Shown here in pieces: positions 1 to 64,000 of a DNA stretch of 64,000 nt. The stretch is from positions 1,604,576-1,668,575 of the forward strand of contig NZ_CP048877.1 of NCBI RefSeq assembly GCF_011207455.1, written 5' to 3'. Each line of letters starts with the position of its first letter. Positions within the stretch are counted from its first letter, which is position 1. The translations under genes and the position numbers were made by a program. The notes under the pieces are model-generated. The model ran no database searches. It had not been told where the DNA came from and worked only from the letters and a program-made list of their open reading frames with translations. The DNA comes from Thermosulfuriphilus ammonigenes (GTDB taxonomy: Bacteria > Desulfobacterota > Thermodesulfobacteria > Thermodesulfobacteriales > ST65).

Positions 1-591
1 CGAGGGCTTCCTCCCATAGATGCCCTTTATATAGGTGGAGGTTTCCCTGAGACCCAAGCCGAGGCCCTGGAGGCTAATGTTTCTTTCCGTAAGGATCTCC
101 ACCAGGCCATCAGATATGGGCTCCCGGTTTATGCCGAGTGCGGTGGGCTCATGTATCTAGGTCGGAAGATAATTTATCAAGGTCGTTCCTTTGAAATGGT
201 CGGAGCCTTACCGGTTGACTTTGAGGTCTGCTCCAAGCCACAGGGTCATGGCTATGTAGTCCTTAAGGTCGAAGGACCTAATCCCTTTTACTCTCCGGGC
301 CTGGAGATCATTGGTCACGAATTTCATTACTCTCGTCCTCAAGGATCTGGTGATCTCTCTTTCGCCTTTAAAGTGTTACGCGGACATGGGGTGGATGGCC
401 GTCATGATGGCATCGTGCAGGGTAACGTACTGGGAATGTATACCCATATTCATGCCTTGGGTTTTCTTCATTGGGCCCCGGCAATAGTGCGTCTGGCTGA
501 GGAGTTTAGGAGGACGGGGGCCATCTCTTCCCGGGGAAACCCTCTTATCCGGGCCCTTAGTCTGGCCAAAGAGGAGACCAAAGATCTCTAA
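1..591 (+). CDS. cbiA: Cobyrinate a,c-diamide synthase, C-terminal part (gene starts before the window)
   Basis: The reading frame is open from base 1, so the N-terminal ATP-binding domain lies upstream of the window. What remains is the class I glutamine amidotransferase-like domain. It has the GGGFPE segment, a nucleophile-elbow segment AECGGLMYL with the catalytic Cys, and near the C-terminus the H-x-H pair in GMYTHIHALGF. In this family the enzyme uses glutamine and ATP to amidate the a and c side chains of cobyrinic acid or its cobalt-free analogue in B12 synthesis. CobB of the aerobic pathway is a close relative; anaerobic context favours CbiA. B12 synthesis fits the cobalamin riboswitch further along the window (24945-25140). 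Confidence 0.9.
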   Translation, partial: RGLPPIDALYIGGGFPETQAEALEANVSFRKDLHQAIRYGLPVYAECGGLMYLGRKIIYQGRSFEMVGALPVDFEVCSKPQGHGYVVLKVEGPNPFYSPGLEIIGHEFHYSRPQGSGDLSFAFKVLRGHGVDGRHDGIVQGNVLGMYTHIHALGFLHWAPAIVRLAEEFRRTGAISSRGNPLIRALSLAKEETKDL

Positions 592-693
592 AATGTTGCT
601 GAAAATTATTTCAGATCATGGTATGCATCACGGGATGTGGGCAAAGGTTGGTCCTCTAAGAGGGGCCTAAAAAATTAAGTTGAGGAGGGAAGT

Positions 694-882
694 ATGTTCC
701 AGATTACCATCGACTATGACAAGTGTGCTGCTGATCAGGAGTGTATTAATGCCTGCCCGGCTCAGGTCTATGAGGTCGGTGATGATGGCAAGCCGGTCAT
801 CGAACGTCCGGAGGACTGTCTCGGATGTGAGACCTGTGTCGAGGTTTGTCCGCAAGGGGCCATTACGGTAGAAGAAATCTAA
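694..882 (+). CDS. Small two-cluster ferredoxin (62 aa)
   Basis: Soluble bacterial-type ferredoxin, a low-potential electron carrier. The second half has a normal CLGCETC...CP set (residues 42-52). The first half reads C-A-A-D-Q-E-C-I-N-A-C-P (11-22): the usual second Cys is Asp14, giving C-x2-D-x2-C-x3-CP. In Pyrococcus and Desulfovibrio ferredoxins of this pattern the cluster is [3Fe-4S] or an Asp-ligated [4Fe-4S], interconvertible with iron supply. A GGAGGG ribosome site lies just before the ATG. It is a single-gene unit closed by a strong terminator. Redox partners cannot be told from the sequence. Confidence 0.93.
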   Translation: MFQITIDYDKCAADQECINACPAQVYEVGDDGKPVIERPEDCLGCETCVEVCPQGAITVEEI

Positions 883-900
883 CTTAAGACAAAAAGAGCT

Positions 901-935
901 CAAAAGGGGGGCTTAGCCCCCCTTTTGGGTTTTTA
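901..935 (+). terminator. Rho-independent terminator after the ferredoxin gene
   Basis: An 11-bp perfect hairpin (arms 902-912 and 916-926, loop TTA), with AAAA on the left arm and TTTT on the right, is followed by GGGTTTTT. It lies 20 bp after the ferredoxin stop codon. The A-tract on the 5' side could let it work on the minus strand as well, but no minus-strand gene ends here. Confidence 0.9.
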
Positions 936-1110
936 GGCGAATTTAAGGATAAGGAATCTTTGGGGTATATATTGTCTTAGGAGCCATCTTTTAGCCTGAT
1001 TAAAGATTGTGTTCTGCTTTTTTCGCCGAAATTTTCTCAAACCCTTGTCAGTTAAGGCCTACCCATAAATAGGGCTTGAGTATCCATTCAGTGAATCTTA
1101 AAATAGGGAT

Positions 1111-1404
1111 ATGAAGTTCTTTAAGTGGATTTTTATTATCTGGGTTATTTCAATTGTGCCGGTGTTCTTTTGGGTTCTGTCTTCCTCAGGCAAGACCCCA
1201 ATTAAAGGGGATTACCATAATCCTTATTCCCTTGAGGATGTCAAAAGGTTAATGAATTTTCACGGGGCCTTGGTAGCCCGCTATGATGGCGGTCGTTGGT
1301 ATTTTCTCTCTGGAAGGCGTTGGTATCGCTTGGATAGCCCCTTTGCCCTTAAGGAATGCGCCTGTCTTTCTTCTCTTGAGGCCCCTTCTACCTATAGGCC
1401 TTGA
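1111..1404 (+). CDS. Small hypothetical membrane-anchored protein (97 aa)
   Basis: Not recognised. It has a single hydrophobic N-terminal segment (about residues 5-25) after a short basic start, consistent with a signal anchor and an extracytoplasmic C-terminal part. The rest is rich in aromatic residues and Arg (R-W-Y-F-L-S-G-R-R-W-Y-R). Two Cys lie close together in ECAC near the C-terminus. The ribosome site before the ATG is weak. Its stop overlaps the TTG start of the next gene, so translation is probably coupled. About 175 bp separate the preceding terminator from this start; I see no clear promoter there. Confidence 0.6.
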   Translation: MKFFKWIFIIWVISIVPVFFWVLSSSGKTPIKGDYHNPYSLEDVKRLMNFHGALVARYDGGRWYFLSGRRWYRLDSPFALKECACLSSLEAPSTYRP

Positions 1405-1811
1405 AGATTCTGCTCTTTTTTGCCAAAGAGTTTTGGTCTTCTCCCTACGCTAGAGTTCTTCCTGAAGCCGAGCCTCCAGAAGGACCTATTTGTCTTAAGG
1501 AGGCCGTGGTTGTTTTCTACCATCTAGAGGCCGAAGACATCGGACGGGAGAGTTCTCTTATCAGCAAAATGGTTAAAAACATTAAGTGGTTGGCAGGCAA
1601 GTTTGGGGTGAAGGCTGTCCTTTTACACTCCTTTAATCATCTCTCTTCAAGTAAAGCCCCGCCCGATCTGGCTGTCAAAATCATTCCTCTGGTTAAAGAG
1701 AGACTTGAACGGGTAGGGTTTATAGTTAAAGAAACGCCTTTCGGGTATCTTAACGAATGGAAAATCCATGTAGCTGGTGAGTCTCTAGCCAAGGTCTTTA
1801 AGGAGCTTTGA
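1401..1811 (+). CDS. Free-standing threonyl-tRNA synthetase editing domain (archaeal type)
   Basis: The 136-residue protein matches, by eye, the archaeal-type N-terminal editing domain of threonyl-tRNA synthetase, which has a D-aminoacyl-tRNA deacylase-like fold and hydrolyses Ser-tRNA(Thr). Landmarks are the start K-I-L-L-F-F, the strand E-A-V-V-V-F, the segment L-L-H-S-F-N-H-L-S-S, and E-T-P-F-G-Y-L-N-E-W-K near residue 112. No catalytic or anticodon-binding part of ThrRS follows, so this is a stand-alone domain. It may be a trans-editing factor, but activity is not shown. The TTG start overlaps the previous stop (TTGA). The next gene begins 1 bp after the stop. Confidence 0.7.
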   Translation: MKILLFFAKEFWSSPYARVLPEAEPPEGPICLKEAVVVFYHLEAEDIGRESSLISKMVKNIKWLAGKFGVKAVLLHSFNHLSSSKAPPDLAVKIIPLVKERLERVGFIVKETPFGYLNEWKIHVAGESLAKVFKEL

Positions 1812-1812
1812 T

Positions 1813-2136
1813 ATGAAGGGTATCAGAGTTCTAATGGTCTTCTTTTTTATTGTGTTTCCAAATTTTCTCCATCTTGCTCCGGCCTTTTCCCTTACAGTAG
1901 AAGAGGTTCTGAAGCTTAAAAAGGCAGGGGTTTCTGAAGAGACTATTCGTTTCCTTGGAGAACTTGAGGCCAAGGTCCAGGCCAGCTCTCCAGATAGAAG
2001 CGTGGGGATGAAGGAAATCGTTCTTCCAGACGGAGGTCGGAGGTTTATCTATTACTCAGTCACCCCGCCGGAGCTTGAGAAAGAGACCCCCGTCTATCAA
2101 GTTCCGCCTTTATGGCAGATTGAACTTACCCCTTAG
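1813..2136 (+). CDS. Small exported protein of unknown function (107 aa)
   Basis: The N-terminus (residues 1-26) looks like a signal peptide ending near A-F-S. The next stretch, T-V-E-E-V-L-K-L-K-K-A-G-V-S-E-E-T-I, resembles short helical motifs found in bacterial envelope proteins and lipoproteins (V..L..AGVS...I). The C-terminal half is rich in Pro and aromatic residues. Function unknown. It is the last gene of the tightly spaced 1111-2136 group. The group members have little visible in common, so co-transcription is the only link. Confidence 0.6.
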   Translation: MKGIRVLMVFFFIVFPNFLHLAPAFSLTVEEVLKLKKAGVSEETIRFLGELEAKVQASSPDRSVGMKEIVLPDGGRRFIYYSVTPPELEKETPVYQVPPLWQIELTP

Positions 2137-2198
2137 GTCTGGTCAAGGACCTGTCTTTCGGGTAAAAAACAAACGAATCGGGCAGAAGGAGCGTATTT

Positions 2199-3122
2199 AT
2201 GGCTAAAATTACCATTGTTGGTGCGGGAGCTGTGGGGACTTCAGCGGCTATTTGGTCTTTTGTCAAGCGATTGGCAGATATAGTCCTTATTGATGTGGTT
2301 GAGGGCCTCGCTCGAGGTAAGGCCTTAGATCTGGCCCAAGCCAGTCCTATTTGGGGGTATCAGGGAAAGATCGTGGGCACTGAAGACTGGGCAGCCTCAG
2401 AGGGAAGCCAGGTAGTTATCATTACTGCTGGCCGACCTCGTAAGCCTGGCATGAGCCGGGAAGATCTCCTGAAAGTTAATCTGGAGATCGTTAAGTCTTG
2501 CGTAGAAAACACCATTAAATATGCTCCTGAGGCCTGTTACATAGTCATCACCAATCCCATAGACGCGATGGTTTATACGGCCTATAAGGTCTCTGGCCTC
2601 CCTAAAGAAAGGGTGATAGGCATGGCTGGCGTGCTTGATTCGGCTCGATACCGCTATTTTTTGGCCCAGGCCTTAGGAGTGGCGCCGGCCGATGTTCAGG
2701 CCCTGGTCATGGGGATTCACGGGGATCATATGCTCCCTCTTACCCGGCTGGCCAATGTTAACGGAGTTCCGGTAAAAGAGCTTCTTTCTTCCCAAGAGCT
2801 AGATCAGATCGTTGATCGTACTCGTCATGGAGGGGCGGAGATTGTTGGCCATCTCAAGACCGGAAGCGCCTTTATTACTCCAGGCCTTTCGGCGGTTGAG
2901 ATGGCTGAGGCCATTGTCTGTGACCAAAAAAGGCTTCTTCCCTGTGCGGCCTATTTAGAAGGGGAGTTTGGTCTTGAAGGTTGCTTTCTGGGAGTTCCGG
3001 TTATTTTGGGCCGCAACGGAGTGGAGAGGATTGTCGAGTTTCCCCTCTCTGAGGAAGAGAAGGAGGCCCTTAGAGCCTCCTTTGAAGCTGTAAAAAGGCA
3101 GATTGAAGCCACAGGGCTGTGA
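2199..3122 (+). CDS. mdh: NAD-dependent malate dehydrogenase
   Basis: Interconverts malate and oxaloacetate with NAD(H) in the cytoplasm. The 307-aa protein has the Rossmann motif G-A-G-A-V-G at the N-terminus and an Asp (I-D-V-V-E-G) that favours NAD over NADP. It has the mobile loop G-R-P-R-K-P-G-M-S-R with the Arg that marks malate rather than lactate specificity. The active-site motif G-I-H-G-D-H carries the catalytic His. It belongs to the LDH-like, tetrameric MDH group by length and motif. mltA begins inside its last codons, so the two are probably co-transcribed although functionally unrelated. Confidence 0.95.
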   Translation: MAKITIVGAGAVGTSAAIWSFVKRLADIVLIDVVEGLARGKALDLAQASPIWGYQGKIVGTEDWAASEGSQVVIITAGRPRKPGMSREDLLKVNLEIVKSCVENTIKYAPEACYIVITNPIDAMVYTAYKVSGLPKERVIGMAGVLDSARYRYFLAQALGVAPADVQALVMGIHGDHMLPLTRLANVNGVPVKELLSSQELDQIVDRTRHGGAEIVGHLKTGSAFITPGLSAVEMAEAIVCDQKRLLPCAAYLEGEFGLEGCFLGVPVILGRNGVERIVEFPLSEEEKEALRASFEAVKRQIEATGL

Positions 3123-4285
3123 GGCTGGCTAGGTATAGGTTCTTTTTACTAGTTGGCTTGGTAGCGGCCCTGTCTTTGGCCGTACTCTTTTTACCTAAAC
3201 TTATCAAACGACCGCCTTATGAACCCTGGCCCCTTAAACGTCTTCCTCTGATGAAGGAGACTGAGGGGCTTGAGGCGGCCATCTCAGCCAGTCTTTCCTA
3301 TCTTCAGCGGCTCCCTCCGGGGAGGACTTTCTCTTCCCCGATAGGGCCGGTATCTCGGGAGCAACTCCTTAAGACCTTAAATATTCTGGCTCAGGCCTCT
3401 GGACTTACCCCTCAAGAAAGAGAGGTCTTTCTGGAGAAAAATCTCCAGGCTTACCGTCTTCGGGGCGATCTTCTCGTTACTGGCTATTATGAACCCCTTA
3501 TCAAGGGAGATCGTCGGCCTTCGGACCTCTTTTCTTTTCCTATTTATCGCTGCCCCGATGATTTGATCACGGTTGATCTGAAGGCCTTCGGTCTTAAAGG
3601 TAAAATCTTTGGTCGTCTCCAGGGGCGTTATTTGGTTCCATACTACAGCCGAGAAGAGATTGATATTAAGGGGGTGCTCTCTGCTCGGGGGCTTGAGCTC
3701 TTCTGGCTTTCCGATCCTCTTGAGGCCTATTTTCTTCAGGTTCAAGGTTCGGGGGTAATTGAATTGCCGGGGGGAGAGAGGGTCAGGGTTCATTTTGCCT
3801 GTTCTAATGGCCGTCCCTATGTGAGTCTTGCTCAGATATTGCCAGCTTCTCTGAACATCAAAAGCCTGGAAGAGATGAAGAGATATCTTCGATCCTTGTC
3901 AGATCCCTTATCTGTCTTGGCCCAGAACCCTCGCTATGTTTTTTTTGAGGAGGTTTCTCGTGGGCCTCTGGGATCTTTGGGGAAGGTTCTTGTCCCTGAG
4001 AGGAGTGTGGCCCTTGACCCCCGCATCTTCCCTCCAGCGGCGGCCTTTTTTCTGATCACCCGTCTGCCCATAGTTGATGAAGGGGATCAGCTCAAGGGCC
4101 ATCGCGCCTTTGAATTTTTGGTCTTTAATCATGATCAGGGAGCGGCCATTAAGGGGCCGACGAGGCTAGATCTTTTCCTGGGGACGGGAAAGATGGCCGG
4201 CCAGATTGCCGGAAGGCTAAAGGCCAAAGGAGAGTTATTTTTTCTGCTGGCAAAAGAAAAAGTGGAGACAAAGGAGGAGAGATGA
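3119..4285 (+). CDS. mltA: Membrane-bound lytic murein transglycosylase A
   Basis: Cleaves the MurNAc-GlcNAc bond of peptidoglycan, forming 1,6-anhydro ends. It has an N-terminal hydrophobic anchor (about residues 8-25), with no lipobox. The MltA domain contains the G-Y-Y-E-P motif near residue 122 and F-L-Q-V-Q-G-S-G. The C-terminal 3D domain carries D-Q-G-A-A-I-K-G-P-x-R-x-D-L-F-x-G and its catalytic Asp. At 388 aa it is of usual length. The GTG start overlaps the mdh stop, and the end overlaps the next gene as ATGA. Confidence 0.92.
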   Translation: MRLARYRFFLLVGLVAALSLAVLFLPKLIKRPPYEPWPLKRLPLMKETEGLEAAISASLSYLQRLPPGRTFSSPIGPVSREQLLKTLNILAQASGLTPQEREVFLEKNLQAYRLRGDLLVTGYYEPLIKGDRRPSDLFSFPIYRCPDDLITVDLKAFGLKGKIFGRLQGRYLVPYYSREEIDIKGVLSARGLELFWLSDPLEAYFLQVQGSGVIELPGGERVRVHFACSNGRPYVSLAQILPASLNIKSLEEMKRYLRSLSDPLSVLAQNPRYVFFEEVSRGPLGSLGKVLVPERSVALDPRIFPPAAAFFLITRLPIVDEGDQLKGHRAFEFLVFNHDQGAAIKGPTRLDLFLGTGKMAGQIAGRLKAKGELFFLLAKEKVETKEER

Positions 4286-4845
4286 TCAAGGTCAAGGTTG
4301 CGGAGTCTGTTCTTATCCTTAAGCAGGGAGATATTACCCAGGAGGACACCGAAGCTTTGGTTAATGCCGCCAATGAACGTTTGGCCGGGGGGGGTGGTGT
4401 TGATGGGGCTATCCATCGGGCCGGAGGGCCCCAAATAATGGAAGAATGTCGGCGTATCGGGCACTGTCCTACCGGAGCTGCAGTAATTACTACCGGGGGC
4501 AATCTCAAGGCTCGCTGGGTCATCCATACCGTAGGTCCGATCTATCGGGGGGGCAGTCAGAATGAGGCGAAGTTGTTGGAGAGTGCTTATCGTTCTAGTC
4601 TTTCCCTGGCTAGTGACCGGGGAATAAAAAGCCTGGCCTTCCCCTCCATCAGCACAGGGGCCTATGGTTACCCTCTGGAGGAGGCGGCAGAAATCGCTCT
4701 CAAAACGGTCATCGGCTATCTTAAAGAACATCCAGAGATAAAAGAGGTTCGCTTTGTTCTCTTTGGGGAGAAGGCCTATCGAACTTATGAAGAGACCCTT
4801 AGAAAGCTGGTAAAAGGTGATCCTTCAATAACTATTGAGGCTTAG
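4282..4845 (+). CDS. Macro-domain protein, probable O-acetyl-ADP-ribose deacetylase
   Basis: The 187-aa protein is a single macro domain of the YmdB/MacroD type that binds ADP-ribose. Motifs: V-N-A-A-N-E near residue 29, the glycine-rich G-G-G-G-V-D-G-A-I-H-R-A-G-G loop, and S-I-S-T-G-A-Y-G-Y-P near residue 116, which wraps the distal ribose. Family members remove acetyl or ADP-ribosyl groups. The substrate here is unknown. The start overlaps the mltA stop by 4 bp. It converges with the minus-strand gene at 4842, sharing 4 bp of coding sequence, with no room for a terminator between them. Confidence 0.9.
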   Translation: MIKVKVAESVLILKQGDITQEDTEALVNAANERLAGGGGVDGAIHRAGGPQIMEECRRIGHCPTGAAVITTGGNLKARWVIHTVGPIYRGGSQNEAKLLESAYRSSLSLASDRGIKSLAFPSISTGAYGYPLEEAAEIALKTVIGYLKEHPEIKEVRFVLFGEKAYRTYEETLRKLVKGDPSITIEA

Positions 4846-5471
4846 GCCTTGGGGTCCAATATCCGCCGGAACCGATCAAATATGTAGTAGGGACCGGCAT
4901 AATAAAAATAATTGAGGCTGTTTTTAACCTTTTGGCCTAAGGAGGGATTCTTGAGTGAGCCCATCCAGACCCGATACCCCAGAAAGCGACGATAGGGATA
5001 TAGTCTAAAGGCCCGATGGTATCTTTTCCGCTGGGCATCATGGAGGATGACGATCCCCTCTTCTTTAAGGAGTTTTCTGGCTGTTTCCAGACATGCGTGG
5101 CGCTTGCGACCATCAACAAGAATGAAGTCAAATTTTTTGCCAAAACGGAGAGGAAATTCTACATATTCTCGCATGGAAGTCCTTTTAAGCTCCTTTCCCC
5201 GCCCGTCGAACCTAACCAGGTGGATCTCAACCTGAGGTAAAGCGCCGGTTACTCGGGCTACAGCCTCAAACCAGTCTTTATTGTGCTCCACACTTACCCA
5301 GCGGCAATCAATACCTCTTTGGGCCAGAAACTGAGGGAAGTAAATGGTGCTTCCCCCACAACCCCATTCCAGAATATTAAGATGCCTTTTTTTCAGAAAA
5401 AGTAGGGCCTTTTCAATCAAGGCCACATCTTCGTCATCCATATAGGGCCTGGTCTTAAGGCTGAGTTCCAT
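4842..5471 (-). CDS. Class I SAM-dependent methyltransferase-like protein
   Basis: The 209-aa protein has a Rossmann-type methyltransferase core. Motif I is L-E-W-G-C-G-G-S-T-I near residue 34, followed by an acidic residue in W-V-S-V-E-H-N. A later strand, F-D-F-I-L-V-D-G-R-K-R, is typical of the Methyltransf_24 / glycan-linked O-methyltransferase group. The substrate is unknown. The C-terminal 60 residues are rich in Tyr, Arg and Phe. It starts 2 bp after rsmG and looks like the last gene of the rpmH-to-rsmG series. Confidence 0.65.
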   Translation of the reverse strand: MELSLKTRPYMDDEDVALIEKALLFLKKRHLNILEWGCGGSTIYFPQFLAQRGIDCRWVSVEHNKDWFEAVARVTGALPQVEIHLVRFDGRGKELKRTSMREYVEFPLRFGKKFDFILVDGRKRHACLETARKLLKEEGIVILHDAQRKRYHRAFRLYPYRRFLGYRVWMGSLKNPSLGQKVKNSLNYFYYAGPYYIFDRFRRILDPKA

Positions 5472-5472
5472 G

Positions 5473-6144
5473 TTACTTCCTGATGAAGATTAGATTTCTC
5501 TTGGCCCCGGAAAAGGGTAACCTCAGGTTCTTGATGAAGAGTTTTTCTCTCAAGGCTGGAGAAAGGGAGGCCAGTTCAGGCCTAATTTCTGGCCCCTTCA
5601 TGGCCACTAGCCATCCGTCGGGAGCCACATAAGGCCAGGCGAGGGATATGAACCGGTCAAGATCACTAAGGGCCCGGCTGATAACCACTTCGTAAGTTTC
5701 TTCCTTAAGGGGACAATCCTGGCCCAGATGACAGCGGAGGACCTTAATTCCTTTTAGATCAAGAACTCCTAAAGCATAAGTCATAAACGAAGCTCGACGC
5801 CGACGGGCCTCTATCAGCATCACCTCTAGAGTGTCCCGGGCGATCTTCAGAGGAATGCCCGGAAGACCGGCCCCTGAGCCTACGTCCAGAAGACGTCCCT
5901 CATCTGGGAGCCAGGGAAGAGGAGTGAGGCTGTCCAGGATGTGTCTTTCCAGGGCCATTAAGGGATCATCTAGACTAGTGAGGCCCAATGGCCGGGCATA
6001 GCGGAGGAGAAGGTCAAGATACAAGAGGAGTTTTTGATGCCTTTCGGCAGAAAGATCTATATCCAGGGCCTTAAGACCAGTGGCCAGCTTTTTGGCAAGG
6101 GGCTGGTTATTTGCCGATACAGAATCTATTGAAGATGTGGTCAA
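5473..6144 (-). CDS. rsmG: 16S rRNA (guanine527-N7)-methyltransferase RsmG
   Basis: Methylates N7 of G527 in 16S rRNA using SAM. The core has motif I L-L-D-V-G-S-G-A-G-L-P-G-I-P near residue 87, and V-I-S-R-A-L-S-D-L (residue ~153), the family's R-A-x-x-x-L motif. It ends A-K-R-N-L-I-F-I-R-K, as is typical of GidB. The TTG start at 6144 lies 38 bp inside mnmE. A later start is possible because the first 15 residues are not conserved. The mnmE-rsmG link is common in bacteria. Confidence 0.93.
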   Translation of the reverse strand: MTTSSIDSVSANNQPLAKKLATGLKALDIDLSAERHQKLLLYLDLLLRYARPLGLTSLDDPLMALERHILDSLTPLPWLPDEGRLLDVGSGAGLPGIPLKIARDTLEVMLIEARRRRASFMTYALGVLDLKGIKVLRCHLGQDCPLKEETYEVVISRALSDLDRFISLAWPYVAPDGWLVAMKGPEIRPELASLSPALREKLFIKNLRLPFSGAKRNLIFIRK

Positions 6145-7504
6145 TGACCTCCTCCGTAGTTGTCTCTCCGGTGATCTCTCCTAGACAGTCTAGGGCCTCT
6201 CGGATGTCCATGGCCACAATCTCTGGACTCTCTTGTCTTTCAAGGTTGTGAAGGGCCTTTATAAGGGCCTTTTGAGCCCTCTCTAAGGCCAGCTTTTGGC
6301 GCAGGTTTGGTGCTACAGGGGGTGGGCTGGGGAGATCAGTGCCTACCAGCAGGTCGTAGAGGGTCTGGAAGAGTTGATCCAATCCTTCTCCGGTAAGGGC
6401 CGAAACTGGAACAACCTGATCGCCTAAAAAAATTCCTTTGAAATTGCGAATGTTTTTATCATTTACCAGGTCAATTTTATTTAAAACTACTACGTGGAGA
6501 CGCTCTTTTATTTCTTGATAGATTAATTGATCCTCCCTAGTCAGCCCTTCACTGGCGTCAACAACAAATATAATAAGATCTGCTTGGCGGATGCGTTCCC
6601 GGGCTCGGGCAACACCGATCTCTTCGATTTCGTCTCGGGCTTGGCGTAGCCCGGCGGTGTCGATGAGGTTGACTGGTATGCCTTTGATGGTCACCAGACC
6701 TTCGATCAGATCCCTGGTGGTTCCAGGAATGGCTGAGACAATAGCCCGTTCCTCTCGGAGAATAGCGTTAAGAAGGCTGGATTTTCCCACATTGGGGCGG
6801 CCGGCAATAACTACTGATATTCCCTCCCGAAAGACCCTTGTTGCTTCATAGGCCTTAAGGAGTTCCTCAATCGGGCTTAAAGCCTGGGAGGAGATCTTTT
6901 CCTTTAATTCATAGGTGGAAATGATTTCTAAATCCTCTTCGGGGAAATCAATGGCCACTTCTATTACGGCCAGGGCTTCGGTTAAGGCCTGTTTTATGGC
7001 CAAGGCTTGCTGGCTAAGGCCACCACTAAGACTGGAAAGGGCCATAACCAGCCCGGTTTCACTCCGGGCCTGAGTCAATTCAGCAATGGCCTCGGCCTGA
7101 CTCAGGTCAAGGCGTCCGTTAAGATAGGCCCTTTTAGTGAACTCTCCTGGCTCGGCAGGTCGGGCCCCTTCTCTGAGAACCAGCTCCAGGATTCGAGTCA
7201 AAATAAAATAGCCACTGTGGGCCTGGATCTCCAAGACGTCTTCTCGGGTATAGGAATGGGGGGCCTTCATAAGAACGCAGAGAACCTCATCTACAGGCTG
7301 ACCGGTTTGTGGATCTACAATCCATCCATAATAAAGTCGGTGACTCTGAAATTCTCGGACGCCACAGGCCGGTTTGAAGAGACGGCGCATGATGGTCTCG
7401 GCCAAGGGGCCACTGACCTTAACTACTCCGATGGCCCCGGGGCCCGGGGGGGTGGCAATAGCGGCAATGGTGGCTTCGGAATACCTGAGGAGCCCCTGGC
7501 TCAT
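6107..7504 (-). CDS. mnmE: tRNA uridine-5-carboxymethylaminomethyl modification GTPase MnmE
   Basis: Works with MnmG to modify U34 of certain tRNAs. The 465-aa protein has the N-terminal folate-binding domain (about 1-120). A helical domain is split by the G domain (about 220-380), with G1 G-R-P-N-V-G-K-S-S, G3 D-T-A-G-L-R and G4 N-K-I-D. The invariant C-terminal motif F-C-I-G-K carries the catalytic Cys. The start overlaps khpB by 4 bp. mnmG is not in the window. Confidence 0.96.
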   Translation of the reverse strand: MSQGLLRYSEATIAAIATPPGPGAIGVVKVSGPLAETIMRRLFKPACGVREFQSHRLYYGWIVDPQTGQPVDEVLCVLMKAPHSYTREDVLEIQAHSGYFILTRILELVLREGARPAEPGEFTKRAYLNGRLDLSQAEAIAELTQARSETGLVMALSSLSGGLSQQALAIKQALTEALAVIEVAIDFPEEDLEIISTYELKEKISSQALSPIEELLKAYEATRVFREGISVVIAGRPNVGKSSLLNAILREERAIVSAIPGTTRDLIEGLVTIKGIPVNLIDTAGLRQARDEIEEIGVARARERIRQADLIIFVVDASEGLTREDQLIYQEIKERLHVVVLNKIDLVNDKNIRNFKGIFLGDQVVPVSALTGEGLDQLFQTLYDLLVGTDLPSPPPVAPNLRQKLALERAQKALIKALHNLERQESPEIVAMDIREALDCLGEITGETTTEEVIDHIFNRFCIGK

Positions 7505-8175
7505 TGACGTCGGGATCGGGACCTCTTCTCACCCCGCCCCTTTTCTACGAAGATAACCACCCGACGCCGCTCACCACTACCGATGCTTTTGGTCTTAACC
7601 AGCGGCTCTTCCTTAAGGGCCAAGTGGATGATGCGTCTTTCTCTGGCACTCATGGGCTTGAGGGTGATGCTTTTGCCGGTTTTTTTCACCTGGATAGCTG
7701 TCTTGCGGGCCAGTTCCTCTAGGGCTTCAATATGACGATCGCGATAACCTTCGACATCCAGGATAATCTTGGCCCCCTGACCAAGGCGTCGGGCAGTAAG
7801 TTTGTTGACCAAATACTCCAGGGCCTCCAATGTAGCTCCACTCTGGCCGATGATAAGACCAGCGTCAGGGCTTTTTATTTCTATACGGATGGTCTCCTCG
7901 TTTACCTCTGGGAAAAGATCCACATCAAGATTCATTTTTTCTAAAATGGAGCGCAGGATTTCTTCCGCAACCTCGGCCCGGGTAGTCAGAATACGCTGGG
8001 GTTTAAGGCGGGCCTTTATCTTGGCCTTCTTACCTCCCAGACCGAATAGGCCTGTGGAGCCGTAGGTAACTACCTCTACCTCTAAATCTTCACGGGAGGC
8101 CCCAAAGTGCTCACAGGCTGCTTCTATGGCCTGATCAACCGTTTTCCCTTCGAATTCCACTTCTTGGATTGTCAT
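7501..8175 (-). CDS. khpB: Jag/KhpB RNA-binding protein
   Basis: The 224-aa protein has the three parts of the SpoIIIJ-associated Jag family. They are an N-terminal Jag_N domain (about 1-52, with the F-G-L-G-G-K-K-A-K motif), a KH domain near 85-150 (I-I-G-Q-S-G-A-T, the GxxG loop) and a C-terminal R3H domain (about 155-215, with S-A-R-E-R-R-I-I-H). The tail is strongly basic. Family members bind RNA and influence cell-envelope processes. It sits directly after yidC, the usual partner gene. Confidence 0.93.
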   Translation of the reverse strand: MTIQEVEFEGKTVDQAIEAACEHFGASREDLEVEVVTYGSTGLFGLGGKKAKIKARLKPQRILTTRAEVAEEILRSILEKMNLDVDLFPEVNEETIRIEIKSPDAGLIIGQSGATLEALEYLVNKLTARRLGQGAKIILDVEGYRDRHIEALEELARKTAIQVKKTGKSITLKPMSARERRIIHLALKEEPLVKTKSIGSGERRRVVIFVEKGRGEKRSRSRRQ

Positions 8176-8186
8176 ACCTTAATCCC

Positions 8187-9821
8187 TTACGCCAGCTTTT
8201 TATTAATGTAGTACTGCTGCACGATGGAAAGAACGTTATTAACTAGCCAGTAAAGTACCAGACCTGAGGGAAAGTTAACAAACATTACCGTAAATAGAAG
8301 AGGCATGAGGGCCATCATCTTCTGCTGCATGGGATCTAGACTTGAGGGGCTCATTTTCTGCTGGAAGTACATGGAAACCCCCATGAGAATGGTGAGCACC
8401 GGTATTCCCCCCAGGAAGGGGATATTGAAGCCAATATAGAGCCGATCTGGAGCGCTTAGGTCGTTAATCCATAAGACAAAGGGGGCATGACGTAACTCAA
8501 TAGCTGCCAGCAAGACCTTATAAAGAGCAAAAAAGACCGGAATCTGAAGAAGCATAGGGAGACATCCACTTAAGGGGTTTATCTTATAGCTGCGGTAAAG
8601 GTTCATTAATTCCCGATTAAGTCTTTCTTTGTCGTGGCCATACTTTTCTTTAAGTCGAGCAATATGGGGCTGAAGCTTTTGCATCTTTTGCATGGACTGA
8701 TAGCTGTAGTGAGAGAGGGGCCAGAAGATCAATTTGATAATGGCTGTAAGAAGAATGATGGCCACCCCATAGTTATGAACAAACCGATAAAAAAACTTAA
8801 GCACATAGAGTAGGGGCTTAGCTATGGGGGTGAACATCCCGAAGTCTATGGCCTTATCTAGATCTCGACCGATAATTTTGAGACGCTCAATCTCCTTGGG
8901 GCCAAAGTAGAGGGAGAAGCGAAAGTCTTTTACCTCGCCGGGTCTGAGGACAAACGGGACTGATTTTATCCTTGTTTCCACAGTTTTTTCGTCCCAACGC
9001 TTGAAGTTAAGTTCCCAGGTGAGGTGTTCCCAGGGTAGAAGGGCCATCATGAAGTAAGGCCCCTGGTAGGCCACCCAGGAGATCTCTCCGGAGAATATTT
9101 GTTCGTTTCCCGGTTTTTTGAGTTTTACTTCCTTGAATTCTCCCTGGCTGTAGTAGGCCGGCCCTACAAAAACATAACGATTAGATTTAGCAAAGGGACG
9201 GTTGAAGAGATGGATAGTCAGGCGATCTTCTATGGTTTTTGAGCCGTCATTCCGGACTCGGACTGTGAGCTCCATAAGATAGGAATCTTTTTTGAATGTC
9301 AATTCCTTGGCCAGAAAGAGGTCTCTTCCTTCATGGATAAAGGGAATGGTGGCCTCAGGTTTTTTAGCCGTGAGGTCAATTTTAGTCTTAGGACTCAAAA
9401 AAAGAGCGGCAGAAAGCCCCGGGCTGGTAGAGAGGCTAACTCCCAGAGGAAGTTTTTCCGGGGAAGTAGTAACTAAATTAACCGGCGGACTATCTTTGGC
9501 CACACCCTGGCGGTATTTTTTAAGGATGAATCCTTTAAATCGGGCTCCCTCTTCAGTAATAACTGCCTGGTAGAGGTCGGTCTCTATCGTGACGTCACGG
9601 GCCTTGATGTTCTGGGGGTGTCTCTTGGGGATCTTCCGAGAGACTGTGGCCTTTTTGGAGTCAGCCTTTATATCTTTTATATCTTTCTTTTCTTTGGGTT
9701 GAATAGCCTTTGAGGTGGTCCCCTCTTTAGGAGGGGGAGCGAGTTTGGTGCTTACCAGATACTGATAGCCAATAATAATAAAAATAGAGACGATTACAGC
9801 GATTAACGTCCGTTGTTCCAT
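8187..9821 (-). CDS. yidC: Membrane protein insertase YidC
   Basis: Inserts and folds inner-membrane proteins, alone or with SecYEG. This is the 544-aa Gram-negative form. It has an N-terminal membrane segment (about 5-25), a low-complexity Lys-rich linker and a large periplasmic domain (about 75-335). The conserved five-helix core begins near residue 345 and contains [18 protein letters not shown]. It ends in a short basic tail (I-N-K-K-L-A). The start overlaps yidD by 19 bp. Confidence 0.97.
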
Positions 9822-10048
9822 AGGTAAATATGCTCCTTTTCCGGCACAGGATCATAACCCCCGGGATGAAACGGATGACAGCGAAGAATTCTCTTCAGAC
9901 CTAAATAGAGACCTTTTAGGGAGCCAAAGCGACTGATGGCTTCCTTAGTAAATTCTGAACAAGAGGGGGTAAAACGACAGGAAGGAGGAAAAAAAGGAGA
10001 TATGAATAATTGATATAGATTGATTAATCCGATGAGGATCTTAGCCAT
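9803..10048 (-). CDS. yidD: Membrane protein insertion efficiency factor YidD
   Basis: Small (81 aa) peripheral membrane protein that assists YidC. It has the family signature with P-S-C-R-F-x-P-S-C-S-E-F near residue 21, followed by L[18 protein letters not shown]. It overlaps rnpA (25 bp) and yidC (19 bp), the standard order rpmH-rnpA-yidD-yidC. Confidence 0.95.
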
Positions 10049-10383
10049 TTCTCAGAGAACTTCCTCTCCAGATCCCTTTTGAGATCTCCGGGTGTCTGTT
10101 TCAGAAGACCCTCTTTAGCAACAAAAACGACGTCGTAGCCTGAGGGAAAAAGATTCTTATTTCGTCTAAAAAACTCTCGCAATAGCCTCTTGGCCCTATT
10201 TCTCTGCACGGCCTCCTTTATCTTACGACTGACGCTGATACCTACTCTGGTGAACCCACACCGATTGGGGACTATGATTATAGTTAAGTATGGAAGCCGG
10301 AACCGGGTCCCCTGCCGATACGCCTTAAGGTAATCTTGGCGTCGGCATAAGCGCTCCTGGCGTGATAGTCCTTCTCGGGCCAC
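10024..10383 (-). CDS. rnpA: Ribonuclease P protein component
   Basis: Protein subunit of RNase P, which matures tRNA 5' ends. The basic 119-aa protein carries the RNR signature, here seen as [13 protein letters not shown] near residue 64, preceded by V-G-I-S-V-S-R-K. The start is GTG at 10381-10383 and shares one base with the rpmH stop, so the two are tightly coupled. The RNA subunit gene is not in the window. Confidence 0.95.
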
Positions 10384-10517
10384 TAAACAGTAAGACGCTT
10401 GCGTCCTTTGGCCCGCCGACGCGCCAGGACACGACGGCCACCCCGGGTCTTCATCCGGGCGCGAAAACCGTGGGTTCTTTTTCTCTTTAGGTTATGGGGC
10501 TGGAAGGTGCGCTTCAT
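10383..10517 (-). CDS. rpmH: 50S ribosomal protein L34
   Basis: The 44-aa L34 runs from M-K-R-T-F-Q-P-H-N to K-R-L-T-V. The long open frame upstream (to 10589) is not used: the ATG at 10517 follows an AAGGAGAGG ribosome site and gives the exact family length. It is the first gene of the minus-strand series down to 4842. In many bacteria dnaA lies just upstream, but here the divergent neighbour is yceD. Confidence 0.97.
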
Positions 10518-10556
10518 TTTGAACCTCTCCTTGAGTTCCAGGAAAAAAGCTGGTCT

Positions 10557-10585
10557 TAATAAACACAACCTGTAGAGGGTGTCAA
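10557..10585 (-). promoter_or_regulatory. Predicted sigma-70-type promoter for rpmH operon
   Basis: Reading the minus strand: TTGACA (10585-10580), a 17-bp spacer, and TTATTA (10562-10557). The -35 box is a perfect consensus; the -10 matches 4 of 6. It lies 40 bp upstream of the rpmH start and shares a palindrome with the opposite promoter. Confidence 0.55.
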
Positions 10586-10592
10586 GCAATGC

Positions 10593-10620
10593 TTGACAAG
10601 AAAAACTCTCTTAATATAGT
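10593..10620 (+). promoter_or_regulatory. Predicted sigma-70-type promoter for the yceD-rpmF-plsX-fab operon
   Basis: TTGACA (10593-10598), 16-bp spacer, TATAGT (10615-10620). The yceD start lies about 43 bp downstream. The -35 box is the right half of a perfect 19-bp palindrome (10580-10598), whose left half is the -35 box of the rpmH promoter. Confidence 0.65.
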
Positions 10621-10663
10621 GAGCGTTTATCCTAAAACCAGCCTTGGGTAAATACAAGGCTCT

Positions 10664-11194
10664 GTGAAAATGAATAGAGAAGATCTTAAGATCCGTTTGG
10701 AGGACATCCCCCCCGAAGGTCTGGAAATATCCATTGAGGACGACGGGGGGCTAGTGGCTGATGTATATCCCGTTTTAGAGGCCATTGTAGCCGAGCTGCA
10801 TCTTACCAGAATCGGCCCTAATGTGCGGGTAAGAGGGGGCCTAAAGACCACTTTGTCTGTGGATTGTGATCGTTGTCTGGAACCCTTTCCTCATAAGATA
10901 GAGGAGAAGATGTTTTTCATTCTTATGCCCCCTCCTAGTGGTGAGGGTGAGGAGGTTCGGCTTCGGCGAGAGGATCTGGATGTCTCCTTTTTTGATGGAG
11001 AGGTTATTGATCTTGGTCTGATTATCAGAGAGCAGATCTTGCTTTCTCTCCCTATGCGCAATATTTGTCGGGAGAGTTGTCGGGGGTTGTGTCCAATATG
11101 TGGGGCCAATCTCAATCAAACCAAGTGTGAGTGCCAGCGGGAGATCCGTCACAGCCCCTTTGCCGTCTTAAAAAAATTAAAGATCTCAAGTTAG
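10664..11194 (+). CDS. YceD/DUF177 family protein
   Basis: The 176-aa protein belongs to the YceD (DUF177) family, which in other bacteria is encoded before rpmF and has been tied to 23S rRNA maturation. It has the pair C-D-R-C (residue ~69) and the C-terminal metal-binding pattern C-x3-C-x2-L-C-P-I-C-G-A-N-L-N-x3-C-x-C. Start is GTG at 10664 or ATG at 10670; spacing from AAGG favours neither strongly. It is the first gene of the lipid-synthesis operon. Confidence 0.88.
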   Translation: MKMNREDLKIRLEDIPPEGLEISIEDDGGLVADVYPVLEAIVAELHLTRIGPNVRVRGGLKTTLSVDCDRCLEPFPHKIEEKMFFILMPPPSGEGEEVRLRREDLDVSFFDGEVIDLGLIIREQILLSLPMRNICRESCRGLCPICGANLNQTKCECQREIRHSPFAVLKKLKISS

Positions 11195-11327
11195 GATTTC
11201 TTCTTGTAGAGAAGGGCAGCGCTTTTGTATTATTGACCTGCTCTGTTCTCAAAGAAGGGATTTTTTATTTAAAATAAACTTAAAGTTAAAATTGCTAAAT
11301 TTGGTTTTTTAAAGGAGGTTTAACTTT

Positions 11328-11516
11328 ATGGCTGTTCCGAAGAGGAAGTCATCAAGGTCACGGCGAGGAATGCGGCGGGCGCACAAAGCTCTTGTGGCCC
11401 CTTCTCTGGCTACCTGTCCTCAGTGTAAGGAGCCCAAACTTCCCCACCGGATCTGTCCCAGTTGTGGTTTTTACCGGGGAAAGGAGTTTATAAAATCCGC
11501 CGAAGCGGAGGTCTGA
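11328..11516 (+). CDS. rpmF: 50S ribosomal protein L32
   Basis: The 62-aa L32 has the conserved start M-A-V-P-K-R-K-x-S-x-S-R-R and a four-Cys zinc site (C-P-Q-C near 30 and C-P-S-C near 43). A strong GGAGG ribosome site precedes the ATG. The 133-bp AT-rich gap from yceD shows no clear promoter or terminator. plsX starts directly after its stop. Confidence 0.97.
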
Positions 11517-12551
11517 TTGTCGGAGATGATCTGGGTGGCTGTAGATGCCATGGGCGGTGATCTGGGGCCGGAGGTCCTTATTAAAGGGGCTGTCTGGGCT
11601 GCCAGAGAGCACGGCGTGGGAATAATCCTGGTCGGGCTTAAGGAAACCATCGAAGAAGCCCTGGCTAACTTAGACTTTCAGGGGTTGCCCATCAAAATTG
11701 CTCCGGCCACCCAGGTAGTAGAGATGGACGAGGCCCCTTCTGAAGCCCTGCGGCGGAAAAAAGATTCCTCCATTCGGGTCGCCTTCGAACTGGTCAAAAA
11801 GGGAGAGGCGGCGGCCGTGGTCTCGGCGGGCAATTCCGGGGCTACTTTGGCCACGGCTCTTTTTGTCCTGGGGCGTATGGAAGGGGTGGAAAGACCAGCA
11901 ATTGCTACGGTTTTCCCTACTTTGAAGGAACCAACGGTTCTTATAGATGCCGGGGCTAATGTGGATTGTAAACCTCGACATCTATTTCAGTTTGGCCTGA
12001 TGGCGGCGGTGTTTGCCCAGGAGGTTCTCGCCTGTGAGAATCCCCGAGTAGGCCTTCTTTCCATTGGCGAGGAGGGGGGGAAGGGTAATCAGCTAGTCAA
12101 AAAGACCTTTGGTTTGTTTAAGCAGAGTTCCCTTAATTTCGTTGGCAACATTGAGGGGCGAGACATATTCCGTGGCGATGTGGATGTGGTGGTCTGTGAC
12201 GGCTTTGTGGGCAATATCTGCCTTAAACTTTCGGAGGGCCTAGCCGACGCTATCTTGAGAATGCTTTCGAGAGAAATCAAGGCCTCCTTTTCCTCCCGCC
12301 TCGGATATCTTCTGGCCCGCCGGGCCTTTGACAACTTCCGCCGTCGGGTGGATTGGGCCGAATACGGAGGAGCTCCCCTTTTAGGAGTAGCTGGCGTAGC
12401 CATTATTTGTCATGGTCGTTCTCAGGAGAAGGCCATTAAAAATGCCATTCGCAACGCCAAAGAATTTGCCGAAAGGTCGGTGCCGGAGAAACTTCAGCAG
12501 TCATTACTTAACTCAAAAGATCTTTTCCTTATCAAATCTCAGGTAGGTTAG
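11517..12551 (+). CDS. plsX: Phosphate acyltransferase PlsX
   Basis: Makes acyl-phosphate from acyl-ACP, the first step toward phosphatidic acid with PlsY. The 344-aa protein begins V-A-V-D-A-M-G-G-D near residue 6 and contains S-A-G-N-S-G-A-T and L-I-D-A-G-A-N-V-D-C-K, all family landmarks. Start is TTG at 11517, directly after the rpmF stop, or ATG at 11526. The rpmF-plsX-fabH order is widespread. Confidence 0.96.
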   Translation: MSEMIWVAVDAMGGDLGPEVLIKGAVWAAREHGVGIILVGLKETIEEALANLDFQGLPIKIAPATQVVEMDEAPSEALRRKKDSSIRVAFELVKKGEAAAVVSAGNSGATLATALFVLGRMEGVERPAIATVFPTLKEPTVLIDAGANVDCKPRHLFQFGLMAAVFAQEVLACENPRVGLLSIGEEGGKGNQLVKKTFGLFKQSSLNFVGNIEGRDIFRGDVDVVVCDGFVGNICLKLSEGLADAILRMLSREIKASFSSRLGYLLARRAFDNFRRRVDWAEYGGAPLLGVAGVAIICHGRSQEKAIKNAIRNAKEFAERSVPEKLQQSLLNSKDLFLIKSQVG

Positions 12552-12556
12552 AGATC

Positions 12557-13537
12557 TTGGCTCAGACGGTCATTATTGGAACGGGCTCCAAGGTTCCCTC
12601 TCGGGTGGTTACCAATGCCGACCTGGAAAAGATGGTCGATACCACCGATGAATGGATTACCACCCGATCTGGGATCAAAGAAAGACGGATCGTGACCGCA
12701 GGAGAGACCAATTCCTATTTGGCTACCGAGGCCGCCCGTCGGGCCCTAGAGGCAGCGGACCTCACCCCTCAGGATATCTCCCTTATTATAGTAGCCACCA
12801 TGACACCTGATATGCCTATGCCTTCGGTGGCCTGTCTAGTCCAAAAGAATCTCGGGGCTATTCAGGCTGGGGCCTTTGACATCTCGGCCACCTGTTCCGG
12901 TTTTCTGTATGCCCTTACCGTAGCTGATCGTTTCATCAAGGCCGATCCCCGCCAGAAGATTTTAGTTATAGGCAGCGAGGTTCTCTCCGCCAAGGTTAAT
13001 TGGCAGGATCGCACCACCTGCGTTCTCTTCGGAGATGGGGCTGGAGCTGTGGTGGTTACCGGTTCTCAGGAGGGCGATCGCGGGATTCTGACCACTCATC
13101 TTAGGGCGGACGGAAGTCTCTGGGAACTTCTGACCTTAAAGGGCTGTGGAAGTCGTTATCCCATAGATAGCGATCTTCCCCGGGAGGAGTTTTTTATCCG
13201 CATGAATGGTCGAGAAGTTTTTAAAAATGCCGTTCGAGCCATGGAATCCGTGGCCTTAGAGACGTTGGCAGAGATGGGACTAAAGGGTGAGGATCTTGAT
13301 CTTCTGATAACCCATCAGGCCAACATTCGCATTATCGAGTTTCTACGGGAGAGATTGGCCATTCCTGCGGAGAAAGTCTTTATCAATATTCACAAGTATG
13401 GTAATACCTCGGCGGCAAGTATTCCTTTGGCCCTGGATGAGGCGGTACGAACTGGTCGCCTCAAGGAGGGAGATCTTCTCCTGATGGTGGCCTTTGGGGG
13501 AGGTTTTACCTGGGCCTCAGTACTTATGAAGTGGTAA
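12557..13537 (+). CDS. fabH: 3-oxoacyl-ACP synthase III (FabH)
   Basis: Condenses acetyl-CoA (or another starter) with malonyl-ACP to begin fatty acid synthesis. The 326-aa thiolase-fold enzyme has the complete Cys-His-Asn triad: Cys in S-A-T-C-S-G-F, His in I-T-H-Q-A-N-I-R, and Asn in H-K-Y-G-N-T-S-A-A-S. Start is TTG at 12557. It is followed 12 bp later by an acyl-CoA dehydrogenase rather than the usual fabD. Confidence 0.96.
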   Translation: MAQTVIIGTGSKVPSRVVTNADLEKMVDTTDEWITTRSGIKERRIVTAGETNSYLATEAARRALEAADLTPQDISLIIVATMTPDMPMPSVACLVQKNLGAIQAGAFDISATCSGFLYALTVADRFIKADPRQKILVIGSEVLSAKVNWQDRTTCVLFGDGAGAVVVTGSQEGDRGILTTHLRADGSLWELLTLKGCGSRYPIDSDLPREEFFIRMNGREVFKNAVRAMESVALETLAEMGLKGEDLDLLITHQANIRIIEFLRERLAIPAEKVFINIHKYGNTSAASIPLALDEAVRTGRLKEGDLLLMVAFGGGFTWASVLMKW

Positions 13538-13549
13538 AGGGGTTGATCT

Positions 13550-14710
13550 GTGGAATATTTTCTTAATCAAGAACAGAAGATCATCGTCCAGGTAGCCCGT
13601 CGAGTTGCCGAGGAGGTGATCAAACCCCTCCGGGCCAAGCTTGATGAAGAAGAGCAATTCTCTTGGGAGCCGGTTAGAGCTCTGGCGGAGACGGACCTAT
13701 TTGGTCTTATCATTCCCAAGGAATATGGTGGCCTGGGGTTTGGAACCTTTGAGGCCTGTCTGGCCCTGGAGGAGTTGGCCAAGGCCTGTGCCGGCGTAAC
13801 CACCACCTTTGCCGCCGGAGCTCTGGGGGCTTATCCCATCCTCCTTGGGGGGAGCAAGGCCCAGAAAGAGAAATACCTTCCTGATATTGCCTCTGGCAAA
13901 AAATTGGCCGCCTTTGCCCTTACTGAACCTCAAGCTGGCAGTGATGCCTCGGCTATAAAGACTCGGGCGATAAAAGATGGCGATTATTACATCTTAAATG
14001 GCGTCAAACAGTGGATCACTAACGCTGGGGTGGCCCAGATCTATGTAGTTATTGCCCTTACCGATCCCCGGAAGGGCCCGCGGGGGGCCAGTGCTTTTAT
14101 TGTTGAGACCGGAGATCCTGGATTTTCTGTAGGTAAGTTGGAGAAAAAGATGGGGATTCGGGCTTCGGTGACCGGGGATCTCTATCTTAATAACTGTCGT
14201 ATCCCCAAAGATCGCCTTATTGCCCGGGAGGGTATGGGTTTTATTCTGGCCCTTAAGGCCTTAGATCGGGCTCGACCTGGGGTGGGGGCGATTGGAGTTG
14301 GTCTGGCTCAGGCAGCTTTTGAAGAGGCCCTTCACTTTGCCCGCCAGAGAGTACAGTTTGGTCAGCCCATAATTTCCTTTCAAGCTGTCCAGCACATGTT
14401 GGCCGATATGGCTACGGCTATTGAGGCCTCCAGAGCCTTAGTCTATTCGGTAGCTCGCTATATTGACTCCGGGGCCAAAGATATCTCTAAGGCCTCGGCC
14501 ATGGCCAAGATGTATGCTACCGATATGGCCATGTGGGTGGCCACTCAGGCCGTTCAGATCCTTGGAGGTCACGGCTATATGCGGGATTATCCGGTAGAGA
14601 AAATGATGCGGGATGCCAAGGTCCTCCAGATATACGAGGGGACAAACCAGATCCAGCGCAATGTTATCGCCCGGGAGCTGGCTAAGGAGGTCAGTCGAAA
14701 GGACGAATAG
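13550..14710 (+). CDS. Acyl-CoA dehydrogenase family flavoprotein
   Basis: FAD enzyme that oxidises acyl thioesters to enoyl thioesters and passes electrons to ETF, or works in reverse. The 386-aa protein has the usual helical, beta and helical domains. Seen are [11 protein letters not shown] near residue 124 and W-I-T-N-A near 157. The catalytic Glu lies in Y-E-G-T-N-Q-I-Q-R at about residue 363. GTG start. It is embedded between fabH and fabG with etfBA directly behind (etfB begins one base after its stop). The substrate chain length and direction are unknown. Confidence 0.92.
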
Positions 14711-15496
14711 ATGAAGATAATCGTCTGTCTTAAGACAGTACCTTTACCAGGGACAGTCAAGGTGGATCCAGAAACCCACCGACTTATCAGGGAAAGCAGC
14801 CAGCTAATCATAAACCCCTATGACCGCTTTGCCCTGGAGATGGCTGTCCGTCTGAAAGAGACCAGCGGAGGCCAGGTATGGGTGGTTTCTATGGGCCCTC
14901 CCCAGGCCAAGGAGGCCCTGATTGAGGCCCTAGGTTGCGGGGCCGATGAGGTGTTTCTTCTCTCTGATCGATCTTTTGCTGGTTCTGATACCCTGGCTAC
15001 CAGTTACGCTTTGGCTCGAGCCATAGAAAAAATGGCCCCCTTTGATCTAATTGTTTGTGGCAAGGTGGCTATTGATGGAGAGACAGCCCAGGTGGGACCG
15101 GAGCTGGCCCAAAGGTTAGGGGTGCCTTCAGTAACCCAGGTGGTGGCGGCCTCCACCGAGGAGGGAGCGCTTAAGGTTACCCGGGTTCTGGATCACGCCC
15201 GGGAGGAGCTCCGGGTGGCTCTGCCAGCTCTTATTACTGTGGAGAGGGATTGGGGCCGTCCCCGTCTTCCTTCCCTGAAGCGTCTCTTAGCTGCCCAGAA
15301 CCGTGAAATTCCAGTCTGGGGAGCGGCTGAAGTGGCGGCTGAACCAGACAAGATCGGCTTTTCTGGTTCTCCTACTGAGGTCGTGGAGGTCTTCTCCCCC
15401 ACCTATGATGGACAGGGAGAAATTATTCAAGGGGATAATGTAGAGGAGATGGTGGGGCGTTTGGTCTCCATTCTTCGTGAAAGGGGCCTTATCTGA
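14711..15496 (+). CDS. etfB: Electron transfer flavoprotein, beta subunit
   Basis: The 261-aa protein shows the ETF beta landmarks: start M-K-I-I-V-C-L-K-T-V-P, N-P-Y-D-R-F-A-L-E-M-A, and G-K-V-A-I-D-G-E-T-A-Q-V-G-P near residue 117. With EtfA it forms the flavoprotein that exchanges electrons with acyl-CoA dehydrogenases. The ATG follows the dehydrogenase stop directly and the TGA overlaps the etfA ATG. Whether this ETF bifurcates electrons cannot be settled by eye. Confidence 0.94.
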   Translation: MKIIVCLKTVPLPGTVKVDPETHRLIRESSQLIINPYDRFALEMAVRLKETSGGQVWVVSMGPPQAKEALIEALGCGADEVFLLSDRSFAGSDTLATSYALARAIEKMAPFDLIVCGKVAIDGETAQVGPELAQRLGVPSVTQVVAASTEEGALKVTRVLDHAREELRVALPALITVERDWGRPRLPSLKRLLAAQNREIPVWGAAEVAAEPDKIGFSGSPTEVVEVFSPTYDGQGEIIQGDNVEEMVGRLVSILRERGLI

Positions 15497-16491
15497 TGTC
15501 AGAAAAAGCAAAAGTTATGATTTTGGCTGAGGCTGGCTCCCATGGTCCACTACCGGTTTCCTTTGAGTTGGCCACTGTGGCTCGGAAGCTGGCCTCTGAC
15601 ATCGATGGCGAGGTCCTGGGAGTTATATTTGGTGGAAATGAGTTGGACCCCTCCCCTCTCTTCCGCTATGGAGTAGATCGGATCAAACTGGTCCGGGGGA
15701 CCTCATTTGTCCACCTTAAAGATGATCTTTATGCTCAGATACTGAGTGAGGTGGTAGGCGAGGAGAGGCCGGAGATACTCCTTGCCGGAGCTACCAGTTT
15801 GGGGCTTTCTGTCCTTCCGCGAGTAGCTGCTGCCCTTGAGTTAGGTCTGACAGCCCACTGTACTGAGCTTAAGATTCGACCGGAGGATAAAGCCCTACTT
15901 CAAATTAGGCCCTCCTTTGGTGAAGATGTCATGGCCGTTATTGTCTCCAAGACCAAACCCCAAATGGCCACTGTAAGGCCCGGGGTTTTTAGGGCCCGGG
16001 CCCTTGAATCTCCCACAGAGGGTCGGATAGAGGAGATTTCACCTCCGAGAGATCTTTCCTCTGGGATCCTGGAGATTCTCTCTCACCTTCCCCTTGAGGC
16101 CCCGCCTCAATCACTCCAAGAAGCCCGTATCGTGGTTGCCGGTGGTCTGGGGTTGGGGAACAAAGAGAACTTTTCTCTCCTTAAGGAATTGGCGGCCCTT
16201 TTGGGAGGGGCAGTAGGGGCCACCCGTCCGGTGGTCGAGCTTGGTTGGGTCGGCCCAGAGGCCATGGTTGGGGTAACAGGAGAGACTATTTCTCCTCGCC
16301 TTTACCTGGCTTTCGGGATCTCCGGAGCAGTGCAACATACCGTAGGTATTAAGGGAGCCGAGGTTATCGTGGCTGTAAATACCGATCCTCAGGCCCCTAT
16401 ATTTAAACTGGCTACCTACGGGTTAGTGGCCGATGCACGGGAGGTTCTCTTGGCCCTTATCCGTCGTTTAAGGGAGATAAAGGGAGAATGA
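15496..16491 (+). CDS. etfA: Electron transfer flavoprotein, alpha subunit
   Basis: The 331-aa protein ends in the FAD-binding domain typical of EtfA: V-G-V-T-G-E-T-I-S-P-x-L-Y-L-A-F-G-I-S-G-A near residue 257, then Q-H-T-V-G-I and N-T-D-P-Q-A-P-I-F. It has no N-terminal ferredoxin-like extension. It overlaps etfB by 1 bp and fabG by 4 bp, so dehydrogenase, EtfB, EtfA and FabG are made from one message. Confidence 0.95.
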   Translation: MSEKAKVMILAEAGSHGPLPVSFELATVARKLASDIDGEVLGVIFGGNELDPSPLFRYGVDRIKLVRGTSFVHLKDDLYAQILSEVVGEERPEILLAGATSLGLSVLPRVAAALELGLTAHCTELKIRPEDKALLQIRPSFGEDVMAVIVSKTKPQMATVRPGVFRARALESPTEGRIEEISPPRDLSSGILEILSHLPLEAPPQSLQEARIVVAGGLGLGNKENFSLLKELAALLGGAVGATRPVVELGWVGPEAMVGVTGETISPRLYLAFGISGAVQHTVGIKGAEVIVAVNTDPQAPIFKLATYGLVADAREVLLALIRRLREIKGE

Positions 16492-17234
16492 AAACTCTTC
16501 AAAATGCAGTAGCCATAGTTACCGGAGGCTCTAGGGGCATCGGGCGGGCCATTGCTGAAAGGTTAGCTCAGGAGGGAGCCAAGGTTTATCTTACCTGTGC
16601 CAGTCGTCCTGAGAGCGGAGAAGAGGTGGCTGAGGCCATTCGGGTTGCTGGTGGGCAGGCCGAGGTCCTTGTCTTTGATGTGTCTGACTTTAAGGCCACC
16701 GAGGAGGCTCTTAAAGAAGTTCTCTCTAAAGAGGGGCAGGTAGATATTCTGGTCAATAATGCCGGTCTGACCAGAGATGGTCTTCTTATGCGGCTCAAAG
16801 AGGAAGACTGGGATAGAGTTTTGGGGGTTAATCTAAAGGGTGCCTTTAACTGTTGTCGGGTGGTTGTTCCAGCCATGCTTAAGCGTCGTCGAGGGCGAAT
16901 AATTAATATTTCGTCGGTAGTGGGGGTAAGTGGAAACGTGGGTCAGACCAACTATGCGGCTTCGAAGGCTGGTCTTATTGGCTTTAGTAAATCCCTGGCC
17001 CGGGAGGTGGCTAGTCGAGGGGTTACTGTAAACGTTGTTGCTCCCGGGTTCATCGAGACGGACATGACTGCGGCCCTTCCAGAGAAAATCCGAAAAGATC
17101 TTCTGGCTCAGATTCCTGTGGGGCGATACGGGCGTCCGGAAGAGGTGGCGGCAGTGGTGTCCTTTTTGGCCTCTGATGAGGCGGCTTATATCACCGGCCA
17201 GGTGATCCACATAAACGGCGGTCTTTACATGTAA
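16488..17234 (+). CDS. fabG: 3-oxoacyl-ACP reductase FabG
   Basis: NADPH-dependent reductase of the fatty acid elongation cycle. The 248-aa short-chain dehydrogenase has [12 protein letters not shown] (cofactor loop), the N-N-A-G motif near 88, a catalytic Ser, and the Y-A-A-S-K pair near residue 153. It ends in [10 protein letters not shown], typical of FabG. The start overlaps etfA by 4 bp. Confidence 0.95.
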
Positions 17235-17259
17235 AACGCTGGATTTTAAGGAGGAGCTT

Positions 17260-17493
17260 ATGTCCGTGGAGGAAAAAGTAATTGAAATTATTGCCGAACA
17301 GCTGGGAGTCTCCAAAGATAAGGTTAAACCTGAGGCCTCCTTCATCGATGATCTTGGAGCGGATTCCCTTGATCTGGTGGAGCTGGTTATGGCCATGGAA
17401 GAAGCCTTTGGCCTGGAGATCTCTGATGAAGAGGCTGAGAAGCTGCGTACGGTAAAGGACGTTATTGATTACATCAAAACCCATCAGGGCTAA
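17260..17493 (+). CDS. acpP: Acyl carrier protein
   Basis: The 77-aa acidic protein carries the phosphopantetheine site [12 protein letters not shown] (Ser near residue 37). It holds growing acyl chains for FabH, FabG, FabF and PlsX, all encoded around it. A strong AAGGAGG site precedes the ATG, in keeping with the high expression usual for ACP. Confidence 0.97.
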
Positions 17494-17506
17494 AGGGGCT
17501 TCTGTC

Positions 17507-18751
17507 GTGAGACGCCGGGTTGTAGTTACGGGTTTGGGGGCGGTTACCCCAGTGGGAATCGGGGTGGAGGAGAGCTGGAACAATCTGATAGCCGGGCGTT
17601 CGGGTATTGGTCCGGTGACCAGATTTGATGCCTCAGCCATGCCGAGCCGGATAGCCGGGGAGGTCAAGGACTTTCGGCCGCAGGATTTCCTCCCTAAAAA
17701 GTTGATTTCTCGTTTGGACACCTTCATTCATTATGCGGTGGCGGCGGCCCGGATGGCTATGGAGGATGCCAAGCTTGAGGTTTCTGACTCTGAAGCCGAA
17801 CGGGTTGGTACAGTGATCGGTGTGGGGATGGGAGGCATGGGTGTGGTGGAGCGTAGCGCCTTTGTCCTCCAGGAGAAGGGGCCCCGGCGAATAACCCCCT
17901 TTTTCATTCCTATGATTATTCCCAATATGGCTGCCGGTCAGGTGGCCATCATGTTTAACGCCAAGGGGCCAAATACCGCCCTTTCTACTGCTTGTGCCGC
18001 CGGCAGTCATGCTATCGGTGAGGCCTTCCGGCTTATCCAACATGGACAGGCGGAGGTGATGATCGCCGGAGGAGCCGAGTCAGTCATGACACCTTTGGCC
18101 TTTGCCGGGTTCTCTTCCATGAAGGCCCTCTCAACCAAGTTCAACGATGAGCCGGAACGAGCCAGCCGGCCTTTTGATGCCGAACGGGACGGTTTTGTTA
18201 TTGCCGAGGGGGCCGGAATTTTGATTTTAGAGTCTCTGGAACATGCCCAATCGCGGGGGGCCAAAATCTTAGCAGAGATAGTGGGCTACGGCCTTACCGC
18301 TGATGCCTATCACATGACAGCCCCTCCAGAAGACGGTGAGGGCGCGGCCCGCTGTATGGAGCAGGCCTTGGCCGATGCTGGTCTGAGCTACAAAGAGGTA
18401 GATTACATAAATGCCCATGGAACCAGTACCCCTCTTAACGATCTTTGTGAGACCAGGGCCATCAAGACAGTTTTCAAGGAGCGGGCCAAGGAGATTCCTG
18501 TTTCTTCTACCAAGTCTATGACGGGCCATCTTCTGGGAGGGGCCGGCGGAGTAGAGGCTGTCTTTTCTGTCAAGACCATCGTTGAAGGGGTTATTCCCCC
18601 AACCATTAATTACGAGACCCCTGACCCTGACTGTGATCTGGACTACGTTCCCAATAAGGCCCGCCGGGCCGATGTTAAAGTGGCCCTTTCCAACTCTTTT
18701 GGTTTTGGGGGAACTAACGCCGTCTTGATATTCAAAAAATTTGAAGGTTAA
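17507..18751 (+). CDS. fabF: 3-oxoacyl-ACP synthase II (FabF)
   Basis: Elongating condensing enzyme. The Cys-His-His triad is present: Cys in S-T-A-C-A-A-G-S-H, His in N-A-H-G-T-S-T-P, and His in [11 protein letters not shown] place the start at GTG 17507, giving 414 residues and the family start [10 protein letters not shown]. An open frame to TTG 17465 exists but would overlap acpP by 29 bp. AGGGG lies at the right distance before the GTG. fabD, fabZ and an enoyl reductase are not in the operon. Confidence 0.95.
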
Positions 18752-18756
18752 GTCAT

Positions 18757-19218
18757 ATGCGGATAGCCATCGGAGCCGATCATGCCGGTTTTACCCTCAA
18801 GGAGAAGATTAGAAATCTTCTTGAGGAGATGGGGCATCAGGTTGTTGATGTCGGTTGTCATTCCTGTGATTCAGTAGATTATCCTCTATTTGGGGCCAAA
18901 GTGGCCGGTCTGGTATCCCAAGGAGAATGTGATCGGGGAGTTCTTGTTTGTGGTACGGGGATTGGTATGAGCCTGGTGGCTAACCGTTTTCCGGCAGTGA
19001 GGGCCGCTCTCTGCCACGAGATTTACACGACTAAAATGGCCCGTCTCCACAACGATGCCAACATCTTGGTCATTGGGGGGCGAGTGGTGGGTGAGGCCCT
19101 GGCCTTAGAGATGGTCCGGGTTTTTTTTGAGACGCCCTTTGAAGGTGGCCGTCATGCTCGAAGGCTTGAACTTATAAACAAACTTACCACTCAGGGAACT
19201 GATTATGAGTCATCTTAA
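18757..19218 (+). CDS. rpiB: Ribose-5-phosphate isomerase B
   Basis: Interconverts ribose-5-phosphate and ribulose-5-phosphate. The 153-aa protein has the RpiB/LacAB landmarks: start [10 protein letters not shown], then [12 protein letters not shown] near residue 65, with the active-site Cys, and [12 protein letters not shown] near 99. rpiB followed by glyA (14-bp overlap) is a frequent pair in anaerobes. Confidence 0.94.
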
Positions 19219-20479
19219 AGCCACAGATCCTGAGATCTTCGGGGTTATCGGTCAGGAACTTGTTCGTCAGAGTACCAAACTGGAGCTTATCGCCTCTGAG
19301 AATTTTGCCAGTCTGGCCGTTATGGAGGCTGAAGGTAGCATTCTGATGAACAAGTATGCCGAGGGCTATCCCGGACGACGCTACTATGGAGGGTGTGAAT
19401 TTGTCGATATCGCCGAAACTTTAGCCATTGAACGGGCCAATACCCTTTTTGGTTCCGAATACGCCAACGTTCAACCGCACTCGGGAACCCAGGCCAATAT
19501 GGCCGTCTACTTTGCCTGTCTGTCTCCTGGAGACACCATTCTGACCATGAATCTGGCCCACGGGGGTCATCTATCGCATGGTAGTCCAGTTAACTTTTCG
19601 GGCCGTCTTTACCAGGTGGTACATTATGGGGTCTCGGCGGAGACAGAGACCATCGACTATGAAGAACTAGAAAAGCTGGCCCTTAAGGCCCGGCCCAAAC
19701 TTATTGTCGCCGGAGCCAGTGCCTATCCGCGGACCATAGATTTTGAGGCCTTCCGGATAATAGCTGACAAGGTGGAAGCCTATCTAATGGTGGATATGGC
19801 CCACATTGCTGGATTGGTGGCCGCAGGGATTCATCCTTCGCCGGTTCCTTTCGCTGATTTTGTTACCTCTACTACTCACAAGACCCTCCGGGGGCCAAGA
19901 GGAGGGTTCATCCTGGCCAAAGAGAGATTTGCCAGGCTACTTAACAGCCAGATCTTTCCGGGTATCCAGGGTGGGCCTTTGATGAATGTCATTGCCGCCA
20001 AGGCAGTCTGTTTTAAGGAGGCCTTGGAGCCTGGTTTTAAAACCTATGCCCAGCAAGTGGTGGCCAACGCCCGGGCTTTAGCCACTGTGCTCAAGGCAGA
20101 AGGTTTCCGGCTGGTCTCTGGAGGGACTGATAATCATCTTCTTCTTATTGATTTGCGGAGCGTGGGCCTTACTGGTCGGGAGGCTGAGGCTGCTCTTGAT
20201 CGAGCTGGAATAACTGTTAACAAAAACGCCATCCCCTTTGATCCCCAGAAGCCCACGGTTACTAGTGGTATTCGTCTGGGTACAGCAGCTTTAACCACCC
20301 GGGGGATGCGAGAGCCAGAAATGGAAATGATAGGCACCTGGATCTCCACTATTCTTAAAGATCCAGCCAATGAGACCCTGATTAAGGAGGTTCGGGGTAA
20401 GGTTCAGGAGCTTTGCCGGACCTTTCCTCTTTATCCAGAGCTTCATGAGATCTACAACGGAGATCGCTGGTCGGCCTAG
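19205..20479 (+). CDS. glyA: Serine hydroxymethyltransferase
   Basis: PLP enzyme that converts serine and tetrahydrofolate to glycine and methylene-THF. The 424-aa protein shows [21 protein letters not shown], and the PLP-lysine segment [14 protein letters not shown]. It overlaps rpiB upstream and the deaminase gene downstream (35 bp). Confidence 0.97.
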
Positions 20480-20912
20480 TTGGGAGGCCTATTTCATGTC
20501 GATCGCCCGGCTGGTTGCCGAGCGATCAACATGCCTGCGCCGTAAGGTTGGAGCCCTTCTGGTTAAAGATAAACGGATTTTGGCCACAGGTTATAATGGA
20601 GCCCCTTCTGGTTTGAGACACTGTCTGGAGATTGGTTGCCTGAGAGAGCGGCTGGCCATTCCTTCTGGTCAGCGTCACGAGCTCTGTCGGGGACTTCATG
20701 CTGAGCAAAATCTCATAATTCAGGCTGCTTACCACGGAATAGGTATCGCCGGAGCCACTCTTTTTTGTACCCATTTTCCCTGCGTTATCTGCACCAAAAT
20801 GCTTATCAATGCTGGGGTGGTGGAGGTCTTTTATTTAGAAGGCTATCCGGACGAGCTTTCCCGAGAGATGCTGGAAGAAGCCGGCGTTCGGGTTATGAGG
20901 TTTAAAGGATGA
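20445..20912 (+). CDS. Deoxycytidylate deaminase (ComEB-like)
   Basis: Zinc enzyme that turns dCMP into dUMP for dTMP synthesis. The 155-aa protein has the zinc and proton-shuttle motif H-A-E-Q-N near residue 87, then P-C-V-I-C-T-K-M-L near 107, and begins with the family segment R-P-S-W-E-A-Y-F-M. That segment requires the ATG at 20445, inside glyA, rather than the later ATG at 20496. Next to glyA this places one-carbon supply and dUMP supply together. nrdR follows with an ATGA overlap. Confidence 0.92.
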
Positions 20913-21394
20913 AGTGTCCTCGTTGCGCCCATCCGGAGACCAAGGTAGTGGATTCCAGAACCACTAAGGATGGAGTGGCTATCCGTCGGCGTCGGGAGTG
21001 TCTCTCATGTAGTCATCGTTTTACCACTTACGAACGGATAGAAGAGAGTCTCCCCATGGTGGTTAAGAAAGACGGCCGGCGAGAGGCCTTTAGCCGGCAA
21101 AAGATAATCGAAGGCATTAAGAAAGCCTGCGAAAAACGACCCATTAGCATGGATGAAATCGAAGCCTTTGTGAACTCCTTAGAAAGAGAGCTGCTTGAGC
21201 GAGGAGAGAAGGAGATTCCTTCAGCTTATATCGGCGAGCGAGTGATGGAAAGGCTTCATGAGTGGGATGAGGTAGCCTACGTTCGCTTTGCCTCGGTATA
21301 TCGTCAATTCAAAGATGTTTCGGAGTTTATTGAACAAGTTCAACAGCTAATCAAGACCCGCAGGGTTCCTCCTAAAAACGCTCCTAAGGCCTAG
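20909..21394 (+). CDS. nrdR: Transcriptional repressor NrdR
   Basis: Represses ribonucleotide reductase genes in response to ATP/dATP. The 161-aa protein has the zinc ribbon (C-P-R-C at 3-6 and C-L-S-C near 31-34) and an ATP-cone (about 49-139, starting [13 protein letters not shown]). It is co-transcribed with the deaminase, linking dNTP control to dNTP synthesis. It converges with the next gene with no space for a terminator. Confidence 0.96.
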
Positions 21395-21789
21395 AAGGTC
21401 AAAACTTTATCGCTACTCCAGATGAGCCGATAAAGATCCTTTCGCCCACCTCGAGGGCAGAGTTCAGAGGGGGAGATCTGGTGCATTTTCATGGCTGTGC
21501 CACAAGCAATGAGCCTACCTCCTTCGTCTAAAAAGGATTCAAGTTTTTCGTCAATATCAAATTCGTCACTATCTATTTCAGAAATAGTCACCCCCTTGCC
21601 CAAAAGAAATATTGTCACTTGATCTCCCTTACTTAAGGCAAAGTTGGCTATTCGTAGGGCCTGCCAGGCAGTCTCTGGGTCATTGGTGGAGATGACAATG
21701 GCTAAACGGTTGGCCTCTTGGGCTTTAAGAACTCCAACCAAAAGGGCTAAGATAACCAAGATTAGCAAGCTAAAATTAATTGCTTTCAT
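21391..21789 (-). CDS. Exported DsrE-family-like protein
   Basis: The 132-aa protein starts with a signal-peptide-like segment (residues 1-23, ending near L-K-A-Q-E-A). The rest looks like a DsrE/YchN fold: [15 protein letters not shown], then [24 protein letters not shown], then [12 protein letters not shown] near residue 90. The Cys there is the position used for sulfur transfer in some relatives; a second Cys follows in E-L-C-P-R-G. Export would place it in the periplasm, unusual for sulfur-relay proteins. Function uncertain. Confidence 0.7.
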
Positions 21790-21820
21790 CCGGTATCTCC
21801 CTCTCTTTTATTAAACATTA

Positions 21821-21849
21821 TTTATATCAAAACTCTTTTATATAAGCAA
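21821..21849 (-). promoter_or_regulatory. Predicted promoter for the DsrE-like gene
   Basis: On the minus strand: TTGCTT (21849-21844), 17-bp spacer, TATAAA (21826-21821), 32 bp upstream of the start codon. The -10 box matches 5 of 6 consensus bases. The region is strongly AT-rich. Confidence 0.5.
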
Positions 21850-21997
21850 GTCAAGAAACTTAAAACCCGGAAGAATGAAAAGCGTTGCGAGTCAGAGTTA
21901 AAATATATATTTTCTAAAAAAGATTTTTCGGATTTTTGGAGGAACGTATTTTGCTTATTAAGGCCTAAAAACATTACATTGAGAAAGGAGAGGGGCC

Positions 21998-22201
21998 TTG
22001 AGCGCCTTGGGAGCCTTTTTTACCTGGGAAGACTTACTGGTTATTGTGATCGGTGGGGTATCAGTATGGATTCTCTTCCACCATTTTCGTCAGATGATCG
22101 GCGGCAGTGGGGGAGCCTCTGGCTGAGGGGGCTGTGGATCATCCTGCCAGATAGGCGGGAAGGAAGAATCCGAAAAGTCTGAAGTAGACTACCCAAAGTA
22201 A
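21998..22201 (+). CDS. FeoB-associated Cys-rich membrane protein with in-frame TGA (candidate selenoprotein, 67 aa)
   Basis: In the frame from TTG 21998 one TGA (22124-22126, codon 43) interrupts an otherwise sensible small protein ending at TAA 22199-22201. Residues 12-30 form one membrane helix, followed by H-H-F-R-Q-M-I-G-G-S-G-G-A-S-G. Then comes the TGA, then G-G-C-G-S-S-C and a charged tail. This is the layout of the FeoB-associated Cys-rich family, in which a membrane helix is followed by a Gly/Cys cluster. The TGA stands where a Cys is expected, giving U-x2-C-x3-C. A hairpin suited to a bacterial SECIS follows at 22143-22159. AAAGGAG lies 7 bp before the TTG. feoA starts 124 bp downstream. 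Alternatives are a nonsense mutation or early termination; selA, selB and selC are not in the window. Confidence 0.62.
22124..22171 (+). promoter_or_regulatory. Candidate bacterial SECIS element
   Basis: Begins with the in-frame TGA. A 6-bp stem (CCTGCC 22143-22148 with GGCGGG 22154-22159, one U-G pair) closes a 5-nt loop AGATA. A possible lower stem is GGAT (22136-22139) with ATCC (22168-22171). The apical loop begins 22 nt after the TGA and has G at its second position. Both agree with the published bacterial SECIS model: loop 16-37 nt from UGA and G among the first two loop bases. Pairing was judged by eye; no energy was computed. Confidence 0.5.
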
Positions 22202-22211
22202 TTTTTATTGC

Positions 22212-22240
22212 TTGACATTCTCAATAAACCCATCTATGTT
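22212..22240 (+). promoter_or_regulatory. Predicted promoter for feoAB
   Basis: TTGACA (22212-22217), 17-bp spacer, TATGTT (22235-22240), about 85 bp before feoA. feoAB may therefore be transcribed separately from, or in addition to, read-through from the small gene at 21998. I saw no convincing Fur box. Confidence 0.55.
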
Positions 22241-22324
22241 AACCTTCCGATAGACGAAGGGCCCTTTTATCTACCATCTGACATTTTAAGTCATCAATTG
22301 CCAAAAATTTGACGGGAGGTATTT

Positions 22325-22552
22325 ATGCGCTCCTTAGATGGTTTTGGTGCTGGGGCTCGATTGCGGGTGGTTTCTGTTAGGGGGCGGGGGGCTGTGAGGA
22401 GGCGAATTCTTGATATGGGTCTCGTTCCCGGGGTGCTTCTGGAGATAGAAAGGGTGGCTCCGTTGGGAGATCCGGTGACGGTAAGGCTTCGTGGTTATTA
22501 TCTTTCTCTGCGTCGGGAAGAGACCCGTAGCATTATCGTTGAGCCCGTTTAA
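22325..22552 (+). CDS. feoA: Ferrous iron transport protein A
   Basis: The 75-aa SH3-like protein matches FeoA: G-A-x-L-R-V-V-S-V-R-G then R-R-R-I-L-D-M-G-L-V-P-G near residue 27, and a closing R-x-E-E-T-R-S-I-I-V-E. It is a cytoplasmic partner of FeoB needed for Fe(II) uptake. A GGGAGG ribosome site precedes the ATG. feoB follows 59 bp after its stop. Confidence 0.94.
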   Translation: MRSLDGFGAGARLRVVSVRGRGAVRRRILDMGLVPGVLLEIERVAPLGDPVTVRLRGYYLSLRREETRSIIVEPV

Positions 22553-22611
22553 TTTTTTCTCTTTTATTGTTAATGATTCTCTGCAATAGATTCAATAAGG
22601 AGGGGGTTGGG

Positions 22612-24846
22612 GTGTTGGATGAGATAAAGATTGCTTTGGCCGGAAATCCTAACTCAGGCAAGACGACCATCTTTAACAATCTCACCGGGGCCCGCCAGAA
22701 GGTGGGTAATTATCCCGGAGTTACGGTGGAGAGAAAGGAGGGGATATTAGAGCTGGAGGGAGAACGCTTGCGAATCATCGACCTGCCAGGAACTTATTCT
22801 CTGACGGCCTATTCTCTAGAGGAGCTTATTGCCCGTCAGGTCCTCATTGAAGAAAAGCCCCAGATAGTGGTCAATATCGTTGACGCCTCCAATCTTGAAC
22901 GAAATCTCTATCTCACTCTCCAGCTTCTTGAACTCGGGATTCCGGTAGTGGTGGTTCTTAACATGATGGATATCGTCCGTAAGCGGGGCTATCATCTCAG
23001 CCCCCAAGTTTTGTCTAAAGAGCTGGGAGTTCCGGTAGTTTCTACCGTAGGGCACCGTAAAGAGGGAATGAAAGATCTCCTTCAGACAATAAAAGGGGTC
23101 CTCAAAGGGGAGATTAAGGCTTATGGCCTAAAGAGACGTTTTCCGGCGCCCATTGAAGAGGCAATTGATCATCTTCAGAGAAGTCTGGCCGGAAGAGGCC
23201 TTCCGGCTGAACCTCGCTGGCTGGCCATTAAGGCCTTGGAGGGAGATGTTGAAGTTCTGCGTCTTCTTAGGGAGAAGGCCGGTCTTAATGGAGAGTTGGA
23301 GGATATCCTTCATGAGGCCATCAAGATCCTTGAGGAAAAATGTGGGGCTGATCCAGAGAGCCTCTTAGCCGATGCCCGCTACCAGGCTATAAGCGATTTA
23401 GTCTCCCGTTCTCTTAAGCGTCCGAAGACTGAAACGGTCAGCCTTTCCGATAGGATAGACCAGGTTTTGTGTCATCGTTTTTGGGGGCTACCCATATTTC
23501 TGGTCTTTATGTGGTTTATGTTTCAGGCCGTCTTTAGCTGGTCGGCACCCTTTACTGAGGCCCTGGAGGGCTTTTTTTCCTGGTTGGGCGGCCGGGTGGA
23601 GGCCAGTCTGCCTTCTGGTCACCTAAGAAGCCTTCTTGTTGACGGTATTATCGGTGGGGTGGGGGGAGTTTTGGTCTTTCTTCCTCAAATTATTATCCTC
23701 TTCCTCTTTATTGCCCTTTTTGAGGATACAGGCTACATGGCCCGGGCGGCCTTCATAATGGACCGGGCCCTTTCTCCCTTGGGGCTCCACGGCAAAAGTT
23801 TTGTGCCCCTTCTTTCGGCCTTTGGTTGCAACATTCCAGGAATTATGGCGGCAAGGACTTTAGAGAATCAGCGCCTGCGCCTTTTAACCATCTTAGCGGC
23901 CCCATTTATGAGTTGTACGGCCAGGCTGCCTATTTATATCCTGTTTATTGCCGCCTTTATCCCCCAGAGGGAATTCCTCGGGGGTTTGGTTAATCTTCAG
24001 GGGCTCGTTCTTTTTGGGATCTATCTTTTAGGTATTTTGGCGGCGGTGATCACGGTGCTTATTTTTAGCCGGACCGTCCTTGCCGGTGAAAAGCCCCCCT
24101 TTGTTATGGAGATGCCTCCCTATCGGATCCCAACTCTGCAAACCCTTTTCCTCCATATGTGGAATCGGGCTGTTCTTTACCTGCGCAAGGCAGGGACAAT
24201 CATCTTGGCCATCTCGGTTCTTATGTGGCTTCTGTTTACCTTCCCCTCAAATCCGACTCTTGAAAAGAACTATGCTTCTCTTAAGGAGGAGGCCGCTCAA
24301 AGATTCCTGACAGAGACAAGCCTTACCCCGGAGGAGGTAGCAGGCCTTGATCTCTCCAGAGCTGAGAATGAATCCCTTGCCCGGGCCTATTCTGCCTATC
24401 AGGCCCGCATTTCTGAAATAGAGCGTCAGCAGGCCGCCGAGAGGCTTGAGAAGAGCTATGCTGGTCGCCTGGGGCAGCTAATAGAGCCCTTGATCCGCCC
24501 CCTTGGTTTTGACTGGCGTGTGGGTGTGGCCCTTACCAGTGCCTTTGCCGCCAAAGAGGTCTTTGTGGCCACTATGGGACAAATCTATTCGCTGGGAGAG
24601 GTGGGGGAGGACAATCCTTCCTTGATAGATTCCATCCGTAAAGATCCTATGTTTAGTCCTCTTACCGGAGTGGGGGTGATGATATTTTCTCTCCTTATGC
24701 TTCCTTGTATGGCCGCTCTTTCGGTAATTAAAATGGAGACGGCTTCCTGGAAGTGGCCGCTGGTGGTTGTTCTCTGGAATATGTCCTTGGCCTGGTTGGC
24801 CACCTTTTTCGGGGTTCGTCTTCTGGGGCCTCTTTTTTATTCCTAG
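22612..24846 (+). CDS. feoB: Ferrous iron transporter FeoB
   Basis: GTPase-coupled Fe(II) importer of the inner membrane. Start chosen at GTG 22612 because AAGGAGGG lies 8 bp before it; upstream frame to 22567 adds an unconserved stretch. The cytoplasmic G domain has G-N-P-N-S-G-K-T-T, V-G-N-Y-P-G-V-T-V-E, D-L-P-G-T-Y-S-L and N-M-M-D. A helical domain follows (about 180-290). The membrane part contains the Gate motifs (F-L-P-Q-I-I-I-L-F-L and M-S-C-T-A-R-L-P-I-Y) with the conserved Cys. Length about 745 aa. A predicted coiled, charged loop near residues 560-620 separates the last membrane blocks. Confidence 0.95.
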   Translation: MLDEIKIALAGNPNSGKTTIFNNLTGARQKVGNYPGVTVERKEGILELEGERLRIIDLPGTYSLTAYSLEELIARQVLIEEKPQIVVNIVDASNLERNLYLTLQLLELGIPVVVVLNMMDIVRKRGYHLSPQVLSKELGVPVVSTVGHRKEGMKDLLQTIKGVLKGEIKAYGLKRRFPAPIEEAIDHLQRSLAGRGLPAEPRWLAIKALEGDVEVLRLLREKAGLNGELEDILHEAIKILEEKCGADPESLLADARYQAISDLVSRSLKRPKTETVSLSDRIDQVLCHRFWGLPIFLVFMWFMFQAVFSWSAPFTEALEGFFSWLGGRVEASLPSGHLRSLLVDGIIGGVGGVLVFLPQIIILFLFIALFEDTGYMARAAFIMDRALSPLGLHGKSFVPLLSAFGCNIPGIMAARTLENQRLRLLTILAAPFMSCTARLPIYILFIAAFIPQREFLGGLVNLQGLVLFGIYLLGILAAVITVLIFSRTVLAGEKPPFVMEMPPYRIPTLQTLFLHMWNRAVLYLRKAGTIILAISVLMWLLFTFPSNPTLEKNYASLKEEAAQRFLTETSLTPEEVAGLDLSRAENESLARAYSAYQARISEIERQQAAERLEKSYAGRLGQLIEPLIRPLGFDWRVGVALTSAFAAKEVFVATMGQIYSLGEVGEDNPSLIDSIRKDPMFSPLTGVGVMIFSLLMLPCMAALSVIKMETASWKWPLVVVLWNMSLAWLATFFGVRLLGPLFYS

Positions 24847-24902
24847 TGTTATTGTTTTTAATATGATAACATTCAGGCGTCTTTGCTCTTTGATAATTGC
24901 AT

Positions 24903-24931
24903 TTGACACTATTTAATGAGTATGCTATCGA
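24903..24931 (+). promoter_or_regulatory. Predicted promoter before the cobalamin riboswitch
   Basis: TTGACA (24903-24908), 17-bp spacer, TATCGA (24926-24931). Transcription would begin just before the riboswitch. The -35 is perfect; the -10 is weak. Confidence 0.45.
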
Positions 24932-24944
24932 AACAGAAAATTCT

Positions 24945-25140
24945 CTCTGGGTGCCCTTTAAAGGGGTTAAACGGGAAGTCCGGTGCAAGTCCGGCGCTGG
25001 CCCGCAACCGTGACCGGGGACGAACACCGCTAGGCCTGGAGGGGCAAACCTCCGGGTGACAGGCCACTGGGGCCGGGAGGCCCTGGGAAGGCGCGGCAAG
25101 TAGGTTGATCCGGAAGCCGGGATACCGGCCCAGAGAGCAT
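24945..25140 (+). ncRNA. Cobalamin (B12) riboswitch
   Basis: Recognised from conserved blocks of the cobalamin aptamer. These are GGTGCC at the start (24947 on), the core block with A-C-G-G-G-A-A-G-T-C-C-G-G-T-G near 24970, and C-C-G-C-A-A-C-C-G-T. A hairpin arm spans 25035-25056. The B12 box is G-A-A-G-C-C-G-G-G-A-T-A-C-C-G-G-C-C near 25111-25130. It sits in the 5' leader of the porin gene (start 25261). No Rho-independent terminator is evident after it. The Shine-Dalgarno overlaps a small palindrome TCCTTTTAAGGA (25241-25252), so control may act on translation. High adenosylcobalamin would be expected to switch the porin off. The 24847-25260 gap holds nothing else visible. Confidence 0.92.
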
Positions 25141-25260
25141 GAAAGATGGACTTCGGGGCTTCCTGTCCATCTGGAGGGATACTCTTCCCAAATCTTCCTG
25201 CCTCGAAGTTTCCACTTTCGATTAGGTCTTTTTAAAAAAATCCTTTTAAGGAGGGGGTTT

Positions 25261-26721
25261 ATGTTTCTTTTGAAACGCTTGGGGGTTTTGGGATTGGTGG
25301 TGCTTTTTTTGGCTATCTCTGTTCCGGTGGCAGCTGATGAAATCGACGAGCTGCGGCAGATGCTCCGGGAGGTGATCAAGCAGAATCAAGAACTCACCAA
25401 AAGGGTTAAAGTCCTTGAAGAGCGCCTTTCCCGCTATGAAAAGGCTGAGGAGCTTCCCGCCCCGACCACTTCGCCATCGGAGGAACTTCCCTGGCATGAA
25501 CGAGTGGAGATGGGCCTTTCGGTGACCACCGTGGTTCAAGGCGTCACCGGGGTGGATACCACGGTGGAGAATTTACATGCCCACGGTGGTCGAGAACCGG
25601 CTGGCACCAGAGAGGCCCTCACCGATGAGAGCAAAGGCTATGCGGCAGCCACAGTTGATCTTGACTTTTTGGCCAGTCTTAGCCAGAGCTCTCGGGCCTA
25701 TCTGCTCCTAGAGATGGGCTCCGGACATAATCCCGAAGATGAGATTCCTTCCTTTGCTGGCATTATCGATGAGGCTATTTCCATGGTTCCGGTGGAGACA
25801 CACGATGGTGAGGTTCGTATAAGTGAAGCCTGGTATGAACAGGAGATTCCTTTGGGGGCCGGAAAACTGCGCTTTCGTTTCGGTAAAGTGGATCTCACCA
25901 CCGACTTTGATACCAATGAATATGCCAATGACGAGACGGCTCAATTCATCTCGGGGACTTTTGTCAACAACATTGCTGTAGAGTGGCCAGCCTATGGTCT
26001 GGGGATGATGGCCTGGTATGAGACAGATCGTTTAAGCCTCGGGCTAGGATACGGTGATGCCGATGGTGGTTGGGACAGTATCTTTGACTATCCCTTTCTC
26101 ATTGCCGAGATAGGCCTTAATATCAATCCCTTTGGTCGTCCGGGTCATTACCGGTTCTCTGTCTGGTACAATGGCGAAAAACATCTGCGTTGGTCCCAGC
26201 TAAGGGCCTATTACGCCTATAATGTTAATCCCCAGAATACTGATGACGCCTGGGGAGTGGCCCTTTCCTTTGACCAGGAAATCCTTGATTCTCTGGGAGT
26301 TTTCCTCCGTTATGGCCTTCGTGACAGCGATCATTTGGTGGGCTATGCCGGATATGATGAAAATGGAGCCTTTGATATCGAATCCGTAGATTTCTCTTAT
26401 GGTTTCCACCATGCCCTCTCTCTGGGCTTTCAGGCCTCCGGAAAGCTCTGGGGGCGTCCGGATGATGCTCTGGGATTTGGCTGGGGCTTTGTCTGGTTGA
26501 ACAAAAACTATCGTGATTTCTGGAAAAAGAAGGGGGCCTTTGCCAGTCGAGATGGTCGGGCCCTAGAGACAGAAACCGAATATCATCTGGAAATTTATTA
26601 TCGCTGCCAGGTAAACGAGAGCCTGGCCCTGACCCCTGATTTCCAGTGGACTATTAACCCGGCCGGTCTCTATGATGACGGTTTCTGGGTCCTGAGCCTA
26701 AGGGGAACCTGGGATTTCTAA
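25261..26721 (+). CDS. OprB-like outer-membrane porin
   Basis: Start at ATG 25261, after AAGGAGGGGG. An open frame runs upstream to 25105 but crosses the riboswitch and is not used. The 486-aa protein has a signal peptide (1-25, ending V-A-A-D), a short coiled coil (about 26-62) and then a beta-barrel with alternating aromatic residues. It ends in W-D-F, the usual outer-membrane C-terminal Phe. Segments such as F-R-F-G-K-V-D-L-T-T-D-F-D-T-N-E-Y-A and N-P-F-G-R-P-G-H-Y-R-F resemble carbohydrate-selective porins (OprB family). The B12 riboswitch argues instead for uptake of cobalt, a corrinoid or a related solute. No TonB box was seen. Confidence 0.75.
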   Translation: MFLLKRLGVLGLVVLFLAISVPVAADEIDELRQMLREVIKQNQELTKRVKVLEERLSRYEKAEELPAPTTSPSEELPWHERVEMGLSVTTVVQGVTGVDTTVENLHAHGGREPAGTREALTDESKGYAAATVDLDFLASLSQSSRAYLLLEMGSGHNPEDEIPSFAGIIDEAISMVPVETHDGEVRISEAWYEQEIPLGAGKLRFRFGKVDLTTDFDTNEYANDETAQFISGTFVNNIAVEWPAYGLGMMAWYETDRLSLGLGYGDADGGWDSIFDYPFLIAEIGLNINPFGRPGHYRFSVWYNGEKHLRWSQLRAYYAYNVNPQNTDDAWGVALSFDQEILDSLGVFLRYGLRDSDHLVGYAGYDENGAFDIESVDFSYGFHHALSLGFQASGKLWGRPDDALGFGWGFVWLNKNYRDFWKKKGAFASRDGRALETETEYHLEIYYRCQVNESLALTPDFQWTINPAGLYDDGFWVLSLRGTWDF

Positions 26722-26753
26722 CTGACTCTCCTCTTTTTAAGCTCCCCCGGGTA

Positions 26754-26784
26754 AGGGCGGGCCATTCGGCCCGCCCTCTTTTTG
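26754..26784. terminator. Bidirectional terminator between the porin and the efflux operon
   Basis: A 10-bp perfect hairpin (26754-26763 with 26768-26777, loop ATTC) followed by CTTTTTG on the plus strand. The convergent efflux gene ends at 26787, so the hairpin may also serve the minus strand, although the T-run there is poor. Confidence 0.8.
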
Positions 26785-26786
26785 GG

Positions 26787-29700
26787 TTAGACCTTCTCCC
26801 CCGGAAGATCGATCCGGCACAGATGTTGTGGGGCAAACCACCTGTAAACCGCGGGGATGACCAGAAGGGTCATCATCGTGGAGGTGAAAAGTCCGCCAAT
26901 CACCACCGCCGCCAGGGGCCTCTGGACCTCGCTCCCCGTACCGGTGGAGAAGAGAAGGGGTATGAGTCCCAGGGCGCTGGTGCAGGCGGTCATAAGCACT
27001 GGTCTTAGCCTCATGGTGGCTCCCTTGATGCAGGCCTCCTCTAAAGCCAGCCCCCGTTCAAGGAGTTGATTGATGCAGGTCACCAGGACCATGCCATTTT
27101 CCAAGGCGATTCCGAAAAGGGCGATGAACCCTACGGAGGCCGGAACTGAAAGGTGTTGGCCACTTATAAGGAGGGCCACAATCCCTCCTACCAGGGCCAG
27201 AGGGATATTAAGGATGATGAGAAGGGCGTTCTTCAGAGAGTTGAAGCTGGAGAAGAGCAGGAGAAAGACGGCCATCAACGTGATGGGGACCACTACCGCC
27301 AGTCGTTTGTTGGCCTCCTGCTGGAGTCTGAACTGCCCTCCCCAGGTGACTAGATACCCGGGCGGAAGATCAACCCGCTCTTCTATGGCCTTCTGGCCTT
27401 CTTTTACGAAGGAGCCGATGTCTCGTCCGCTGACGTTGCACTGGATAGTGATAAAACGCTGGTTATTTTCCCGGGTGATCTGGCGCGGGCCGATGATTTC
27501 CTTAATTTCGGCGACCTGAGAAAGGGGGACATAACCGCCCCCGGGGGTCTGGAGAAGGATCTGGGCGATGGCCTCTTTGGTGGCCCTGTATTCTTCTTTA
27601 AAGCGGACAAAGATATCGAAACGCCGGATGCCCTCAAAGATCTGACCGGCCACCTCACCCCCAACAGCGGCTCTGATGGTCTCCTGAACATCAGATATAT
27701 TGAGGCCATAGCGAGCTACGGCCTCTCTGTCGGGGCGGATGATGAGCTGAGGGGTTCCGGTTACCTGATCCACCTGGACATCCACGGCTCCAGGAATGGT
27801 CTGGATGACCTTGGCGATTTTGTCAGCTGTCCGTTTGAGGACCTCAAGGTCATCTCCAAAGACCTTGATGGCCAGTTCGGCCCGCACCCCTTCAAGGAGC
27901 TCATCTACCGTCATCTCGATGGGCTGAGTAAAGTTGGTCAGGACTCCAGGGACCTCTCCCAGCTCCTCCCGGATAAGTTCTTCCAGTTTTTCCTGGGTCT
28001 TAACCCGCCATTGTTCCTTGGGCTTAAGGAGAATGTACATCTCTGCGCTGTTTACCGGGTCGGTGTGGGCCCCTACTTCACCGCGGCCGATTCGGGAGAC
28101 TACACCGGTGACTTCAGGGACCTGCATCAGCCTCTTTTCTACCAGTATGGTGATTCTTTTACTCTCATCTATAGAGATGGAGGGCGGCATGGTCAGCCGG
28201 AGAACCAACGTTCCCTCCTGAAGATGAGGGACAAACTCTGAACCCAGCCTCGGAAAGACCAAGGCCCCTGTGGCCAGGACAGCCAGGGCCAGAACCACCG
28301 CCAGGTGACGGCGATGGACAAAGAGCCTTACCACCGGAAGGTATATTTTGTTTAGCCAGCGGATAAGGAAGATCTCCTTGGGAGGGGTATCTTCCTTCTT
28401 GCCGGAGCGTTTCATGATCAGGGAAGAAAGCACCGGGGCCAGAGAGAGGGCGTAGATTAAAGACCCGAGCATGGCCAGAGCTACAGTGTAGGCCAGAGGC
28501 CGGAAGGTCTTACCTTCTACGCCATGGAGGGTGAAAAGAGGCAGAAAGACGATGATGATGATGGCAATGGCAAAGACAATCGGTCTTCCTACCTCAACGC
28601 AGGCCTGGGCCACTACCCCCAAACGAGAGGTTCCGGCTTGGGCCTCCCGTAGCTTTCGATCCACGTTTTCTACAATGACGATGGTTCCGTCAACCAGCAT
28701 TCCGATGGCAATGGCCAGACCTCCCAGTGACATGAGGTTGGCCGACATGCCAAAGTATTTCATGCCCAGGGTGGCGAAGAGGACCGAGAAGGGAATGGCC
28801 AAGGCCACCACCAGGCTGGGGCGAAAGCTGCCCATAAAGATCATCAACACCAGGACTACCAGACCGATTCCCTGGGCCAGGGCATTGGTTACCGTGGAGA
28901 CGCAGGCCTCTACCAGGCTCTTTTGCTCATAGTAAGGGACAACCTTGATACCCTCGGGGAGGATACGATTGATTTCGGCCATCTTCTCTTCTACTCGCTT
29001 GATGACCGTGGAGGAGTTGGTCCCGTAGAGTTTGATTACCTGACCTGCGACCACCTCTTCTTCGCCGTTGTGGGTTTGAAGCCCTCGACGAATGGCCCCT
29101 CCGATCCGGACTTCGGCCACCTGACGCAGGTAAATGGGGGTACCGTCTTCTGTCTTGACGACGATGTTTTCCAGATCTTTGATGCCTTTGGCCAGCCCTA
29201 CCGAGCGGACAATGAACTCCTCGGCGTTTTTAATGATGTAGCTGGCCCCGATGTTGTAATTATTGGCCTTTATCCTCTCGATGATGTCAGAGATGGTCAG
29301 GTTGTAGCGGAGGAGGGCCTCGGGATCCACCACCACGTGGAACTGTTTCTGAAAGCCACCGATTCCCAAAACCTCCGTTACTCCCGGGACGGTTTGAAGG
29401 TGGGGCTTGATGACCCAATCCTGGATGGTTCGCAGATCCTCCAGAGAATATTTCCCGGTTTCATCCTGGAGATAATAGAATAGAACCAGTCCCATTCCGG
29501 TAGATATGGGGCCCATCTGGGGGTTGCCAAACCCTGCCGGGATTTCGTTTCGGGCCTGCTGGAGCCTTTCGCTGACCACCTGGCGGGCAAAGTAGATATC
29601 TGTTCCGTCCTCAAAGTAGATGTTGACGACCGAGAGACCGAAGTTAGAAATGGATCGGATTTTCTTGAGGCGAGGCAGCCCGTTCATGGCCACCTCTATC

Positions 29701-29900
29701 GGGTAGGTAACATACTTTTCTATTTCTTCAGGGGCCAGCCCTTCGGTCTCGGTGAAGACCTGGACAAGAGACGGTGTCACATCAGGAAAGGCGTCTACCG
29801 GAAGCTGGCGGTAGCTGTAGTATCCGGCCCCGAGGATAATTATACCCAGGACAACAATAAGCAGCCGATTGCAGAGAACAAAATTAACGATTCTTTCCAT
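26787..29900 (-). CDS. Heavy-metal efflux RND transporter, inner-membrane pump (CzcA/CusA family)
   Basis: The 1037-aa proton-driven pump has the usual 12-helix, two-half layout with large periplasmic loops. The start is E-R-I-V-N-F-V-L-C-N-R and the middle resistance-family segment is F-P-R-L-G-S-E-F-V-P near residue 553. The TM4 signature reads A-I-G-M-L-V-D-G-T-I-V-I-V-E-N. It has DG and VEN rather than the DAA/IEN of Cu(I)/Ag(I) pumps, which favours divalent metals (Zn, Co, Ni, Cd). This rests on remembered family signatures. It is the last gene of the efflux operon and faces the B12-controlled porin. Confidence 0.9.
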   Translation of the reverse strand: MERIVNFVLCNRLLIVVLGIIILGAGYYSYRQLPVDAFPDVTPSLVQVFTETEGLAPEEIEKYVTYPIEVAMNGLPRLKKIRSISNFGLSVVNIYFEDGTDIYFARQVVSERLQQARNEIPAGFGNPQMGPISTGMGLVLFYYLQDETGKYSLEDLRTIQDWVIKPHLQTVPGVTEVLGIGGFQKQFHVVVDPEALLRYNLTISDIIERIKANNYNIGASYIIKNAEEFIVRSVGLAKGIKDLENIVVKTEDGTPIYLRQVAEVRIGGAIRRGLQTHNGEEEVVAGQVIKLYGTNSSTVIKRVEEKMAEINRILPEGIKVVPYYEQKSLVEACVSTVTNALAQGIGLVVLVLMIFMGSFRPSLVVALAIPFSVLFATLGMKYFGMSANLMSLGGLAIAIGMLVDGTIVIVENVDRKLREAQAGTSRLGVVAQACVEVGRPIVFAIAIIIIVFLPLFTLHGVEGKTFRPLAYTVALAMLGSLIYALSLAPVLSSLIMKRSGKKEDTPPKEIFLIRWLNKIYLPVVRLFVHRRHLAVVLALAVLATGALVFPRLGSEFVPHLQEGTLVLRLTMPPSISIDESKRITILVEKRLMQVPEVTGVVSRIGRGEVGAHTDPVNSAEMYILLKPKEQWRVKTQEKLEELIREELGEVPGVLTNFTQPIEMTVDELLEGVRAELAIKVFGDDLEVLKRTADKIAKVIQTIPGAVDVQVDQVTGTPQLIIRPDREAVARYGLNISDVQETIRAAVGGEVAGQIFEGIRRFDIFVRFKEEYRATKEAIAQILLQTPGGGYVPLSQVAEIKEIIGPRQITRENNQRFITIQCNVSGRDIGSFVKEGQKAIEERVDLPPGYLVTWGGQFRLQQEANKRLAVVVPITLMAVFLLLFSSFNSLKNALLIILNIPLALVGGIVALLISGQHLSVPASVGFIALFGIALENGMVLVTCINQLLERGLALEEACIKGATMRLRPVLMTACTSALGLIPLLFSTGTGSEVQRPLAAVVIGGLFTSTMMTLLVIPAVYRWFAPQHLCRIDLPGEKV

Positions 29901-29911
29901 TACTATCCCCC

Positions 29912-31096
29912 TTAGTGTTCATCCCCGAAAGATTCCTTCTCTAGCTCTCCCTTGAGGATGAAGGCCCCGAAGGAGACGTACTCCTCCCCTGGCTTAAGGC
30001 CGGATAAAATCTCCACCAGGTTCTCTCCCTCCTGACCGGTAGTTACTGGTCGGGGGCGAAAACCATCCGGCTCCCTTACAAAGACGCAGGTCTTCCCGTC
30101 TATGGTCTGAAGGGCGCTCTTGGGGACAGCCACCTTGGGAGTAATGGTCTTAACTAAGATATGGGCCTTGACCAGCATTCCTGGTCGCCATAGCCCCTCC
30201 GGGTTGGGAAGGACCACTCTGGCCCGGGCGGTTCGGGTGCGCTCTTCAAGGAGGGGGCTTACGTAGTCAATGACCCCTTCGGCCCGAAGGATATTTTCTC
30301 CGGCCACCAGAACGACTTTTTGCCCCGGTCGGCAGTAGGGAAGGTCTTTCCGATAAACGGAAATCATCACCCAGACGGTGCTGAGGTCGGCCAGACTGAA
30401 GATAACGGTATTGGCCTCCACCCGCTCACCCGGGGTGATATGTTTCTCAATAATGGTGCCGGAAAACGGTGCCTTTATCTCATAGCGGCCCAGAGAATTG
30501 TTACTCTCCTTAAGGGTGCGGAGATATTCAGTGGAGAAGCCCAGGGCCAGAAGTTTTTGCCTTAAGGCCCGAAGATTGATGCGGGCCTCGGCCAGGGCCT
30601 GTTTGGCATTGAGGTAGTCCTGCTGAGAGGAGATCTTTTTTTCCCAGAGAATCTTTTCTCGCTTAAAATTGGCCTCAGCCAGGGCCAGCCTTTCCTTGGC
30701 GGCCAGGTAGCTGGCCTTAAGATCAGCCAGCTCCAGGCTGTCGATGATGGCCAGGGTCTCTCCCCGGCTGACATCCTCTCCCAGCCCGCGGTAGACCTTT
30801 CTCACTACTCCAGATATCCGGGGAACGATGTGGGCCAGAAGGTCGGCATTGAAGTTGACCTCTCCCGGAAGATCCAGATACACTGGAATCTCCCGCGGTC
30901 CAGCTATGTCCGTTTTGACGCCAAATTCCCGGAGCTCCTCCGGACTCAGACGGACGATCTGCTCTTCGGCGTGGGCCTCTTCGCTTTTTTCTAACTGAGG
31001 CTGCTTTTCTTCCTGTCGGCCAAGCCACAGGGCGGTAAGACCAGCTGTTGCTATTAGGGCGATGATTACCAGGATGATTATCGACTTTCTGTCCAT
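29912..31096 (-). CDS. RND efflux membrane-fusion (adaptor) protein, CzcB-like
   Basis: The 394-aa periplasmic adaptor has an N-terminal membrane anchor (about 6-26). A lipoyl/barrel segment follows (I-V-P-R-I-S-G-V-V-R-K-V-Y near residue 88), then an alpha-hairpin (about 115-190). The second half-lipoyl motif is A-P-F-S-G-T-I-I-E-K near residue 208. The C-terminal domain carries V-P-K-S-A-L-Q-T-I-D-G-K. A short acidic and His-containing stretch follows the anchor (E-E-A-H-A-E-E). It links the pump to the outer-membrane channel. Its stop lies 11 bp before the pump gene. Confidence 0.9.
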   Translation of the reverse strand: MDRKSIIILVIIALIATAGLTALWLGRQEEKQPQLEKSEEAHAEEQIVRLSPEELREFGVKTDIAGPREIPVYLDLPGEVNFNADLLAHIVPRISGVVRKVYRGLGEDVSRGETLAIIDSLELADLKASYLAAKERLALAEANFKREKILWEKKISSQQDYLNAKQALAEARINLRALRQKLLALGFSTEYLRTLKESNNSLGRYEIKAPFSGTIIEKHITPGERVEANTVIFSLADLSTVWVMISVYRKDLPYCRPGQKVVLVAGENILRAEGVIDYVSPLLEERTRTARARVVLPNPEGLWRPGMLVKAHILVKTITPKVAVPKSALQTIDGKTCVFVREPDGFRPRPVTTGQEGENLVEILSGLKPGEEYVSFGAFILKGELEKESFGDEH

Positions 31097-32427
31097 TACT
31101 TGACCTCCTGCTTGTCCTTATAGGGATAGGCACCTATCAGACGTTCGAGATCGGTGCGGGCCTGATGGTAGCGGGCTAGGGCCTCCAGATACCGGAGACG
31201 AAGCTCAAAGAGGGTCTTTTGGGTGTCGAGGACATTGAGGAAGTTAAATTTTCCTTGCCGATAGCCCTCAAGGACCACCTCAAAGGCCCGTCGGGCTCCA
31301 GGAATAATGTCGTCTCGCAGGGTGACGCTTTCCTCGTAGGCGGAGAGAGTCCGACGGTAGGCGGCTTCCAGAGCGGCAGATATGTTCACCTCCACAGCCT
31401 GACGGCGCATGTTGGCCTGGGATAGACGACGCCGGGCCTCAAGCATTCCGCCCTGATTGCGGTTAAAAACTGGCAGGGGGACGGTGATACCCACTACTAC
31501 GGCGGATTCATCTACCTCGTTGAGATACCGTATTCCACCGCTTACGGTAATGTTGGGTATCCTTCGGGCCAGTTCGAGGTCTAGGGCAGCCTTACGGCGT
31601 TCGATTTCTACCAGCCAGCGTTTGATATCCGGGCTTTCCTTAAGGAGACGATTGAGTTCCTCAAGAGAAGGCGGAGCTTGAATAGAGTCAAGGGTTCCCA
31701 AAACCTTGGAAAACCTGGCCTCCCGACTTCCCCACATGGAGGCCAGCTGTCGGCGGGCCGTCTCCAAACTCCGCTTGGCCTTCTCCAGCTTGACCCGGCT
31801 GTCAGCCAGCAAGATCTCGGCCCGAGTCTCCTCAACCGGAGGAGCCTTTCCGGCCCGAACCCGGTCAGCAATGACGGCTTTTACTCTTTCGGAGAGCTCT
31901 ACCAGACGCTCTAGCTGTCGTACTCTTTCCTGGGCGGCCAAGGTCTCTACAAAGGCCTTGGCTGTTTGAGAGAGGACATCCAGGCGCTTTATTTCGTAAT
32001 CAAGGCTGGAGACCTGTTTGTCCATCAGGGCCAGGCGATACCTTTTGAGACGTTTTCCCGCCAGCTCAATCAGCTGACTTAGCTGAATGGTTGTCTCGGC
32101 AGAGGTGAAACCAGAGTAGTCTCCACCACCGGCAAAGTTATCTACGGTAACATCTAGTTCTGGATTGGGTAGAAGACGGGCCTGAAGAGCGCGGGCCTCC
32201 TGGGCTCTGATCTCCCAGGCAAAGGTGGATAATTCGGGGTTGCCTAGGAGGGCCAGGGAAAGCGCCCTTTTAAGAGTAAGGGCCCCGGTGGGTTCCTTAA
32301 AAACTGCATCTTGGGAGGGGACTTTTTCGTTTTCTCTCGGCCCTCCAGCCTCGGCAACCTTTATCCATTTTGCCAAAAAGAGGGCCAAAATCAGCAAAAG
32401 GGCCCCAAAAAACTTTGCTTTTTCCAT
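31096..32427 (-). CDS. Outer-membrane efflux protein (TolC/CzcC family)
   Basis: The 443-aa protein has a signal peptide (1-27) followed by two repeats of the outer-membrane efflux family. These are L-T-L-K-R-A-L-S-L-A-L-L-G-N-P-E-L near residue 50 and the second-half segment Y-R-Q-G-K-F-N-F-L-N-V-L-D-T-Q near 390. Long helical stretches form the trans-periplasmic tunnel. Its stop overlaps the adaptor start by one base, confirming one transcript. Confidence 0.9.
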   Translation of the reverse strand: MEKAKFFGALLLILALFLAKWIKVAEAGGPRENEKVPSQDAVFKEPTGALTLKRALSLALLGNPELSTFAWEIRAQEARALQARLLPNPELDVTVDNFAGGGDYSGFTSAETTIQLSQLIELAGKRLKRYRLALMDKQVSSLDYEIKRLDVLSQTAKAFVETLAAQERVRQLERLVELSERVKAVIADRVRAGKAPPVEETRAEILLADSRVKLEKAKRSLETARRQLASMWGSREARFSKVLGTLDSIQAPPSLEELNRLLKESPDIKRWLVEIERRKAALDLELARRIPNITVSGGIRYLNEVDESAVVVGITVPLPVFNRNQGGMLEARRRLSQANMRRQAVEVNISAALEAAYRRTLSAYEESVTLRDDIIPGARRAFEVVLEGYRQGKFNFLNVLDTQKTLFELRLRYLEALARYHQARTDLERLIGAYPYKDKQEVK

Positions 32428-32539
32428 GACTTAAAGCTCCTCTTGATGCTCTAAATTTTGGATGACCCAGGTCGGTATAATTTTTTACGACCCGGGGGAG
32501 GATCCCTTAAAAGGGATTAGGTTAGGTTAGAAGGTTGGG

Positions 32540-32929
32540 TTAAATTAGAAGAATGGTGCCTGCGAGTTGATCAAGACCAATAGAGGAAAGATTTTCTCCC
32601 GGAGGGTGCGGTCTGCCTTTTGGGGTGGACTTAAGGTAGAAAATAACCCTCCAGAGGGAGGAGATCACCTGGGGCTGGAAGAAAAACTTCGGTGAGGATG
32701 AAGGACCTTCCTTTGTACTCAAAAGAGGAAGATCCTTACAGTAATCAGCCTTTTGGAAATTCTGATGAAAATTGGGCAGATGGGTGGCCCCTGAGGCACA
32801 ACACTGCCCCGCTTCTTTTAATTCTAAATTTATCTTGCCAGTTGGTTCCAGACAGAGAACTGTCGACGGCCACCAGCTCTGAACGAGCACCGACAAAATT
32901 AGCAGTGATAAAACAAGTCTTCCCTTCAC
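32540..32929 (-). CDS. Small exported Cys/His protein at the head of the metal-efflux operon
   Basis: The 129-aa protein starts with GTG and has a clear signal peptide (about 1-27, ending V-L-C). The mature part contains C-C-A-S-G-A-T-H, an H-Q-N segment, and Y-C-K-D-L-P-L-L. Similar short proteins with a C-x-D-x-P-L motif occur in front of czcCBA-type operons, where a metal-sensing or metal-delivery role has been suggested. I recall this only as a pattern. A gap of 112 bp separates it from the channel gene. Function unproven. Confidence 0.6.
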   Translation of the reverse strand: MKGRLVLSLLILSVLVQSWWPSTVLCLEPTGKINLELKEAGQCCASGATHLPNFHQNFQKADYCKDLPLLSTKEGPSSSPKFFFQPQVISSLWRVIFYLKSTPKGRPHPPGENLSSIGLDQLAGTILLI

Positions 32930-32936
32930 GCTTTAA

Positions 32937-32964
32937 AGCATATCTTGGAATGAATCCCTGTCAA
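32937..32964 (-). promoter_or_regulatory. Predicted promoter of the metal-efflux operon
   Basis: On the minus strand: TTGACA (32964-32959), 16-bp spacer, TATGCT (32942-32937). The predicted start point falls within a few bases of the GTG at 32929, which would make the message almost leaderless. Either the start codon or the promoter may need revision. Confidence 0.4.
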
Positions 32965-32991
32965 GGACAGAGATATTTATAAGTTTTTACC

Positions 32992-33396
32992 TTAATGGTG
33001 CCCTTCCTCGTGGCCGGTGCCTTCCTTTTTACCCATGAGGCGGTTGTAGCCCCTGACGCCGATATGGCAGCTGGTGCACTTGGTGTTGGAAGCGAAGGCC
33101 ATCTCTCCGTTGTGGCAGGCGCCGCAGTATTTACCCTCATAGAGGCTCTTCATGGTGAAGTCGCCGGATTCTTCAGCCGTCCCCGCCGCCATTTCAAAGA
33201 GGCCCTCGTGACAGTCATCGCAGGAAAGCCCCTGATCCATATGCTTTTGGTGGTCGAAGACAACGGCCTTAACGGGTTTGGTAAAGATAATCACCCCTCC
33301 GTGCTCCTCCTCCTGGGCCTCTGCCTGCCCCACTCCCAACAGAAGACCACAGATGAGGAAGAATAACAGCACCGCTCCGGTAGAGAACCTTTTCAT
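32992..33396 (-). CDS. Trihaem c7-type cytochrome, copy A
   Basis: Start at ATG 33396 after AGGAGAG; the longer frame upstream is spurious. The 134-aa protein has a signal peptide (1-27) and three C-x-x-C-H sites: C59-H63, C91-H95 and C107-H111. Extra His in F-D-H-Q-K-H (49, 52) and in the tail can serve as distal ligands. The pattern is that of c7-type trihaem cytochromes. It is the last gene of module A, 19 bp after the ferredoxin gene. Positions 33031-33232 are base-for-base identical to copy B (39461-39662), so the haem-binding core of the two proteins is the same while signal peptides and tails differ. It likely carries electrons in the periplasm. Confidence 0.9.
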   Translation of the reverse strand: MKRFSTGAVLLFFLICGLLLGVGQAEAQEEEHGGVIIFTKPVKAVVFDHQKHMDQGLSCDDCHEGLFEMAAGTAEESGDFTMKSLYEGKYCGACHNGEMAFASNTKCTSCHIGVRGYNRLMGKKEGTGHEEGHH

Positions 33397-33415
33397 GACC
33401 CTCTCCTTTAGCTCT

Positions 33416-34165
33416 TTAGCCCTTGATATAAAAGATAACGGGTTTGGTGCCAACCTCTGGTCGAAGTACCCAGACCGTTCTTTCAGGTTGGTGGATGAGG
33501 CGATAGACCTCACTGTTGGGATCAAGGAGATCACCAAAATGGCGAACTTTAGCCGGACAGGCGGCCACACAGGCCGGCTCTTTTTCTCCCTTGGAAAGGC
33601 GGGTGTCAAAGCAGAAGTTACACTTGTCTATGGCCCGTTTTTCCTCGTTGAAATACCGGGCATTATATGGGCAGGCCACCATACAGGTCTTGCAGCCGAT
33701 GCACTTTTTGTAGTTCATCATGACGATGCCTGTCTTTTTGTCTTTATAGGTGGCCTTGGTGGGGCAGACCCGAACACAGGGTGGCGTGACACAGTGATGA
33801 CAAAGGGTGGGGATAAACTCAGTAACAAAATTGCCTGGCTCTACCTCCACCCTTCGTTCCAAAATGGTAGTTCGCCAGCCATAAGAAGGTACGTGGTTGG
33901 TTTTAGCGCAGGCCTCTTTACAACGCTCACAATCGATGCAGTTATTCTGAATCATCACCATACAATAATGATGCTTATATCCCTTTAAGGCCCGGCTGTA
34001 AGCCATTGGCTCAGGCATAACGGCCCGAGCTTCTTCTGGAGAAAGGGGGGTTACCGAGAGGAACATTCCTCCGGCCACCACCCCTGTTATTTTGAGCCCT
34101 AACTTAAGAAAGGCCCTCCTTTCCTCATCAAGGATAAAGTCTTTTTTATCTATCCCCTCCTTCAC
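33416..34165 (-). CDS. Exported 16-Cys iron-sulfur protein, copy A
   Basis: The 249-aa protein of the DsrO/NrfC/HmcB type has a twin-arginine signal (E-E-R-R-A-F-L-K-L-G near residue 15), so it is exported folded. Four cysteine groups support four [4Fe-4S] clusters: C-I-D-C-E-R-C-K-E-A-C; C-H-H-C-V-T-P-P-C-V-R-V-C; C-I-G-C-K-T-C-M-V-A-C; and C-N-F-C plus C-V-A-A-C. GTG start after GGAGGAAG. In such complexes this subunit carries electrons between the NrfD quinone site and the cytochrome. The segment 33585-33769 differs from copy B at only 4 of 185 bases. Confidence 0.92.
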   Translation of the reverse strand: MKEGIDKKDFILDEERRAFLKLGLKITGVVAGGMFLSVTPLSPEEARAVMPEPMAYSRALKGYKHHYCMVMIQNNCIDCERCKEACAKTNHVPSYGWRTTILERRVEVEPGNFVTEFIPTLCHHCVTPPCVRVCPTKATYKDKKTGIVMMNYKKCIGCKTCMVACPYNARYFNEEKRAIDKCNFCFDTRLSKGEKEPACVAACPAKVRHFGDLLDPNSEVYRLIHQPERTVWVLRPEVGTKPVIFYIKG

Positions 34166-34234
34166 AACTTCCTCCTACTTTTAAAATTTGTGCTTCGTGT
34201 ATTTTTGCACATTTTGGTTTTGGTTTACAAGTCC

Positions 34235-34444
34235 CTAATTTGATTCCTCTTCGGTAGAAAGGGAGAGCAGGGCCATGAATGCCGGCAAGATGGCAAAGGG
34301 ACCAAGGGCAACGAAGAGAATAAGAGAGATAATCATCCAGAAGCCTTCACCAAGGTGGGCGATAATCTTACCGGCTTTTTCCTGTCTAAGACCGTGACTA
34401 TCCCTGTGGATGTACTTTCCGAGTGTAGCCAGGGCGCGTCCCAT
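34235..34444 (-). CDS. Small membrane protein of module A (69 aa)
   Basis: Not recognised. A basic N-terminal part (R-A-L-A-T-L-G-K-Y-I-H-R-D-S) is followed by one long hydrophobic stretch (about 33-62) and an acidic tail (T-E-E-E-S-N). GGAGG lies just before the ATG. It is placed between the MerR-type gene and the ferredoxin gene and has no counterpart in module B. It may be a small subunit or stabiliser of the membrane complex; this is inference from position only. Confidence 0.6.
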   Translation of the reverse strand: MGRALATLGKYIHRDSHGLRQEKAGKIIAHLGEGFWMIISLILFVALGPFAILPAFMALLSLSTEEESN

Positions 34445-34529
34445 GATGACCCCTCCTTCCTGTCAAACCAGCCTTCAGGCTGGGTTTTAAGGCCTCCGGG
34501 CCCCCACATCCCGAAGGCCTTGTTTATTG

Positions 34530-34850
34530 TTAAGCGTCTTCCAGGTGTAAAAGCCCTCCTTTTTTATAAGCGATGCAGTTTTTTCTCTTTTCTTCTGGAC
34601 AGTTGAGGATCTGCCAGCAGGGCGTAAACCTCAGAAGTTTCTTGAGGCCAGCAATAGTGATACCGTGTTCATGAATAATGGTTCGAATACAAGAGATCCA
34701 GGTAATATCGTTCATGGAATAGTAGCGACGCTGACCTCTTCTGATGGGCTTGATGAGCCCCTCCTTTTCGTAAATCCTCAAGGTTCTAGGATGGACTTCC
34801 AGCATATTGGCTGCCGTTCCTATGGAGAATATGGCTTTATCTGGTTTCAT
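34530..34850 (-). CDS. MerR-type regulator with C-terminal Cys motif, copy A
   Basis: The 106-aa protein has a MerR winged-helix domain: I-G-T-A-A-N-M-L-E-V-H-P-R-T-L-R-I-Y-E-K-E-G and R-R-Y-Y-S-M-N-D-I. After a short helix it ends in T-P-C-W-Q-I-L-N-C-P-E-E-K-R-K-N-C-I-A-Y. The three Cys (C-W-x4-C-x6-C-x-A-Y) are shared with copy B (41001-41396) and could bind a metal or Fe-S cluster. It has no long dimerisation helix. It sits between nrfD and the small membrane protein of module A. Confidence 0.82.
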   Translation of the reverse strand: MKPDKAIFSIGTAANMLEVHPRTLRIYEKEGLIKPIRRGQRRYYSMNDITWISCIRTIIHEHGITIAGLKKLLRFTPCWQILNCPEEKRKNCIAYKKGGLLHLEDA

Positions 34851-34891
34851 GGTTTATCCCCTCCCTGTCTAAAGGCTTTCTCCCTCCGTTT

Positions 34892-36097
34892 TTAATGCCT
34901 AAAGTCAAACAGTCTGATGAAGAACCTCTCTCCCAGAAGGAAGAGGGTGCCGCAAATCCCCACACAGCCCATGACGATAAGAAGCTCAGCCACAGAAGGA
35001 CTGTAGGCGAGGTACTTGGGGGAGGTGATCTCCAGGCCGGAGAACACCGGCACTATCTGGCCCCCAACTACCAAGTCATATCTCTGAACAAAGGCCCCGA
35101 TAAGAACCATGGCGCAGGCCAGAAACATAGCCGTGGGATTTTCCATCCGGGAACCGAGAAGAAGCAGGAGAGGGAGTATCAGACCAATGGCCACCTCAAA
35201 GACCCAGAAATTTACCGCCAGGGGGCCTTTAAGCAGAGCCAAAGCTGCCTGACGTCCCATGTCGCTTCCTCCGGTGAAGATGGAAAGAAAGCGCCAGACG
35301 GTAGCCAATATGATGATGAAAAGGAAAAGAGTTACTACCTTGGCTGCGGCCCCCATGGCCCGCCTCATGTCTTGCTCCAGTTCGCGTCCCCTAAGGGCGT
35401 AACCAATATAGGTGAAAAAGATGATAGCTGCGGCCCCAGAGAGAATAGCCGAGGCCAGAAAGTAAATAGGCAACTGGGCCCCAAACCAGAAAGGTCTGGA
35501 GGAAAGCAGGGCGAAAACAGCTCCCAAATTGGTGTTAGCCCCTACCTCACCAAGCACCCCAAGCACTCCCAAGGCTAGGGCGGTGCCGAAACGGCCAATA
35601 AGGAGACAATAAAACTCCAGAATCATTAAGGTGACACAAAGGCCATAAAGGGTCCCCATCCACCAGATGTTTGAGGTCAAATTGGGGGAGAGGACATTAT
35701 AAATGGCCATTCTCCAGGGGTTCTCCAGCTCAAAGCCAATGGAGGTAAATCCGGCTAAAATAGTCGCAATGGCCAGAAAGAGTCCCCGGTTGCTAAGCGG
35801 CTCCAGGGCCTGACCGCCGAAGCCGTGTCCAAGAACTGATAAGATGTAAAGTCCTGTTGAGGTGACTACAAAGAAGACATAGGTAGAGATAAGTATTCCC
35901 CAGGGCATCTCCCTGGTGGGGTTGTAAAGGACATGGTGTCCTTTAAAGAAGGCATAAATGCCTGTGGCTAGACCTATCGCGGCCATAAAGGCAAAAAGGG
36001 CTGTGACTACATTTATAGAAGGTCTGGCCAGAGCAGGATCTTCACCAACAAAGGTTCTGATCCCAATTGCCTGGGCGTGGACGTGACTGTTGGCCAT
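34892..36097 (-). CDS. NrfD/PsrC-type quinone-interacting membrane protein, copy A
   Basis: The 401-aa protein has about ten membrane segments and the NrfD-family segment E-N-P-W-R-M-A-I-Y-N-V-L-S-P-N-L near residue 123, followed by S-N-I-W-W-M-G-T-L-Y-G. These proteins bind menaquinone and exchange electrons with a ferredoxin subunit. Here the gene is first in module A, ahead of the regulator, small membrane protein, ferredoxin and cytochrome genes. A sigma-54 promoter lies upstream (36358-36372). The DNA is clearly more diverged from copy B than the ferredoxin and cytochrome genes are. Confidence 0.9.
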   Translation of the reverse strand: MANSHVHAQAIGIRTFVGEDPALARPSINVVTALFAFMAAIGLATGIYAFFKGHHVLYNPTREMPWGILISTYVFFVVTSTGLYILSVLGHGFGGQALEPLSNRGLFLAIATILAGFTSIGFELENPWRMAIYNVLSPNLTSNIWWMGTLYGLCVTLMILEFYCLLIGRFGTALALGVLGVLGEVGANTNLGAVFALLSSRPFWFGAQLPIYFLASAILSGAAAIIFFTYIGYALRGRELEQDMRRAMGAAAKVVTLFLFIIILATVWRFLSIFTGGSDMGRQAALALLKGPLAVNFWVFEVAIGLILPLLLLLGSRMENPTAMFLACAMVLIGAFVQRYDLVVGGQIVPVFSGLEITSPKYLAYSPSVAELLIVMGCVGICGTLFLLGERFFIRLFDFRH

Positions 36098-36202
36098 CTT
36101 TCCCTACCTCCTTTCCTTTGTTGTAGGTTTTGTTTACCTAATTTCTTGTCAACAACGTTTGAATTTTTTCTTGACAACGATCGATAAAAGCTTTAGGAGA
36201 AT

Positions 36203-36285
36203 AAAAGCCGGGCGCGACCCTTCGCCTGAGTTTTTTGGTGCCGGCTTTTCTCCTCCTGGCCTCGGGCCCCCACCCCGGGGCCAGG
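36203..36285 (-). other. Structured leader upstream of nrfD copy A
   Basis: Two hairpin-capable segments lie between the sigma-54 promoter and nrfD. Arms AAAAGCCGG (36203-36211) and CCGGCTTTT (36241-36249) are separated by 29 nt. A 12-bp hairpin (36255-36266 with 36274-36285) has one imperfect pair. Neither has a T-run in the minus direction. They may affect RNA stability or translation; no known riboswitch pattern was recognised. Confidence 0.35.
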
Positions 36286-36357
36286 AACCTTTGCAGATCA
36301 GATACTCTTTTTTTCTCTATCTCCCCCTTTCCTTTTGGTTTTTACTTATTTAAATAA

Positions 36358-36372
36358 GCAACTGTCATGCCA
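36358..36372 (-). promoter_or_regulatory. Sigma-54 promoter for redox module A
   Basis: The minus strand reads TGGCAT-N5-TTGC (36372-36358), matching the sigma-54 -24/-12 consensus TGGCAC-N5-TTGC at all but one base, with exact spacing. The start would fall near 36346, some 250 bp before the nrfD start codon. The sigma-54 activator gene lies immediately upstream. Confidence 0.75.
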
Positions 36373-36469
36373 AGCTTAATTAAAGCTTGTTAAGATTCTC
36401 GGAAATAAAGATTGTCAAGTCATTTCAAGCTGAAACATGGATGGTATGGTGGGTGTTCCATTGTCAAGA

Positions 36470-36607
36470 AACCATATCAATATGGGCGCAAAATGCGCCC
36501 ATATTGATATGGTTGGCTTCTTTTGAAGGTCTGGCGGAAGAAAAGGGGTGGGCGCAAAATGCGCCCGCTTGAAAGGTGGGCGCAAAATGCGCCCACCTTT
36601 CAAGCGG
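36470..36607. repeat. Three hairpins built on one 17-bp palindrome
   Basis: The core GGGCGCAAAATGCGCCC occurs three times (36484-36500, 36550-36566, 36579-36593 with matching flanks). The first copy extends into a perfect 21-bp stem with loop AAA (36470-36490 / 36494-36514). The third extends into a perfect 20-bp stem with loop AAA (36565-36584 / 36588-36607). The middle one is only the core. The flanks of the first and third have different sequence but both pair perfectly. The third overlaps the end of the sigma-54 activator gene. No T-run follows, so these are not standard terminators. Confidence 0.9.
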
Positions 36608-38303
36608 CTTCGTCAGAAGGAATATCGAGTTGATATTTGGCAATTTTTCGCCGGAGGGTATCTTTTGAGATTCCCAACTCTCGGCAGGTGGCCATGCGAC
36701 GCCAGTTGTTCCTCTTTAGGGCCTGGTAGATGGCCCTTTTTTCTATTTCTTCTAAAGTGAGAGGGGAATCCTCATCTACTAGACAGGGACGGTGCTCGTC
36801 TTTTTTCTGGCGTAGGGTAAGGAGTGATTCTGGCAGATGTTCAGGAAGAATAACTCCTCCCCGGCAAAGAATAAAGGAATATTCAATTATATTCTCCAGT
36901 TCCCGTATGTTTCCCGGAAAATCATATCTCATGAGGATTTCCAGGGCTTCTTCAGATATTCCCGTAATGTTTTTCCCTTTTTCGGCATTGAACTTCTCAA
37001 TGAAATGATCAATGAGCAAAGGGATATCTTCCTTTCTTTCCCGTAGCGGTGGGAGTTTTACGGTGGCCACATTAAGACGATAGTAGAGGTCTTCTCGGAA
37101 CCGGCCTTCATGGACCATTTGAGCCAAGTCTTTATTGGTGGCGGCCACGATGCGAACATTGGCCCGTTTAGTTTCGGTGGAGCCTAAGGGTTCGTAAGTC
37201 TTGGTCTCTAAAAAGCGAAGTAGTTTGGCCTGAAAGGCCGGAGAAACTTCGCCGATCTCATCGAGAAATAGAGTTCCGCCTTCAGCGGCAGCGATTTTTC
37301 CTTTTTTGTCTCGCTTAGCATCGGTAAAGGCCCCTGCCTTATAGCCAAAGAGTTCACTTTCCAAGAGGGTGTCTGGAAGGGCGCCACAGTTTATGGCCAC
37401 AAAGGGGCCATCTTTATACTTACTGAGGTTATGGATGGCCAGGGCGATTAATTCTTTCCCGGTTCCGGATTCCCCGGTGATGAGGACGTTACTGCCGCTT
37501 TGGGCAATATCAGGCAAGACATCGAAAATCTTCTGCATGGCCGGGCTCTTGCTGACAATGTTTTGGAAGGAAAAACTCTTCCGCAGTTGGCTGCGGAGCT
37601 GGATTATTTCTGTCAGGTCACGAAAGGTCTCCACGGCCCCGATTATGTTCCCCTCATCATCGGTTAAGGGGGCAGCGCTTATAGAGACTGGAATGCTTCG
37701 TCCATCCCGACGTCGAACATAGATGGCCTGATTCATTACCGGCTTGCCTGTTCTGATGGCCTGGGCAATCGCGCACTTATCACCACAAATACTGGAGTGA
37801 AAGATGTTCCAGCAATATTGACCTATGGCCTCTTGGCGATGCCAACCAGTGATCTTTTCGGCGGCCCGATTAAAGGAAGTAATGCGAAAGTCTCGGCCTA
37901 CGGTAAAGACGCCGTCGGCAATGCTCTCTAAAATAAGGTTCATCTGGAGGCTATCGGTAAGATCTCGAAGACTCATGGAGATGCCAACAATCTGATCTTT
38001 ATTATAGATAGGGGAGGCGTTGAGGCTTACTGGAACGGCTGAATCCCCTCTTTTAATATAGATAGTTTTATCCACCAGGGTCTGGCCCTTCTCTAGGCAG
38101 ACGTTGAGGCAGCATCCCTCTTCTTTGGAGTGAGGTCCTTTGATGACCTCCCAACACTTTTTCCCCAGGGCTTGATCACGTGACACGCCAATAATTCTCT
38201 CCGCAGCTCGATTAAAGGAGATAATCCGGCCTTTTCTGTCAATAATAATTATTCCCTCGATGAGACTATCTATAATCGCCTGATGTTTTCTTAAAATCTC
38301 CAT
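36600..38303 (-). CDS. PAS-PAS sigma-54-dependent transcriptional activator
   Basis: The 567-aa protein has two PAS domains (about 5-110 and 115-230), an AAA+ domain (about 260-490) and a C-terminal Fis-type helix-turn-helix. The AAA+ part has Walker A G-E-S-G-T-G-K-E and Walker B G-G-T-L-F-L-D-E-I-G. The sigma-54 contact loop reads G-A-F-T-D-A instead of GAFTGA. Each PAS domain carries a Cys set: K-K-C-W-E-V-I-K-G-P then C-C-L-N-V-C; and Q-Y-C-W-N-I-F then C-G-D-K-C. This suggests redox or Fe-S sensing. It lies between the two redox modules, just upstream of a sigma-54 promoter, and probably controls module A. Confidence 0.92.
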   Translation of the reverse strand: MEILRKHQAIIDSLIEGIIIIDRKGRIISFNRAAERIIGVSRDQALGKKCWEVIKGPHSKEEGCCLNVCLEKGQTLVDKTIYIKRGDSAVPVSLNASPIYNKDQIVGISMSLRDLTDSLQMNLILESIADGVFTVGRDFRITSFNRAAEKITGWHRQEAIGQYCWNIFHSSICGDKCAIAQAIRTGKPVMNQAIYVRRRDGRSIPVSISAAPLTDDEGNIIGAVETFRDLTEIIQLRSQLRKSFSFQNIVSKSPAMQKIFDVLPDIAQSGSNVLITGESGTGKELIALAIHNLSKYKDGPFVAINCGALPDTLLESELFGYKAGAFTDAKRDKKGKIAAAEGGTLFLDEIGEVSPAFQAKLLRFLETKTYEPLGSTETKRANVRIVAATNKDLAQMVHEGRFREDLYYRLNVATVKLPPLRERKEDIPLLIDHFIEKFNAEKGKNITGISEEALEILMRYDFPGNIRELENIIEYSFILCRGGVILPEHLPESLLTLRQKKDEHRPCLVDEDSPLTLEEIEKRAIYQALKRNNWRRMATCRELGISKDTLRRKIAKYQLDIPSDEAA

Positions 38304-38359
38304 ATAAGTCCTCCGGGCTCTCCGGGAACTTTATTTAAAATTTATATATCAATTTTTTC

Positions 38360-38388
38360 TTGACAACTACAACTTACAAGTATATTTA
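38360..38388 (+). promoter_or_regulatory. Predicted sigma-70-type promoter of redox module B
   Basis: TTGACA (38360-38365), 17-bp spacer, TATTTA (38383-38388), about 112 bp before the module B ferredoxin gene. No sigma-54 motif was seen in 38304-38500, so the two modules appear to use different sigma factors. The -35 lies in a 17-bp string also present at 36162-36178. Confidence 0.5.
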
Positions 38389-38500
38389 ACTCTTAGATTA
38401 TAACATACGATAAAAACCATAGATCATATCTAAAATGTAAATAAATATTGCAGTTTTTTCTAAAGCAACAATTTTCAGAAAAGGTTTAAAGGGGTGGGCC

Positions 38501-39265
38501 ATGGGTTTTAAGAAATTTTCTTCCTGGCTTGAGGCTCTACAGAACGAGGGTACGGAGCATCTCCCTTCTGAGGAAAGGCGCCGCTTTTTAAAGATGGGCT
38601 TTCTAGTTACTGGAGTATTTGCCAGCGGCAGTCTCCTTTCTTTGGTCAGCAAAGTTAATAAAGTCTATGGAGCCCCGGAGGTATATAGGAGGTCTTATCC
38701 CTATCGCCCACACTATAGCATGGTTCTTAAGATAGATCAGTGTGTGGACTGTGAGCGGTGCAAAGAGGCCTGCGCTAAAACCAACCACGTACCTTCTTAT
38801 GGCTGGCGTACCAATATTTTAGAGCGAAGGATCCCTGTAGCTCCTGACGAATACGTTACCGAATTTATCCCCGTCCTCTGTAATCACTGTAATGTCCCGC
38901 CCTGTGTTCGAGTCTGCCCCACCAAGGCCACCTATAAAGACAAAAAGACAGGCATCGTCATAATGAACTACAAAAAGTGCATCGGCTGCAAGACCTGTAT
39001 GGAGGCCTGCCCATACAATGCCCGGTATTTCAACGAGGAAAAACGGGCCATAGACAAGTGTAACTTCTGCTATGACACCCGCCTTTCCAAGGGAGAGAAG
39101 CTTACCGCCTGCGCGGCCGCCTGTCCGGCCGGGGTAAGAATTTTTGGAGACCTCTCCAATCCTGAAAGTCAGGTCTACCAGATGGTTCACAATCCTGAGC
39201 GAGTGGTCTGGGTCCTTCGGCCTGGAGCCGGAGCCAAACCAAATGTTTTCTACACCAAAGGTTAA
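38501..39265 (+). CDS. Exported 16-Cys iron-sulfur protein, copy B
   Basis: Paralogue of 33416-34165 with the same four [4Fe-4S] motifs (first C-V-D-C-E-R-C-K-E-A-C, last C-N-F-C plus C-A-A-A-C). The N-terminus carries E-E-R-R-R-F-L-K-M-G (near residue 26), a twin-arginine signal, followed by a hydrophobic stretch. The 254-aa protein is first in module B. Bases 38912-39096 match copy A with 4 differences in 185, whereas the N-terminal third is clearly diverged. Likely the electron-transfer subunit next to the NrfD protein. Confidence 0.92.
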   Translation: MGFKKFSSWLEALQNEGTEHLPSEERRRFLKMGFLVTGVFASGSLLSLVSKVNKVYGAPEVYRRSYPYRPHYSMVLKIDQCVDCERCKEACAKTNHVPSYGWRTNILERRIPVAPDEYVTEFIPVLCNHCNVPPCVRVCPTKATYKDKKTGIVIMNYKKCIGCKTCMEACPYNARYFNEEKRAIDKCNFCYDTRLSKGEKLTACAAACPAGVRIFGDLSNPESQVYQMVHNPERVVWVLRPGAGAKPNVFYTKG

Positions 39266-39311
39266 AAAGAGAAGGGAGGGGATAGTGAAGAACGGGGAAA
39301 GGAGAAGTTAT

Positions 39312-39692
39312 ATGAGGAACTGGATCCTAGGTCTTTTGATCTTGGGTCTTATGGGAGTTTTGGGCTCCTGGCCCGCGATGGCTGAGGATGATGGTGGTGA
39401 GGTGATCTTTACCCGGCCGATTAAAGCGGTGATTTTCAGTCATGAGCGCCATGTGAATATGGGGCTTTCCTGCGATGACTGTCACGAGGGCCTCTTTGAA
39501 ATGGCGGCGGGGACGGCTGAAGAATCCGGCGACTTCACCATGAAGAGCCTCTATGAGGGTAAATACTGCGGCGCCTGCCACAACGGAGAGATGGCCTTCG
39601 CTTCCAACACCAAGTGCACCAGCTGCCATATCGGCGTCAGGGGCTACAACCGCCTCATGGGTCCAAAACTAGAGGCCCATGAGCATCATTAA
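39312..39692 (+). CDS. Trihaem c7-type cytochrome, copy B
   Basis: Start at ATG 39312 after GGAGAAG; upstream open frame overlaps the ferredoxin gene and is spurious. The 126-aa protein has a signal peptide (1-24, ending A-M-A) and three C-x-x-C-H sites (C54-H58, C86-H90, C102-H106). His residues in F-S-H-E-R-H are candidate distal ligands. Residues from G51 to G117 are encoded by DNA identical to copy A over 202 bp. The C-terminal tail (E-A-H-E-H-H) is short and His-rich as in copy A. Confidence 0.9.
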   Translation: MRNWILGLLILGLMGVLGSWPAMAEDDGGEVIFTRPIKAVIFSHERHVNMGLSCDDCHEGLFEMAAGTAEESGDFTMKSLYEGKYCGACHNGEMAFASNTKCTSCHIGVRGYNRLMGPKLEAHEHH

Positions 39693-39732
39693 TTGGTAAA
39701 GATAAAATTTTATCTGAAGGAGGTTTTCTATT

Positions 39733-40920
39733 ATGGCCAAGGCACCAGATAGGGCAATCAGTATTCCGGGAATAGGCGTCGCTGTAAGCCCGGCTTACGC
39801 AACTTTGGTGGCCATCTTTGGTCTCATGACCGCCTTGGGAATTGCTGCCGGACTTCACGCTATGGTAAAGGGACATCTTCATACTTTGGGAGTTACCCGT
39901 GAGGTTCCCTGGGGGCTTCTAATAGCCACTTATGTCTTCTTCGTGGTTACCTCTACGGGTTTGTGTTTGGTTTCCTCTATCGGTCATGTCTTTGGGGTTC
40001 AGAGTCTGATGCCTATAGCCAAACGCTCCGTCTTTTTGGCTATTGCTACCATTATGAGCGGTTTTTTGGTGATCGGCTTTGAGATCGAAAACCCCTGGCG
40101 GATGCCCATCTATAATCTTCTTTCGCCGAATCTAACCTCCAATATCTGGTGGATGGGAACTCTTTATGGAGCCTATCTCTTCTTTATGCTGGTTGAGTTT
40201 GCCTTGCTCCAGAAAGGGCTCCACAAACAGGCGGCCATTTCCGGACTTATGGGGGTTGTTGCCGGTGTGGCTGCTCATAGTAACCTTGGAGCGGTTTTTG
40301 GTCTGCTGAACAGCCGGGAGTTCTGGCACGGCCCTTATATGCCTATCTATTTTATTGCCTCGGCCATGATGAGCGGTGCTGCCGCGATACTCTTCTTTAC
40401 CTGGGTGGCCTATCGCCTTAATGGCTGGGAGATGAGCTCCAAAATGGAAAAGGCCCTTCGGAATACAGGTAAAATCTTTGCCCTCCTCATTTCGGTGGTG
40501 GCCTTTTTTACCTGCTGGAAGATCCTCTCTGGTCTGGCCGGTAAGCCTCCCGGAAAGTACGAAGCCATGATGGCCATTCTCAAAGGTCCTTATGCCCTTA
40601 ACTTCTGGGGTATGGAAATCATGGCTGGTCTGGTAATCCCCTTTGCCATCATTTTGGCGGCTCGGGCGAGGAATATTCCGGCCATGGCTCTGGCGGGCGG
40701 CCTGTGTATTTTGGGGATCTTCTTCATGCGCTATGACCTGGTCGTTGTGGGCCAGATAGTCCCTCATTTCCATGAGCTTGGTGTGCTTGGCCCCGAATAC
40801 TACAGCTATATGCCTAGTCTCCATGAGATCCTTATCGCCCTTGGTGGTTTTGGTTTCTGTGGGATGGCCTTTCTGATGGGAGAAAAACTCTTTCAGGGGC
40901 ATATATCTGAGGATCATTAA
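39733..40920 (+). CDS. NrfD/PsrC-type quinone-interacting membrane protein, copy B
   Basis: The 395-aa protein has about ten membrane segments, with E-N-P-W-R-M-P-I-Y-N-L-L-S-P-N-L and S-N-I-W-W-M-G-T-L-Y-G as in copy A. It differs elsewhere and lacks the extra N-terminal residues of copy A. AAGGAGG precedes the ATG. Gene order in module B is ferredoxin, cytochrome, nrfD, regulator, against nrfD, regulator, small protein, ferredoxin, cytochrome in module A. The predicted role is menaquinol oxidation or menaquinone reduction coupled to the periplasmic cytochrome. Confidence 0.9.
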   Translation: MAKAPDRAISIPGIGVAVSPAYATLVAIFGLMTALGIAAGLHAMVKGHLHTLGVTREVPWGLLIATYVFFVVTSTGLCLVSSIGHVFGVQSLMPIAKRSVFLAIATIMSGFLVIGFEIENPWRMPIYNLLSPNLTSNIWWMGTLYGAYLFFMLVEFALLQKGLHKQAAISGLMGVVAGVAAHSNLGAVFGLLNSREFWHGPYMPIYFIASAMMSGAAAILFFTWVAYRLNGWEMSSKMEKALRNTGKIFALLISVVAFFTCWKILSGLAGKPPGKYEAMMAILKGPYALNFWGMEIMAGLVIPFAIILAARARNIPAMALAGGLCILGIFFMRYDLVVVGQIVPHFHELGVLGPEYYSYMPSLHEILIALGGFGFCGMAFLMGEKLFQGHISEDH

Positions 40921-40923
40921 TTA

Positions 40924-40975
40924 AAGATTCCGGGGAGGGCTCCGGGGAATCTTCCCGGAGCCCTTTATTCTCTTA
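40924..40975 (+). terminator. Terminator or attenuator between nrfD copy B and the MerR-type gene
   Basis: A 10-bp stem (40937-40946 with 40954-40963) is followed by TTTATTCTCTT. The 7-nt loop GAATCTT (40947-40953) is fully complementary to AAGATTC at 40924-40930 just upstream, so a pseudoknot or alternative pairing is possible. This would limit read-through into the regulator gene. Confidence 0.7.
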
Positions 40976-41000
40976 ACCAAAGTCAGATTGAGAGGTGGCC

Positions 41001-41396
41001 ATGACAGAAGATAAATTAACTTTACCTATCTATCCTATTGGCGTTGCTGCTCAGCTTTTGGGTGTTCATCCCCGGACTTTGAGGCTTTACGAGAAAGAGG
41101 GGCTCATCAAACCTCACTATCGTGGCTCTAGACGCTTTTTCTCTCAAAGCGATCTTCAGTGGATATCCTGTCTGCGAACCTTGATTCACGAAAAGGGAAT
41201 CAGCATTCCCGGACTCAAAATGCTTATTCAGCTCACCCCCTGTTGGACCTTGATGAATTGTCCACCTGATCGGCGCCAGCGCTGTCAGGCCTATGAAAAC
41301 TACCTTCCGGAGACCTGTCAGCGGTGTCGCCAAGACTCTTCAACGGTAGTCTGTGACACCTGTGATACAATTTTGGAGGCAACGGGGGGGAGTTGA
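41001..41396 (+). CDS. MerR-type regulator with C-terminal Cys motifs, copy B
   Basis: Start placed at ATG 41001 (AGAGG 5 bp before); GTG 40995 is also open. The winged-helix domain closely follows copy A (H-P-R-T-L-R-L-Y-E-K-E-G-L-I-K-P). The tail holds T-P-C-W-T-L-M-N-C-P-P-D-R-R-Q-R-C-Q-A-Y, as in copy A. A further set follows, C-Q-R-C (about residue 103) and C-D-T-C (about 118), absent from copy A, which could form a zinc site. The presence of one such regulator in each redox module suggests they sense something tied to the complexes. Confidence 0.82.
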   Translation: MTEDKLTLPIYPIGVAAQLLGVHPRTLRLYEKEGLIKPHYRGSRRFFSQSDLQWISCLRTLIHEKGISIPGLKMLIQLTPCWTLMNCPPDRRQRCQAYENYLPETCQRCRQDSSTVVCDTCDTILEATGGS

Positions 41397-41430
41397 TATC
41401 CTTCCCGGGTCTCACTATCCCCTCCCTGTC

Positions 41431-41461
41431 GAAAGGCCCTCCCTGGAGGGCCTTTCTTTTT
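41431..41461. terminator. Bidirectional terminator
   Basis: A perfect 12-bp hairpin (41431-41442 with 41445-41456, two-base loop) with CTTTT after it on the plus strand. It lies between the convergent MerR-type gene and the methyltransferase gene and probably serves both. Confidence 0.8.
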
Positions 41462-42029
41462 AAGACCAAAGACGAGGTAGGAAACGAGGGGTTTTTTGTC
41501 GATAGCTGTCAAATTCGGGACCAAATCGTTTTCTAAGTTCCCCTTCCTCTGCAGGAATGATGATGGTTTGAACGGCTATGAGATCCAGAAAGGCCACTAT
41601 TAGAAGAGCGAGATATTGAGTGGCCAGGGCCCCGCCAAAGAAAATGAAGCTATGAGCCAGATAGGTTGGATGACGGCAGATCCTAAAGGGACCGTCAGTA
41701 ACCAGGCCTTTCTTTATCCGGGGGACAATCTCTGGAAGCCCCAAAATTCGTAAACCAAGGGTCTGGATTGTCCAGACCTGAAGAATGATTCCTACTATCA
41801 GGGCCAACCATCCTAGGTAAGATAAGCCAAGAGGTACGGGATAGAGCTTATCTATTTGGGGCCATAATCTCCAGAGTCCTAAGGCTATAGCCAGCCAAAC
41901 CATTCCAACCAAAGGGTAGATGAAAAGGCCCAGACGTCGAAAAAACGAAGGCTTAAGTCGGAGGGGGATCCAAAACAGGGGTATAAGGGGCCAGAGAACC
42001 ACCAATATACGGGCTAAAAGTTCTCTCAT
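41460..42029 (-). CDS. Isoprenylcysteine carboxyl methyltransferase-like membrane protein
   Basis: The 189-aa protein has four to five membrane segments and the C-terminal methyltransferase signature of the ICMT/PEMT superfamily: G-P-F-R-I-C-R-H-P-T-Y-L-A near residue 117, then E-E-G-E-L-R-K-R-F-G-P-E-F-D-S-Y near 161. Bacterial members methylate small lipophilic or unknown substrates. It stands alone on the minus strand. Confidence 0.8.
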   Translation of the reverse strand: MRELLARILVVLWPLIPLFWIPLRLKPSFFRRLGLFIYPLVGMVWLAIALGLWRLWPQIDKLYPVPLGLSYLGWLALIVGIILQVWTIQTLGLRILGLPEIVPRIKKGLVTDGPFRICRHPTYLAHSFIFFGGALATQYLALLIVAFLDLIAVQTIIIPAEEGELRKRFGPEFDSYRQKTPRFLPRLWS

Positions 42030-42147
42030 TGTAGTGAGACGTTCCAGATAAATTCTTAAAAAATTGAAAATATTTTATGCGCTCTGGCTAAAAAGTCTAA
42101 AGGGAATTCCTCCTTTTAGGCGATTAAAATATTAAGGAGGGATGACC

Positions 42148-42360
42148 ATGTCAGGGACGATATGGGCTTTTAAAGTGGTAGACAGAAAGGTCTTTATAGG
42201 TGAAGAGCTTAGGCGCCCAGCCGTTACCGGAGGCTGTAATGAACCTTTTATGGGCCGTTTTTGGTGTCCGGAGAAGAAATGGTTTCGGAAAACACCTTGT
42301 CCATTTTCGAGTCGCTATGAATGCCTAAGCTTCCGTTGGCAGTGTGGTTGTTTGGATTAG
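42148..42360 (+). CDS. Small Cys-rich soluble protein (70 aa), unknown function
   Basis: Start at ATG 42148, 7 bp after a strong AAGGAGG; the ATG at 42142 is too close to it. Seven Cys (30, 40, 51, 59, 66, 68 and the pair pattern C-G-C near the end) are spread among many Trp, Phe and Arg. F-W-C-P-E-K-K-W-F and T-P-C-P are notable. No signal peptide. It could be a metal- or Fe-S-binding protein. It overlaps the convergent tsaB 3' end by 36 bp. No family recognised. Confidence 0.55.
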   Translation: MSGTIWAFKVVDRKVFIGEELRRPAVTGGCNEPFMGRFWCPEKKWFRKTPCPFSSRYECLSFRWQCGCLD

Positions 42361-43050
42361 AGTCCGGCCCAGGTTTATTTCTGCCTCTGATGGGCGAATG
42401 TAAAGAGGCCTTATTTCTCGAAGGTCGTCTATGTCTTGGTGAGCCAGGCGGTAGGAGGCCAGAATTCCTATAGTCCCTGGCCGGACATGGCTAAGGTGGG
42501 GAGGAGCCAAGACGATTTTTTTCTTCAGAGCTTCCTTAAAAAAGCTTTTGTAAATTTCCAGCCCCGGTCCCAAAAGATAGATCCTTTCTCTAAAGGAAAG
42601 CAGTCTTTCGGCCAGCTCCTGGGGGCTTATAGCTAGGTAATCCGAAATACGATGTCCTCTGCGGTAAAGGGCGGCATAGACTTGGGATTTTTTGGCGTCA
42701 AGTAGGGGACAGACGATCCCCTGGACTTCCGGGAGGTGGCTAGCTAAGGCATCTAAGGTAGGAATGCCCAGAATGTTGCATTTTAGAGCGTAGGCTAGCC
42801 CTTTGGCGGTGGCCAGACCAATGCGCAGGCCGGTAAAGCTTCCTGGCCCCAGGCTTACCGCCACTGTGGTGATATCCTCTATCTTCCTAGCTTGACGCTG
42901 AAGGAGGATTTGGGCCGCCCATAATAGTCTTCTTGAATGGGTCTCCGGGCCGGCCAGCACAAGTTCGCCCAGAATTTTTTCTCCTTCAAGCAAGGCCACC
43001 CCACCAAAAAGACCGGAGGTCTCCAGGGCTAAAATGAGTTCGTTTCCCAT
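42325..43050 (-). CDS. tsaB: tRNA threonylcarbamoyladenosine biosynthesis protein TsaB
   Basis: Partner of TsaD in t6A37 modification of tRNA. The 241-aa ASKHA-fold protein begins L-I-L-A-L-E-T-S-G-L-F-G-G and contains S-L-G-P-G-S-F-T-G-L-R-I-G-L-A-T-A-K-G near residue 67, the family signature. Its start overlaps the rseP stop by one base, ending the uppS-cdsA-dxr-rseP-tsaB run. Confidence 0.92.
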   Translation of the reverse strand: MGNELILALETSGLFGGVALLEGEKILGELVLAGPETHSRRLLWAAQILLQRQARKIEDITTVAVSLGPGSFTGLRIGLATAKGLAYALKCNILGIPTLDALASHLPEVQGIVCPLLDAKKSQVYAALYRRGHRISDYLAISPQELAERLLSFRERIYLLGPGLEIYKSFFKEALKKKIVLAPPHLSHVRPGTIGILASYRLAHQDIDDLREIRPLYIRPSEAEINLGRTLIQTTTLPTEA

Positions 43051-44117
43051 TATCGCTGACTTAAAAGTCGAAGGATATCGTTGTAGAAGACGAAGATCAT
43101 AAGAGCAATAAGGATGACCATACCTATCTGCTGGGCGATTTCCCTTTTGCGTACCGAAATGGGGCGCCCTATGAGGGCCTCAAGGGCGAAGAAGAAGAGA
43201 TGACCGCCATCAAGGACAGGAATAGGGAGGAGGTTTAAAATTCCTAGGTTTACAGAGAGCACCCCGGTAAAGAAAACCAGATTAGCCAGACCGGCCTTGG
43301 CCTGTTCTCCGGCCATTTGGGCAATAAGAATAGGGCCGCCCAGGGTGGAGAAGGGCAGGACCCTCTGAATAAGCTTAATAAAGCCCTGGACAGTCAGAGA
43401 GATGATGCCCCAGGTGCGCTCTCCAGCCTCTTTTAGAGCCTGAAAGGGACCAACCCTTTCTTTGGCAAACTTGCCCGCCGCCGTGATTCCAATTATGGGA
43501 ATAGCTATCTCCTCGCCAAAGATGTTCCTGACCTTTTTGATCTGAGGGGTAACTTCAATTTCAAGAATCTGGCCCTTTCGATCTATCTTCAGCCTTACCG
43601 GTCGGCCCCGGGAGGCTTTAATGGCCCGGGAGACCTCTTCCCAGCGGCGGACTGGTTGCCCATCTACAGCGATTATTCTGTCTCCGGGAGCGATCCCAGC
43701 CGCCTCGGCTGGACTTTTGGGCTGGACCTGGGCCACCTCCGGTAGCAGGTAGGGAATTCCCGAGAAAAGAAATGTTCCGGCAAAAAGAAACCAGGCCAAA
43801 AGAAGATTAGACACCGGGCCGGCAGCTACAATAAGGACTCGTTGAATAAGAGGCTTGTGACTAAAGGCCCGAGGAAGCTCTTCCTCGGGGATAGGATCCT
43901 CTCCTCCCTCACCCAGCATTTTTACATACCCGCCTAGAGGGATAAGAGAGAGACAGTAGTCGGTATCCCCACGGGTAAAACCCCAGATACGAGGGCCAAA
44001 TCCTAAAGAGAAACGAAGAACTTTAACGTCAAAAAGTCTGGCCATCAGAAAATGGCCCAGCTCATGGATAAGGATGAGCACGCTAAGGACTAAAACGACA
44101 GCCAGGGCAGGGGACAC
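43050..44117 (-). CDS. rseP: Site-2 intramembrane metalloprotease RseP
   Basis: Zinc protease that cuts membrane-embedded regulators such as anti-sigma factors. The 355-aa protein has the H-E-L-G-H active-site motif (I-H-E-L-G-H-F-L) in the first membrane segment, one PDZ domain (about 125-205) and N-L-L-P-I-P-V-L-D-G-G-H near residue 297. GTG start. It follows dxr by 3 bp, the usual order. Confidence 0.94.
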   Translation of the reverse strand: MSPALAVVLVLSVLILIHELGHFLMARLFDVKVLRFSLGFGPRIWGFTRGDTDYCLSLIPLGGYVKMLGEGGEDPIPEEELPRAFSHKPLIQRVLIVAAGPVSNLLLAWFLFAGTFLFSGIPYLLPEVAQVQPKSPAEAAGIAPGDRIIAVDGQPVRRWEEVSRAIKASRGRPVRLKIDRKGQILEIEVTPQIKKVRNIFGEEIAIPIIGITAAGKFAKERVGPFQALKEAGERTWGIISLTVQGFIKLIQRVLPFSTLGGPILIAQMAGEQAKAGLANLVFFTGVLSVNLGILNLLPIPVLDGGHLFFFALEALIGRPISVRKREIAQQIGMVILIALMIFVFYNDILRLLSQR

Positions 44118-44120
44118 CTT

Positions 44121-45296
44121 TTAGGAAACCTCCTCCAAAACTAGAGCTTCGGCCTGGATACGGGCCAAAAGGTCTATCTCCATTACTTCCTGAATAGAAT
44201 GAATGTCTCTTATCTCTACCATAGAGAGAGTTTTTTGCACTATGGGAACAATGGCCGAAAAGGGAATCTGACCTTGAAGAAAGGCCGCTACCGCCACCTC
44301 ATTGGCGGCATTAAGGACGGCAGGAGCCCCTCCTCCCTCGGAGATCGCCTTGTAGGCCAAAGCAAGAGCGGGAAAACGTTTAAGATCCGGCTCTTCAAAA
44401 GAAAGGGGTGAGGCCTTGGCCAAATCAAACTCGGGGAGTTCAAGAGGGAGCCTTTCGGGCCAAGAAAGGGCGTAGGCAATAGGAATCCTCATGTCTGGGG
44501 GGCCCATTTGGGCGATAAAGGATCCGTCTTGATATTCCACCAGGGAGTGGACGATACTTTGAGGGTGAATAAGAACCTTTATCTTTTCTGAGGGAAGCCC
44601 AAAGAGGAAGTGGGCCTCAATGACTTCAAGGGCCTTGTTCATCAGGGTGGCCGAATCCACCGAAATTTTGGCCCCCATTTTCCAGCGAGGATGAGCCACC
44701 GCCTCTTCAGGGGTTACTTTGTCCAGTTCGTGCAGAGGTCTTCTCAGGAAAGGTCCTCCCGAGGCAGTGAGAACTATTTTCTTGACCTCTCGAGCAGGGT
44801 TGCCGCAGAGGGCCTGAAAGATAGCCGAATGTTCACTATCTACAGGAATAATCTTGACTCCTCGGCGTTTGGCCTCCTCCATAACTAAGGGGCCGGCCAT
44901 AACCAGAGTTTCCTTGTTGGCCAAGGCGATGTCCTTTTGAGCTACAATGGCCTCATAAGTAGGCAGAAGCCCTACCGCTCCCACTAAGGCCGAGACTACC
45001 AAATCCCCTGAGGGCCATGTGGCTACCTTAATCAATCCTTCCCGTCCACTTACGATGGTTAAGTTTTTAATTCCTTTATGACGGAGCCTTTCTTCTAAGG
45101 CTTTAGCCAGATCTGGCCGTTTTACCGAGACGATCTCCGGGGAAAATTCTTCTATCTGATCGGCCAACAGGGAGATATTCTCTCCAGCGGCTAAGGCAAC
45201 TATCTGAAAGCGATCCCGAAAACGCCGAACGACGTCCAGCGTATTTGTTCCTATGGAACCTGTAGATCCGAGAAGAATTATTCTCTTGCTTTTCAT
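44121..45296 (-). CDS. dxr: 1-deoxy-D-xylulose-5-phosphate reductoisomerase
   Basis: Second enzyme of the MEP isoprenoid pathway. The 391-aa protein starts with the NADPH loop L-G-S-T-G-S-I-G-T-N-T-L-D-V and has I-P-V-D-S-E-H-S-A-I-F-Q near residue 154 and A-S-G-G-P-F near 184. It overlaps cdsA by 4 bp and continues the conserved isoprenoid/lipid cluster with uppS. Confidence 0.96.
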   Translation of the reverse strand: MKSKRIILLGSTGSIGTNTLDVVRRFRDRFQIVALAAGENISLLADQIEEFSPEIVSVKRPDLAKALEERLRHKGIKNLTIVSGREGLIKVATWPSGDLVVSALVGAVGLLPTYEAIVAQKDIALANKETLVMAGPLVMEEAKRRGVKIIPVDSEHSAIFQALCGNPAREVKKIVLTASGGPFLRRPLHELDKVTPEEAVAHPRWKMGAKISVDSATLMNKALEVIEAHFLFGLPSEKIKVLIHPQSIVHSLVEYQDGSFIAQMGPPDMRIPIAYALSWPERLPLELPEFDLAKASPLSFEEPDLKRFPALALAYKAISEGGGAPAVLNAANEVAVAAFLQGQIPFSAIVPIVQKTLSMVEIRDIHSIQEVMEIDLLARIQAEALVLEEVS

Positions 45297-46078
45297 AGGA
45301 TGGCCTTAAGCCAATAATAGAGAGCCGGGGTGGCTAGAAGTAAGGCATCGACTCGATCCAGTAAGCCGCCATGACCAGGAAGAAGACGGCCCGAGTCCTT
45401 CACCCCTACGGCTCGTTTAATCACCGATTCGAAAAGGTCTCCTATCTGTCCGATAAACCCCAAAAATATTCCTAACTCAGCCAGCGAGAACAAGGTCCAG
45501 GAGGGGAAAAAAAGCCTTCCCAACACCATGGCCGCGGCCCCGGAACCGACCAGCCCTCCTATGGCTCCCTCAACAGTCTTCTTAGGGCTAATTCTTCGAG
45601 CCAAAGCATGCCTTCCTAGGGCTCGGCCACTATAGTAGGCTAAGGTATCACCGGCAAAGATGACGCCCATGAGAAACAGAAGCCAGAAACGCCCCTGAGG
45701 AAGATCGGCGATAAGTCCCAAATGAACAAAGGTAAAAGGTAAATATAGCAAACCGGCCAAAAAGGCGCAGATCCGGAAAAGATGTTCCAGTCCGGGCTGG
45801 TAGCTTACCAGGGCGAGGCCGGCGACGATCAAAAGACTTCCGTAGATAAAGGGCCAGGGAGTAATTCCTAAATAAACTACTGTCCCTAGACCTAGGGAAA
45901 GGACCATCAGAGTGCCTTCAAAGAGGCGATTCCGAAGAACCATGGCCCCATATTCATGAGTTGCCAGGGTCAAGGCCCCAAGAAGAACAGCCCAAAGGGT
46001 GCCCCGCCCTCCATAAAGAATAAGGAGGAGCAGCAGAGGGATAAGGACAAGGGCGGTGATTACTCTTTTCCGGTGCAC
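45293..46078 (-). CDS. cdsA: Phosphatidate cytidylyltransferase
   Basis: Makes CDP-diacylglycerol from phosphatidate and CTP. The 261-aa protein has about seven to eight membrane segments. The C-terminal signature is seen as G-Q-I-G-D-L-F-E-S-V-I-K-R-A-V-G-V-K-D-S-G near residue 210, then P-G-H-G-G-L-L-D-R-V-D. GTG start, 19 bp inside uppS. Confidence 0.94.
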   Translation of the reverse strand: MHRKRVITALVLIPLLLLLILYGGRGTLWAVLLGALTLATHEYGAMVLRNRLFEGTLMVLSLGLGTVVYLGITPWPFIYGSLLIVAGLALVSYQPGLEHLFRICAFLAGLLYLPFTFVHLGLIADLPQGRFWLLFLMGVIFAGDTLAYYSGRALGRHALARRISPKKTVEGAIGGLVGSGAAAMVLGRLFFPSWTLFSLAELGIFLGFIGQIGDLFESVIKRAVGVKDSGRLLPGHGGLLDRVDALLLATPALYYWLKAIL

Positions 46079-46797
46079 CTTATCTGCTCACTGGTAAGGC
46101 CAAAGCGCCTCTCTCTTTGGCTATATTCTTCCAGAGCGGCCATGAATTCTGCCTCTCGAAAGTCAGGCCAGAGGGTAGGGGTGATGTAAAGTTCACTATA
46201 AGCAGATTGGTAAAGAAGAAAATTTGAAAGCCTCATTTCCCCACTGGTGCGAATGATAAGATCTGGATCCGGTAGCCCGGCGGTATAGAGATAGTTGGCA
46301 AAGATGTTTTCATCGATCTCATCGGGACGTAAATGTCCTTTGAGGCAAGCCTCGGCCAGAATTCGAGCCGCTCTGGCTATTTCAGCTCGTCCTCCGTAGG
46401 AAAGGGCAAGGTTGAGAATCATCTCCCGGGCCGAAGAGGTTTCCTCTATGGCCTGAGAAAGGGCCTGGTAGGCCTTGGGAGGCAGAAGCTCTGTTTCTCC
46501 AATGGCCATCAATTTGATGCCTTGTCTTTTAAGCTCTGGAAGTTCCCGCTTGAGATAAAATCTCAGCAGCCCCATCAGGGCGGCCACCTCAGCCCGGGGA
46601 CGTTTCCAATTCTCTTTGGAGAAGGCATAGAGGGTTAAGACCTTTATCCCCAGGCGGCGGGCCTCTCTCACCACAGCCCGGACAGATTCCAAGCCCTCCT
46701 TATGGCCAGCTACCCGGGGAAGCCCTCGCTTTTTGGCCCACCGGCCGTTTCCGTCCATAATTATAGCTACGTGCTGAGGAAGTCTTTTAAGGACCAT
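46060..46797 (-). CDS. uppS: Isoprenyl transferase (undecaprenyl diphosphate synthase)
   Basis: Cis-prenyltransferase making the C55 carrier for cell-wall synthesis. The 245-aa protein has A-I-I-M-D-G-N-G-R-W-A-K-K-R near residue 12 and L-Y-A-F-S-x-E-N-W-K-R-P near 64. Near residue 186 it has D-L-I-I-R-T-S-G-E-M-R-L-S-N-F-L. It starts a new transcript after the terminator that follows frr. Confidence 0.95.
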   Translation of the reverse strand: MVLKRLPQHVAIIMDGNGRWAKKRGLPRVAGHKEGLESVRAVVREARRLGIKVLTLYAFSKENWKRPRAEVAALMGLLRFYLKRELPELKRQGIKLMAIGETELLPPKAYQALSQAIEETSSAREMILNLALSYGGRAEIARAARILAEACLKGHLRPDEIDENIFANYLYTAGLPDPDLIIRTSGEMRLSNFLLYQSAYSELYITPTLWPDFREAEFMAALEEYSQRERRFGLTSEQIRCTGKE

Positions 46798-46835
46798 AAT
46801 TCTTAAAACTTTGCCGAAAAGAGAAAAAAACTTTA

Positions 46836-46863
46836 AAAATCAAAAGGGGGCCTTACGGCCCCC
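46836..46863 (-). terminator. Terminator after frr
   Basis: On the minus strand, GGGGGCC (46863-46857) pairs with GGCCCCC (46852-46846) across loop GTAA, followed by TTTTGATTTTT. This separates the rpsB-tsf-pyrH-frr transcript from uppS. Confidence 0.8.
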
Positions 46864-46885
46864 AGGTCAATAGCAATATCTTCAC

Positions 46886-47440
46886 TTAAACACTCATAAT
46901 CTCTTTTTCTTTCTCCTCCAGGATCTTGTCCACCTTCTTGATGTATTCATCGGTCACCTTTTGGACTTCTTCCTGTCCTCGATAGAAGTCATCTTCGGAG
47001 ATTTCCTTGTTCTTCTTCATGCTCTTGAGTTGATCGAGGGCCTCCCGGCGGATGTTTCTCAGGGCCACCCGGCCTTCCTCGGCCATCTTGCGAACCACTT
47101 TAACCAGTTCTTTCCGTCGTTCTTCAGTAAGTGGGGGAACATTGATGCGAATAATCTTGCCATCACTAGTAGGAGTAAGTCCAAGGTCAGAGCGCATGAT
47201 GGCCTTTTCGATTTCCGAAATAATGCTGGCATCCCATGGCTGGATGACAATAGTCCGGCCCTCAGAAACCGAGATAGTTGCTACCTGATTGAGGGGCATC
47301 GGATTGCCGTAATATTCCACCTTGATGCCATCCAGTAGAGCTACGGAGGCCCGACCTGTCCGGACCCGGGCAATTTCTCTCCGGAAGGCCTCAATGGATT
47401 TGTCCATCTTTTCTCGGGTCTGTTTGATCAAGGTTTTCAT
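46886..47440 (-). CDS. frr: Ribosome recycling factor
   Basis: Splits ribosomes after termination with EF-G. Start at ATG 47440, 5 bp after GGAGG; the GTG at 47446 is too close to the ribosome site. The 184-aa protein has V-R-T-G-R-A near residue 26, P-L-N-Q-V-A-T-I and R-I-N-V-P-P-L-T-E-E-R-R-K-E near 105, all standard. Confidence 0.96.
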   Translation of the reverse strand: MKTLIKQTREKMDKSIEAFRREIARVRTGRASVALLDGIKVEYYGNPMPLNQVATISVSEGRTIVIQPWDASIISEIEKAIMRSDLGLTPTSDGKIIRINVPPLTEERRKELVKVVRKMAEEGRVALRNIRREALDQLKSMKKNKEISEDDFYRGQEEVQKVTDEYIKKVDKILEEKEKEIMSV

Positions 47441-47450
47441 GACCACCTCC

Positions 47451-48790
<1,340 letters not shown>

Positions 48791-48846
48791 AAAATTTCCT
48801 CCTTTTTCAGTTTAGACACTCTTTATAAATCAGCGGATAATCCACC

Positions 48847-49689
48847 TTAAGAAGCGGCTGGAGAGGCCTCCCCCTCTTCGGCGACCTCAGATGCCTCTGA
48901 AGGCTGGGCCTCAGTGGTCTCCTCCACGGCCTCAGGAGTTTCAAGCACCTCCTCCATCATCTCTTCTTCCATTTCTTTGTCAGTGGCCGCAGCCAAGGCC
49001 TCTTCGTACTTGGCCTTTCCTTCCAGACAGGCTTCAGCAATTTTGGAGGTGATCAGACGGATGGCCCGGATAGCGTCGTCGTTGCCCGGGATGATATAGT
49101 CTATTTCCTCCGGGTCACAATTGGTGTCTACAATGGCTACCACCGGAATCCCGAGCTTGCGGGCCTCTTTTACGGCAATATTTTCATTGCGGGGGTCAAC
49201 TATATAAACGGCGTCAGGTAAGGTTTCCATATCCTTAATTCCCCCCAGATTGCGTTCCAACTTCTGACGTAGGCGATCCATCTTTAGCCGCTCTTTCTTG
49301 GGGAAACGTTCAATAGTCCCGTCTTCAAACATGGTTTCTATATTCTTGAGCTTTTCGATGCTTCGCCGGATGGTTTTAAAGTTGGTCAAGGTGCCCCCCA
49401 GCCAGCGATGATTGACATAATACATGCCGCAACGTTCGGCCTCCTCTCTAATGGAGTCCTGGGCCTGCCGTTTGGTGCCCACAAAGAGGACCTTCCCCCC
49501 GGAGGCCACTGTCTCGGCCACAAAGTCATAGGCAATGTCAAAGAGCCGAACCGTCTTCTGAAGATCGATGATGTGAATCCCATTGCGGGCCCCGAAGATG
49601 AAGGGCTTCATTTTCGGGTTCCAGCGGCTTGTCTGGTGGCCAAAATGGACGCCGGCTTCAAGAAGCTGTTTCATGGTCAATCTAGGCAT
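48847..49689 (-). CDS. rpsB: 30S ribosomal protein S2
   Basis: The first ~225 residues match S2 ([18 protein letters not shown] near residue 11, and D-P-R-x-E-N-I-A-V-K-E-A). A C-terminal extension of about 50 residues is rich in Glu, Ala and Ser and probably disordered. It is the first gene of the rpsB-tsf-pyrH-frr operon, with a GGAGG site before the ATG. The 123-bp region upstream shows no clear -10/-35 pair. Confidence 0.96.
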
Positions 49690-49812
49690 AGAAAAAACCT
49701 CCTTGAATTGGTTTGACCTCCGCCCTGTTCGTTTTGCCTCTGGATCCTGACAAAGGACACCCCAGAGACAATCCCAGAGCGTGTGTTTTTAAGATAGACC
49801 TAAAAATCGGCT

Positions 49813-50643
49813 TTATTTAACACCCAGGGTCCCCTTTAGCAAGGGCAAATAACCCATGGTTTCAGCCTTTAGGAGTTGGATTCTCTCTGTAAGAAATAGA
49901 CGAGCAATACGTTGGGAGGTAGGAGTAAGGTCAGAGACGTAAAAAAGGTGGTCCGGCCCTCTTTCCAGACGGGCGGCCACATCGGGCCTCTGCTTTAGGA
50001 ACTCTCCTATCTCTCTGGCCACTTCCTCAGAAGAATCGATAACCGTGGTGCGGCGTCCCATCTTGGCTGAAATAATGGGTTTCAGGAGGGGGTAGTGGGT
50101 GCACCCCAGAACCAGGGTGTCCACCCCTCGGACCTTAAGAGGCTGAAGATATTTGCGAACAATTCTTTTGGTCTCTGGACGCTTAAGCCAGCCTTCTTCC
50201 ACCAAAGGGACAAGGAGAGGGCAGGGCTGGCCAAAGACCCTGATTGTCGGATCCAGCTCCTTTATCTTGCGTTCGTAGATACCACTTTCAATGGTGGCTC
50301 GTGTACCAATCACGCCGACTATCTTTTTTTGGGTTACGGCAACCGTCTTTTTGACTGCCGGAGAGATGACCTCAAAGATGGGCACTTCAGGGTATCTTTC
50401 TTTGAGGATATCCGTGGCCACCGAGGCCGCGGAATTACAGGCAATAACAATAATTTGGGCCCCCTGAGAGAGAAGAAACTCCGTGTCCTCAATGGCATAG
50501 GCCACAATGGTCTCTGGGCTTTTAGTTCCATAAGGAGTTCGGGCTGTATCTCCAAAATAAAGAAGCCTCAGCCCAGGTAGAGTTTTCATCAGAGCCCGAA
50601 CCACAGTGAGCCCCCCGATGCCAGAATCAAATATGCCGATCAT
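49813..50643 (-). CDS. murI: Glutamate racemase
   Basis: Makes D-glutamate for peptidoglycan. Start at ATG 50643 after AGGAGG; an open frame to 50694 is not used. The 276-aa protein starts with I-G-I-F-D-S-G-I-G-G-L-T-V and has both catalytic Cys: A-C-N-S-A-A-S near residue 72 and G-C-T-H-Y-P-L-L near 182. It overlaps the upstream gene by 4 bp. Confidence 0.95.
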   Translation of the reverse strand: MIGIFDSGIGGLTVVRALMKTLPGLRLLYFGDTARTPYGTKSPETIVAYAIEDTEFLLSQGAQIIVIACNSAASVATDILKERYPEVPIFEVISPAVKKTVAVTQKKIVGVIGTRATIESGIYERKIKELDPTIRVFGQPCPLLVPLVEEGWLKRPETKRIVRKYLQPLKVRGVDTLVLGCTHYPLLKPIISAKMGRRTTVIDSSEEVAREIGEFLKQRPDVAARLERGPDHLFYVSDLTPTSQRIARLFLTERIQLLKAETMGYLPLLKGTLGVK

Positions 50644-51197
50644 CCGATCCTCCTGGAGGCCATGGGAGAGCCGAGCCGGAGTCTTATTTGGCATTCAGGA
50701 CAGAAGCCGAGCTGTTTAAAATCTGTCTCCAGAACTCCGTGAGAGGGGTACATGAGACAGCGGGGGTTGTGACAATGCCCCAGGCCAGAGAGATGGCCCA
50801 GAATATGAATGGTCTCTTTGGCCAGACGTTCGCAAAGGAGGGCCTCGGGTCTTTCTCCAAAAAGAAATTCCTTAAGCAAACTCAGAGAGATCACGCCTGC
50901 TTGCTGGAGATGTTGAACCTCGGAGATAACGTTATCCAATATTTCCGAGTAGATGTCGGCATCAACCAAACCAATGATAACATCAGCCTGAGGATGATGA
51001 CGACGAAGATATTCAATAATGAAGTGGCTGTAGAACTTCCGTTTTACCGGATTGAACGCCGGAATAGGGGGAGGAAGGCTAGGGCCCAGATCTACCGACA
51101 AACTGGTCAGTGAGGAGACTGTCTCCATCAGGCGTTGGAGACAGCTTGCCCCAAGGCTTCCCATCGGGACAATAATCACCCTTTTGAAGCTCCTCAT
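50640..51197 (-). CDS. Archaemetzincin-like protein lacking the catalytic Glu
   Basis: The 185-aa protein has the archaemetzincin zinc site but reads H-I-L-G-H-L-S-G-L-G-H-C-x4-C, where the family has H-E-L-G-H-x2-G-L-x-H-C-x4-C. The general-base Glu is replaced by Ile (codon ATT). All zinc ligands (three His) and the following four-Cys zinc motif (C-H-N-P-R-C-L-M, then F-C-P-E-C) remain. It may bind zinc without proteolysis, or use another residue. Archaemetzincins have no well-settled substrate. It overlaps murI by 4 bp. Confidence 0.85.
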   Translation of the reverse strand: MRSFKRVIIVPMGSLGASCLQRLMETVSSLTSLSVDLGPSLPPPIPAFNPVKRKFYSHFIIEYLRRHHPQADVIIGLVDADIYSEILDNVISEVQHLQQAGVISLSLLKEFLFGERPEALLCERLAKETIHILGHLSGLGHCHNPRCLMYPSHGVLETDFKQLGFCPECQIRLRLGSPMASRRIG

Positions 51198-51321
51198 TTA
51201 AATTCTCCTGATGCCGAAAATGATTTAAAAACATAGCATGGTCTTCTGTCTTGGGCCAATTGCCTTGACAGGAGAGTTTGGTGGATTTAAGAGCCAAAAA
51301 GATACCCGTGAGGAGGAGATT

Positions 51322-52671
51322 ATGACTTCGGATGTTTCCTGTCGCATTGACTGGGTAGATGACATAGAAGAGCCTGTAGAAACTACCATAGACCACCTTG
51401 GTCCCTGTAAGATTCCCTCGCCCTTTCCCAAAGAGCGCTGTTGGTTTATCTCCGAAGAGGATAGAGTTCTTCTGAGAATTTCAGCCAAGTCAATAGAAGA
51501 GGCTCTAAAGACGGGTAAGCCTCTGCCTTCTTTGGAGCTGGCTGGCCCGCGGGAGAAGATTTACTTTGATCCTGCCAAATTGCGGTGCGCCATTGTCACC
51601 TGTGGTGGTCTCTGCCCCGGAATCAATGACGTCATCAGAAGTATAGTTCTTACCCTTTATCATTCTTATGGAGTCACCCGGATTTTGGGCATCCGTTATG
51701 GTTTTCAGGGATTTATTCCTAAATATGGTCATGAGGTCATGGAACTTACCCCCGAGAGGGTCTCCAGTATCCACGAGGTGGGGGGAACGGTTTTGGGGTC
51801 ATCTCGGGGGCATCAGCCCATCGATGAAATTGTCGATGCCCTGGATCGAATGAACATAGGCGTTCTTTTTCTTATCGGTGGAGACGGAACCCTTAGAGCC
51901 GGCAATAAGATCGTCGAGGAGATCAAGCGACGGGGGTTAAAAATCGCTCTGGTGGCCGTACCCAAGACCATAGACAATGATATTTATTTGGTCTCCAAGA
52001 CCTTTGGCTTTGATACAGCGGTGGAGATGGCCTGTCAGGCCATTCGCTCTGCCCATACGGAGGCTATTGGTGCTCCCTATGGTATCGGGATAGTCAAGGT
52101 TATGGGGCGCTACTCGGGGTTTATCGCCGCCAGTGCCACTTTGGCTCTCAAAGAGGTCAATTTTTGTCTTATCCCAGAGTCTGACTTTGATCTAGATGGA
52201 CCTCAGGGGCTCCTGGCGGCCCTTGAACAGCGGCTTCACTGCCGGCGTCATGCGGTGATTGTGGTTGCTGAAGGGGCAGGTCAAAAATATGTCCAGGGGC
52301 CCAAACCAGAGAGAGATCCATCTGGAAATATCAAACTTGGAGATATCGGGATCTTTCTCCGTGACCGAATCAAGGAGCACTTTTCCCAGTTAGGTATCCC
52401 CATTTATATGCGATATATAGATCCGAGCTACATTATCCGGAGTGTGCCAGCCAACGTGGATGATCGTATTTATTGTGGTTTTCTGGGGCAATATGCCGTT
52501 CACGCCGCTATGGCTGGTAAAACCGGGATGCTTATCAGCCGCTGGAACGGACGCTATGTCCATGTGCCAATTAAGGCGGCCATCTCAAGGCGTAAGCAGA
52601 TCAACCTTCGTAGTCGCTTCTGGCTAAGTGTTTTGGAATCCACCGGTCAGAGCTCCCTTAAGAACAGCTGA
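51322..52671 (+). CDS. ATP-dependent 6-phosphofructokinase, plant/TP0108-like type
   Basis: Start at ATG 51322 after GGAGGAG, giving 449 aa; an ATG at 51238 is open but lacks a ribosome site. The PFK core has I-V-T-C-G-G-L-C-P-G-I-N-D-V, G-G-D-G-T-L-R-A-G and P-K-T-I-D-N-D-I. GGDGT (not GGDD) with PKTIDND is the pattern of the plant-type and spirochaete-type ATP enzymes rather than E. coli PfkA (PGTIDND) or PPi-PFK. This suggests ATP use with a non-standard allosteric site. Assignment to the ATP type is by motif. Confidence 0.85.
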   Translation: MTSDVSCRIDWVDDIEEPVETTIDHLGPCKIPSPFPKERCWFISEEDRVLLRISAKSIEEALKTGKPLPSLELAGPREKIYFDPAKLRCAIVTCGGLCPGINDVIRSIVLTLYHSYGVTRILGIRYGFQGFIPKYGHEVMELTPERVSSIHEVGGTVLGSSRGHQPIDEIVDALDRMNIGVLFLIGGDGTLRAGNKIVEEIKRRGLKIALVAVPKTIDNDIYLVSKTFGFDTAVEMACQAIRSAHTEAIGAPYGIGIVKVMGRYSGFIAASATLALKEVNFCLIPESDFDLDGPQGLLAALEQRLHCRRHAVIVVAEGAGQKYVQGPKPERDPSGNIKLGDIGIFLRDRIKEHFSQLGIPIYMRYIDPSYIIRSVPANVDDRIYCGFLGQYAVHAAMAGKTGMLISRWNGRYVHVPIKAAISRRKQINLRSRFWLSVLESTGQSSLKNS

Positions 52672-52874
52672 TGGGCAGGGGCCGTCAGAGGCGGGGCAAG
52701 AAGGTAGTCAGTGGTCGTTGTGAGGTCTGTGGCGAGGAGAAGCCCTTTTGCTGGCGATGCCGGCAATGTGGTTATCTCATCTGCCAGGAATGCATGATGA
52801 CCTTCCCTCGTCGTTTTTCCTGCAACTCCATTACCTGGGTTTGTCCCAATTGTCTTAATTGGGAGGTGCTTTAA
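52671..52874 (+). CDS. Small multi-zinc-ribbon protein (67 aa)
   Basis: A basic N-terminus (G-R-G-R-Q-R-R-G-K-K) is followed by four C-x-x-C-like pairs: C-E-V-C, C-W-R-C-R-Q-C, C-Q-E-C and C-P-N-C. Likely a double zinc ribbon or RING-like fold. The ATG overlaps the phosphofructokinase stop by one base. It converges with lon, sharing 4 bp. Function unknown. Confidence 0.7.
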   Translation: MGRGRQRRGKKVVSGRCEVCGEEKPFCWRCRQCGYLICQECMMTFPRRFSCNSITWVCPNCLNWEVL

Positions 52875-55228
52875 TTACTCTTTTTTCGCCGCCTTCGTCT
52901 CGGAAAGATTATCGCCAGGGCTTCTTCTACCCGTGATACCAGATGAAACTTGATTTTTTCGCGGGCCTCTTTGGGGATTTCTTCTAGATCTTTCTGATTC
53001 CTCTTGGGAAGGATGACCTCTTTAATTCCGGCCCTTAAGGCTGCCAGCACCTTCTCCTTGATTCCTCCTACGGGCAGAATGAGCCCCCGAAGGGTTATCT
53101 CCCCGGTCATGGCCACATCGTGTCGGACAGTGCGGTCTGTAAGGAGGGAAACCAGGGCCACCAAGATAGTGATCCCGGCGCTGGGGCCATCTTTGGGAAT
53201 AGCTCCTGCCGGGACATGAATGTGGATATCGTGGTGGTCAAAAAAATCTTCGGGGATCCCCAGCTCTGAGGCTTTAGAACGAATATAGGAAAGGGCTGCC
53301 TCGGCACTTTCTCGCATAACTTCACCCAGCTTTCCCGTAAGGATCAGTCGCCGCTGGCCCTTCATTCTGGTGGCCTCAACAAAGAGAATTTCTCCTCCAA
53401 AAGGGGTCCAGGCCAGACCTACAGCCACTCCGGGGATCTTTGTTCTTTCGGCCACCTCGGGAAGATATTTGGGAGGGCCGAGATAGCGATCCAGATCATT
53501 GACCCGGATGGTCACAGAATCCGCTTCTCCTAGGGCTACCTCCTTGGCCACAGCCCGACAGATAGCGGCTATCTGGCGTTCCAGGTTTCGGAGGCCGGCT
53601 TCTCGAGTGTATTGGCGAATAATGTGAGTCAGGGCACCATTGGTGAAACGTAGATTTTTGGTCGTCAGTCCATGGGCCTCAAGCTGCCGGGGGATAAGAT
53701 ACCGTTTGGCAATATGAAGTTTATCTTCTTCGGTGTAGCCCGGAATTTCGATAACCTCCATGCGATCCAGGAGGGGGCCAGGAATAGTATCCAGGACGTT
53801 GGCTGTGGCAATGAACATCACTTGAGAAAGGTCAAATTCAATTTCCAAATAGTGGTCGGAGAAGGTGGCATTTTGTTCTGGATCAAGAACTTCAAGCAGG
53901 GCTGAGGCCGGGTCTCCCCGGAAGTCAGCCCCCAGTTTGTCTATTTCATCAAGCATAAATACCGGGTTATTGACCCCTACTCGACGCAGCCCCTGGATAA
54001 TTCGCCCGGGCATGGCCCCGACATAGGTCCGGCGGTGGCCTCGAATCTCAGCCTCATCTCGCACTCCTCCTAGGGAGATCCGTAAAAATTTGCGTCCCAT
54101 GGCCCGGGCGATGGAGCGGCCAAGACTAGTCTTGCCCACCCCTGGAGGGCCTACAAAGCAGAGAATGGGCCCTTTGGTATCAGGCTTGAGTTTTCTTACG
54201 GCCAGGTGCTCCAGGATCCTATTTTTGACCTTTTCGAGATCGTAGTGGTCGGCGTCCAGAATGGCTTGGGCTTCTTTAAGATCCAAACGATCCTCGGTGG
54301 ATTTCCGCCACGGAAGATCAAGAAGCCAGTCTAGATAATTGCGGACTACGGTGTATTCGGCCGAAGAAGGATGCATTCGGGACAGGCGTCTGAGCTCCCG
54401 TTCGGCCTCTTTGCGCACCTGGTCTGGAAGGTCGGCTTCCTCAATCTTTTTTTTAAGTTCTTCGATCTCGGCCGCCTCGGCCTCACCAAGCTCTTTTTGA
54501 ATGACTCTTAGCTGTTCTCGAAGATAATATTCCCGTTGGCTTTTTTCCATCTGATCCCTGACCTGGGCCTGGATTTTCTGACCCAGCTCCAGGATCTCTA
54601 CCTGACGGGTAAGGATGTGGAGGGTTTTCTCCAGTCGTTTTTTGACCTCCAAGGTCTCCAGGATCTCCTGACGTTCGGCCAGGGTGATGTTTACATTACT
54701 GACTACCATGTCTGCCAGAACGCCAGGATCGTCGATGTTGGCAGCCAGGGTCTTGAGCTCGGAGGGCATTTGAGGAGACAGGTCTAATATTCTGACAAAC
54801 TGGTTTCGGACATTAGACATTAAGGCCTCGGTCTCAAGATCTCGCTCGACAATGTCCTCCAAGATCTCAGCCTTGGCCCGAATATACGGCTCATGGGAGA
54901 GAACTTCTCTTATCCTTACCCGGGAGATCCCCTGGATTATGAGGCGGATGCTTTCTTCGGCCGTGCGGGCCATGCGAAGAATAAGCCCCGCGGTGCCGAT
55001 CTCGTAAAACTCTCGTTTCCCCTCTTCCTCTCGGACCCCAACCACGACTATCGTCCGATCTCCAGCAATGGCCTCCTCTACCAGCTTAATCAAACCTGGT
55101 TCGCTGATCACCAGGGGGATGACCATGTGGGGGAAAAGGAGGGTCTCTGTTACCGGAAGGACTGGATACTCCCGAAGTTCTTTTCCTTCTGGTTGTTCCA
55201 TGGCCGTCTCTTCTCTGCTATCTGTCAT
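52871..55228 (-). CDS. lon: ATP-dependent protease Lon
   Basis: Degrades damaged and regulatory proteins. It has an N-terminal Lon domain (about 20-215), a central coiled region, AAA+ (G-P-P-G-V-G-K-T-S; F-M-L-D-E-I-D) and a proteolytic domain with Ser in K-D-G-P-S-A-G-I and Lys in G-G-I-K-E-K-V. Start taken at ATG 55228 (GAGGTG before it); an upstream in-frame start to 55261 and an ATG at 55201 are alternatives. It lies downstream of hsp20, both protein-quality-control genes. Confidence 0.95.
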   Translation of the reverse strand: MTDSREETAMEQPEGKELREYPVLPVTETLLFPHMVIPLVISEPGLIKLVEEAIAGDRTIVVVGVREEEGKREFYEIGTAGLILRMARTAEESIRLIIQGISRVRIREVLSHEPYIRAKAEILEDIVERDLETEALMSNVRNQFVRILDLSPQMPSELKTLAANIDDPGVLADMVVSNVNITLAERQEILETLEVKKRLEKTLHILTRQVEILELGQKIQAQVRDQMEKSQREYYLREQLRVIQKELGEAEAAEIEELKKKIEEADLPDQVRKEAERELRRLSRMHPSSAEYTVVRNYLDWLLDLPWRKSTEDRLDLKEAQAILDADHYDLEKVKNRILEHLAVRKLKPDTKGPILCFVGPPGVGKTSLGRSIARAMGRKFLRISLGGVRDEAEIRGHRRTYVGAMPGRIIQGLRRVGVNNPVFMLDEIDKLGADFRGDPASALLEVLDPEQNATFSDHYLEIEFDLSQVMFIATANVLDTIPGPLLDRMEVIEIPGYTEEDKLHIAKRYLIPRQLEAHGLTTKNLRFTNGALTHIIRQYTREAGLRNLERQIAAICRAVAKEVALGEADSVTIRVNDLDRYLGPPKYLPEVAERTKIPGVAVGLAWTPFGGEILFVEATRMKGQRRLILTGKLGEVMRESAEAALSYIRSKASELGIPEDFFDHHDIHIHVPAGAIPKDGPSAGITILVALVSLLTDRTVRHDVAMTGEITLRGLILPVGGIKEKVLAALRAGIKEVILPKRNQKDLEEIPKEAREKIKFHLVSRVEEALAIIFPRRRRRKKSN

Positions 55229-55307
55229 ACCGCACCTCAGGGTGAACTTATCGGCCACCACGGCCAGTTTTTCAGGAATAAGAGGACATTAGGAAATTAA
55301 GTCGGCT

Positions 55308-55730
55308 CTAGGAAATTTCAACGCGAACTGAGCCCTTAGGGAAGATGATTCGCAAGATACCATCTTCATAGTTGGCTTGAGCCATATTGGGTAGGATACC
55401 GGCTGGTAGTTCCACCACCCGTTCAAAGGAGCCGTAAGGAATTTCCATCCGATGATAACGTAGCGGCCCTTTCGGGCGGAGCCGCCGGCCAGAGACCACC
55501 AGATAATCTCCGTGGACAGTAACCCGGAGGTGGTCTTTATCTACCCCAGGAAGAGGCATGAGGACCACAACCTCCTCTGGGGTCTCATAGACATCTACCT
55601 CCGGCACCCAGGCCCGATAGGCCGGGTAGGTACAACTCCAGACAAAACCAAAAAGATCCTGGGCCATGTCTGAAAGGGCCCTTTCCATCTCACTCAGACT
55701 CTGGCTTACCTGAATCTTTATGACGGGCAT
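55308..55730 (-). CDS. Small heat-shock protein (Hsp20 family)
   Basis: The 140-aa chaperone has an alpha-crystallin domain (about 45-135). Seen are P-E-V-D-V-Y-E-T-P-E-E-V-V-V, the P-G-V-x-K-D-H-L-R-V segment and A-N-Y-E-D-G-I-L-R-I-I-F-P, the standard A-x-x-x-n-G-v-L motif with slight variation. The C-terminal I-x-I tail is only partly present (V-E-I-S). The start lies 13 bp inside the response-regulator gene. Confidence 0.9.
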   Translation of the reverse strand: MPVIKIQVSQSLSEMERALSDMAQDLFGFVWSCTYPAYRAWVPEVDVYETPEEVVVLMPLPGVDKDHLRVTVHGDYLVVSGRRLRPKGPLRYHRMEIPYGSFERVVELPAGILPNMAQANYEDGILRIIFPKGSVRVEIS

Positions 55731-56107
55731 GGTTCTCCTTTTGGGAGGTCTTTGGGGCCGAAGAAAGAGGAAACTATTTCTTTAAGACTGGCTAAGCTAA
55801 AAGGCTTTTTAAGGAAGGCATCTGCTCCGGGAACACTGGCCGGATCTACTTCATAACCACTGGCAATGACGATCCGACTCTCAGGGGAGATCTGCTTTAA
55901 CATCGGAGCCAAATTGCGGCCGTCTATGTCGGGAAGGGAGACATCAAGAAAGATGAGAGAGAATTTATGGGTACGGGTCAAATCCTTAGCCTCGGAGCCA
56001 TCCTGGGCCTCGCTAGTTTCTATTCCTAGATGTTTGAGCATCTCTACCATGATCTGCCGCACTAGTGGTTCATCATCAACCACCAGTACAGACGGGCGAT
56101 CGGCCAT
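55718..56107 (-). CDS. Single-domain response regulator
   Basis: The 129-aa protein is a receiver domain alone. It has the acidic pair V-D-D-E near residue 10, the phospho-acceptor Asp in F-L-D-V-S-L-P-D near 54, the Thr/Ser position in V-I-A-S-G-Y-E, and Lys in L-K-K-P-F-S. No output domain, so it acts by protein contact. It overlaps hsp20 by 13 bp, hinting that chaperone synthesis and a phospho-signal are linked. No kinase in the window. Confidence 0.9.
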   Translation of the reverse strand: MADRPSVLVVDDEPLVRQIMVEMLKHLGIETSEAQDGSEAKDLTRTHKFSLIFLDVSLPDIDGRNLAPMLKQISPESRIVIASGYEVDPASVPGADAFLKKPFSLASLKEIVSSFFGPKDLPKGEPCPS

Positions 56108-56212
56108 AGTGACTCCCTAGACATCAATATTTTCAAAGGATAGTTATTGAAAGAGTTACTGTCAATTTTTTAGTTCTCGCTAAATCCTAACTGAAAGAAA
56201 CGACCAGATATT

Positions 56213-57316
56213 TCATCTTACTAAATTTCCTTCAATTAAGCCAGTAATAATGAAAGATTCGGGCCTGAGGCCATAGTGGTCGTTCCTGTCTAGACGATAT
56301 GTGCCTGAAATAAGCTCAATGGTGTCTAAATTTTCTAGGACCCATCTTAAGGCCTTTTTATTCGCGCCTGACCGGTTAAGCCCTTTGGCCAGGAGCATGA
56401 TGGCATCCCAGGCGGTGGCACTGAAATACTCTGGTGGTCTTCCCAGTTCCTTTAGGGCCAGGAGGAAGCGTCCGTCAAGATCTTCGGGCTGGAGGACAAA
56501 TCTTGGCCAGGTTGCCTTTACCTCCGGGGGGAGAAGGCGTGGAGTGAAGGAAAGGGAAGCCGCCTGATAGCCTAGAAAAAGTGGGGGTAATCCCTTTCCC
56601 TGCCAGGAGTTGACTACCGTTGCCAGGGCCTTAGGTTCGGCCCAGGAGACAATAGCCTGGGCCCCCTGTGAGTCTAGGTGACGAAGTTGGGTTTCCACAT
56701 CGGTGTCTCCCGGGCTGAACCATTCCCGAGCCACCACCTTAAGGTGGAACTCAGCCGCATAGGCTCGCAGCCAAATTAGGGCCTTCTTACCGGAACGACT
56801 CGAGGGCAAAAGGAGCCCAATTTTTTGAAACCCTTGACTCTTCAAATATCGGTAAAGGGCCTTTACTGCCGGAGGCAGGGCTGGACCAACCTTAAAGTTG
56901 TAGGTAAAGGGCTGGGCCGGCTGGCGGAACAGAGGGCCGTCACCGGAGATAAGAATCAGAGGGATCTTTTCTCGGTCGGCCAGCCGTCTCAAGGCCATTT
57001 CCGCCCGGGGATTGGACGGGCCGATAAGGGCTACCACCCCCTCAGCGGAAATAAGCCGCTGGGCCAGGATGAGGCTCCGTCGAACAAGACCCTGATCATC
57101 AACTACGATGAGCTTTAATGGGCGTCCTCGAATGCCCCCGCGCTGATTAACTGTCTCCACCGCCTTTTGGGCCATAAACTGATATATTTGGCCTTTTCTA
57201 AAGCCAGGTCCAGAAAGATCAAGAATAGCTCCAATCTTTATGGGAGGAGCTGCGTGGGCTGGAGTTCCCCAAACTGGAGCGGCAAAAAGAAAAATAAAGG
57301 CCAGAAACCAGGCCAT
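56213..57316 (-). CDS. Periplasmic ligand-binding protein (branched-chain amino acid type / LpoA-like)
   Basis: The 367-aa protein has a signal peptide (1-22, ending A-H-A) and a Peripla_BP_6 fold: I-K-I-G-A-I-L-D-L-S-G-P near residue 25, L-K-L-I-V-V-D-D-Q-G, and G-V-V-A-L-I-G-P-S-N-P-R-A near 91. No ABC transporter genes are adjacent. It could serve a distant transporter or, as in some relatives, an envelope role. It is 3 bp after cpoB. Confidence 0.8.
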   Translation of the reverse strand: MAWFLAFIFLFAAPVWGTPAHAAPPIKIGAILDLSGPGFRKGQIYQFMAQKAVETVNQRGGIRGRPLKLIVVDDQGLVRRSLILAQRLISAEGVVALIGPSNPRAEMALRRLADREKIPLILISGDGPLFRQPAQPFTYNFKVGPALPPAVKALYRYLKSQGFQKIGLLLPSSRSGKKALIWLRAYAAEFHLKVVAREWFSPGDTDVETQLRHLDSQGAQAIVSWAEPKALATVVNSWQGKGLPPLFLGYQAASLSFTPRLLPPEVKATWPRFVLQPEDLDGRFLLALKELGRPPEYFSATAWDAIMLLAKGLNRSGANKKALRWVLENLDTIELISGTYRLDRNDHYGLRPESFIITGLIEGNLVR

Positions 57317-57319
57317 AGG

Positions 57320-58153
57320 TTATCGGAGTTTTTTAAGGTAGCTTCGGGCTGTTTTGGCCTGCTCGGAATGGGGATATCTTTTTAACAGTCGTCGAAAAAT
57401 GATCTTGGCGCTTTCGGTATCCCCTAACCGGAGAAAGGCCAACCCTTGTTTAAGCATGGCGGCCGGAACCTTGATGCTCTGAGGATACTTTTCAATGACT
57501 TTCTGATATTCCAAAATGGCCTCTTCGAATCGTTTAAGTTGATATTCACACTCACCGATCCAGAAGATGGCATTGGCCACCCGTTTGCCCTGGGGATACT
57601 GCTCAAGATAGCGCTGAAAGGCCTCCTTGGCCTGCTGATAGCGGCCCTTTTTGAAGAGCTCAAGGGCCTGATCATAGAGTTCCATCTCCGCCTCAATCTT
57701 GGCCACCTTTTCCTTTTGGGCCCGGGCTTTCTCCTTTAAGACCTTTTTCTGACTTAGCCGCGAGACCTGGGTCTCCAGGGTATCAAGTCGGCTTATAATC
57801 TCGGCCTGAAACTGCTGAAAATTTTTCTCTGAGCGTTCTTCACGGAAGGCCAGTTCCTCTAGCCGGCCGTCTATTCGCATCATTTCCGCCCGGAGTCTTT
57901 CCACTTCGGTAGCTAGCTCTGCTTGGTGGCGGGATAAGCCTTCAAGCCGTTCGGCCTGGGCCTTTGTGATCTTCCCCCTTTCCTGATTAAGGGTGGCTAC
58001 CTCCTTCTCCAGAGAGGCCAGACGCCTTTCCAGATTGTCGTAGGCCTGGCTCAAGGTGGCCAGACGATAGTCTAGATTTTCGATGTCCTGTTGTTGGGCC
58101 ACACAGGCCGGGAGAAAAAAGGTCATAATGATAACCAGAAGGAGTCGTTTCAT
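57320..58153 (-). CDS. Cell-division coordinator CpoB / YbgF-like lipoprotein
   Basis: The 277-aa protein has a lipobox (L-P-A-C near residue 17), so it is probably an outer-membrane lipoprotein rather than the soluble YbgF of E. coli. A long coiled coil (about 22-155) is followed by three TPR-like repeats ending in the typical Y-P-x-S/G-x-x-A pattern (Y-P-Q-G-K-R-V-A-N-A; Y-P-Q-S-I-K-V-P-A-A; Y-P-H-S-E-Q-A-K-T-A). Family members link Tol-Pal with peptidoglycan synthesis. tol genes are not in the window. Confidence 0.85.
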   Translation of the reverse strand: MKRLLLVIIMTFFLPACVAQQQDIENLDYRLATLSQAYDNLERRLASLEKEVATLNQERGKITKAQAERLEGLSRHQAELATEVERLRAEMMRIDGRLEELAFREERSEKNFQQFQAEIISRLDTLETQVSRLSQKKVLKEKARAQKEKVAKIEAEMELYDQALELFKKGRYQQAKEAFQRYLEQYPQGKRVANAIFWIGECEYQLKRFEEAILEYQKVIEKYPQSIKVPAAMLKQGLAFLRLGDTESAKIIFRRLLKRYPHSEQAKTARSYLKKLR

Positions 58154-58187
58154 AAGCCTTTATCTTGCCTTTGGGCCACAGGGATTG

Positions 58188-59108
58188 TCAACCACTTCCC
58201 GAAAGCCTTCGTATGGTGGCGATAAAGAATCCCACCGAATGAGTCTCATGGGGGTAGAAACGGGCACAGTGACTAATTCGGGAGTCAAAGACCCTCCCAT
58301 TAAACTCTTTAAGACCTGGATGGGAGGGTAGGGGATAGTCCATCTTAAGAATCTCTGCCGGGCGGCGGTTCAGGAGATAGTCAACCACAGCCTCATTCTC
58401 TAAGGGATTGAAGGTGCAGGTAGAGTAAACAACAATCCCTCCTGTCTTTACTAAGTCAAAGGCCCTGAGGAGGAGTCCCTTTTGGATGGCTGGTAGGTCC
58501 GTGCGGGTCTCTTTCCGATAGAGAACTTCTCCCTCTTTAGTTATTCGATAGCGTCCTTCACCTGAGCAAGGGGCATCTACCAGAACTTTGTCAAAAGGGG
58601 GGCCCATAGGGAACATCTCTCCTCGATACTGGGTAGTTACCACCCCGGTGATCCCTAGACGCTTGAGATTGGAGACCAGCGCCGTCAGGCGATCTATCCT
58701 TTTGTCATTGGCGACAATAAGGGTTCGGTCTTCGGTCCTCTGGGCGATGTAAGATGTTTTACTGCCGGGGGCAGCACAGAGATCAAGGATAGTCTCCCCT
58801 GGTTGAGGGTTTAGGGCCAAAACAGGAAGGGCTGAGTTTATGGTTTGAGGATATATATAACCTAAATAATACTCTTCGGTCGTCCCGATGGGAAAACCCC
58901 ACGGGGAAATCTCATAGAAGTCCGGTATCTCGGTGACGGATCTGAGGTGGACACCTTTTTGGGCCAGACCATTGATGACCCTCTCTTCGCGGAGACATTT
59001 GAGGCGATTTATCCGGATATACATCGGTAGAGGCTCAAGGAGACTCTGGCTGAACGCCTCAAAGTCGGGGATGAAAGAACGATAGGCCTCAAAGGGTGTG
59101 GTGACCAT
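58188..59108 (-). CDS. rRNA (cytosine-C5)-methyltransferase, NOL1/NOP2/Sun family
   Basis: The 306-aa enzyme has motif I L-D-L-C-A-A-P-G-S-K-T-S near residue 110 and both family Cys: D-A-P-C-S-G-E-G near 180 and S-T-C-T-F-N-P-L-E-N-E near 230. It resembles RsmF-like m5C methyltransferases without a PUA tail; RsmB is less likely as the NusB-like N-terminal domain is absent. It overlaps the HAD gene by 20 bp. Confidence 0.88.
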   Translation of the reverse strand: MVTTPFEAYRSFIPDFEAFSQSLLEPLPMYIRINRLKCLREERVINGLAQKGVHLRSVTEIPDFYEISPWGFPIGTTEEYYLGYIYPQTINSALPVLALNPQPGETILDLCAAPGSKTSYIAQRTEDRTLIVANDKRIDRLTALVSNLKRLGITGVVTTQYRGEMFPMGPPFDKVLVDAPCSGEGRYRITKEGEVLYRKETRTDLPAIQKGLLLRAFDLVKTGGIVVYSTCTFNPLENEAVVDYLLNRRPAEILKMDYPLPSHPGLKEFNGRVFDSRISHCARFYPHETHSVGFFIATIRRLSGSG

Positions 59109-59775
59109 TTAACAGAACCTCTTTTAGTTGTTGGTGATCCGAGATGATCAGATCCGCCGCCGAGAGATGTTCCGGCTCCAGAGTAGTTGTCAGCCCCAGG
59201 CAGGTAAGTCCTGCCGCCTTGGCCGATTGGATTCCGGCAGGGGCATTCTCTACCGCTGCGGCCATTTCCTTCTGGGCCTTAAGAAATTCTAGAGCTCGAA
59301 GGTAGGGTTCCGGATGGGGTTTGCGACGGGTGACCATGTCGCCGGTGAGAATAAAGTCAAAGATGTCTCTCAGACTGAGGGGAAGGATCTCTTCCAGGAC
59401 TCTTAAATGGGAACTGGTTACCAAAGCCAGGCGGCGTCCTTCTTTCTGGAGCTCTCGAAGGAGATCAGGCACCTCAGGGTATGGTCTTACCAGATGTCGA
59501 AATTTGCGCGCAAAGATTTCTTGCTGCCTGGACAAAACCTTCATAAACCAGGTCTCGGTAGGTTCCACTCCCTGGTGGGCAAAGAGCCTTCGGGCCGAAG
59601 AAAGTTCGATGGCCCCTTCATGGAGATAAAGTAGCTTTTCGGGAATGTTGAGGCCGAATTCGGCAAAGGCTTCCTTCCAGGCCCGGACATGGTAGGGCAT
59701 ACTATCTACCACCACGCCATCCATGTCAAAGATGATGAATTCCCGCTCTGCCAGAGATGTTTTTTTAGACTCCAA
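59089..59775 (-). CDS. HAD-superfamily phosphatase/phosphomutase-like
   Basis: The 228-aa protein has motif I F-D-M-D-G-V-V-V-D-S near residue 16, T-S-S-H-L near 121 and K-P-H-P-E-P-Y near 149. This is the cap C1 arrangement of beta-phosphoglucomutase / phosphoglycolate phosphatase relatives. The exact substrate is uncertain. It overlaps yggU by 11 bp and the methyltransferase by 20 bp. Confidence 0.85.
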   Translation of the reverse strand: MESKKTSLAEREFIIFDMDGVVVDSMPYHVRAWKEAFAEFGLNIPEKLLYLHEGAIELSSARRLFAHQGVEPTETWFMKVLSRQQEIFARKFRHLVRPYPEVPDLLRELQKEGRRLALVTSSHLRVLEEILPLSLRDIFDFILTGDMVTRRKPHPEPYLRALEFLKAQKEMAAAVENAPAGIQSAKAAGLTCLGLTTTLEPEHLSAADLIISDHQQLKEVLLNGHHTL

Positions 59776-60052
59776 AGGCCTTTGTGACCTCCTCTATGGT
59801 TGCTCCCCTGATGAGGATTTTCTTCTCTCGCCCCTTCGCTCCAGAAATAATAGAAAAGTCCGTTCGGGGGCGGGAGAGAATCTTAGCCAGATAGGCGACC
59901 AGAGCCTCATTGGCCCGGCCGTCCACCGGCGGGGCGGCCAGACGGATTTTAACCGCCTGGCCATGACGGCCAACAATTTCTGTTTTTTTGGCCCGGGGCT
60001 GGACATGAATCTTAAGAATTACCCCTTGGGGATGGGAGACAATGGGATCCAT
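59765..60052 (-). CDS. YggU/DUF167 family protein
   Basis: The 95-aa protein matches DUF167: I-L-K-I-H-V-Q-P-R-A-K-K-T-E near residue 10, A-P-P-V-D-G-R-A-N-E-A-L near 39, and the end segment K-I-L-I-R-G. Function is not established. It lies 13 bp after the DivIVA-like gene, which together with yggT forms a division-linked set common in bacteria. Confidence 0.9.
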   Translation of the reverse strand: MDPIVSHPQGVILKIHVQPRAKKTEIVGRHGQAVKIRLAAPPVDGRANEALVAYLAKILSRPRTDFSIISGAKGREKKILIRGATIEEVTKAFGV

Positions 60053-60065
60053 GGCCTCATAGAGG

Positions 60066-60662
60066 TTATTCTAGACGAGGCCCCTCTTCAAACTCTTCAA
60101 AGGGCTCCTCACTTTTTGATTCTTGAGATGGAGGGGCCTCCTTAATTGCTGCCGGTTTTTCTTCCTTGGTTGTGGTCGGTTTCCCTTCTGGTTCTGTCTC
60201 TAAGGTCTTTTCTGGTGACTCGGTGGATTCAAGTAGATCCAGCCAGCCGCGCAAAAGGCCCCTTAGCTCGGCCGTCATTTCTGTCTTTTTCCGTATCAGT
60301 TCGCTGATCTCCTGGGCTAGGATCTTTTTAGTCTCCTCGGCCTCTTGACGGATTCGCTCAGCCTCAAGTTCTGCTTCTTTTCGGATGAGCTCAGCCTCCC
60401 GTCGGGCCTGATCCTTGATTTCCTCGGCCAGACGTTGGGCGGAGACAAGGGCCTGGCGAATTTCTGTCTCTTCTTCTAAGAGGCGGGCAAGGCGTTCTTC
60501 TTTTCTTTTAAGTTCGTCCTTAAGGGCGTGATTCTCCTTGAGAAGTCTCTGAAGTTCCTCTCCCAGTTCTGCCAAAAAGGTATCTACCTCACCACGATGG
60601 TAGCCAAAAAGGCTACTGCGGAACTCTTTTTCTTCGATATCAAGGGGGGTGATAGGCATCAT
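60066..60662 (-). CDS. DivIVA-domain protein with coiled coil
   Basis: The 198-aa protein begins with the DivIVA membrane-binding motif (P-L-D-I-E-E-K-E-F-R, then F-G-Y-H-R-G-E-V-D-T-F-L). A long charged coiled coil follows (about 30-150). The C-terminal tail, rich in Glu, Pro and Thr, is probably disordered. Family members sense membrane curvature and recruit division or polarity proteins. The start overlaps the yggT stop by 4 bp, a conserved pairing. Confidence 0.88.
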   Translation of the reverse strand: MMPITPLDIEEKEFRSSLFGYHRGEVDTFLAELGEELQRLLKENHALKDELKRKEERLARLLEEETEIRQALVSAQRLAEEIKDQARREAELIRKEAELEAERIRQEAEETKKILAQEISELIRKKTEMTAELRGLLRGWLDLLESTESPEKTLETEPEGKPTTTKEEKPAAIKEAPPSQESKSEEPFEEFEEGPRLE

Positions 60663-60961
60663 CTAACCCTCAATGCCAGTTCGTAAAAAGACGGCACTAA
60701 AAACTGTTTCAAAAAAACAATGGCTAAGATGGCCACCAGAGGAGAGAAATCTATTCCTCCCATGGGAGGAAGTATCCGCCGAATACGATAAAGAACCGGT
60801 TCGGTGGCCTGATAAAGAAAACGGACGATAGGGTTATAGGGGTCAGGATTGACCCAGGAGATAAGGGCCCGGGCGATAATGATCCACATATAAATGCTTA
60901 AGGCAATGTCAATTACCGTGGCCAGAGCCTTTAGGAAGTTACTCATCAAAAACACCGGCAT
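60659..60961 (-). CDS. YggT family membrane protein
   Basis: The 100-aa protein has two membrane segments and the YggT landmark I-I-x-R-A-L-I-S-W-V-N-P-D-P-Y-N-P-I near residue 28, then P-L-V-A-I near 74. Relatives are associated with osmotic stress and cell division. It overlaps the DivIVA-like gene by 4 bp. Confidence 0.9.
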   Translation of the reverse strand: MPVFLMSNFLKALATVIDIALSIYMWIIIARALISWVNPDPYNPIVRFLYQATEPVLYRIRRILPPMGGIDFSPLVAILAIVFLKQFLVPSFYELALRVR

Positions 60962-60977
60962 ACCTCCTTCTTAATAA

Positions 60978-62009
60978 TCAACCACGACCAAAAGGACAGA
61001 GAGGGAAGCGACATGGTTTGCAGTTCAAACAATAGCCACCATGGCCCAGAGCGGCCAGCTCTTTACGGGTAATTTTTTCTCCAGCCAGAATTCTGGGAAG
61101 GACTAGATCCAGGACGGTGATTTGATGATACATGGCGCAAGCCGGAACCCCCAGGATGGGCCTTCCCTCATGGTAGGCCACAAGAAACATCGCTCCCGGC
61201 AGGACAGCTGAACCATAATAGATTTCTTCAGCCCCTAGGTCTCTAATGGCCGCCCGGGTAACATCATCAGGATCTACAGACATCCCTCCAGTGCAGAGAA
61301 TAAGTTCGGCTCCAGCGGTAAGGGCCGCTTCTAAACGGCTACGGATGATATTCACTTCATCCGGGGCAAAGGCCACTGATATTATTTCTCCTCCCAGTTG
61401 TTCTACCTTGCGCCGCATCACCGGTTCAAAGGCATCTTCTATACGGCCGTAGAAGACCTCACTTCCGGTGATAATTAAGGCCGCTTTTCTTTTTACCAGG
61501 GGAGAGACCCTGAGGATCCCTCCAGCCCTTTGAGCTATGGAGACTGCCTCGTCCACTAGGGATTTTTTCACTACCAAGGGAATGGCCCGGCCGGCGGCCA
61601 GAGGTTCCCCTTGGTGGACGAAGAAGTTTTCGTGTCTCGTGGCTAGCATTACCTCCCCCAGGAGGTTGAAAGAGAAAAGGGCCTCTTTGTTTACCTTGAG
61701 GATCCCATCCCGGGCGGCCCGGAAGGTTATCTTCCCTTCGACCACTTCGGGATCATAGGTGACTCCTTCCCCGGCCACTGCAGCCGCCAGGGCTAAGGCC
61801 GCCTCATTTTCGTGGAGGTCGTCACTTTCGTATTCAATGACATAAATGTGATTCTTGCCCAACCGCTTAAGGTGGGGAATATCATCAGCCGTGATTACAT
61901 GGCCTTTACGGAAAGCTGGTCCCTTAAAGGCCCCCGGTCGAATCTCGGTAATATCGTGGGGAATAACCATGCCAATGGCCTCTTCTACCGGCACGGTGCG
62001 ATACCTCAT
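60978..62009 (-). CDS. MoeA/MogA-like molybdopterin-binding protein with C-terminal Cys motif
   Basis: The 343-aa protein has the MoCF-binding fold: I-I-T-G-S-E-V-F near residue 179, C-T-G-G-M-S-V-D-P-D-D-V-T near 240, and V-L-P-G-A-M-F-L near 268. The N-terminal part resembles MoeA (V-E-E-A-I-G-M-V-I-P-H-D-I-T). It ends in an unusual tail G-G-Y-C-L-N-C-K-P-C-R-F-P-L-C-P, four Cys that could bind Fe-S or zinc. It overlaps the FmdE gene by 4 bp. Likely part of molybdopterin/tungstopterin cofactor handling rather than general MoeA; the precise step is not clear. Confidence 0.8.
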   Translation of the reverse strand: MRYRTVPVEEAIGMVIPHDITEIRPGAFKGPAFRKGHVITADDIPHLKRLGKNHIYVIEYESDDLHENEAALALAAAVAGEGVTYDPEVVEGKITFRAARDGILKVNKEALFSFNLLGEVMLATRHENFFVHQGEPLAAGRAIPLVVKKSLVDEAVSIAQRAGGILRVSPLVKRKAALIITGSEVFYGRIEDAFEPVMRRKVEQLGGEIISVAFAPDEVNIIRSRLEAALTAGAELILCTGGMSVDPDDVTRAAIRDLGAEEIYYGSAVLPGAMFLVAYHEGRPILGVPACAMYHQITVLDLVLPRILAGEKITRKELAALGHGGYCLNCKPCRFPLCPFGRG

Positions 62010-62611
62010 GAATTAAGCCTCCTAAAGTAGCCTCCAAAGGCACAGGCCCGACAAAGGATTTGTCCAGCCTGCTGTATATCTCGTCCGTCTTGGACCCAAT
62101 TACCACAGACCTGGCAACGAACTCGACGTCTAGGTCGGCCAGGAAGATCAAAATCGTTAATATCCACCTTCACTTCTTCTACCTGAAAAAGATCATCGTC
62201 GGAGAGCGCCTTATAGGCCTCAAGCTGACGACGGTAGCGGTCGTCTATTTCAGGAAACAATCCATCAGCCAGCTTTCGGGCCTCCTCTCGGGCCACTATA
62301 CGGAAGGCTCGATTGGTTTCCAGATTGACAAAAGTGGCAGCCATTATGCCATAGTCTACAAACTTAAGGGAACGTTTCCCGAGGGTGCAACCAGTAACCG
62401 ATTGAATAGCATCGGTGGCGCAGCGATCTATCTCTACATAGACGAGAAACTTTTTGCGATCAGCCCCCTTGGGGTCTTGGATGCCGATAAGTTTAAGTCC
62501 AAGCATGGCCAGTCTTACGCCCAAGACTTGGCCCGGACAGAGATGACCATGGGTTTTTACGGATTCGGCCAGAAGTCTTTCAAATTCTTCCTTCTCAAGG
62601 AGAGTTTTCAT
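62006..62611 (-). CDS. FmdE-family protein with C-terminal zinc finger
   Basis: The 201-aa protein has the FmdE domain (H-G-H-L-C-P-G-Q-V-L-G near residue 21, C-A-T-D-A-I-Q-S-V-T-G-C-T-L-G-K-R near 68). A C-terminal C4 zinc finger follows (C-Q-V-C near 167 and C-R-A-C near 189). FmdE genes are often linked to formylmethanofuran dehydrogenase or molybdenum/tungsten enzymes. Pairing with the MoeA-like gene supports a link to such a cofactor. It overlaps uvrC by 17 bp. Confidence 0.88.
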   Translation of the reverse strand: MKTLLEKEEFERLLAESVKTHGHLCPGQVLGVRLAMLGLKLIGIQDPKGADRKKFLVYVEIDRCATDAIQSVTGCTLGKRSLKFVDYGIMAATFVNLETNRAFRIVAREEARKLADGLFPEIDDRYRRQLEAYKALSDDDLFQVEEVKVDINDFDLPGRPRRRVRCQVCGNWVQDGRDIQQAGQILCRACAFGGYFRRLNS

Positions 62612-64000
62612 CTCTCAAACCATATCGGGCCTTGAGATATTCGTCTACCCTTTCGGCCAAGGTCCTGGTCATTCCGGGAACCTTAGCGATCTCCGCTGGA
62701 TCTGCCTGGGCTATGGCTTCCAGGCTACCAAAGTGTTCGAGAAGTCTGGCTCGGCGTCGGGGACCAATGCCTGGTATCTCCTCAAGGAGAGAGGAGAGGG
62801 CCTTTTTGTTTCGCACTCGACGGTGAAAGTTGACTCCAAAGCGGTGGGCCTCATCTCTGACCTTCATTAAAAATAGAAGAGCTGGGTTGTGTTTGGGGAG
62901 AAGAAGGGGGTTTTTACGATAAGGGAGATAGATCTTCTCACCCTCTCCGTCCCTTTCTTTGGCTAGGGCACAAAGGGCAATCTGATCCTCCAATCCCAGC
63001 TCCTTAAGGACGGTAAGGGCCACATTGAGCTGTCCCTTGCCACCATCAACCACCAGAAGATCAGGAAGGTCATTTTTAGCTTTTTTAAAGCGACGTTCTA
63101 AGACTTCGGCCATCATGGCATAGTCATTAGGGCCGGGGCTCCGAAGATGATAATGACGATAAGAGCTCTTGTCTGGTTCCCCATCAAAGAAGGAAACCAG
63201 GGATCCAATGGGAGCCTCAGCCTGGATGTTTGATATGTCTATACATTCTACCCGGCGTGGTGGATGAGGAAGCCGGAGGCGCCCGGCTAACTCTTGAGCA
63301 ATATTCTCCCAAGCCTCTTCTCTAAGTTTCTTTCTCTTTAAAAGTTCGATGGCGTTTGTCTGGGCCAGACGGAGAATCTCGATTCGTGGCCCTCTTTGAG
63401 GACTTAGTAGCCGCACCTGGTAACCAGCCATCTCCTTTAGCCATTGAGAGAGGAGTTCGGCGTCATTGGGAAGGACCGGAAGGATAACTTCTTCAGGAAT
63501 GACTTTTCCCTCATCATAGAATTGTTTGATGAAGGAGGCTAGAAGTTCTGGGGGATCTTCTTTAGTTCGGGGAAAGTGAAACCCTTTTTGCCCTACGAGC
63601 TCGCCGGCTCGGACAAATACCACCACAATGGCCGTCCAGCCATCTTCTTGAGCCAAGCCGATAACATCCCGATTTATCTCGTCTGGACAGATAATAGTTT
63701 GGCTTTCCAGGGTTCGTTCGATAGCCTGGATTCTATCTCTCAGAAAGGCCGCTCTTTCAAATTCCAGTTTCTCAGCCGCGTCAAACATCTCCTGACGAAG
63801 TCTCTCCAAGACAGCTCGCCTCTGGCCTCGGAGAAAGTGGATGACCTGATCTACCAGGGTTCGGTATTCATCCTCGCCTATCAGGCCCACGCAGGGGGCC
63901 CGACAGCGGCCAATCTGATACTCCAGACAGGGCCGCAGCCGTCTAGAGAACTCGGCATTGCTACAGCGCCTAAGGGGAAAGATGCTTCCCAAAAACCGGA
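62595..64000 (-). CDS. uvrC: Excinuclease ABC subunit C, C-terminal part (gene continues past the window end)
   Basis: The frame is open through base 64000, so the N-terminal nuclease part is partly outside. Present are the Cys-containing segment E-Y-Q-I-G-R-C-R-A-P-C-V-G, the UvrB-binding UVR domain (about 75-110 of the visible part), and the UvrC RNase H-like domain (E-C-I-D-I-S-N-I-Q; L-V-V-D-G-G-K-G-Q-L). Tandem helix-hairpin-helix motifs lie at the end (E-I-P-G-I-G-P-R-R-R-A-R-L and V-P-G-M). It cuts both sides of DNA lesions with UvrA and UvrB, neither of which is in the window. Confidence 0.95.
   Translation of the reverse strand, partial: RFLGSIFPLRRCSNAEFSRRLRPCLEYQIGRCRAPCVGLIGEDEYRTLVDQVIHFLRGQRRAVLERLRQEMFDAAEKLEFERAAFLRDRIQAIERTLESQTIICPDEINRDVIGLAQEDGWTAIVVVFVRAGELVGQKGFHFPRTKEDPPELLASFIKQFYDEGKVIPEEVILPVLPNDAELLSQWLKEMAGYQVRLLSPQRGPRIEILRLAQTNAIELLKRKKLREEAWENIAQELAGRLRLPHPPRRVECIDISNIQAEAPIGSLVSFFDGEPDKSSYRHYHLRSPGPNDYAMMAEVLERRFKKAKNDLPDLLVVDGGKGQLNVALTVLKELGLEDQIALCALAKERDGEGEKIYLPYRKNPLLLPKHNPALLFLMKVRDEAHRFGVNFHRRVRNKKALSSLLEEIPGIGPRRRARLLEHFGSLEAIAQADPAEIAKVPGMTRTLAERVDEYLKARYGLRDENSP

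Follow-up and report, generated by a model that had tools for sequence, protein, structure and literature searches.

Two groups of small accessory proteins in the Feo iron-acquisition system offer points of comparison for the gene analysed here. FeoC, which in E. coli is able to carry an Fe-S cluster on its Cys-rich motif (PMC8749426), resembles the candidate in being a small Feo accessory with such a motif; however, FeoC is cytoplasmic whereas the candidate carries a membrane helix before its cluster, and the likeness is one of analogy. The FeoB-associated Cys-rich family (Pfam PF12669, FeoB_associated) has in common with the candidate its short length, an N-terminal membrane helix, a Gly/Cys-rich tail and a place in a feo locus, although its genes are usually reported after feoB (PMC8749426) and the candidate precedes feoA. 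In 2022 it was still considered unsettled whether functional peptides are made from such Cys-rich open reading frames (ORFs) (PMC8749426). Selenocysteine (Sec) has been assigned, mostly by computational prediction, to several metal-handling proteins (MerT-like, PF02411; MbdU, NF045648; SO_0444 efflux, NF033936; PMC13188914), which, as proposed for the candidate, place Sec in a metal transport or binding protein but belong to other families, outside the Feo system. An inventory published in 2026 lists 119 families or subfamilies of prokaryotic selenoproteins, none of them under Feo or PF12669 (PMC13188914), and a literature search pairing FeoB-associated with selenoprotein returned no paper among those under open licence, so that an earlier report elsewhere is possible.

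The candidate gene lies in a 64,000-nt stretch of the Thermosulfuriphilus ammonigenes genome, referred to as a whole as the window. Its translation is LSALGAFFTWEDLLVIVIGGVSVWILFHHFRQMIGGSGGASG-TGA-GGCGSSCQIGGKEESEKSEVDYPK-TAA, preceded by a good Shine-Dalgarno sequence and starting at a TTG (Table 1). This reading bears out the initial annotation, which had described a frame with a helix, S-G-G-A-S-G, a TGA at codon 43, G-G-C-G-S-S-C and a terminal TAA; the TGA is the only one in frame. From the sequence and an alignment, and counting Sec as one Cys, the product consists of a single membrane helix, judged by eye, followed by a Cys cluster, which as read is spaced U-x2-C-x3-C.

Table 1. Features of the candidate gene and the adjoining feo genes (window coordinates)
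Feature	Position	Strand	Basis or detail
Candidate selenoprotein gene, 67 aa, putative Sec at codon 43	21998..22201	+	Membrane helix, then U-x2-C-x3-C
Shine-Dalgarno-like AAAGGAG	21984..21990	+	Sequence; 7 nt before TTG 21998
In-frame TGA, Sec codon candidate, codon 43	22124..22126	+	Homologues have Cys at this position
TAA, end of read-through frame	22199..22201	+	Sequence
SECIS-like hairpin UCCUGCC-AGAUA-GGCGGGA, 7 bp	22142..22160	+	Loop 22149-22153, −11.2 kcal/mol
feoA	22325..22552	+	PF04023, 2.8e-19
feoB	22612..24846	+	TIGR00437, 602 bits; GTG start after AGGAGG likely

Against PF12669 the candidate scores 16.9 bits, below the gathering score of 27, as does the feoB-adjacent relative L194 (23.0); we therefore call it PF12669-like rather than file it as a member. 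Its match to a profile of its own relatives is clear, and it differs from the FeoB-associated family in carrying a probable Sec for one Cys, with only two other cysteines in the tail. No NCBIfam model fitted the candidate, no convincing match was found among solved structures, and the plasmid records contained none.

Directly 3′ of the candidate, on the same strand, are feoA and feoB, both confirmed by Pfam and NCBIfam models; the mechanical ORF of feoB begins at 22567. A Cys-rich membrane gene stands immediately 5′ of feoA-feoB at two other loci (L121 and L122) and immediately 5′ of feoB at a third (L120), all in members of the taxonomic order of the host whose FeoB proteins are 57-61% identical, and many other homologues of the candidate directly adjoin feoB. 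On its 5′ side, the candidate is flanked by a divergent gene (21391-21789, minus strand) for a DsrE/DsrF-like protein (PF02635), whose N-terminus appears to hold a signal or a membrane segment.

Homology across the TGA was measured with a profile built from 20 Cys-containing relatives, from which the window was excluded. Read through, the product reached 45.8 bits if Cys was placed at the TGA and 37.6 bits if X was, versus 25.2 bits when ended there; with Cys, the gain past the TGA was 20.6 bits. None of 5000 nucleotide shuffles of the 72 nt after the TGA reached 45.8 bits; codon shuffles did so in 20 of 5000 cases, which is what a stretch rich in Gly, Ser and Cys would lead one to expect. When the codons following each of the 1989 window TGAs were grafted in turn, 45.8 bits was attained by the candidate only, the next best reaching 41.7. 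Although the Cys homologues are no more than 11-31% identical to the candidate, over short lengths, they carry Cys at the position of codon 43 and conserved sequence beyond it instead of all ending at the TGA, and the proposal that the TGA occupies a Cys position in a C-x2-C-x3-C-type cluster was upheld. Which Cys is replaced is ambiguous, as the register may be set on either the first or the second one.

Homologues were sought in some 400 genomes of the phylum, in three other classes and in the class to which the window belongs. Apart from one distant case (G229, 24% identity), no in-frame TGA occurred among more than 200 other listed homologues, and no close relative sharing the TGA of the candidate was found. 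The three further classes, with more than 150 matches listed, yielded no TGA except in G229 itself, and a heuristic scan of distant FeoB loci of other phyla gave none at the cluster among the helix-plus-Cys candidates listed. Three weak TGA-bearing profile matches from the same class (G398, G399 and G028; E 0.17-0.32) were set aside as short, low-scoring stretches.

The host genome, a single contig of 2,287,345 bases, encodes the complete set of genes for Sec incorporation whose absence would have spoken against the initial proposal: selA, selB and selD were detected above curated cut-offs, and selC was found by Rfam as a tRNA-Sec, which ARAGORN confirmed with a TCA anticodon, i.e. tRNA-Sec(UCA). 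In-frame TGAs also interrupt selD (ASG-U-AAK) and fdhA, which encodes a formate dehydrogenase alpha subunit (1362 bits; VEHQARI-U-HS; G000:C1:980431-983445), and together with a further such gene, L210, and the machinery they make it very probable that UGA is read as Sec at other sites in this host. The selD gene is itself a selenoprotein gene (G000:C1:748881-749804, minus strand), and a 13-mer, GCCTCTGGCTGAG, is common to it and the candidate around their Sec codons, both of which read ASGU. L210 is a second molybdo-oxidoreductase gene (NCARV-U-HA; G000:C1:336181-336909, minus strand); the loop of its downstream hairpin, GGUCU, 18 nt from the UGA, is that of E. coli fdhF.

Like a bacterial SECIS of the E. 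coli fdhF type, the candidate has a hairpin just 3′ of its UGA with a small loop and a G within the first two loop bases. The initial annotation had rightly given the loop as AGATA, but the stem comprises 7 bp rather than 6. Published constraints on bacterial SECIS elements allow loops of 3-9 nt and stems of 4-16 bp, and call for a G at one of the first two loop positions, a distance of 16-37 nt from the UGA and an energy of at most −7.5 kcal/mol (PMC13188914); folding placed the candidate hairpin within all of them (5 nt, 7 bp, G at loop position 2, 22 nt from the UGA to the loop, −11.2 kcal/mol). Its loop lacks the commoner G[G/U] element of the pattern N(0-1)G[G/U], which is frequent in SECIS elements but not required (PMC13188914), and by this feature and its spacing (22 versus 18 nt) it differs from that of L210 in the same genome. 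Hairpins within these constraints follow 4.2% of the 1989 window TGAs, and hairpins as stable as that of the candidate follow 1.3%; under a simpler stem score 1.9% equal or beat the candidate. When folded in isolation, the region stands out only modestly (z −1.05 and −1.81). The host selD hairpin fails the energy limit, and the rule is therefore neither fully sensitive nor specific. We regard the hairpin as moderate support for Sec.

When 395 genomes of the phylum were scanned with a profile, one other good match bearing a TGA emerged, in G229, a selB-positive genome of a different family. Its read-through protein, MDGLPALGILAAAGWVFYRSFIRKKGP-U-AGCSGCASQPCGESNNNGNDRLVRLFL, scores 55.4 bits versus 28.3 when not read through, a level reached by none of 10000 shuffles. 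It shows 50-59% identity to four relatives with Cys (L190 and L192-L194), which have in common with it a DRLVRL-type C-terminus 3′ of the TGA (DRLVRLF in G229). Its hairpin (GGGAU-GCGC-AUCCC, 16 nt after the UGA) is, at −4.8 kcal/mol, weaker than the published limit. In an alignment whose register is uncertain because of the short Gly-rich tail, the first pair of cysteines has the G229 TGA at its first member and the window TGA at its second, and the two TGAs may thus replace different cysteines. At its locus (L176 3805-5878) the G229 gene does not adjoin feoB; its neighbours are a Fur-family gene (PF01475) on one side and a PF13557 outer-membrane gene on the other.

Taken together, machinery, homology past the TGA and a SECIS-type hairpin make it, in our judgement, very likely that Sec is inserted at the UGA at 22124, where relatives have Cys, in agreement with the initial annotation. 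That the TGA is an ordinary stop, with a 42-aa membrane peptide as product and GGCGSSC a coincidence, is what standard ORF calling would return, since it ends the ORF after 42 aa; given the 20.6 bits gained past the TGA, unmatched by nucleotide shuffles or other TGA contexts, and the Cys cluster that homologues have there, this is hardly credible. It is also improbable that TGC or TGT in a Cys-containing FeoB-associated gene has recently mutated to the nonsense codon TGA, or was misread as TGA in sequencing, with a hairpin present by chance. TGA is one base away from either Cys codon and is absent from close relatives, both of which such an event would accommodate; however, an equally good hairpin accompanies so few of the window TGAs (1.3%), and in-frame stops among clear matches, in a set of more than 200 listed homologues, are TGA only and occur in just two genomes, the host and G229, both with selB. 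The TAAs in two strong matches (G042 and G102) are true terminators 3′ of the last Cys.

A further reading accepts Sec but detaches it from Feo: the product would be a general membrane thiol/selenol reductase or another soft-metal binder, adjacent to feo by chance. The surroundings of the G229 gene, with Fur-family and outer-membrane genes in place of feoB, would suit it, as would the prediction of other selenoproteins that handle metals, such as MerT-like and MbdU (PMC13188914). Against this stand the position of the gene before feoA-feoB both here and in the same taxonomic order, the many homologues that adjoin feoB, and the fact that the Cys relatives of the G229 gene do so too; we regard a role unconnected with Feo as possible but rather unlikely. 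Given Sec, a Feo-linked metal or redox role is somewhat favoured.

In the favoured reading, SelA, SelB, SelC and SelD would decode the UGA as Sec, guided by the hairpin, to yield a 67-residue single-pass membrane protein. The positive-inside rule suggests that its U-x2-C-x3-C tail is cytoplasmic, as the N-terminal side is acidic and HHFRQ follows the helix. Next to FeoB, the selenol and thiols of this tail could serve as ligands for incoming Fe(II) or for an Fe-S centre; alternatively, a reversible selenenyl-sulfide could sense the redox state and adjust FeoB. Such a role would recall the one played by the Cys-rich tail in FeoC. The proposal in the initial annotation that Fe(II) uptake depends on selenium may hold, but reaches further than the evidence. 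We tentatively put forward the broader picture of an unreported selenoprotein family that would bring selenium into a Feo accessory, would make iron acquisition responsive to selenium supply in this bacterium and would have gained Sec at least twice independently. As to the translation of FeoB-associated Cys-rich ORFs, the combination of a UGA, a SECIS-like hairpin and a conserved tail in a Sec-decoding genome, together with a second lineage, argues that such ORFs are translated and kept for a reactive thiol or selenol.
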